DNA of 28,399 bases from Limnoraphis robusta CS-951 (GTDB lineage Bacteria; Cyanobacteriota; Cyanobacteriia; Cyanobacteriales; Microcoleaceae), in the NCBI RefSeq assembly GCF_000972705.2, contig NZ_LATL02000167.1:1-28399 (forward strand), given 5' to 3'. The position numbers were made by a program, and so were the translations under genes. Positions within the stretch are counted from its first letter, which is position 1; the number at the start of each line of letters is the position of its first letter. This document shows positions 1 through 28,399 of the stretch, piece after piece. Under the pieces are notes generated by a model. The model did no database searches, was not told the origin of the DNA, and worked only from the letters and a program-made list of their open reading frames with translations.

Positions 1-5
1 GATTG

Positions 6-130
6 GAGAGGGGTTGGGGGAGAGGTCAAAATACAATTTGAGTTCGACTTTTAAACCCTCTCTCAGTAGTAGGGTACATCAGATACAACATCTAACACTT
101 CTACCTTGAACCTTTTTCTCTGATGCACCC
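6..130. repeat. Two consecutive imperfect inverted repeats downstream of the lytic transglycosylase gene
   Basis: GAGAGGGGTT at 6-15 can pair, with one mismatch, with AAACCCTCTC at 53-62. GGGTACATCAGA at 72-83 can pair with TCTGATGCACCC at 119-130, with one G-T type mismatch. Both lie just past the 3' end of the minus-strand gene that stops at 160, so they could fold in its transcript. Neither has a clean T-run, so a terminator role is only possible. The TAGGGTGCATCAGAT word recurs at 6250-6264, which suggests a dispersed intergenic repeat. Confidence 0.45.
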
Positions 131-159
131 GACAATTAAGATCAAACATCGATAAACCC

Positions 160-2340
160 TTAATTCGGCTTATAGTCAGCCGCGTGTTTTTCCATCATCG
201 CCGCAATATCAGGATTATAAATCCGCAAATAATTCCAATAATTGCCAAACACAGACTTCACATAACCATAGGTTTCAGGATAGGGAATTTTTTCAGCAAA
301 AGCATCCGCATCTTGAAAACCAAATCGCTCTAACCAACCCGAAACCGCATTCGGGCCAGCATTATAACTCGCCACCGCCAGTAACGAATTATTATTGTAT
401 TCTCGATGGGTAAAATCCAGATAATAAGTTCCCAAATTCACATTATCCTCGATATTTTCCAAGGAATAATTGGTGAGTTGAATCTGTTTTGCAACTTCTT
501 CGCCCGTTTCCGGCATCACTTGCATTAAACCCGTTGCCCCCACTACCGATTTAATCCCAGGCATAAACCGAGATTCTTGACGAATTAAAGCCGTTACCAA
601 AACCGTATTTAATTGACGTTCCTGTGACCAATTCACAATCGTTTCGAGATAAGGAAAAGGATACAACGCTTGCCAATATTCCGGCGTTTTCTTTAACTTC
701 AAATACTTCTGACGTTCTTCAGGTTCATCGCGCTGACTCAAACTCGACAACATCCAAAGCGCCTCTAAATTATCCCCCACACCCAAACGCACCAAACCAT
801 CCGTATACTGTTCTTCAATAGAAGGCTGCATTCGGTTGGCAAATTCAACCTGCCAAAGTTTCCAAGCCTCTTGATGTTTTCCGAGTTGATAAAGTTCTTT
901 CAACCCATCAGAACCCGCCATCAAAACCGGATGAGTTTCCGGATATTCAACATGAGGATTGAGCGGACGAACAGTGGTAAAATCTCCCACAGGCCAACCT
1001 AAATGTACAGCCGATCGCCAAGCATAATAAGAATCAGGATAACGCGCCAACAAATATTCAAACGCTTTTTTGGTGTCCTGAGAATTGCCAATTTGTTGCG
1101 CCCATTTCCCGATCCAAAATGTTGCTTCTGGGGCTAACTCACTATCCGGATTTTTCGTTGAAAGTTCCTTCGCCCATTTAGAAGCCTCTTTGATGTTTCC
1201 CGCTTTTGCATAGTCTTCCGCGAGTTTCCAGCGCAACTGCGCCGCAGGTTCCGACTCACTATGATCCTTTAACAACATTTGTCGAGCTTGAGACGCCGAC
1301 TGTTTTGATTCCAGTTGATCGAGCAATTCTGCCTTATCATAGAGCGCTTCGGCACGATGAGCCGGAAAACGAGCGATCGCTTGATCGAGATATTTCACCG
1401 CATCTAGGCGATCGCTCAACCGAGCCAAACGAATTAACCCAAAACCCGCATCTTCACCGCCTGGATCTTGTTGATCAGGAAACGCTTGGATCAGTTGTTC
1501 ATAGGCTTTGCGCGACTCGGGAATTTTATCATCCAGCCACAACCCCCGTGCATGACGGTAGAGGTTGCGAGGCGTGCGAGGAGCCTTTGCATAAGCTAAT
1601 GCGCCCTTTCCATAATCCTGTTTTTCCCAATAGCCAAACGCGATCTTTTCCCAGTCTTCCGGCTTCAGTTGGCCGGTGTAGTTCTGAGCCAGCTTTTCTA
1701 AATAAGTCCCATAGTCCTTTAAGTAAATGCCATGTTCAGCGATAATTAATAAAAGCGGCAGTTGATTGGGATTTTCTTTTAGACGAGTTTGAGCAATTTC
1801 GACACTACGAGGATGAGCCGGAAATTCTGCGATCGCCCGATCCCAATATTCGGGGTTTTCTTTCCCCAAAACATACAACGCCTCAGCCGCAGTCGGATCT
1901 TTAGGAAAACGTTGTAACAAATCTTCCCAGGTTTGCTTGGCGTTTGCAGTATCGCCCATCTGTTCATAAGCTTGCGCCCGCTTCATTACAATTTGAGCGC
2001 CCAAAAGGGGATAATCTTGTTCAAGTCCTGCTAAAAGGGGAATGGCTTCTTCGGCTTGTTTTTGTTGGATCAGATCACTCGCCAGCAAAAAACGCGCCCG
2101 ACTACGTTCAGTTGAGGGCTTAGAACTAGCAGCAATGTCTTTGAGTTCAACTTGGCGTTTTTCCGCAGATAAAGAGGCTAACATAATCACCCGCTCAGAG
2201 TCATTCGACTCTTGAACAGACACCTCACGAGACGGTAGAAATCGTTGTAACTGCGTGATCGGAAAAAAGATGCCAATCGCCAAAGCGACAGACGCAGCAC
2301 CGAGAAGTAGGGCGAATTGAGTGATCCGTTGCTTAACCAT
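160..2340 (-). CDS. TPR-containing lytic transglycosylase (SLT family)
   Basis: A predicted peptidoglycan lytic transglycosylase, cleaving the MurNAc-GlcNAc bond non-hydrolytically at the periplasmic face. The 726-residue product has an N-terminal hydrophobic segment at about residues 8-30 (signal anchor). A long helical TPR-like region follows at about 60-560. The C-terminal SLT domain spans about 570-705. The SLT motifs are visible: the catalytic glutamate E589 in RQESRF, GLMQVMP at 604-610, and ASYNAGP at 657-663. Length and layout fit the large Slt70-like proteins of cyanobacteria. It lies 138 bases downstream of the methyltransferase gene on the same strand, so co-transcription is possible. 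The family assignment is firm; the physiological role (turnover, septum or cell-cell junction) cannot be read from sequence. Confidence 0.93.
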   Translation of the reverse strand: MVKQRITQFALLLGAASVALAIGIFFPITQLQRFLPSREVSVQESNDSERVIMLASLSAEKRQVELKDIAASSKPSTERSRARFLLASDLIQQKQAEEAIPLLAGLEQDYPLLGAQIVMKRAQAYEQMGDTANAKQTWEDLLQRFPKDPTAAEALYVLGKENPEYWDRAIAEFPAHPRSVEIAQTRLKENPNQLPLLLIIAEHGIYLKDYGTYLEKLAQNYTGQLKPEDWEKIAFGYWEKQDYGKGALAYAKAPRTPRNLYRHARGLWLDDKIPESRKAYEQLIQAFPDQQDPGGEDAGFGLIRLARLSDRLDAVKYLDQAIARFPAHRAEALYDKAELLDQLESKQSASQARQMLLKDHSESEPAAQLRWKLAEDYAKAGNIKEASKWAKELSTKNPDSELAPEATFWIGKWAQQIGNSQDTKKAFEYLLARYPDSYYAWRSAVHLGWPVGDFTTVRPLNPHVEYPETHPVLMAGSDGLKELYQLGKHQEAWKLWQVEFANRMQPSIEEQYTDGLVRLGVGDNLEALWMLSSLSQRDEPEERQKYLKLKKTPEYWQALYPFPYLETIVNWSQERQLNTVLVTALIRQESRFMPGIKSVVGATGLMQVMPETGEEVAKQIQLTNYSLENIEDNVNLGTYYLDFTHREYNNNSLLAVASYNAGPNAVSGWLERFGFQDADAFAEKIPYPETYGYVKSVFGNYWNYLRIYNPDIAAMMEKHAADYKPN

Positions 2341-2478
2341 AATACAATTTGCTCTGGGGTCAATGTTCAGGAATAGGTGAGGATTTATTAAAGATTTGAG
2401 GTCAAAACGTTCCGGTCAGTTTTCTGTACAGCCATGCAAAATTTAATACTTTTACCGTCTAAAATAGCCTAAACGGGA

Positions 2479-3528
2479 TTAATTGACTCGACAGAGTATC
2501 CATCGTAAAGACATCGGCGGGTTAGGAATGGGAAAAACATCACGTCCCAACGCCCAATGTTCAAACCAGGGAGTCGGCGGCCATGCTTCGGCACTTAAAT
2601 GAGTTCGTTCATATTCATACACCGACTCATCCGACAAAACCTGTAGGGGCAAACCCTGCATTCCCCAATTCAACTCAGAGCGAGTCAGCAGATAAGACCA
2701 TTGCACTTGAGACATTTCTCGCACCTTTTCATCAGGTTCAAAGCCCTCAGCCGCGACAAACGTACTAAATAGTAGCAGCCCTCCAGGTTGAATAGCTTCG
2801 CACATCAATTTCAGTAGGGTTCGTACCTCTTCAAGTGCGCGGAAATGGGAAATGACTTCTGCTACAACTGCTAATTTATAATATTTTTGAGGTAATCTCA
2901 GAGCCGGATTGAGAATATTGCTTTGAACCACCCGCACAGGTAGATTTTCAGCTTTTACCCCATTGGCGATAATTTGAGCAAATTCGGGGGTGAGTTCCAC
3001 CGCATCAACGGGATGTCCCAGTCGAGCCAAGGGTAAAGTATTACGCCCTACTCCTGCTCCTACGTCTAAAATTGGAGCGGTCGCCGCAGATCCCAATTGA
3101 GAAGCGATCGCCATCAGTTTAGCATCGGGATGAGAACCAAACAACGGCCCCTCACGACTCGTTAACCAACGTTGATATTTGTTTTCAATCGTTAGAATTT
3201 CTGTTGTTACCGTTAATTTTAGCCCTTGGGTGAGTCCATGCGTTGGCTCTGGTGGCTCATATTTAAAGACTAGACGAGCATGAGGTGAAGCGTTGTATCC
3301 TTCTGTGAGTTTCTTCTGAACAAGCTGACGCAAAGCCTGTATTTCGCTGGGTGTGAAATTTTGCCCTAACGCCACCAGCAAGCGGTGAAACTGTTCTACA
3401 TACTCATCTAATAGTGCCGGTACACAGGGTAAAACGAGCTGTCCTTTGGCTGATGTGAGTCGCTTTACCTTCAGCAAAAGCGCGTTTTCTAATGGATCAC
3501 TAACCGTTGTCGGCTTGTTCGCTACCAC
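2479..3528 (-). CDS. Class I SAM-dependent methyltransferase
   Basis: The 349-residue product carries a Rossmann-type methyltransferase domain in its C-terminal half. Motif I is DVGAGVGR at 155-162, followed by the acidic residue after strand 2 (VDAVEL, E178) expected to hold the SAM ribose. AVVAEVISHF near 220-229 matches the motif II/III region, and QPGGLLLFSTF near 247-257 is the typical post-motif strand. The N-terminal 130 residues are helical and not assignable to a known substrate domain. The substrate is therefore unknown; a small molecule is most likely by analogy to UbiE/Tellurite-type relatives. It is divergent from the GTPase gene across a 380-base spacer and lies upstream of the lytic transglycosylase gene on the same strand. 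Confidence 0.85.
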   Translation of the reverse strand: MVANKPTTVSDPLENALLLKVKRLTSAKGQLVLPCVPALLDEYVEQFHRLLVALGQNFTPSEIQALRQLVQKKLTEGYNASPHARLVFKYEPPEPTHGLTQGLKLTVTTEILTIENKYQRWLTSREGPLFGSHPDAKLMAIASQLGSAATAPILDVGAGVGRNTLPLARLGHPVDAVELTPEFAQIIANGVKAENLPVRVVQSNILNPALRLPQKYYKLAVVAEVISHFRALEEVRTLLKLMCEAIQPGGLLLFSTFVAAEGFEPDEKVREMSQVQWSYLLTRSELNWGMQGLPLQVLSDESVYEYERTHLSAEAWPPTPWFEHWALGRDVFPIPNPPMSLRWILCRVN

Positions 3529-3654
3529 GAGTTCTATATCCTCAATCTCATCGGGGTTCCCATGATGCTAATGTACCTCATTGACCCGCCATTGGGTCAA
3601 CTCGTTTCACAACTGGGGACAAAATTGGCGATCGCAAAACTTACGATAACACTT

Positions 3655-3690
3655 AAAAACCCGGTAACTTTCTCGAAACCGGGTTTTTTT
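3655..3690. repeat. AAAACCCGGT palindromic dispersed repeat, copy 1
   Basis: AAAAACCCGGT on the left and AAACCGGGTTTTTTT on the right form a hairpin with a small asymmetric centre. It resembles a Rho-independent terminator but lies between two divergent genes, so neither neighbour is terminated by it. That argues it is a copy of the dispersed palindrome family also present at 6191, 6291 and 13961. Confidence 0.75.
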
Positions 3691-3708
3691 CAAAAACAGG
3701 TTTATTTT

Positions 3709-3728
3709 GGGCGCAAGCAAGAGCGCCC
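3709..3728. repeat. GGGCGC/GCGCCC hairpin
   Basis: GGGCGC at 3709-3714 pairs perfectly with GCGCCC at 3723-3728 across an 8-base loop. It continues into CCTAC, which resembles the end of the GGAACCCGCCCCTAC repeats elsewhere in this window. It is probably a short dispersed repeat and no regulatory role is evident. Confidence 0.5.
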
Positions 3729-3908
3729 CTACATTTTTTAACACCATGTACCGAGCAATATAAATATCAATATATGGTTCATTATATTAAACCATACTAA
3801 TCTTTTTTATCTAAAAAAAAATTCAATATTTTCCGAAATCATCCTGACGCATTCTGTAGCTTACTTATAGAAAAATTCAAACAAAACTCTACCCCAACAG
3901 GTTACACA

Positions 3909-6176
3909 ATGACTGCCTTAGAAAATCAGGTTAATGCTCTGCTAAATCTCATCTCTCAAGCAAATATCGTTGTAGATACAGCAGCAGTTCAACGTTCTCT
4001 ACACAAAGCCACTTCTCCCCGATTTGAAATCGTTTTTGCAGGAACCTTTAGTGCGGGTAAATCTACCTTAATTAATACGTTGTTAGAGCGGAAATTGCTC
4101 TACAGTTCTCCAGGAGTTGCTACCGGAACTGTATGTTACGTTGAATATGCTAAAAAGCAAGATGACGAAAAAGCAGTTCTTCACTTCTTTAGCAAAACCG
4201 AAATTCGACAACAAATTTCCGAACTTTGCAAGATTTTAGGATTAGCAGACGGTGTAGACTTGGATGAACCCGCTAGCATTCAAAACCTACGAGACAAAGC
4301 CGAAAAAAAACTGAAAGAAGCAAAGGACAATAAAGATTTAAAACAAGAACAACAAGCAAAATTACTTCTACAGTTGCTTGATGGCTTTGTAGCGAACAAA
4401 GATAAAATTCAAAGTAATCCTCCTATCGAGCATATAACTTTAGAAGAAGCAAAGCATCATGTAAAATTTGAAAATGCAGCCGTTTTCAAGCAAATCAAAT
4501 ATTACTGTCACAATTCCTTACTAGAAAATGGAATTGTTATCGTAGACACTCCGGGGATAGATTCGCCTCTATTAATTCATGCTGAAATTGCCAAGAAGAA
4601 AATCACTCATCCCGATACTTCCGCAGTGGTTTGTGTATTGAAAGCCGCTATCAATGGAACGCTAACAGGAGAGGAAATTAAACTGATTGAACACATTCGC
4701 AATAGTCCCGGAGTACGCGATCGCATTTTCTATGTATTCAATCATATTGATGCGACATGGTACAACCCAGAACTTCATCGACTACTAGAAAGTGTAATTC
4801 ATTCCGAGTTTCACAAAGAACGAGTTTATAAAACCAGTGCAATGTTAGGGTTTTATGGTTCTTTGCGTCTAAAAAAATCTGAATTTCAAGTACCAGATGA
4901 ATTTAAGAGCGAGTTTAATCGATACTTTTTTCTAAAGGTTTCTCGCGTTGATTTTCCCATAACTCCAGCTATTGCTGCTGCTGACACTGACGACGAAAAG
5001 TTTAAAGCAATTATCGATGATCATGGTGATAATTTGCTGAATAAGTTAATTCAAGAAAGTGGAGTTGAAGAGTTTAAAAAGCAACTCAAGGATTATTTGA
5101 TTAACAAACGTAAACCCGAACTCTTTCAAGCATTAGCAGAGGATCTTAAACCCATCTGTGATGAATTGATAAAACATTACTTTAACTCGAAGAATGCGTT
5201 AGCAGGTAAACCCGTTGATGTTGATACAATTAAAAAGGAAGCTTTAGAACAACTCAGCCAAGACTTATATCGAATTAGTCTAGATTTTTCTGAACATATT
5301 CGGGAACAACTCAATGAAGCTTTTGCGACGAACAATAACAATCGTTTAGAACGAGATTATCGTCAAATTCAGAGAAATATGCTGGATGAGCTTGACCGTT
5401 TGATCGCTAACTTTTCTGTTGAAGAAACGCATCAATTGGCGAGGAGAAGCCACGAAGAAAATGTCGTTGTTCCGGTGATGGCGATTTTGTCAGAAGCGTT
5501 TTACTATGTCACCAATGGACTGAAGAAAGTGTTAACTGAATCTTCTCAACAATTGGTGAATAATTTCTTCAATCAATTAACTCACAATGTCTCCAGTGCT
5601 GAATATTACAAACAGCTAGAAAAATTGTTGGGGAATGATGCGGGAATTCGTCAAAATCTCGATAAAGATTTGCGTGAAAAAGTCATTCATGCAATTACAA
5701 ACGAAGCTCGAACCGAATGCGAACCCTATATCCGAGAAACTGCTTTATTTTACGCAGAAGGAACCGTTCCAGCTTTTCAACTCCGACAAACGCTATATGA
5801 AGCTTGTCAAAGCACAGATTTTCAAGGAATGTTAACTGCTGAACCTGCTGTTCGACAACTTTTGGAGATTGATTTTCGCAAAAAAGTTCATCACACCATT
5901 ATGCACCGATTTCGGACTACTATCAATGACACCATTAACTCTCATCTTTTACCCGGTGCAGATCAACAAGTTGGAGTCATTATTGCTCAATTTCACCATG
6001 CTCATGCTTTGCTAGAACATAACATAGAAAAGGATGCTCACGCTAAACTGATAAAAATTAAAAAGGAGAAAGACGCAGTAGAAGCCAATATTGGCACTTA
6101 TAATCAAGCTGTTGATAGCATTAATCAAGATTTACAGGTTAACGGTTGTACAGGGTTTCAACTCCCTAAAATTTAA
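3909..6176 (+). CDS. Dynamin-like GTPase
   Basis: The 755-residue product is a large dynamin-superfamily GTPase. G1 is GTFSAGKST at 45-53. The G2 threonine lies in GVATGTV near 69-75, G3 is DTPG at 213-216, and the G4 position reads NHID at 278-281, where the usual lysine of N/TKxD is replaced by histidine. A charged helical insert sits at about 90-190 between G2 and G3. The C-terminal 350 residues are predicted to be helical (stalk-like), with a hydrophobic helical stretch near 525-545. Relatives remodel or fuse membranes, and some bacterial dynamin-like proteins act in stress or phage tolerance; which applies here is unknown. The gene appears monocistronic. Its stop codon lies inside a 24-bp sequence repeated 67 bases downstream. 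Confidence 0.88.
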   Translation: MTALENQVNALLNLISQANIVVDTAAVQRSLHKATSPRFEIVFAGTFSAGKSTLINTLLERKLLYSSPGVATGTVCYVEYAKKQDDEKAVLHFFSKTEIRQQISELCKILGLADGVDLDEPASIQNLRDKAEKKLKEAKDNKDLKQEQQAKLLLQLLDGFVANKDKIQSNPPIEHITLEEAKHHVKFENAAVFKQIKYYCHNSLLENGIVIVDTPGIDSPLLIHAEIAKKKITHPDTSAVVCVLKAAINGTLTGEEIKLIEHIRNSPGVRDRIFYVFNHIDATWYNPELHRLLESVIHSEFHKERVYKTSAMLGFYGSLRLKKSEFQVPDEFKSEFNRYFFLKVSRVDFPITPAIAAADTDDEKFKAIIDDHGDNLLNKLIQESGVEEFKKQLKDYLINKRKPELFQALAEDLKPICDELIKHYFNSKNALAGKPVDVDTIKKEALEQLSQDLYRISLDFSEHIREQLNEAFATNNNNRLERDYRQIQRNMLDELDRLIANFSVEETHQLARRSHEENVVVPVMAILSEAFYYVTNGLKKVLTESSQQLVNNFFNQLTHNVSSAEYYKQLEKLLGNDAGIRQNLDKDLREKVIHAITNEARTECEPYIRETALFYAEGTVPAFQLRQTLYEACQSTDFQGMLTAEPAVRQLLEIDFRKKVHHTIMHRFRTTINDTINSHLLPGADQQVGVIIAQFHHAHALLEHNIEKDAHAKLIKIKKEKDAVEANIGTYNQAVDSINQDLQVNGCTGFQLPKI

Positions 6177-6246
6177 CCCGAATTAGACTCAAAAACCCGG
6201 TTTCTCTGAGAAACCGGGTTTTTTTCAACTCCCTAAAATTTAACCC
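6156..6246. repeat. 24-bp direct repeat flanking a palindromic element
   Basis: The 24 bases at 6156-6179 (starting TTTCAACTCCCTAAAA, covering the GTPase stop codon) are repeated exactly at 6223-6246. The 43 bases between them contain most of the AAAAACCCGGTTTCT / AGAAACCGGGTTTTT palindrome. The arrangement looks like a small element inserted with a target duplication, or like a 67-bp tandem duplication with divergence. The repeat itself is read directly from the sequence. Confidence 0.9.
6191..6225. repeat. AAAAACCCGGTTTCT palindrome, copy 2 (perfect 15-bp arms)
   Basis: AAAAACCCGGTTTCT at 6191-6205 is the exact reverse complement of AGAAACCGGGTTTTT at 6209-6223, with a 3-base loop and a T-run. 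Its position just after the GTPase stop codon means it can also act as an intrinsic terminator for that gene. Confidence 0.85.
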
Positions 6247-6290
6247 ATAGTAGGGTGCATCAGATAATTAATCTCTCGGTTTTACCACCC

Positions 6291-6325
6291 AAAAACCCGG
6301 TAACTTTCAAGAAACCGGGTTTTTA
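6291..6325. repeat. AAAACCCGGT palindromic repeat, copy 3
   Basis: AAAAACCCGGT and AAACCGGGTTTTT form a hairpin with the same variant centre (TAACTTTC) as copy 1. It lies between the convergent ends of the GTPase gene and the minus-strand oxidoreductase gene. It is A-rich on the left and T-rich on the right, so it could end transcription in both directions. Confidence 0.75.
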
Positions 6326-6328
6326 TTT

Positions 6329-7282
6329 TTAATCGCTTTCAACCACACAAACAATCTTACCAACGGCTCGTCCGGTTTCGCTGTAATTGTGCGCTTCAAT
6401 AATATCAGACAGCGCATAAACCCGATCAATCACTGACCGAATTTTACCCGCTTCTATCCAATCTCGCAACGCATCTAAATCTCTACGACTGGGTTGTGCT
6501 AATACTAATTTAGCGGATTTTTTACCCGAAAATAACCAAGTTTGAACGGAGGCGAGAATATTTTCAGGCGTGGGAAGCGTAGAAATATAAATTCCATCAG
6601 GTTGTAAAACGTTTTCACAGTTAGAAAAAATTTGTTTTCCAACAGCATCTAAAATAATGTCGTATTTTGTACTTTGTTGGGTAAAATCAACTTGAGTGTA
6701 GTCAATGACAATATCCGCCCCTAACTCTTTAACTCGTTCTAAATTGGCGGTGCTACACACTCCAGTCACTTCAGTTTCCATTACCTTTGCAATTTGTACG
6801 GCGTAGGTTCCCACACCACCTGAAGCACCGTTTATTAATACTTTTTGTCCGGGTCTAATTTGACCTAAATCAAATAAAGATTGTAGCGCTGTTAACCCCG
6901 CAATGGGAACGGCTGCTGCTTCTTCGTGAGTCATCGTTGAAGGTTTGAGGGCGGCGGAAGAAGCGGGAACGGCTGCATATTGGGCGCAAGCACCGCCAGA
7001 AACCGGGTTAAGAAAAGTGTAGACTTCATCTCCGGGCTGAAAGCGGGTGACTCCTTCTCCGACTTCTACCACAACGCCTGACAAGTCAGCACCAATTTTT
7101 TTAGGGAAGTTATAACCGGAAATGAGTTGTACGCTTCCCTGTCGTATTTTCCAGTCAACGGGGTTAATACTGGTGGCGGAGATTTTTACTAATAATTCAT
7201 CCGATTTAATTTTGGGTGTGTCGATCTCTCGATATTCCAAAACATTCGCCGAACCATATTGATTGAAAATAACAGCTTTCAT
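6329..7282 (-). CDS. Zinc-independent NAD(P)H:quinone oxidoreductase-like MDR protein
   Basis: A 317-residue medium-chain dehydrogenase/reductase of the quinone oxidoreductase type. The N-terminal GroES-like fold contains SINPVDWKIRQG at about 38-49 and GADLSGVVVEVG at 64-75. The Rossmann fold has the nucleotide motif GASGGVGTYAVQIAK at 152-166. The zinc-binding cysteine and histidine residues of true alcohol dehydrogenases are absent, as expected for this subgroup. It probably reduces quinones or reactive enones with NADPH; the substrate is not readable. The gene stands alone, convergent with the GTPase gene, with hairpin repeats just beyond its 3' end. Confidence 0.88.
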   Translation of the reverse strand: MKAVIFNQYGSANVLEYREIDTPKIKSDELLVKISATSINPVDWKIRQGSVQLISGYNFPKKIGADLSGVVVEVGEGVTRFQPGDEVYTFLNPVSGGACAQYAAVPASSAALKPSTMTHEEAAAVPIAGLTALQSLFDLGQIRPGQKVLINGASGGVGTYAVQIAKVMETEVTGVCSTANLERVKELGADIVIDYTQVDFTQQSTKYDIILDAVGKQIFSNCENVLQPDGIYISTLPTPENILASVQTWLFSGKKSAKLVLAQPSRRDLDALRDWIEAGKIRSVIDRVYALSDIIEAHNYSETGRAVGKIVCVVESD

Positions 7283-7429
7283 GTTAAGTCCTCAACTCTT
7301 GATAATCGGGAATAGGGAACAGTCTTGTCGGGGTGGGTTTTTACAGTTTAGCGTGAGCAGTTGACCGTGACAACTCACCCGTTTTTTTCAGTTATAGCAA
7401 TCAGCAGGGAGCGTGTTTACAACTTCTTT

Positions 7430-7456
7430 TTCTTGGTGTTCTTGGTGTTCTTTGTG
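7430..7456. repeat. Short tandem CTTGGTGTT repeat
   Basis: CTTGGTGTT occurs twice in tandem at 7432-7440 and 7441-7449, followed by a degenerate third unit (CTTTGTGG). Repeats of this kind are scattered in cyanobacterial intergenic DNA. It lies in a 293-base spacer with no convincing gene. Confidence 0.55.
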
Positions 7457-7575
7457 GTTAAATTAGGCTTGCTCCTGCTCAAGATACCAGCGATCACTGC
7501 TCTATCAGTTATCAAACAAACAGGTAGACAAACTGCCTACCTGAACCTAACCGTATCCAATTGTGTTTTTAAGCG

Positions 7576-8577
7576 TTACCCATTATAGATGGATGATACA
7601 ATCACAACGGCATTATTCATCAAACTGTGTAGATTATCACCCAAAGCTGTAACAACCTGATGGGTAACAGGTAAGCTATCAATTACCATTCCTGTACAGA
7701 GCATCATCATGTACAGAATGGAATATTTAAACAGGGAACGAGCCACTTTTTGATCTTCGGGTGACTGCAACAACTGCCAAGCTTTTTTAATGAAAATTGC
7801 TCCTAAACCGACTGCGATCGCCGCGTAAACGATGCCACTGGTGTGTAAGGGATAAACGAGCATTAAGGTAAAGGGAACCATGATTAAACTGTAAACCCAG
7901 ATTTGTTTGGCAGTGGGTTCATCTCCTGCAATAACGGGTAACATGGGAACGCCGACTTCTTTGTATTCATCTCGGATCATAATTGCCAACGCCCAGAAGT
8001 GAGGGGGTGTCCACAAAAAGATGATCAGAAATAGTAACCAAGCCGCCCAACTCAGATCGCCTGTGACAGCCGCCCAACCGACTAAAGGAGGAATAGCACC
8101 CGCAGCACCGCCAATGACGATATTTTGAACACTATTGCGCTTTAACCAATGGGTGTAGATGACGACATAGAAAGCAATACCCAACATTGCTAATACGGCT
8201 GCCAATAGGTTGGCAAATACAGTCAGTAAGGAGAAAGAGATAACCGCTAGAGCGATCGCAAAGAATAAAGCATGACGGGGTTTGACTCGTCCAGAGGGAA
8301 TAGGCCGCCAGCGCGTCCGTTCCATGATATAGTCGATGTCGCTGTCATAGATACAGTTAATCGTGTTTGCTGAACCTGAAGCCAAGGCGCCGCTTACGAG
8401 GGTAATGACGAGTAAGAGGGGATCAACTTCTCCTTTAGCGGCTAACCACATTCCGGCGGATGTTGTAATCAGAAGTAAGAGAATGATTCTGGGCTTTGTG
8501 AGTTGATAGTAACTCTGAACAACCTGTATGAAATTTTCATGGCGTCGAGTTGCACTGTTACTGATAATTTCTTGCAT
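7576..8577 (-). CDS. ctaB: Protoheme IX farnesyltransferase (heme O synthase)
   Basis: CtaB attaches a farnesyl group to heme B to make heme O, the first step to heme A, in the cytoplasmic membrane. The product is a multi-helix UbiA-superfamily protein. The aspartate-rich prenyl diphosphate motif NxxxDxxxD is seen as N74, D78 and D82, followed by RTRWRP. The conserved [11 protein letters not shown] lies in the second loop. The frame stays open 13 codons upstream to an ATG at 8616. The start at 8577 ([16 protein letters not shown]) is preferred because the conserved family sequence begins there; it gives 333 residues. It follows ctaA by 123 bases on the same strand and probably shares its transcript. 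Confidence 0.95.
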
Positions 8578-8700
8578 TGATTTTCTCGGGTGAAATGTTT
8601 TTCGATGGGGAGTCACTCAATCATTTGTAGAGAGGTTGCCAACAACATCTGTACATCAGAATTGAGAAATGAGGTCTGAGTAACAATTAGGAATTTAGAT

Positions 8701-9642
8701 TTACAAATTGCTAGAAGGGATTAGGGTATGGGTTGTTTTTTGACTGTGGCGATCGCGAAATGCCAGAACAGTAAAAGCAATCAGTATTCCCAGCAATGTA
8801 GCTGCAATGGCTTGATGAGTTACTGTTAAAGGTTCAACTTGCAAGTGCAAGCGGAAGGTTGCAACTCCCACAGCGATCTGAGCTATTACACAAATACCAG
8901 CCCAGTTCGCTAAGTTTCGTAGCATGGGATGCAAAGCGGAAGTTCGCCACGCTAAAATCACCAAAATTACTGTTGCTAAAGTGGGAGGAACAACGCCTGC
9001 AATATGGCTATTCATTACCGTACAAAGTTGGGCGCCGCCGAAACATTGGTGTAATGCCCATTGAGATGCTACTAAGCCGCCAATCAAACTTTGAAGATAA
9101 ACTAATATTGCTGCGGTTAAGCCAACCCAAGGGAGTTTTCCGACATTGCCTGTGCCTTTGTAGGGCATCATCGAACAGCCGATCACTAACAAAGTGGTGA
9201 AGAATAACAGGGCGGTTCCTAAGTGAGCGGTGACAATATCAAACCGCAACAGTTGAGTAACCGTTAAGCCACCCAAAATCCCTTGAAAGACAATTAAGCC
9301 TAAAGCAAAGGTTGCCGCGATCGGCAGCCATTTAGGGAGTTCTCGTCGATACCACCAGGATAAACCACTCAGGGCGAGCGCTCCGAAGCCAATTAATGCA
9401 GCATCTAGACGATGAAACCATTCTAGAAACACTTGCAGGTTCATTTGAGCAGTCGGCACTAATTTACCGTAACATAAGGGCCAGTCCGGGCAAGCTAGCC
9501 CTGCGTTCATTACCCGTGTTGCACTGCCAATTGCCATTAAAATTAAAGTGGCAATACTGAGTTTCCATACTAAACGACGGATTCGATCTGGGGGCTGAAT
9601 TTCGCTCGAAATACTTGTGTTCTGAAAGACCGTATTAGCCAT
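8701..9642 (-). CDS. ctaA: Heme A synthase (CtaA/COX15)
   Basis: CtaA oxidises the C8 methyl of heme O to formyl, giving heme A for the aa3 oxidase. The 313-residue product has about eight membrane helices in two four-helix halves. The conserved heme ligand histidines are present: H77 in EWFHR (with E74), H140, H213 and H276. The CPDWPLCYGK loop supplies the C51/C57 cysteine pair, and C200/C207 form the matching pair in the second half. It is divergent from ctaC and upstream of ctaB, the usual cyanobacterial arrangement. No strong Shine-Dalgarno is seen before the ATG at 9642. Confidence 0.95.
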   Translation of the reverse strand: MANTVFQNTSISSEIQPPDRIRRLVWKLSIATLILMAIGSATRVMNAGLACPDWPLCYGKLVPTAQMNLQVFLEWFHRLDAALIGFGALALSGLSWWYRRELPKWLPIAATFALGLIVFQGILGGLTVTQLLRFDIVTAHLGTALLFFTTLLVIGCSMMPYKGTGNVGKLPWVGLTAAILVYLQSLIGGLVASQWALHQCFGGAQLCTVMNSHIAGVVPPTLATVILVILAWRTSALHPMLRNLANWAGICVIAQIAVGVATFRLHLQVEPLTVTHQAIAATLLGILIAFTVLAFRDRHSQKTTHTLIPSSNL

Positions 9643-10246
9643 GAATTCTGTCTATGCTTGAATTAACAATGAATGTTTTGGGTTGAGCAACAAAATCGGT
9701 TTTGTTGCTGACAAAACTCCTCTGAGGACTTTTTAGGTTAACGAATTGATTTTGCTATTTTTCTGTTCTTGTTCCCCATCGATTCACCGATCCAAATCCA
9801 ATCTCGAGTCTTGATTCACGATTCTACTGATCTACCATAGCGACACTATCGGCAGATGAACAAAGTTTTACAAAGTTTTCGGATTTCATTGGCTTGTTAA
9901 GTTATATGAAGTGTCCTCTAAAAGTTTTTCAGGAAAATGTTAATTTGAATTCAGAAAACCAATTGGGTTTGTATTATCACCGAGCCTCGTGATTCAGGTG
10001 AGGCGGAATCCTAAAGAAAAGTCGAAGAATCCGTTAAAAAGACAGCTTGTCTTGGTTATCTGCGATACCTTATGAAGTGAGGTTTAGGGTTAAAAATTGA
10101 ACAGATTTTGCTATTGATTGCATTCTTGTCATTCCGATTTCCCCGATCGCGCCCTCATCTAAAATCATTATTCACAGTCAGCACAATTGCATCGCAGATC
10201 TCTGGTTCACCAAACATTGGGAGTGCGAAACTCAGGAGGTATCAAA
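9643..10246. promoter_or_regulatory. 604-base divergent regulatory region between ctaA and ctaC
   Basis: No convincing gene is present. This spacer must contain the promoters for ctaA-ctaB (leftward) and ctaC-ctaD-ctaE (rightward). A GCCTC / GAGGC hairpin at 9984-10004 lies about 240 bases before ctaC and could be part of a structured leader. Its sequence was not matched to a known riboswitch. Promoter elements could not be assigned with confidence. Confidence 0.4.
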
Positions 10247-10249
10247 GTG
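10234..10249 (+). promoter_or_regulatory. Strong ribosome binding site that sets the GTG start of ctaC
   Basis: AGGAGG at 10234-10239 is followed after 7 bases by GTG at 10247-10249. This is the best Shine-Dalgarno near the 5' end of the frame. It rules against the upstream ATG at 10187, which has none and would add 20 unrelated residues. Confidence 0.85.
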
Positions 10250-11242
10250 AACATTCCCGGTTCAATTTTAACCATGCTGTTTGGGATCGTCATAACGCTC
10301 CTCAGCCTCTGGTACGGTCAAAATAACGGTCTGATGCCTGTAGCGGCATCCGCAGAAGCCACAGATGTCGATAGCTTATTTCAACTCATGCTAACGATAT
10401 CTTTCGGCCTCACCTTGCTGGTACAGGGGGTTCTGGTCATTGCATTTTTTAGATTTCGTCGTCGTCCTGGCGATAACAGCGATGGGCCGCCGATTCATGG
10501 CAACCTGTCGTTAGAAATTCTCTGGACTGCCATTCCTGCTTTTACGGTGTTAGCTGTCGGCATTTACAGCTTCGAGATCTATAACTCAATGGGTGGACTC
10601 GATCCAATGGTATCCGGTCAACATTCGATGGCTGCTCACGCTAGAATGCACGGATCAGCGATCGCCGCTCCCCTACCCGGAGAGGAAAATTCAACCCCCC
10701 AAGCCAATCAAATTGCTTTAGGCATTGGGGCGCGTCCCGATGACATGGGTCAAACCGCCGATGTTGTCGTTGATGTTTCCGGCATTCAATATGCTTGGTT
10801 ATTCAACTACGCTGATAGCGGGGTGATGGCAGGTGAACTGCACGTTCCTGTGGGTCAAGATGTCCAGCTTAACATCGCCGCCCAAGATGTGATTCACGCT
10901 TTCTGGCTACCGGAACTGCGTCTCAAGCAAGATGCGATCCCCGGTATGAACACCGAACTCCGGTTTACTACAACGAAAGTGGGAACCTATGCGATCGTCT
11001 GTGCGGAACTCTGTGGCGGCTATCACGGCGCGATGAGAACGCAAATGATAGTTCAGACGCCAGAAGAATATCAAGCTTGGCTTCAGGAAAATGCTGTTGC
11101 TCAAAATCCGAACTTAGAGCAAACCTTAGCCGTGAAGCCTTCAGAACTCTCTGATCCAGAGTTTCTCGCCCCCTATGCGGAAGAAATGGGTGTAAACGAG
11201 GAACTCCTAGCCCAGATCCAGACAGAAGTTCTTCCCCACTAA
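10247..11242 (+). CDS. ctaC: Cytochrome c oxidase subunit II (aa3-type)
   Basis: Subunit II accepts electrons from cytochrome c or plastocyanin at its CuA centre and passes them to subunit I. From the GTG start the product is 331 residues. An N-terminal hydrophobic segment covers about residues 8-24. Two membrane hairpin helices lie at about 44-68 and 89-108, followed by a periplasmic cupredoxin domain. All CuA ligands are visible: H217, C252, E254, C256, H260 and M263, within CAELCGGYHGAM. The stretch at about 120-170 (Met/His-rich, then Gly/Pro-rich) is an insertion before the cupredoxin core, as seen in cyanobacterial homologues. First gene of the ctaCDE operon, 109 bases before ctaD. Confidence 0.96.
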   Translation: MNIPGSILTMLFGIVITLLSLWYGQNNGLMPVAASAEATDVDSLFQLMLTISFGLTLLVQGVLVIAFFRFRRRPGDNSDGPPIHGNLSLEILWTAIPAFTVLAVGIYSFEIYNSMGGLDPMVSGQHSMAAHARMHGSAIAAPLPGEENSTPQANQIALGIGARPDDMGQTADVVVDVSGIQYAWLFNYADSGVMAGELHVPVGQDVQLNIAAQDVIHAFWLPELRLKQDAIPGMNTELRFTTTKVGTYAIVCAELCGGYHGAMRTQMIVQTPEEYQAWLQENAVAQNPNLEQTLAVKPSELSDPEFLAPYAEEMGVNEELLAQIQTEVLPH

Positions 11243-11294
11243 ACCGTTTTACAGTGACCAGTGTTGACTGTTCACTATTTCCTGACTCCTGTAC

Positions 11295-11314
11295 GGGTAA
11301 TTGATGAATTACCC
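11295..11314. repeat. GGGTAATT/AATTACCC hairpin between ctaC and ctaD
   Basis: GGGTAATT at 11295-11302 is the exact reverse complement of AATTACCC at 11307-11314, with a GATG loop. There is no T-run after it. It lies inside the operon, where it could modulate mRNA stability or simply be a dispersed repeat. Confidence 0.6.
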
Positions 11315-11351
11315 CTACTGAACTTCTGAACTTCTTTCATTTTCTTTTGCT

Positions 11352-13079
11352 ATGACACAAGCACAGTTAGATGTAACCGCTAATCTTCCTGAACCTCACC
11401 GCCATCAGGAAAGACACTGGCGAGACTTCTTCGGTTTCAGTACCGATCACAAAGTAATTGGCATTCAATATCTGGTCACCGCTTTCGGCTTCTTTTTAAT
11501 CGGAGGCTTGATGGCGGGTGTCATTCGCACAGAACTCGCCACCCCCGACCCGGACTTCGTAACCCCGGAAATGTACAACAGCCTGTTCACCCTGCACGGA
11601 ACGATCATGATCTTCCTGTGGATTGTGCCTGCGGGTGCGGGTTTTGCCAACTATCTGATCCCCCTAATGATTGGGGCGAAAGATATGGCGTTTCCCAGAC
11701 TCAACGCTGTGGCTTTTTGGCTGGTTCCCCCTTCAGGAATCTTGCTGCTGGTGAGTTTATTGATTGAACACGCCCCCCAAGCGGGTTGGACGGCTTACCC
11801 GCCTTTGAGTTTGGTCTCGGGTAAAATCGGCCAAGAACTCTGGATCATGAGTGTTCTACTGGCTGGAACCGCTTCGATCTTGGGTGGGCTGAATTTTTCG
11901 ATCACCATCTTCAAAATGCGGATTCCCAGCATGGGCCTATACGATATGCCCCTGATGTGCTGGGCGATGATCGCAGTTTCCGCATTAATCTTACTCTCGA
12001 CTCCTGTCCTTGCAGGCGCGTTGGTGCTGCTGTCGTTTGACTTACTGGCTGGGACGAACTTCTTTAACCCAGCAGGAGGAGGCGACCCAGTTGTTTACCA
12101 ACATTTATTCTGGTTTTATTCTCATCCGGCGGTTTACATCATGGTTCTGCCCTTCTTTGGGGTGATCTCCGATGTGATTCCGGTTCATGCGCGTAAGCCA
12201 ATTTTTGGTTATCATGCGATCGCATTTTCCAGTCTAGCAATTAGCTTCTTGGGGTTAATCGTTTGGGCGCACCATATGTTCACCAGTGGAACTCCCGGTT
12301 GGTTGCGGATGTTCTTTATGATCGCCACGATGATCATCGCCGTTCCCACTGGAATTAAGGTGTTTGGTTGGCTAGCGACGATTTGGGGCGGTAAACTGCG
12401 CCTCAACAGTGCCATGCTGTTCGCGATGGGTTTCCTGTCTACCTTCGTAATTGCTGGGGTAGCGGGGATTATGTTAGCTTCTGTACCTTTTGATATTCAC
12501 GTTCACGACAGTTACTTTGTAGTGGCTCACTTCCACTATGTTCTGTTTGGGGGTGCAGTATTTGCCATCTATTCGGGAATTTATCATTGGTTCCCGAAAA
12601 TGGTGGGACGGATGCTCAACGAACCTTTGGGTATTGTTCACTTTGTCTTGACGTTCATTGGTACGACGTTAACCTTCTTACCGATGCACTATCTGGGGTT
12701 ACAGGGAATGCCCCGTCGGGTTGCCATGTATGACCCGAAATATGCGGATATCAATATGATCTGTTCTATCGGGACTATCATTTTAACGATTTCTACAATT
12801 CCTTTCTTGATTAATGCCATTTGGAGTTGGTTCAAAGGCCCCTTAGCGCCCGATAATCCTTGGGATGGACTGACTCTTGAATGGATGACGTCTTCTCCTC
12901 CCCCCATTGAGAACTTTGAAGGTACACCTGTCCTCAGAACAGGCCCCTACGACTATGGCATGAAGAAAACTCTAGCCATTCGTGAACGCTTACAAATGGC
13001 GGCTAATGGCTCAACTCGGGGTAAACAAGAGGGCATTCCGCTATCGGAAGCGAAATCTTCTTCGTTGTTGGATGAGTAA
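11352..13079 (+). CDS. ctaD: Cytochrome c oxidase subunit I (aa3-type)
   Basis: The catalytic subunit holds heme a and the heme a3-CuB site, reduces O2 to water and pumps protons. The 575-residue product has the twelve-helix layout. Low-spin heme a ligands are H82 (LHGTIMIF) and H394; the heme a3 ligand is H392 (VAHFHYVL). CuB ligands are H257 with the cross-linked Y261 (SHPAVYIM), and H306 and H307. The GMPRR motif after helix X is present. The K-channel and D-channel regions look intact by inspection. All key residues are conserved, so the enzyme should be active. It lies between ctaC and ctaE on the same strand. Confidence 0.97.
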   Translation: MTQAQLDVTANLPEPHRHQERHWRDFFGFSTDHKVIGIQYLVTAFGFFLIGGLMAGVIRTELATPDPDFVTPEMYNSLFTLHGTIMIFLWIVPAGAGFANYLIPLMIGAKDMAFPRLNAVAFWLVPPSGILLLVSLLIEHAPQAGWTAYPPLSLVSGKIGQELWIMSVLLAGTASILGGLNFSITIFKMRIPSMGLYDMPLMCWAMIAVSALILLSTPVLAGALVLLSFDLLAGTNFFNPAGGGDPVVYQHLFWFYSHPAVYIMVLPFFGVISDVIPVHARKPIFGYHAIAFSSLAISFLGLIVWAHHMFTSGTPGWLRMFFMIATMIIAVPTGIKVFGWLATIWGGKLRLNSAMLFAMGFLSTFVIAGVAGIMLASVPFDIHVHDSYFVVAHFHYVLFGGAVFAIYSGIYHWFPKMVGRMLNEPLGIVHFVLTFIGTTLTFLPMHYLGLQGMPRRVAMYDPKYADINMICSIGTIILTISTIPFLINAIWSWFKGPLAPDNPWDGLTLEWMTSSPPPIENFEGTPVLRTGPYDYGMKKTLAIRERLQMAANGSTRGKQEGIPLSEAKSSSLLDE

Positions 13080-13165
13080 ACTCCGCTCAACGCAAGCACT
13101 GTTTGTATCGATGATGCTGAGGGCGGGTTTGTATTAGGTTATTTGTGACAGACAGACATCTGTGC

Positions 13166-13236
13166 GGAACCCGCCCCTACATTCACTGGTCACTGGTCAC
13201 TGTTAACTGATAACTGTAAAGACTGGTGATATGTAC
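13166..13236. repeat. Dispersed intergenic repeats between ctaD and ctaE
   Basis: GGAACCCGCCCCTAC at 13166-13180 is identical to 28310-28324. It is followed by iterated CACTGGT units (about 13184-13200) and then TGTTAACTGATAACTGT. A related ACAGTGACCAGTGTTGAC lies after ctaC near 11251-11268. These are typical cyanobacterial intergenic repeat words, and no gene is present here. Confidence 0.55.
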
Positions 13237-13257
13237 TCCTATTTGTCGTAGAGATTC

Positions 13258-13884
13258 ATGCAAGGTTCAACGATTAACAACACCAAAACCGCTATGGGCT
13301 ATCAAGCCCAAGAAATACCTGCTCATGGCGAACACCATGAAGAACATCCTGATTTGCGTCTATTGGGCGTGATTGTGTTCCTGGTGGGTGAGAGTATGAT
13401 TTTCATGGGGTTATTTTCTGCCTATCTGATTTTTAGGGGAGAAGCAACGGTTTGGCCCCCTGATGGTATCGAACGGGAACTCTTACTTCCGGGTATTAAT
13501 ACCCTGATTCTGATTACGAGTAGCTTTGTGATGAATAAAGGCACGGCTGCTATCAAGAAAAATGATCAGGCGGGTTTGAGAACTTGGTACATCATCACTG
13601 CTCTAATGGGTGCTGCTTTCCTGGCTGGTCAGATTTTTGAATACAGTAATTTGGAATTTGGCTTGACGACGAATGTATATGCCAGTTCCTTTTATGTGTT
13701 AACTGGATTTCACGGAATGCACGTGACCTTCGGAGTGCTGTTAATTTTAGGGGTTCTGTTTCGGGGTCGCAAAGCGGGTCACTACACGAGTGAGTCTCAC
13801 TTTGGCCCGGAAGCGGCAGAGATTTATTGGCACTTTGTTGATGTTATCTGGATTGTGCTATTTCTGTTGCTGTACATTCTCTAA
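13258..13884 (+). CDS. ctaE: Cytochrome c oxidase subunit III (aa3-type)
   Basis: Subunit III stabilises the oxidase core and is thought to support oxygen and proton uptake. The 208-residue product is the short, five-helix form typical of cyanobacteria. Conserved segments include VFLVGESMIFMGLFSAYL near residues 40-57, TGFHGMHVTFGVLL near 148-161, and the terminal YWHFVDVIWIVLFLLLYIL. It is the last gene of the ctaCDE operon. A hairpin with a T-run (13917-13935) follows 33 bases after the stop codon. The TnpB element is inserted 112 bases beyond the stop and does not touch the gene. Confidence 0.95.
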   Translation: MQGSTINNTKTAMGYQAQEIPAHGEHHEEHPDLRLLGVIVFLVGESMIFMGLFSAYLIFRGEATVWPPDGIERELLLPGINTLILITSSFVMNKGTAAIKKNDQAGLRTWYIITALMGAAFLAGQIFEYSNLEFGLTTNVYASSFYVLTGFHGMHVTFGVLLILGVLFRGRKAGHYTSESHFGPEAAEIYWHFVDVIWIVLFLLLYIL

Positions 13885-13910
13885 ATCCTGAATTCGCTTT
13901 TGTTCATTTT

Positions 13911-13955
13911 CCTTAGCCCCATCAGGGGTTTTTTTATTTCTCTTTTTTTGGGTAG
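13911..13955 (+). terminator. Intrinsic terminator of the ctaCDE operon (repeat copy A)
   Basis: CCCC at 13917-13920 pairs with GGGG at 13925-13928 across an ATCA loop, followed by seven T residues. The whole 45-base stretch recurs at 17997-18041 with 41 of 45 identical bases. Confidence 0.75.
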
Positions 13956-13960
13956 ACCTC

Positions 13961-13994
13961 AAAAACCGGGTTTCTTTGAGAAACCGGGTTTTTT
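13961..13994. repeat. CCGGGTTTCT palindromic repeat, copy 4
   Basis: AAAAACCGGGTTTCT and AGAAACCGGGTTTTT form arms like those of copy 2 but with a mismatched centre (CCGGG instead of CCCGG on the left). It immediately precedes the TTAC at the predicted left end of the TnpB element. Confidence 0.7.
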
Positions 13995-14018
13995 ACCTCA
14001 ATGTCGGCGTGAGGCCTC

Positions 14019-14077
14019 CCGCTATAACCGAGGCGGATTTATCGAGGCGCAGCCGAGTACCGCCAATGGTTTAGCGG
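14019..14077. repeat. Left-end subterminal hairpin of the TnpB element
   Basis: CCGCTATAACC (14019-14029) and GGTTTAGCGG (14068-14077) form the outer stem with one bulge. GGCGG (14032-14036) and CCGCC (14060-14064) form an inner stem. Imperfect hairpins of this kind are the single-strand recognition sites of IS200/IS605 transposases. Confidence 0.6.
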
Positions 14078-14103
14078 TGAGATGAATGCCGACTATCTAA
14101 TAA

Positions 14104-14131
14104 TTGAGCGGTAGCGAATCCTTGTTATTAT
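14104..14131 (+). promoter_or_regulatory. Possible tnpB promoter
   Basis: TTGAGC at 14104-14109 and TATTAT at 14126-14131 are separated by 16 bases and lie 40 bases before the tnpB ATG. A transcript from here would cover the first exon and the whole intron. This is inferred from spacing and sequence only. Confidence 0.3.
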
Positions 14132-14162
14132 ACCCATGTTTGTGCTGGGTAAAATATGATAT

Positions 14163-14175
14163 TATTCTACCATGT
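14163..14175 (+). other. tnpB: tnpB 5' exon with start codon and intron-binding sites IBS2 and IBS1
   Basis: IBS2 TATTCTA (14163-14169) pairs with TAGAGTA at 14335-14341 inside the intron (six Watson-Crick pairs and one G-U). IBS1 CCATGT (14170-14175) pairs perfectly with ACATGG at 14571-14576. The tnpB start codon ATG is 14172-14174, and only T14175 follows before the intron. Joining to TAGTAATTGAA at 16683 gives M-L-V-I-E-A in frame with tnpB. Confidence 0.8.
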
Positions 14176-14862
14176 GTGCGAAACGTTCCTGTCAAAGTTT
14201 AGGGACAAAACCCGAAACGTAAACAGGGAAAAAAGGTTTTTAACCAATTAAAACCTTTTTTTAACTTTGAAAATGTGACCTTAAAGGAAGGTCAACCCCG
14301 GAGTCAATGGTACGGATTACTGAACCTCAATAGGTAGAGTATTCCAATCCCAAAGGGGTAAGGCAATTCCCACAGTGTCAGACTGATTATCAAAACACTG
14401 AAGCTGGGAATAACGGGAAACCGGATATAAGTCAAATATCTAAGTAGTTCTCTAGCCAATTGCCCAAGAATAACGAAAGTGAACATCCGGCTTGAACCGT
14501 CGTAAGAATTAAGCAGCGAAATGACTTGTTACGCTGCGTTCAAAAGAACAAAGGGAAAAGGTAGGGGGATACATGGACTCTCTATAAAAGATAAGGATGT
14601 TGGTTCTTAACTTATCAAGACTCCCAAAAGTACCTCGGCGGAAAGGATGATTCTAAAGGCAACAAAACCCATTTTCAAGGAACGTTAAAACCCCTCATAT
14701 ACCCCTACAGAGGTCGAATACTGTTAGGTAGCCACAAATCTAAGGCGGATGTTATGAGGGTGAGAGATGGAGTCAGAAGCCAAAGCCTAAATGTAATGTA
14801 TAGGATACGCTGATAGATTCCGGTTTAGTTGTTAGGTAAGGTTTCAATTAGCAGTTAAAACG

Positions 14863-16605
14863 GTGAAAACGAGTATAACCAAGACTACGACTACATGGAA
14901 TTCTATCAATTGGGCGAAAGTTCAACGGGTAGTATTTAAGCTGCAAAAGAGAATTTACCAGGCATCATTATCGGGACAAAATGCGAAAGCTCGGAAGCTC
15001 CAAAAACTTCTAGTCAAGTCATATTACGCCAAACTCTTAGCGATTAGAAAGGTAACTCAGGATAATCTTGGCAAAAAAACAGCCGGGGTTGATGGAATTA
15101 AATCTATTACACCTAAACAACGGTTAGAACTAGCCCAAAACCTGAGTAAATACCAAAAGGCAAAACCACTCCGAAGGAAATGGATACCCAAGCCCAACGG
15201 AGAAAAACGTCCTCTAGGAATCCCAACTATACAAGATAGAGTAAGGCAAGCCTTGGTGAAATCTGCGTTAGAACCACAATGGGAAGCCAGATTCGAGGGC
15301 GAAAGCTACGGATTTAGACCCGGACGTTCAGCCCATGACGCAATGTCACGAATCTTCCAAAGTATCAATAAAGATGAATATTACATCCTAGATGCTGACA
15401 TCTCAAAATGCTTTGACCAGATTAACCATGAACACCTACTGTCCAAAATTGATTGTCCATCAACAATAAAAGCCCAAATCAAACAATGGTTAAAAGCTGG
15501 AGTGATGGACAACGGCATATTTGAAGCAACAGAGGCAGGCACCCCACAAGGAGGAGTCATTAGCCCCTTACTTGCTAACATCGCACTGGATGGAATGATT
15601 AGGTTTGTTGAAAAATGCTACCCAAAAGGAACAAACAACAACAAGAACTACGCAAAAATCATTAGATATGCCGATGACTTCGTGGTAATTAGCCCACAAT
15701 TAGAAGTTATTCAACAGTGCCAAGTTGTCATAGAAGAATGGTTAAAACCTATCGGGTTAGAACTGAAACCAGCCAAAACCCGTATATGCCACACACTAAG
15801 AGAAATCAAAGTAAATGGCTTAAAAGTCAAACCAGGATTCGACTTTCTAGGTTGGAACTTTAGACAACACTCAGTGGGTAAACACCACTCAGGAAAAACA
15901 GGTGGAAAGAACTCAAAATTAATAGGGTTCAAAACCATAATAAAACCTAGTAAGAAGGCAATTAAAGCTCACTCGGATAAGGTGAAAGAAGTGATTAAAA
16001 CCCACAAAACTGCACCCCAATACGCACTAATCAAACGCCTAAACCCAGTCATAAGAGGATGGTGTAACTACCATTCCAAAGCTGTTTCTAAGGAAACATT
16101 CTCCTCTTTAGACCATATTACATGGCAAAGGTTAAGAGCATGGACAGTTAGCAGAAGCGGTAAAGCAAGTTACAAAAAACTGAAACATTATTTCAGAAGA
16201 AACGGGAACAAAGCATGGAGTTTTGAAACCAAAGATGGCTTTAAATTAACCACCCATGCAGAAACACCTATCACCCGTCATGTAACCGTAAGACCTGAAG
16301 CATCACCTTATGACGGAAACTGGACTTATTGGAGTGCAAGAAAAGGAACATCTTATGATGTACCTAAACGAGTAGCAACACTGCTTAAAAAGCAGAAAGG
16401 CAAATGTAACTTCTGTGGACAATATTTTAGCCCAGAAGATATTGTAGAAATCGACCATATTCTTCCCACAAGTTTAGGCGGGAAAAACGAATATAAGAAC
16501 CTACAATTACTACATCGCCACTGTCACGATACTAAAACGGCAACCGATGGGTCTTACAACTCAAAAGAAACCGGATGTTCTGACGATAACAGTCAACTAG
16601 ACTAG
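14863..16605 (+). CDS. ltrA: Group II intron reverse transcriptase/maturase with HNH endonuclease
   Basis: This multifunctional protein assists splicing and drives retrohoming of the intron. The 580-residue product begins with GTG. The reverse transcriptase domain spans about 60-335, with QDRVRQA at 124-130, GTPQGG at 226-231 and the catalytic YADD at 269-272. The maturase X domain lies at about 365-460 (VIRGWCNYH at 396-404). An HNH endonuclease follows at about 512-560: C515 and C518, DH at 531-532, and HRHCH at 551-555. All active-site motifs are present and no frameshift is seen, so the intron should be mobile. The stop codon directly abuts domain V. The gene is encoded on the intron sense strand. 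Confidence 0.95.
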   Translation: MKTSITKTTTTWNSINWAKVQRVVFKLQKRIYQASLSGQNAKARKLQKLLVKSYYAKLLAIRKVTQDNLGKKTAGVDGIKSITPKQRLELAQNLSKYQKAKPLRRKWIPKPNGEKRPLGIPTIQDRVRQALVKSALEPQWEARFEGESYGFRPGRSAHDAMSRIFQSINKDEYYILDADISKCFDQINHEHLLSKIDCPSTIKAQIKQWLKAGVMDNGIFEATEAGTPQGGVISPLLANIALDGMIRFVEKCYPKGTNNNKNYAKIIRYADDFVVISPQLEVIQQCQVVIEEWLKPIGLELKPAKTRICHTLREIKVNGLKVKPGFDFLGWNFRQHSVGKHHSGKTGGKNSKLIGFKTIIKPSKKAIKAHSDKVKEVIKTHKTAPQYALIKRLNPVIRGWCNYHSKAVSKETFSSLDHITWQRLRAWTVSRSGKASYKKLKHYFRRNGNKAWSFETKDGFKLTTHAETPITRHVTVRPEASPYDGNWTYWSARKGTSYDVPKRVATLLKKQKGKCNFCGQYFSPEDIVEIDHILPTSLGGKNEYKNLQLLHRHCHDTKTATDGSYNSKETGCSDDNSQLD

Positions 16606-16678
16606 GAGCCGTGTGCGGTGAAAGTCGCAAGCACGGTTCTGAATGGGAGTCGGGGGTTGTAAAGCCCCCCTCGACCCC
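16606..16678 (+). ncRNA. Group II intron domains V and VI
   Basis: Domain V is the 34 bases at 16606-16639: the AGC catalytic triad at 16607-16609, a GCCGTG / CACGGT stem, and a GAAA-containing loop region. Domain VI at about 16643-16678 pairs GGG-GUCG-GGGG with CCCC-CGAC-CCC around a short loop. These are the catalytic core and branch-point domains. Confidence 0.85.
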
Positions 16679-16682
16679 TAAT

Positions 16683-17965
16683 TAGTAATTGAAGCCAAGC
16701 TCAAAGGAACCCAGTCGCAGTACAGTAAATTGGATGAAGCAATCCGCACAGGACAATTCATCCGTAACACCTGTTTGCGTTATTGGGAAGATAACAAGGG
16801 GGTCACTCGTAACGACCTCCAAAAGCTTTGCTCGGTACTAGCTAAGAACAAGGAAACCCCTTGGACGAAGAAGCTAAACTCTCAAGCTAGGCAGGCTCAC
16901 GCTGATAGGGCGTGGTCTGCCATTCAACGTTTTTATGAGAACTGTAGATTGGGTAAACCCGGAAAAAAAGGCTATCCAAAGTACAAAAAGTTTGGTCGTT
17001 CCGTCGAGTACAAAAACAGTGGTTGGAAGCTATCTGCTGATAGAAGACAGATAACTTTCACTGACGGCTTTAACGCTGGAACGATGGATTTATGGAGTTC
17101 TAGAGATTTGATCTGGTATTCAGAAAAGCAAATCTCTAGAGTTCGAGTCATAAGACGTGCTGACGGCTACCATGCTCAGTTCTTAGTGAGTTGGGATAGA
17201 CGAGAGGAGCATGAGTTTCAAGGGAAAATGACGGGAATTGACTTAGGCCTTAAAGAGTTCTATACCGATTCCGATGGAAATACTATAGAAAACCCTCGCT
17301 ATTTGCGGAAGTCCGAACGAAGACTAAAGATGCTTCAACGTCGGGTTTCTAAAAAGCATAGCAAAGGAAAGAAACAGTCAAATAGATACCATAAGGCACG
17401 CAAGGCTTTAGCTAAACAGCATCTTAAAGTCAGTAGACAGCGTGAAGACAAAGCTCGAAAAGATGCTTTGGCGCTAGTTAAGTCTAACGATTTAATTGTC
17501 TACGAAGATTTAAAGATACGAAACATGATAAAAAATCATCACCTATCTAAATCGATAAGTGATGCTAGTTGGTATCAATTCACGCAATGGCTTCAATATT
17601 TTGCCAAGGTTTATGGTGTCATAGTTATTGCCGTACCGCCTCACAATACAACGGTTGATTGTTCGAGTTGTGGGGCGCAGGTGAAGAAAACGCTTAGTAC
17701 CAGGACTCACAAATGCAGTAGTTGTGGAACGATTTTAGACCGTGACCACAACGCCGCGAAAAACATCTTGGCAAAGGGATTTAAGTTATTAGCCGAATAT
17801 TTAAACAGTACCGTAGGGCATACGGAATCTGGAGCCAAAAGCTGGAAAGCGCAGGGAGAAACTGACCTCTGGCTCAAGAACGGAGACGCTCTTGCTCTAA
17901 GTCGGCTCGATGAACTGCGAACCAAGAACTCTTGGGAATCCCCCGCTATATTGCGTAGCAATTAG
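16683..17965 (+). CDS. tnpB: RNA-guided endonuclease TnpB (second exon)
   Basis: TnpB of the IS200/IS605 family, a compact ancestor-type relative of Cas12 that cuts DNA guided by an omega RNA from the element's right end. With the four bases at 14172-14175 the spliced protein is 428 residues and starts MLVIEAKLKGTQ. The RuvC triad is complete: D188 (GIDLGLKEF), E276 (YEDLKI) and D356 (DRDHNAAKN). The zinc finger has C328, C331, C346 and C349 (two CSSCG/CSSCG-like knuckles). No stop or frameshift interrupts the exon. An unspliced transcript could start only internally, for example at the TTG at 16730, and would lose the first 17 residues. Its end overlaps the element's right-end hairpin. Confidence 0.92.
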
Positions 17966-18002
17966 CGGCGGGAGGATGTCAATGATCAGTTGTAATCCTT
18001 AG
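17800..18002 (+). ncRNA. Predicted omega RNA scaffold and guide
   Basis: In this family the guide RNA is made from the 3' end of tnpB and the right end, with the guide taken from flanking DNA. The scaffold would end at TCAA (17982), and the guide would begin at T17983 (TGATCAGTTGTAATCC). The predicted target-adjacent motif is the left flank TTAC. The 5' end of the RNA cannot be placed from sequence; 17800 is a rough lower bound. Confidence 0.45.
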
Positions 18003-18275
18003 CCCCAGATGGGGTTTTTTTATTTCTCATTTTTTGGGTAGTTGGATTTACCCCCAGATGCAAAAATTCCTCGCTAGGGTGAGAAAGCAAGATCCTCTTA
18101 AACGGGTGAGAGTTCGTTCCTGAGACGGCAATCAAACGATATTAGAGGAATGGGGGAATGGCGATCGCCACTTTGGGAATTGATTTGTACAAAGCAACGG
18201 TATAAACTGAATCATTACCCCAACCCATCAATACAGAGTATCCAGCATTTCCCCTATGCTGAAGTACAGATTACA
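17966..18275. other. 310-base spacer between tnpB and the serine hydrolase-like gene
   Basis: It contains the right end of the TnpB element, the predicted guide, a terminator copy (17997-18041) and then about 230 bases of sequence without features. An open frame extends upstream to 18150 but looks non-coding there. Confidence 0.5.
17997..18041 (+). terminator. Intrinsic terminator, repeat copy B
   Basis: CCCC (18003-18006) and GGGG (18011-18014) flank an AGAT loop and are followed by a T-run. It differs from copy A at 13911-13955 at only four of 45 positions, three of them in the loop. It can stop transcripts coming from the TnpB element. Confidence 0.7.
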
Positions 18276-19475
18276 ATGAATCAAAATTTACTCAAACGGG
18301 CGATTAACCCAGACCAAGTTTTTGAGAAACTGCTGCAAATTGCACTCAATCAGGGAGCAAATGCTAATCATTTAGCGTTTTTAGATCGAGGAATTGAAAA
18401 CTCTCCCTATCGAGATGAAATTGATCGCTACTCGACATACCTCAAGCAAAAATCTATGATGTTTCGCCCTTATCCTAAACTTGGGCAAATTCCAGATATT
18501 GATCCGGACGCCTTAGACTTCCTACATGAAGATATCAAAGAAGCTTGTGTTTGTATCGGTCGTTGGAATCAGGGACAACTACAAACATTATGGGCGGGGA
18601 AAAATCATCTCGAAAAAGCTCAGTTTTGGAGTTCCACTAAGATTATACCTGCTTTAAATGTGTTGAGTCAAGTCAATTCTAAGTTTCCCGGTTCTGCTGT
18701 GGAAAATTGGCGGATTCAAAATCCTGAAGATGAACTTCAAAGCGCGAGTTTTGAAGCGATTGTAGAAGATATTGTCAGCTATGAAAAGCAGATTGATAGT
18801 TCTAATGCTTTATCGGCAATGTTGAAACGATTTGAAACGAGGGAAAAACTTGAGAAATGGTTGCAGACGATTACGGGCAATTATGATTTAGAGTTTCGGG
18901 GTAATTATGGTGAAGATCCCTGGATTATGAATCCTGAATTGGTAGATAGCCAAAACAAAGAGGTTTTACTTCGGGCTGTTTCTGATGAGGCTACGGGAGA
19001 AAATTTGGTTTCTGCTTATGATTTGACTCGGATTATTTCGATGATTGGATGGCATTATCATCTAGAATCAGATGCTCAATTTCCTCATGTGAATTGGAAG
19101 AGTCTTCAACCGATTATTAAGGGATTGGGTAAAGATACGGCTCGATTTGTTGATGTAGCGTTGGAGATGTTGGGATTAGAAAATAAGATTCGTTTTCCTG
19201 TGATTCTTTCTAAGTTGGGTCACGGGCCAAGTTCAAAAAGACAAACCATTGAAACGACTTATATGGCTTTGGTACAGTTTGTTGATCCTTTACCAAAATT
19301 AACAGGAAATTCAGCCAAATTGCGCTCTGTTGCGATGACGTTACGAGGCGTTATTCCGATTCAAGATATGGAAAATTTTGATGATGAGTCCATCCGACTC
19401 GATGCGCGAATGGCAGCAGAAGTCACTGAAATTTTGCGTCGAGTGATCACCGAAGAATTAGATGAAGTTGCTTAA
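18276..19475 (+). CDS. Beta-lactamase/PBP-fold serine hydrolase-like protein
   Basis: From the ATG at 18276 the product is 399 residues. Three motifs occur in the order and spacing of serine beta-lactamases and DD-peptidases: SSTK at 119-122 (SxxK), SSN at 175-177 (SxN), and KLG at 313-315 (KTG-like). The segment LVSAYDLTRIISMI near 244-257 resembles the TPRDLARL helix after the omega-loop region. No signal peptide or membrane segment is evident, unlike most peptidoglycan enzymes, so the compartment is uncertain. KLG instead of KTG may mean altered chemistry or loss of activity. The longer frame from 18150 adds 42 residues that do not look conserved and was not chosen. It precedes the WD40 NTPase gene by 320 bases on the same strand. 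The fold assignment is inferred from motifs only. Confidence 0.62.
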   Translation: MNQNLLKRAINPDQVFEKLLQIALNQGANANHLAFLDRGIENSPYRDEIDRYSTYLKQKSMMFRPYPKLGQIPDIDPDALDFLHEDIKEACVCIGRWNQGQLQTLWAGKNHLEKAQFWSSTKIIPALNVLSQVNSKFPGSAVENWRIQNPEDELQSASFEAIVEDIVSYEKQIDSSNALSAMLKRFETREKLEKWLQTITGNYDLEFRGNYGEDPWIMNPELVDSQNKEVLLRAVSDEATGENLVSAYDLTRIISMIGWHYHLESDAQFPHVNWKSLQPIIKGLGKDTARFVDVALEMLGLENKIRFPVILSKLGHGPSSKRQTIETTYMALVQFVDPLPKLTGNSAKLRSVAMTLRGVIPIQDMENFDDESIRLDARMAAEVTEILRRVITEELDEVA

Positions 19476-19795
19476 GAGGCTGATGGATCGCTGAGTCGAG
19501 TGGCGATTGTCATTTAGGACAAGTTACAATAGATAAACTAGGTTAGACCTGTTTACAGCATGATTATCGGCAAATCGGTTCTGTTGTTTTGCCTATTATT
19601 TGCAAAGCTGATCAACAAGTTGACAGGTGTGAGAGCATTTCAGGGTGTAAATTGAATAGAGATGAACTGATTAAAGACGATCTGAGGATTGTTTTAATTG
19701 TCATCTCTGAAAAACAGAATTAGATTTTAAGCTTATATTAAATTTTATTAATAAAATTAATATTATTGATTGCAAAAAGAGGAAATTCATAATTT
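19476..19795. promoter_or_regulatory. 320-base spacer and leader of the WD40 NTPase gene, with a 16-bp palindrome
   Basis: The perfect palindrome ATTTTATTAATAAAAT at 19742-19757 lies 38 bases upstream of the ATG and could be a repressor operator, or simply reflect AT-richness. A GAGGA at 19779-19783 sits 12 bases before the start, a little far for a Shine-Dalgarno. The rest shows no gene or known RNA. Confidence 0.4.
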
Positions 19796-22700
19796 ATGAA
19801 TCAACAAAATCCCGGAAAAAACATTAGATCTCTTAACACTTTACTCCGCGTTGTTAATCACTTTTCAGATGAGTTTTCTTTGATTTTTGCTTGCTGTAAC
19901 TATCGCAGCTTACGTCAAAAAGTGATGAAGACTTTGCGAAAGAAATGTTTAGTTGAAATTCAAGAAATTATTTTAGACGTTGAAACCAAGACGCTTTATA
20001 CAAACATCAAAAATTGTTTAGGTGAAAATAAACCCCCGGTTTTGATGATTTTTGGTTTAGAGTCCGTTAATAATATTCAAGAAGTTTTAAAAGCAACCAA
20101 TCAAATTCGAGAGGAATTTAGCAACTTTAAATTTCCCTTGATTATTTGGATTGATGATCATCTTTTGCAAATGATGATTCGGCTCGTTCCTGATTTTCAC
20201 AGTTGGGGAACAACGATTGAATTTGTGATCAGTAAAAAAGAACTCTTAAAGTTTATTCAGAAAACGACAGATGATGTATTTGATAAGATCTCCAGTAGTG
20301 GTGCAAGTATTTTTTTAGAGAATTCTAGCTTAAATTTAGAAAAAGGTTCTCCACTTCGCAATGAACTAGAACTCGCGCAAGTGGATATCCGAAAACGGAA
20401 TATTCAGCTTGACACAGAACTGGCAGCAAGTTTAGAATTTGTATTGGGTAGAATCGCCGATAATTCCACAGAAGCCGCTCTAAACTATTATGAAAATAGT
20501 TTAGCCTTATGGGAGAAAACGGAGTATCTAGAACGATGGGGTTATCTTCTATTTTATTTGGGTTTTTGGTGGCATAGTCATGCGGTTTTAAATCATTCAG
20601 AACGCGAAAAATCCTATTTCATCGCCAAAGAGTATTATCAGCAATGTATTCAGAAATTTCAACAAGCCGAACGTTCTGATTTAGTCTCCAAGTTTATTAA
20701 TGCGTTAGCGTTAGCTTTATATCGTCTCAAAGATTGGGATGAATTAGAGCAACTTTCTAAAAAAGCAGTCGGTTTACATAAAGTTTATGCTCATCCTTTT
20801 CGACAAGCTAGAGGCTATCATTTTCTCTCGGAAGTGGCTTTAGAAAAAAGGAACTGGAAAAAAGCGAAGAAGTTAGCTGAAAAGTCACTCAAAATTTTTG
20901 AACAGGAAATCAAAGATCGATCCATTGAGATTTCCCATGAACAAGTAATTTATTTAACCTGGGAGAAGTCTTTTCATCAAGCTTGGTATTTATTCTCGTT
21001 GGCAAAAGCTCAACAACTGTTAGGTGAAATAGACGAAGGAATTATCACGCTACAACACGCTATAAAAATTGCAAAACCTGAATATGACCCGGAGCTTTAT
21101 ATTAATATTTTAAATCAATTAAACGAGTTATATTTTAAAAATGGTGAATATTTTATTGCCTTTACAACCAAGCAAAAAAGACGAGAAATTCAGCAACAAT
21201 TTGGCTTAAGAGCATTTATTGGAGCGGGTCGTCTGGTTCACAGTCAATCGATTACAAATCCAGGTTTACCTTTTGTCGAAAAACATCAAAAAGTGAACCC
21301 AGAAATTGCTGCATCTGGACGAGTTCGAGATATTGAAAATTTAGTAACACGCATTCGGATGAATGATCGAAAATTAATTGTCATTCATGGACATTCGGGA
21401 GTTGGAAAAAGCTCTATTATCCAGGCTGGTTTAATTCCTAAATTAAAATATATTGTAGTAGAAGAACGTCGAGTTATCGCGGTTTTACAACGATATTATG
21501 TGAATTGGGTTCAAGCGTTAAGTCAAGCTTTGAGTGAAGCTTTTATCAAGCTGAATTCTATTCACTTTGATAGCAATAATTTTCAAACCCTTGATGAAAT
21601 TAAGAGTTTTCTGCAAAAAAGTATAAACCACAATCTTCAGATTGTTCTGATTTTTGATCAATTTGAAGAATTTTTCTTTGTTTGTAAAGAATCAGAGCAA
21701 CGAAAACAGTTTTATCAATTTCTTAAATTTTGTCTAGATACTCCTTTTGTGAAAGTGATTCTTTCTTTGAGACAGGATTACTTGCATTATCTACTCGAAG
21801 GAAATCGTCTCGAATATTTTGAAGCCATTAATCACAATGTTTTGGATAAAAATATTCTCTATCACATCGGTAACTTTTCGCCGGATGAAGCAAAATCAGT
21901 GATTCAGAAACTAACGGAAACAACTCAAATCATACCTGAAACGGCTCTAATTGATGAATTAGTAAAAGATTTAGCTCAAGAATTCAATGAAGTGCGTCCG
22001 ATTGAGTTACAAGTTGTAGGCGCTCAACTTCAGGCGATGGAAATTACCACCTTAGAACAATATCAAACCCAAGGGCCAACGCGAAAACTGGTAGAAAAAT
22101 ATTTAGAGGAAGTGATTGATGAATGTGGCCCTGAAAATAAACAACTAGCGGAACTGATTCTCTATTTACTGACCGATGAAAACAATACTCGACCGCTCAA
22201 AACCCGCTCGGATTTGATTCGAGAACTCACGCATTATATGGAGCAAGAAGCCCAGAATTTGGATACGGTTTTAGAGATATTTATTGTATCAGGGTTAGTC
22301 TGTTTGTTCCCCGAAATTCCAGTTGAACGATATCAGTTAGTTCACGACTATTTAGTTTATTTTATCCGTCAACAACGCAGTGCTGAAATTATTGCTCAAT
22401 TTGATCGCGAACGAGAAAGGCGGGAACAAGCAGAAGCTCAACGCAAAGAAGCGGAAGAAAGACTCAATCAAGTTCTTCAGCAACGGTTAGAAGAAGCTCA
22501 AGCCAGTGTTCAACGTCAGAAAAATCGACTACTCGCATCAATTGCTATCAGTGCGATGATGGTATTACTCTCTGCAACCGCAATTATTAGCACAGGAATT
22601 GTTAGAGAACAAAAAGCTCAACTCAGACGTCAGAATATTGAAAATTCAAACTTTAATTATACTGTGTTTTTAATTGAAAATAACCAATTAGAAGCTTCTT

Positions 22701-24697
22701 TAAATCTTTTAAGAGGATCACAATATTTAGAAGATAAATCGATAAAATATTCCTTTGAACAAGAAACAATGTATAAGCTTTGGGCTGTTCTCAATTTACT
22801 GCAAGAGCGTAATCGATTTGAAGGAAATAGTGGTGCTGTTATTAGTGCGAACTTTAGTCCTGATGCTCAAATAATCGCTTCGGCGGGAGATGATAAAAAA
22901 ATAAAACTTTGGAAACCGACAGGTGAACTGATTAAAACTATAGAAGGACATAATAGTAGAGTTTGGTACGTTACATTTAGTCCCGATAGTCAAATCATCG
23001 CTTCAGCGAGTGAAGATAAAACCATCAAACTTTGGAAGCTAGATGGAACTTTGATCAGAACAATTCCAGCCCATGAAGATGCCGTTCAATGGTTGAGTTT
23101 TAGTCCAGATGGTCAACAAATTGCTTCTGCCAGCCGTGATAAAACCGTTAAAATTTGGAATCTGAATGGTAATTTAATCACGACATTAAAAAGTCATAAT
23201 AGTCCTGTTTCTAGTGTTTTGTTTAGCTCCGATGGTGAACGAATTGTTTCAGCAGATAGAGATGGAAGATTAATCTTCTGGAACCGCCAGGGTGAGTTAA
23301 TTAAAACAGTGAAAGCTCACAGTGAGACAATTTGGAGTATTGCTTTTAGCCCTGATACTCAAACTGTCGCTTCAGCTAGTAGTGATCAAACGGTTAAATT
23401 GTGGAGTCGAGAGGGTCTACTTATCAAAACTTTAGATGAACATAAACACGCGGTTTTTAGTGTGAGTTATAGCCCCGATGGTCAATCAATAGCCTCTGCT
23501 GACACCAATGGAAATATTATTTTTTGGAGCCAAGCTGGTATTCAAAAAACGATTCTTCGAGGTCATCGAAATGCGGTCAATCAAGTTAGTTTTACTCCAG
23601 ATAGTCAAATGCTAATTTCAGCGAGTAAAGATAGCACGGTAAGACTCTGGAACCTAAATAGTATCCCGCAAGTTTTTCAACCGAGCGAAGCAGTCTATAA
23701 TATGATTTTCAGTCCAGATGGTCAACTCTTAGCATCTGTGAGTGATCAAAAGCAAGTGATTCTTTGGAAAGTTCATCGGTCAGCGAAACAACAGTTACCC
23801 TATGCCTTGAGCAAACAATTAAGTTTCAAAGATCATAGCGATGTTGTGAATAATATCAGTTTCAGTCCAGATGGTAAATTGATCGCCTCTGCGAGTCAAG
23901 ATAAAACGGTTAAACTGTGGAATCTTGAGGGTAAAGTTATCAAAAATCTACCCCATAATGCTCCAGTTTGGACTGTGAAATTTAGTCCAGATGGACAATT
24001 AATCGCAACCGCTAGTGAGGATCAAACCGTACAGCTTTGGACTCGTGATGGAAAACTTCTGCACAGTTTGAAAGGACATCAAGACTCTATTAATGATTTG
24101 AGTTTCAGTCCCGATAGTCAGCTTTTAGCGTCAGCAAGTGATGATAATACTATTATTTTTTGGAATCGTGAGGGTCAACTGATTGAGAAGTTGAGGGGCG
24201 ATGGAAGTAAGTTTTCATCGGTTAGTTTTAGCCCTCCTTCTGAGGATAGTGAACTGATTGTCGCGGCTACCGCTCAAGGCTCTCTTGAGTTTTGGAAACG
24301 CCAGGATCAAACTTGGGAAAAAATTGATACGAGAACAGCAATTGGTGGACATACGGGTGGAATTTCTGAGGTTAGTTTTAGTCCAAATGGTGAAATTATT
24401 ACCTCTGCCAGTTTCGATGGTACGGTTAAACTCTGGGATCGGTACGGAAATTTAATTGCCACTTTTCGGGCGGGTTCTGCACAGATATTCTCGGTCAGCT
24501 ATAGTCCAGATTATCCCACTCTGGTCGCGACTGATGAAGCAAACCGAGTTATTTTTTGGAAGTTAGATGATCGCAAATTTAATGATACTTCTGACTTACT
24601 CAAACAGGTTTGTACTCAGCTTAATAGCTATTTAAAATATAACTCTACTCTTGAGCACACAGATAAGATGCTTTGTGATAAGATCATTCACAATTAA
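19796..24697 (+). CDS. STAND-type NTPase with TPRs, coiled coil, membrane segment and 14 WD40 repeats
   Basis: A 1633-residue signal-transduction-type protein. The N-terminal domain (about 15-160) contains a CNYRSLRQKV strand-helix and IFGLESVNN; it looks like a P-loop-like fold lacking its own Walker motif. A helical TPR region covers about 205-465. The NTPase module (about 500-860) has Walker A GHSGVGKSS at 532-540 and Walker B IVLIFDQFEEF at 616-626. A charged coiled coil (864-910) leads to one hydrophobic helix (about 912-935). The C terminus (about 1005-1605) is built of 14 WD40 repeats, enough for two seven-bladed propellers. Such proteins are common in filamentous cyanobacteria; STAND NTPases elsewhere act as sensors in immunity or cell death, but no effector nuclease or protease domain is recognised here. 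Confidence 0.85.
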   Translation: MNQQNPGKNIRSLNTLLRVVNHFSDEFSLIFACCNYRSLRQKVMKTLRKKCLVEIQEIILDVETKTLYTNIKNCLGENKPPVLMIFGLESVNNIQEVLKATNQIREEFSNFKFPLIIWIDDHLLQMMIRLVPDFHSWGTTIEFVISKKELLKFIQKTTDDVFDKISSSGASIFLENSSLNLEKGSPLRNELELAQVDIRKRNIQLDTELAASLEFVLGRIADNSTEAALNYYENSLALWEKTEYLERWGYLLFYLGFWWHSHAVLNHSEREKSYFIAKEYYQQCIQKFQQAERSDLVSKFINALALALYRLKDWDELEQLSKKAVGLHKVYAHPFRQARGYHFLSEVALEKRNWKKAKKLAEKSLKIFEQEIKDRSIEISHEQVIYLTWEKSFHQAWYLFSLAKAQQLLGEIDEGIITLQHAIKIAKPEYDPELYINILNQLNELYFKNGEYFIAFTTKQKRREIQQQFGLRAFIGAGRLVHSQSITNPGLPFVEKHQKVNPEIAASGRVRDIENLVTRIRMNDRKLIVIHGHSGVGKSSIIQAGLIPKLKYIVVEERRVIAVLQRYYVNWVQALSQALSEAFIKLNSIHFDSNNFQTLDEIKSFLQKSINHNLQIVLIFDQFEEFFFVCKESEQRKQFYQFLKFCLDTPFVKVILSLRQDYLHYLLEGNRLEYFEAINHNVLDKNILYHIGNFSPDEAKSVIQKLTETTQIIPETALIDELVKDLAQEFNEVRPIELQVVGAQLQAMEITTLEQYQTQGPTRKLVEKYLEEVIDECGPENKQLAELILYLLTDENNTRPLKTRSDLIRELTHYMEQEAQNLDTVLEIFIVSGLVCLFPEIPVERYQLVHDYLVYFIRQQRSAEIIAQFDRERERREQAEAQRKEAEERLNQVLQQRLEEAQASVQRQKNRLLASIAISAMMVLLSATAIISTGIVREQKAQLRRQNIENSNFNYTVFLIENNQLEASLNLLRGSQYLEDKSIKYSFEQETMYKLWAVLNLLQERNRFEGNSGAVISANFSPDAQIIASAGDDKKIKLWKPTGELIKTIEGHNSRVWYVTFSPDSQIIASASEDKTIKLWKLDGTLIRTIPAHEDAVQWLSFSPDGQQIASASRDKTVKIWNLNGNLITTLKSHNSPVSSVLFSSDGERIVSADRDGRLIFWNRQGELIKTVKAHSETIWSIAFSPDTQTVASASSDQTVKLWSREGLLIKTLDEHKHAVFSVSYSPDGQSIASADTNGNIIFWSQAGIQKTILRGHRNAVNQVSFTPDSQMLISASKDSTVRLWNLNSIPQVFQPSEAVYNMIFSPDGQLLASVSDQKQVILWKVHRSAKQQLPYALSKQLSFKDHSDVVNNISFSPDGKLIASASQDKTVKLWNLEGKVIKNLPHNAPVWTVKFSPDGQLIATASEDQTVQLWTRDGKLLHSLKGHQDSINDLSFSPDSQLLASASDDNTIIFWNREGQLIEKLRGDGSKFSSVSFSPPSEDSELIVAATAQGSLEFWKRQDQTWEKIDTRTAIGGHTGGISEVSFSPNGEIITSASFDGTVKLWDRYGNLIATFRAGSAQIFSVSYSPDYPTLVATDEANRVIFWKLDDRKFNDTSDLLKQVCTQLNSYLKYNSTLEHTDKMLCDKIIHN

Positions 24698-24717
24698 ACA
24701 ATTGTATAAAAAAACTA

Positions 24718-24737
24718 CACCTGATTTTATTCAGGTG
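24718..24737 (-). terminator. Intrinsic terminator between convergent genes
   Basis: CACCTGA (24718-24724) pairs with TCAGGTG (24731-24737). Read on the minus strand the stem is followed by TAGTTTTTTTATAC, the classic layout for ending the small secreted-peptide transcript. On the plus strand it lies just past the WD40 gene but lacks a T-run. Confidence 0.65.
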
Positions 24738-24824
24738 AGTTAACGATATTCATAGAAAATATCAATGGGCATTACATCCGTAAAATTGATGAGAAAGTAC
24801 ACAAAAAAGAGTAAGTTAAAGTAT

Positions 24825-25073
24825 TTATCCTCTCGGCGGACGAGATGAATCTTGAGGAACGCCACTAGACTTTGTTTCTTCACTGGCAAAAACAACGCGA
24901 TTTGATTTATACTCCTCCAAAGAAACTTGACTGCGTTGATGATTGTAAATTGAGCTAAAGGGTAAATGATCCAGAGGGTTTAAATGGGTAGTGGCTCTAG
25001 CAGCCATTGTCGGTATGAAACTCGCCGCTAATAGAGTGGTCATTCCTAAACAGAATAGTGTTTTGTGGGACAT
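24825..25073 (-). CDS. Small secreted peptide of unknown function
   Basis: The 82-residue product starts with a typical signal peptide: a short basic start, the hydrophobic core LFCLGMTTLLAASFI, and a probable cleavage site near AARA-T (residues 25-28). The predicted mature peptide is about 55 residues, polar, without cysteines, and ends in a proline/arginine/glycine tail (SSRPPRG). A clear AAGGAG lies 6 bases upstream of the ATG (25080-25085), and a hairpin terminator lies downstream, which together support a real gene. No family is recognised. It is convergent with the WD40 NTPase gene. Confidence 0.72.
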   Translation of the reverse strand: MSHKTLFCLGMTTLLAASFIPTMAARATTHLNPLDHLPFSSIYNHQRSQVSLEEYKSNRVVFASEETKSSGVPQDSSRPPRG

Positions 25074-25662
25074 GGTAAACTCCTTGTGGTTTTTTTGGGT
25101 TTTTCATTAAATATCCGCTCAACACTCCCCAAGCTGAATTTCCACAATATCCGGTAATCAGCTTTATTTGTTCAGATAAAAAGGGATTTAAAACGGATTT
25201 TATATTACATATGGTGCGAGAATATTTTTCTCACAACTTGAGTCAGACTCAAACGATTTCCTCTCTATCTAAATCTTACTAGACTATATCGTTTCTGTCC
25301 GGAAATATGAGGCAGTATGAGAAACTTCTAAGAATGGGTTTCATGTTTCAAGGGTCAGGATCAGGGTAAAATTTTATTCATCAAAGGCTTGGGTTTCTGT
25401 TCTGTATTGACCGAATAACGGAGCGAGAGTTCCCGTTATATACTGCTATATAATCCTCTTCTTTTCCCCGGTCTGACACCCCTAACCAGAACCTATTGTA
25501 CTACAAGTTTAATACATAGAATTAACCCTTTAATAGCCCTGTTTTTTCTTCCCTTTAATTTCATCATACCACACAGTCTAGAGCTAGTTATCTGCCTGGA
25601 TGTGATACTTCTAAAAGCTACTGAAAATCAAGACATGGAACCTCGGCTTTTCTCCGGTGAGT
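25074..25662. other. 589-base intergenic region between the secreted peptide and dnaG
   Basis: The Shine-Dalgarno of the peptide gene (25080-25085) is here. An inverted repeat AAGCTGA (25131-25137) / TCAGCTT (25158-25164) lies about 60 bases upstream of its start and may be an operator or 5' UTR stem. No gene, tRNA or recognised RNA was found in the remaining 500 bases. Confidence 0.5.
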
Positions 25663-27603
25663 TTATCGCAGTTCACCCAAAGGAACCGTCGCTAAATCGT
25701 GAAACTTCGTACAGCGCTGGGGTTCTAACTCTTGAATGCGTTGATTAGCCGCTAGAAACTCATCGTGGTACATTTTGAATAATTCCGGGTTTTCAGTCCG
25801 ATCTGTATTTTGCCACATATGCAAGGCTAAACTACGGCGCTTTTTACAAATGGCTAACTCCATTGATGCGATCGCCGCCCGAATTTCCAGAGGCGCTCGT
25901 CGAAGATTAGCTTTCGCGGTATCATCTAAATAAAGTAAATGATCAAGTTGGGGCGGGGCTTCACTCAACTCTAATAAACTATCTTGTAATCTCGAAATAA
26001 AATCAATTGACTCAAGAGCTAATTCCGATTTTTCTTCGATTTCTAAAATCTGTCGCCACAAAAACCGATGATCAGATAAACTAAACTGTAAATCTCGGCT
26101 ATCTAACGCTTCAATTACAGTTTGACGATGTTCTGGACAATGCAAATAAATTCGCAGCAGTAACAACTCAGCTTCAGGTAATAAACTCCGTTCAGCTAAT
26201 AAAGGAAGTTCGATATCCGATGATTCTTCGGCTTGAAATTCCCTTTGCCGTCGCCACTTCTGAAGCTGTTTTTGTAGAGTTTTCACGAACAACGCAACCA
26301 GTCTTGCTTCCCCTTGACTCAAAATTTCTGCACAGGATTGAATATATTGAGTCTTTTGAACTTCCTGCTCAATTTTGTTCAATAATTCGACCATATTTTG
26401 CGCGACTTGTTGGGCTTCTATGACTTTAGTTAAATCTCGCCCGACTAACATCTGACTGATTTGCCAGTCAATCCACAGAGGCGCATTTTCTAATAATTTT
26501 TTGTAATCTTCAGACGAAGAACTGTGTAAAAATTCATCCGCATCTTTTCCGGCGGGAAGGTTCAAAATTCGCAGTTGAACACTTCCTTGATACGCTAAAT
26601 TTTCGATTTCTCCAATTGCCCGTTGAGCCGCTTTTGCACCTGCTGTATCTGCATCAAAATTGAGGATAATTTGTTTAGATTCTGTATAACGCAAGAGTTG
26701 ACGAACTTGAGTCAAACTCAAAGCGGTTCCTAAAGCTGCAACAACATTTTCAATTCCCGCCGAATGCAGGGTAATTACATCAAAATACCCCTCGACAACC
26801 ACCGCCTGATCCAGTTTAGAAATCGCTGTTTTTGCCTTATCTAACCCAAATAACGTTTTTCCTTTATCAAATAACTCGGTTTCGGGAGAATTCAAATATT
26901 TAGGCTGTTCATCGGATAACGTTCTTCCCCCAAAACCAATCACTCGCCCTTGAATATCGTGAATGGGAATCATCAAGCGATCGCGAAATCGATCATAATA
27001 ACCATTGCCCTTTTTTCGAGGTAAAATTAAACCCGCTTGTTCGACTAAATGAACGGGAAAATGCTTTTGTTCTACTAAATAATCATACAGCATTTCCCAA
27101 CCTTTCGGCGCATAACCCAGTTGAAAGTGTTGAATTTTTTCTGCACTTAAGCGTCTTTGAGAAGTCAAATAGTCTAACGCTTCTACCCCTTGGGACTGAG
27201 ACAAAGTGTGTTGATAAAAACTCGTTGCGATCGCTAAAATCTCATAAAGTTGTTCACGCAGAGAAAGCTTTTCTTGTAACGCTTGACGTTCTTCTGGGGC
27301 TTCCGTTTTCACCGAAACCTGATAACGACGCGCCAAGTTTAACACCACATCTGCAAAGGAAGTTTTATCCAACTCCATCAAAAATTTTATCGCATTTCCA
27401 CCCGCCCCACAGCCAAAACAGTAATACATCTGTTTGCTGGTACTCACTGTAAAACTCGGGCTTTTTTCTTCGTGAAACGGACACAATCCCGCAAAATCTT
27501 TTCCCTGACGTTTGAGGACGACTCGTTCTGAAACGACATCGTAGATATCCGCCCTCTGCTTCACTTCTTCTATGGTGTCAGGATGAATGCGGGGAGTTGA
27601 CAT
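25663..27603 (-). CDS. dnaG: DNA primase
   Basis: DnaG synthesises RNA primers at the replication fork together with DnaB helicase. The 646-residue product has the N-terminal CHC2 zinc-binding domain (C41, H44, C62, C65 within CPFHEEKSPSF and YCFGCGAGGN). The RNA polymerase core follows (DRFRDRLMIPIHD at 204-216 and IGFGGRTL at 222-229). The TOPRIM centre is E271 in VVEGYFDV, with D317 and D319 in FDADTAG. The C-terminal region (about 430-646) should contain the helicase-interaction domain and is less conserved. Length and motif order are normal. The upstream gap to the next minus-strand gene is 98 bases. Confidence 0.96.
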   Translation of the reverse strand: MSTPRIHPDTIEEVKQRADIYDVVSERVVLKRQGKDFAGLCPFHEEKSPSFTVSTSKQMYYCFGCGAGGNAIKFLMELDKTSFADVVLNLARRYQVSVKTEAPEERQALQEKLSLREQLYEILAIATSFYQHTLSQSQGVEALDYLTSQRRLSAEKIQHFQLGYAPKGWEMLYDYLVEQKHFPVHLVEQAGLILPRKKGNGYYDRFRDRLMIPIHDIQGRVIGFGGRTLSDEQPKYLNSPETELFDKGKTLFGLDKAKTAISKLDQAVVVEGYFDVITLHSAGIENVVAALGTALSLTQVRQLLRYTESKQIILNFDADTAGAKAAQRAIGEIENLAYQGSVQLRILNLPAGKDADEFLHSSSSEDYKKLLENAPLWIDWQISQMLVGRDLTKVIEAQQVAQNMVELLNKIEQEVQKTQYIQSCAEILSQGEARLVALFVKTLQKQLQKWRRQREFQAEESSDIELPLLAERSLLPEAELLLLRIYLHCPEHRQTVIEALDSRDLQFSLSDHRFLWRQILEIEEKSELALESIDFISRLQDSLLELSEAPPQLDHLLYLDDTAKANLRRAPLEIRAAIASMELAICKKRRSLALHMWQNTDRTENPELFKMYHDEFLAANQRIQELEPQRCTKFHDLATVPLGELR

Positions 27604-27701
27604 AGATGCTCTACAATAACCCTAACTTTGCTCAAAGATGATCAGGTTTATTGTGACATATTTATTCAAATTTGGGGAGAAAAATGCTGAAATCTTAACG
27701 A

Positions 27702-28013
27702 TTAACGGGGAAAAATTCCCTGATCTTCAACAATCATCTTAACCGACGACGACTCCGCCAAAGCATAAACTCCGGCTACCGTAATTTTGATCCCAATAGA
27801 ACCGAAAATATTCGGACGTTCGCTGAGAGTTTCACCTTGATGTTTAGCGAGAATCGGACGAATATTATCAAGTTTAGTTTCGGCTATTTTTGGAATTTCC
27901 TCTGGAGATTTTTGCGGGTTATCTGTTGAGATTTGTAGAAAAACAATGACTCTAATTGTTTGCCGTGAGTTCAAACGAGATAACCGGGCTGCAAATTCTG
28001 AGCTAATTTTCAT
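27702..28013 (-). CDS. Small protein resembling a subtilisin (I9-type) prodomain
   Basis: From the ATG at 28013 the product is 103 residues; the frame extends to 28094, but that part reads as hydrophobic low-conservation sequence and was not chosen. The pattern is a beta strand (TIRVIVFLQIS), a helix-rich middle (PEEIPKIAETKLDNIRPIL), a second strand pair (IGIKITVAGVYALAES) and the ending VKMIVEDQGI. This is the order of the ferredoxin-like propeptide/inhibitor fold of subtilases, where the final strand and tail enter the protease active site. No protease gene is next to it within the window, so it could be a free-standing inhibitor or chaperone. The similarity is by pattern only and needs a profile search. 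It lies 98 bases upstream of dnaG on the same strand. Confidence 0.55.
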   Translation of the reverse strand: MKISSEFAARLSRLNSRQTIRVIVFLQISTDNPQKSPEEIPKIAETKLDNIRPILAKHQGETLSERPNIFGSIGIKITVAGVYALAESSSVKMIVEDQGIFPR

Positions 28014-28094
28014 AGAATTGAGGACATAAATTTCTCCTGTTATTGTATTCGGTAACTCAGGAAATTGAATCAACCAAAGGAAAGGAAATATCAT

Positions 28095-28399
28095 ACAATA
28101 GAATAAAAAAACTGTAGGGGTGCTGCGGTTTGCGCCCGTAAATCGCCCTAATATGATATCCGACTAATCAATAATCATTCTGTAGGGGCGGGCCTGATTA
28201 CAGTTTACAGTTATCAGTATCTTATCTGATTTTAACACACATCTATTCAGGGAAAACAAGAGGCGGGGCGGGTTTATTAATCTTATTTCTAAGATACAGA
28301 AATTCATGGGGAACCCGCCCCTACAGTTAACAATTCTTTGGGGGTCGGGCGGGTTTATTAATCTTATTTCTAAGATACAGAAATTCATGGGGAACCCGC
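28095..28399. other. 305-base terminal intergenic region rich in repeats
   Basis: No credible gene is present. It holds GTAGGGG-type repeat words (28113-28121, 28183-28190) and the two copies of the 53-bp repeat described separately, and it runs to the window edge. Confidence 0.6.
28266..28399. repeat. Exact 53-bp direct repeat with nested hairpins
   Basis: Bases 28266-28318 are repeated exactly at 28347-28399, an 81-base period; the second copy is cut by the window end. Each unit has long-range arms (GGGCGGGTT with AACCCGCCC) enclosing a small hairpin (ATCTTA / TAAGAT with a TTTC loop, 28280-28295 in copy 1). The same GGAACCCGCCCCTAC end occurs between ctaD and ctaE. Confidence 0.9.

Follow-up and report, generated by a model that had tools for sequence, protein, structure and literature searches.

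A group II intron nested in a cyanobacterial tnpB gene and the −10-like hexamer upstream of its family's insertion sites

A tnpB gene of the cyanobacterium Limnoraphis robusta CS-951 is interrupted by a group II intron after ATGT, four bases into its open reading frame (ORF). What places a mobile intron there, and what becomes of TnpB? Both questions were followed in a stretch of 28,399 nucleotides (the window; all features below lie on its forward strand) and in related genomes. The explanation that we consider probable is that a TnpB-only insertion sequence (IS) was entered at its promoter-proximal edge by a mobile intron that resembles those of the cyanobacterial IIB/CL kind, that most copies of the intron family lie 10 nt past a −10-like hexamer, and that TnpB is likely reduced.

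Two nested mobile elements

The intron spans 2507 nt (14176..16682), as placed by the 5′ and 3′ ends of its family, by RF00029 and by empty-site alignments. It begins with GTGCG at 14176 (fitting GTGYG), as a sequence-only reading of the window had stated, and ends with CCCCTAAT at 16682 (...TAAT, fitting AY). Taken alone, the boundary could shift by one base, since a T stands at both ends, but the conserved GTGCG start of the family fixes it. Domains V-VI (16604..16682) give the sole match in an Rfam scan of the window (RF00029, 56.9 bits, above the gathering score, model positions 1-77 of 77), which returned no group I intron. The intron-encoded protein (IEP; 14863..16605) is intact at 580 aa and combines reverse transcriptase, maturase and HNH endonuclease, with RVT_N, RVT_1, GIIM and HNH domains (PF00078, PF13655, PF08388, PF01844) all above cut-offs and a match to TIGR04416 of 354 bits. 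Its best solved-structure match is 6me0_C (374 bits), which we take to be TeI4h; this match and the order of the IEP domains suggest the resemblance to the IIB/CL kind. The ends, the IEP domains and the precise insertion are those expected of a mobile group II intron.

The host is a TnpB-only element of the IS200/IS605 type with approximate ends at 13991..17984, set by the limits of homology to relatives. In most relatives homology begins at positions 90-93 of the spliced query, and it stops at 1575-1580; both limits are common to relatives with unlike flanks, marking them as conserved element ends. Hairpins lie near the ends, and 17940..17984 holds the right-end one (CCCCCGCTA...TAGCGGCGG) and the GATGTCAA end. 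The ORF list of the window holds no tnpA-like ORF of at least 80 aa. Exon 1 of tnpB (14172..14175, ATGT) was identified by alignment with intron-free relatives and exon 2 (16683..17965) by NF040570 (276 bits, cut-off 100) and alignment to 8bf8_A. As had been claimed, joining the exons exactly restores the frame and a normal N terminus, giving 428 aa that read MLVIEAKLKGTQ... The motifs GIDLG, YEDL, DRDHN and the CxxC pairs, whose residues are presumably catalytic, align with the solved TnpB 8bf8_A (query 24-366), and tnpB appears to be the intact coding region of a predicted RNA-guided nuclease. The nesting of one mobile element in another with both coding regions intact is likewise borne out, as the IEP, domain V and TnpB frames are whole.

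The 5′ ends of homologous tnpB genes had been named beforehand as evidence able to refute the predicted junction. Thirty loci from close relatives were retrieved; in 12 the match reaches well upstream of the start codon, which makes them informative, and the other 18 are uninformative. All 12 (69-87% identical) are intron-free and cross the junction without a break, reading through ...ATG^TTAGTA-like sequence as predicted. In a broader sample of 30 TnpB loci, the codons right after the initial ATG specify LV, IV, FV or similar in nearly all. The proposal that tnpB start codons serve as a spreading route for the intron fared worse: none of the 12 informative relatives carries an intron there, and sites of the family are mostly intergenic. 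Because no more than the top two candidates of each genome were scored in this search, other insertions at tnpB starts may exist.

The flanks of the window are syntenic with a related genome, Lyngbya aestuarii BL J (ctaE region, 89%), which was the single hit among 388 genomes at E 1e-150 and the nearest found. Inheritance of the element with the cox locus of the window was rejected, as this syntenic locus is without the IS. A plasmid search with the left element end gave no match.

Insertion sites of the intron family

Pattern searches, which miss diverged 5′ ends, located 81 intron 5′ ends, and removal of near-identical flanks (at most 6 differences in 25 nt) left 32 independent sites; the 16-base intron-start pattern occurs in 10 of 388 genomes. 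A TATAAT-like hexamer (at least 5/6) stands at −16 to −11, with exactly 10 nt separating it from the intron downstream, at 22 of the 32, against 0.27 expected from the same flanks (binomial ~1e-38). The rule holds at 21/31 sites when this window is left out, and at five of the seven sites collected after it was framed. Column counts among the 32 are T25 A28 T17 A27 A25 T27, and G-18 occurs in 17. Three other sites have the hexamer one base further up (−17), and seven (L114, L116, L128, L153, L159, L217, L230) have it at neither register, two of which (L116, L153) lie inside ORFs. The 3′ flanks carry no such signal (at most 2/23, whichever offset within the initial 60 nt is taken), and no −35 box was found (mean best TTGACA match 2.78, control 2.93). 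In related, mostly Arthrospira introns the signal at −16 is weaker (CAGG group 7/38, TAGG group 1/20), the expectation there being computed with the background rate of Planktothrix-type flanks.

Most sites lie between genes. With an ORF defined as at least 90 aa, 15 of the 21 sites having at least 300 nt on each side are intergenic; the site in this window is counted among them because it is only four bases into its ORF. The six sites in ORFs are L116, L148, L149, L151, L153 and L156, and some of these ORFs may be spurious antisense ones. The nearest downstream ORF is on the strand of the intron at 12 of 14 intergenic sites, compared with 135 of 255 background hexamer sites with a downstream ORF (P 0.012); L159, which has no downstream ORF, and the six ORF sites stand outside this count. 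Four of the 12 co-oriented ORFs start more than 450 nt away, which is long for a leader. A second tnpB case is found in Arthrospira sp. PCC 9108, where an 861-nt intron (RF00029, 55.4 bits) precedes the ATG of another tnpB by 14 nt and follows TATGGT, a weak hexamer, at a distance of 11 nt. The same genome holds an intron-free copy (L089 versus L097), and both tnpB copies contain an internal stop. A plasmid search for the intron returned 40 records, in none of which a single location covered 80% of the query (64-68% identity in the best-covering among those listed), and four loci on viral contigs were 30-67% identical to it.

The hexamer is also conserved where the intron is absent. Intron-free orthologous sites were recovered for nine of ten queried insertions (24 alignments); for the tenth, L151, no alignment crossed the junction and its two halves matched apart. 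Only 2 of 216 aligned bases differ in TGn plus hexamer, compared with 119/932 upstream (Fisher 2e-9), 19/240 at −10 to −1 (2e-4) and 31/720 downstream (0.019); these rows come from nine sites in few related genomes, with several tnpB relatives close to each other, and so are not independent. In tnpB itself, the 13 rows formed by the window and its 12 relatives read, from −15 to −7 of the ATG, T13 G12 n T13 A13 T11 n A13 T13. This is a predicted extended −10 promoter, TGATATTAT (14157..14165), with TG at 14157-14158 and the hexamer TATTAT at 14160-14165. Judged by spacing to the hexamer, A14172, the A of the ATG, should be the transcription start. The tnpB family thus appears leaderless, with TGnTATnAT placed so that this A is +1.

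The fixed distance of the intron family from its hexamer accounts for the position in tnpB, which is not chance: most copies lie 10 nt past the hexamer, after about base +4 if transcription starts as predicted, and in this copy too the intron would follow base +4. In most genes an insertion there would fall in an untranslated leader, while the same fixed distance applied to a leaderless tnpB family puts the intron inside codon 2. Recognition would probably involve contacts at G-18, T-16 and A-15, pairing of exon-binding site 2 (EBS2) with the end of the −10 box (its 3′ part) and with the bases that follow, and pairing of EBS1 with promoter positions from about −2 to +4. Transcription of the intron would then proceed from the captured tnpB promoter.

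Whether promoters as such are recognized is a separate matter. An intrinsic DNA specificity is a serious contender, to which we give somewhat less than an even chance: the IEP would read G-18/T-16/A-15, EBS2 would happen to read AAT, the motif would merely resemble a −10 box with promoters and RNA polymerase irrelevant, and selection would remove copies in genes. The lack of −35 enrichment agrees with this, as does covariation of −13 to −11 with EBS2 in several copies. EBS2 follows the hexamer tail in exceptions, with GTT facing AAC (L114, L153), AGT facing ACT (L163) and ATA facing TAT (L159); in the common register the tail rule fails at L149, L158 and this window. Against an irrelevance of promoters stand the conservation of TGn and hexamer above their surroundings in intron-free orthologues, the orientation bias towards downstream ORFs, and a column profile that we take to be promoter-like, in which the A at the second and the T at the last position are strong, the T at the third is the weakest, and the G of TGn is present. 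These three features give the sites the look of genuine promoters, even should the intron recognize nothing but their sequence. IEPs of Thermosynechococcus elongatus and EcI5 are described, in the parts of the literature accessible, as recognizing bases at about −18 to −14, those of T. elongatus reading about −16 to −14 (PMC2882425, PMC3706431), so an intrinsic motif could give the same pattern without RNA polymerase.

A bolder and more tentative idea, which we hold to be possible though rather unlikely, is that promoter open complexes are what the family retrohomes into. With about −11 to +3 melted by RNA polymerase, EBS2 and EBS1 would pair with the exposed non-template strand, and reverse splicing would occur at its downstream edge. 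If so, promoters would join the targets of bacterial group II introns as a fourth class, and the intron itself would be driven by the promoter that it had captured. Homing to start sites, if real, would also make it directly testable how an intron ribonucleoprotein opens double-stranded DNA, because the DNA of an active promoter is already melted.

Exon pairing and TnpB output

Covariation with the 5′ exon locates the exon-binding sites. EBS1 (TGGTTC, 14601-14606) lies in a loop at 14596..14610, and EBS2 (AGAAT, 14505..14509) is the segment after CGTCGT. EBS1 matches its own exon 6/6 in 11 of 23 copies compared with 3.0% of exchanged pairs, and EBS2 matches 5/5 in 17 of 26 compared with 11.7%; copies were located by pattern, with equal register freedom for own and exchanged pairs. 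In this copy EBS2 pairs 5/5 with IBS2 (intron-binding site 2; ATTCT, 14164..14168), which overlaps the last two bases of the hexamer, in a register one base nearer the intron than in most copies. EBS1 matches its exon at only two of six positions, the worst of the 23.

The sequence-only reading had instead paired IBS1 with ACATGG (14571..14576, the loop of a neighbouring hairpin; 6/6) and IBS2 with TAGAGTA (14335..14341; 7/7 with one G-U). Both assignments were rejected, since covariation points to other positions and matches of this quality are close to chance. The first 687 nt of the intron offer a perfect 6-mer partner to IBS1 in 7 of the 31 other copies, and to 19.5% of AT-rich 6-mers drawn at random. 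For a 7-mer partner (at most one G-U), the corresponding figures are 4 of 31 and 20.9%. The two pairing signals consequently carry little weight.

Unspliced RNA reads ATG plus 15 codons and then TAA (14220-14222), as had been noted. In the exon 2 frame a TAA stands at 16679-16681 and the first downstream in-frame start listed is TTG at 16730; full-length TnpB is therefore possible only after splicing and would be made from spliced RNA alone. This half of the claim that TnpB depends on splicing holds up, whereas the pairing expected to favour efficient splicing does not. Efficient splicing through the named EBS1 and EBS2, with TnpB expression routinely dependent on it, is in our view unlikely, even though the exact joining, the intact IEP, domain V and TnpB, and the full EBS2 match speak for it. 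Besides the poor EBS1 and the near-chance pairings, a leaderless transcript would have a 5′ exon of AUGU only, without IBS2 and part of IBS1, and the accessible text of one study expects efficient splicing only of introns at sites with complementary IBS (Mohr 2010, PMC2882425). Splicing of this copy, and hence its TnpB output, is doubtful. Given the EBS1 mismatch and an RNA 5′ exon that may amount to no more than AUGU, silencing or a strong reduction of TnpB is more likely than its routine restoration, and poor output from spliced ATGTTAGTAATT RNA is predicted.

Survivor bias, in which the intron inserts widely and only promoter-capturing copies stay active and are kept, would suit the intergenic majority of sites, but the exact 10-nt spacing is tighter than promoter capture needs, and we judge it very unlikely. 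An assembly chimera is highly improbable, given intact IEP and tnpB frames, canonical ends of both element and intron, and syntenic flanks.

Relation to known systems

We know of no promoter-proximal target choice of this kind for group II introns. A literature search found no promoter or start-site targeting by them named in titles and abstract openings, while full texts and subscription papers may hold it. According to the accessible text of one review, bacterial group II introns have three kinds of target, namely homing sites, terminators and attC (PMC4424553); start sites would be a fourth specificity beside these. If start-site homing is true, such introns avoid coding sequence and obtain a promoter at once. 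The TnpB case shows the cost: when insertion at this fixed distance strikes a leaderless gene, the context of the start codon is lost. One mobile element could in this way switch off the RNA-guided nuclease of another.

A close likeness is to the group IIB1/CL introns of T. elongatus (TeI3/TeI4; PMC2882425), multi-copy cyanobacterial families that differ by EBS and whose IEP reads near −16 to −14. Three introns of one family, F4, share a conserved site in an IS200-family element (PMC2882425). Unlike the present analysis, the accessible parts of that account describe homing and intergenic sites, give no promoter rule and do not state the position of F4 within the IS (PMC2882425). Group IIC introns inserted after intrinsic terminators also target a transcription signal rather than a gene; however, the signal here is a promoter, and IIC introns are described, in the accessible text, as without the En domain, whereas HNH is present here (PMC4424553, PMC8919778). 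The intron in this window does not directly follow an intrinsic terminator, its 5′ flank being the −10-like motif preceded by the left end of the IS. IStrons likewise unite a catalytic intron and a TnpB (ORF B) element in one locus, but there, as far as the accessible text describes, a group I intron is fused at the 5′ end of an IS200/IS605 or IS607 element (PMC4227781), whereas tnpB in this window is interrupted by a group II intron that brings its own reverse transcriptase. Identity with an IStron was rejected on the Rfam result. The host resembles IS1341-like, TnpB-only members of IS200/IS605 in its NF040570 match, its lack of a listed tnpA ORF and the hairpins near its ends, and differs from them in being interrupted by the intron, of which the 12 informative relatives are free.

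The interrupted tnpB gene and its host element

The group II intron (14176-16682) lies inside a tnpB gene after the bases ATGT (exon 1, 14172-14175), starting with GTGCG and finishing with ...CCCCTAAT at 16682. Rfam places domains V-VI at 16604-16682, and a 580-residue ORF (14863-16605) encodes RVT_N, RVT_1, GIIM and HNH domains (TIGR04416, 354 bits). The exon 2 product is a TnpB protein (Pfam OrfB_IS605 and Cas12f1-like_TNB; NF040570, 276 bits) that is alignable to the solved TnpB structures 8bf8 and 8h1j. The exon 2 frame has a stop at 16679-16681, within the intron; joining 14175 to 16683 yields an ORF of 428 residues beginning MLVIEAKLKGTQ.

Exon 2 and the right end were used as a query against 388 genomes of the order, 73 of which matched at E 1e-30, with two candidates scored per genome. 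In 12 of the 30 fetched loci the match also reaches far 5' of the start codon, and every one of these 12 crosses the junction without a break (69-87% identity). The boundaries 14175/16683 in the sequence-only reading are thus independently proved by uninterrupted relatives, and its claim that splicing would restore the tnpB frame holds as well.

Limits of homology in the intron-free relatives, outside which the flanks are unlike, put the host IS element at ~13991 to ~17984. No tnpA-like ORF appears in the ORF listing for this element. The syntenic cox locus of Lyngbya aestuarii BL J, the nearest genome found (89% over the ctaE region), has no such IS element; a small ORF at the syntenic place there, HNH-like by eye, is mostly absent from the window. 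A ~45-nt near-identical stretch with the ctaE terminator (CCTTAGCCCC...GGGGTTTTTTTATTTCTC) flanks the element at 13911-13955 and 17997-18041. From these sequence comparisons, insertion of the element seems to have been accompanied by a duplication plus a deletion. A 441-residue ORF (18150-19475) without an NCBIfam match adjoins a 1633-residue protein (19796-24697), which has WD40-like repeats by eye and only a weak NCBIfam match, to TmcD.

A promoter-like hexamer upstream of the insertion sites

Among the first 25 independent sites of the intron family, 17 match TATAAT in at least five of six bases at exactly -16 to -11 from the insertion point. Five of the seven sites gathered after this rule was framed obey it, bringing the count to 22 of 32, where the hexamer's frequency in these flanks predicts 0.27; three others have the hexamer at -17 and seven at neither position. 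The column counts (T25 A28 T17 A27 A25 T27 of 32, with G at -18 in 17/32) resemble the known promoter profile. The 3' flanks of the intron copies give no hexamer signal. A -35 motif was sought in the 5' flanks and not found, which is counted against the promoter reading; this motif is absent from many cyanobacterial promoters.

The joined flanks of ten insertions were searched against ten Planktothrix-group genomes, giving intron-free orthologues for nine of them and 24 alignments that span the junction. TGn plus hexamer differs at 2/216 bases in these alignments, compared with 119/932 upstream (Fisher, 2e-9), 19/240 between hexamer and insertion (2e-4) and 31/720 downstream (0.019), P values that overstate the significance as the alignments are interrelated. 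The hexamers therefore predate the intron and look constrained in intron-free genomes. The next ORF is on the intron's strand at 12 of 14 intergenic sites versus 135/255 for background hexamer-like sites in the same DNA (P 0.012). Four of the 12 co-oriented ORFs begin >450 nt away, which is long for a leader.

The tnpB gene itself has TGnTATnAT at -15 to -7 from its ATG, nearly fixed across the window and 12 relatives, some of them closely related (T13 G12 T13 A13 T11 A13 T13 of 13). If promoter positions are counted in the standard way, +1 falls on the A of the ATG, and the tnpB mRNA should be leaderless. The intron would then follow base +4, the usual position for its family, and its location at the start codon would be a by-product of this rule.

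Two insertions within ORFs (L116 and L153) lack the hexamer, and L153 has an EBS1 match of 6/6; both are perhaps ordinary homing via pairing alone. One site in two genomes (L160, the same place as L136, and L161) holds two introns differing in EBS sequences, through either independent hits or in-place replacement. A 4.6-kb copy (L001/L159) has another intron piece apparently nested inside, twintron-like.

A comparable arrangement is found in Arthrospira sp. PCC 9108, where an 861-nt group II intron (RF00029, 55.4 bits), too short for an intron-encoded protein (IEP), is located 14 nt upstream of another TnpB gene's ATG and 11 nt downstream of TATGGT. The empty site is seen in a second copy of the element elsewhere in that genome, and both tnpB copies contain an internal stop. 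Two groups of related, mostly Arthrospira introns have a weaker hexamer signal, with the hexamer at -16 in 7/38 sites (~0.3 expected, Planktothrix-type background) and 1/20 sites, respectively. At four loci (L011, L029, L076, L190), tblastn/blastn pieces suggest other tnpB genes interrupted mid-gene beside related group II introns. TnpB elements may be frequent hosts of group II introns.

Exon pairing and splicing

The window intron was aligned with five Planktothrix-group copies, and further copies with canonical ends were then inspected. EBS1, which pairs with IBS1 of the 5' exon, occupies the loop flanked by GTAAG and CTTAC, where own pairs match 6/6 in 11 of 23 copies versus 3.0% for exchanged pairs. 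EBS2, the partner of IBS2, lies directly 3' of CGTCGT (5/5 in 17 of 26 copies versus 11.7%). In the window, EBS2 (14505-14509) matches its exon 5/5 and EBS1 (14601-14606) 2/6, the lowest among 23 copies. The segments previously assigned do not occupy these covarying positions: ACATGG, taken as EBS1, sits in a neighbouring hairpin loop, and TAGAGTA, taken as EBS2, lies further upstream. Pairings as good as those two arise by chance at roughly 13-23% each.

PMC2882425 states that efficient splicing is not to be expected where the IBS matches poorly, and by this rule the poor EBS1 match means that the window intron is not expected to splice efficiently. If tnpB is leaderless, the unspliced RNA would have a 5' exon of four nucleotides, with IBS2 absent and IBS1 partial.

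Target recognition and known group II introns

IBS2 and IBS1 span -13 to -1. The EBS2 bases opposite -13 to -11 are mostly ATT, the complement of the -10 box AAT; EBS2 deviation is matched by site deviation in four copies (L114, L153, L159, L163), and the register misfits in L149, L158 and the window. In this intron family, the bases read by the IEP and the IBS positions would coincide with the -10 element and start region. In a plain version, the motif would be read by the intron RNP itself. In a bolder version, entry would be aided by RNA polymerase. The open complex exposes the non-template strand at ~-11 to +3, nearly the same bases to which EBS2 and EBS1 need access, and polymerase help is proposed on that ground. 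The two versions fit present data alike.

The T. elongatus and EcI5 proteins are reported to recognise bases at ~-18 to -14 (T. elongatus: PMC2882425, PMC3706431), and an IS200-family element carries three T. elongatus introns at a common site (PMC2882425). Group II introns within IS elements are already known. Promoter targeting was not found in the titles and abstract openings of the literature searched, where subscription journals are thinly covered, and the target classes named for bacterial group II introns in the available part of PMC4424553 are homing sites, terminators and attC. Within that coverage, promoter-proximal targeting would be a new addition to these classes.
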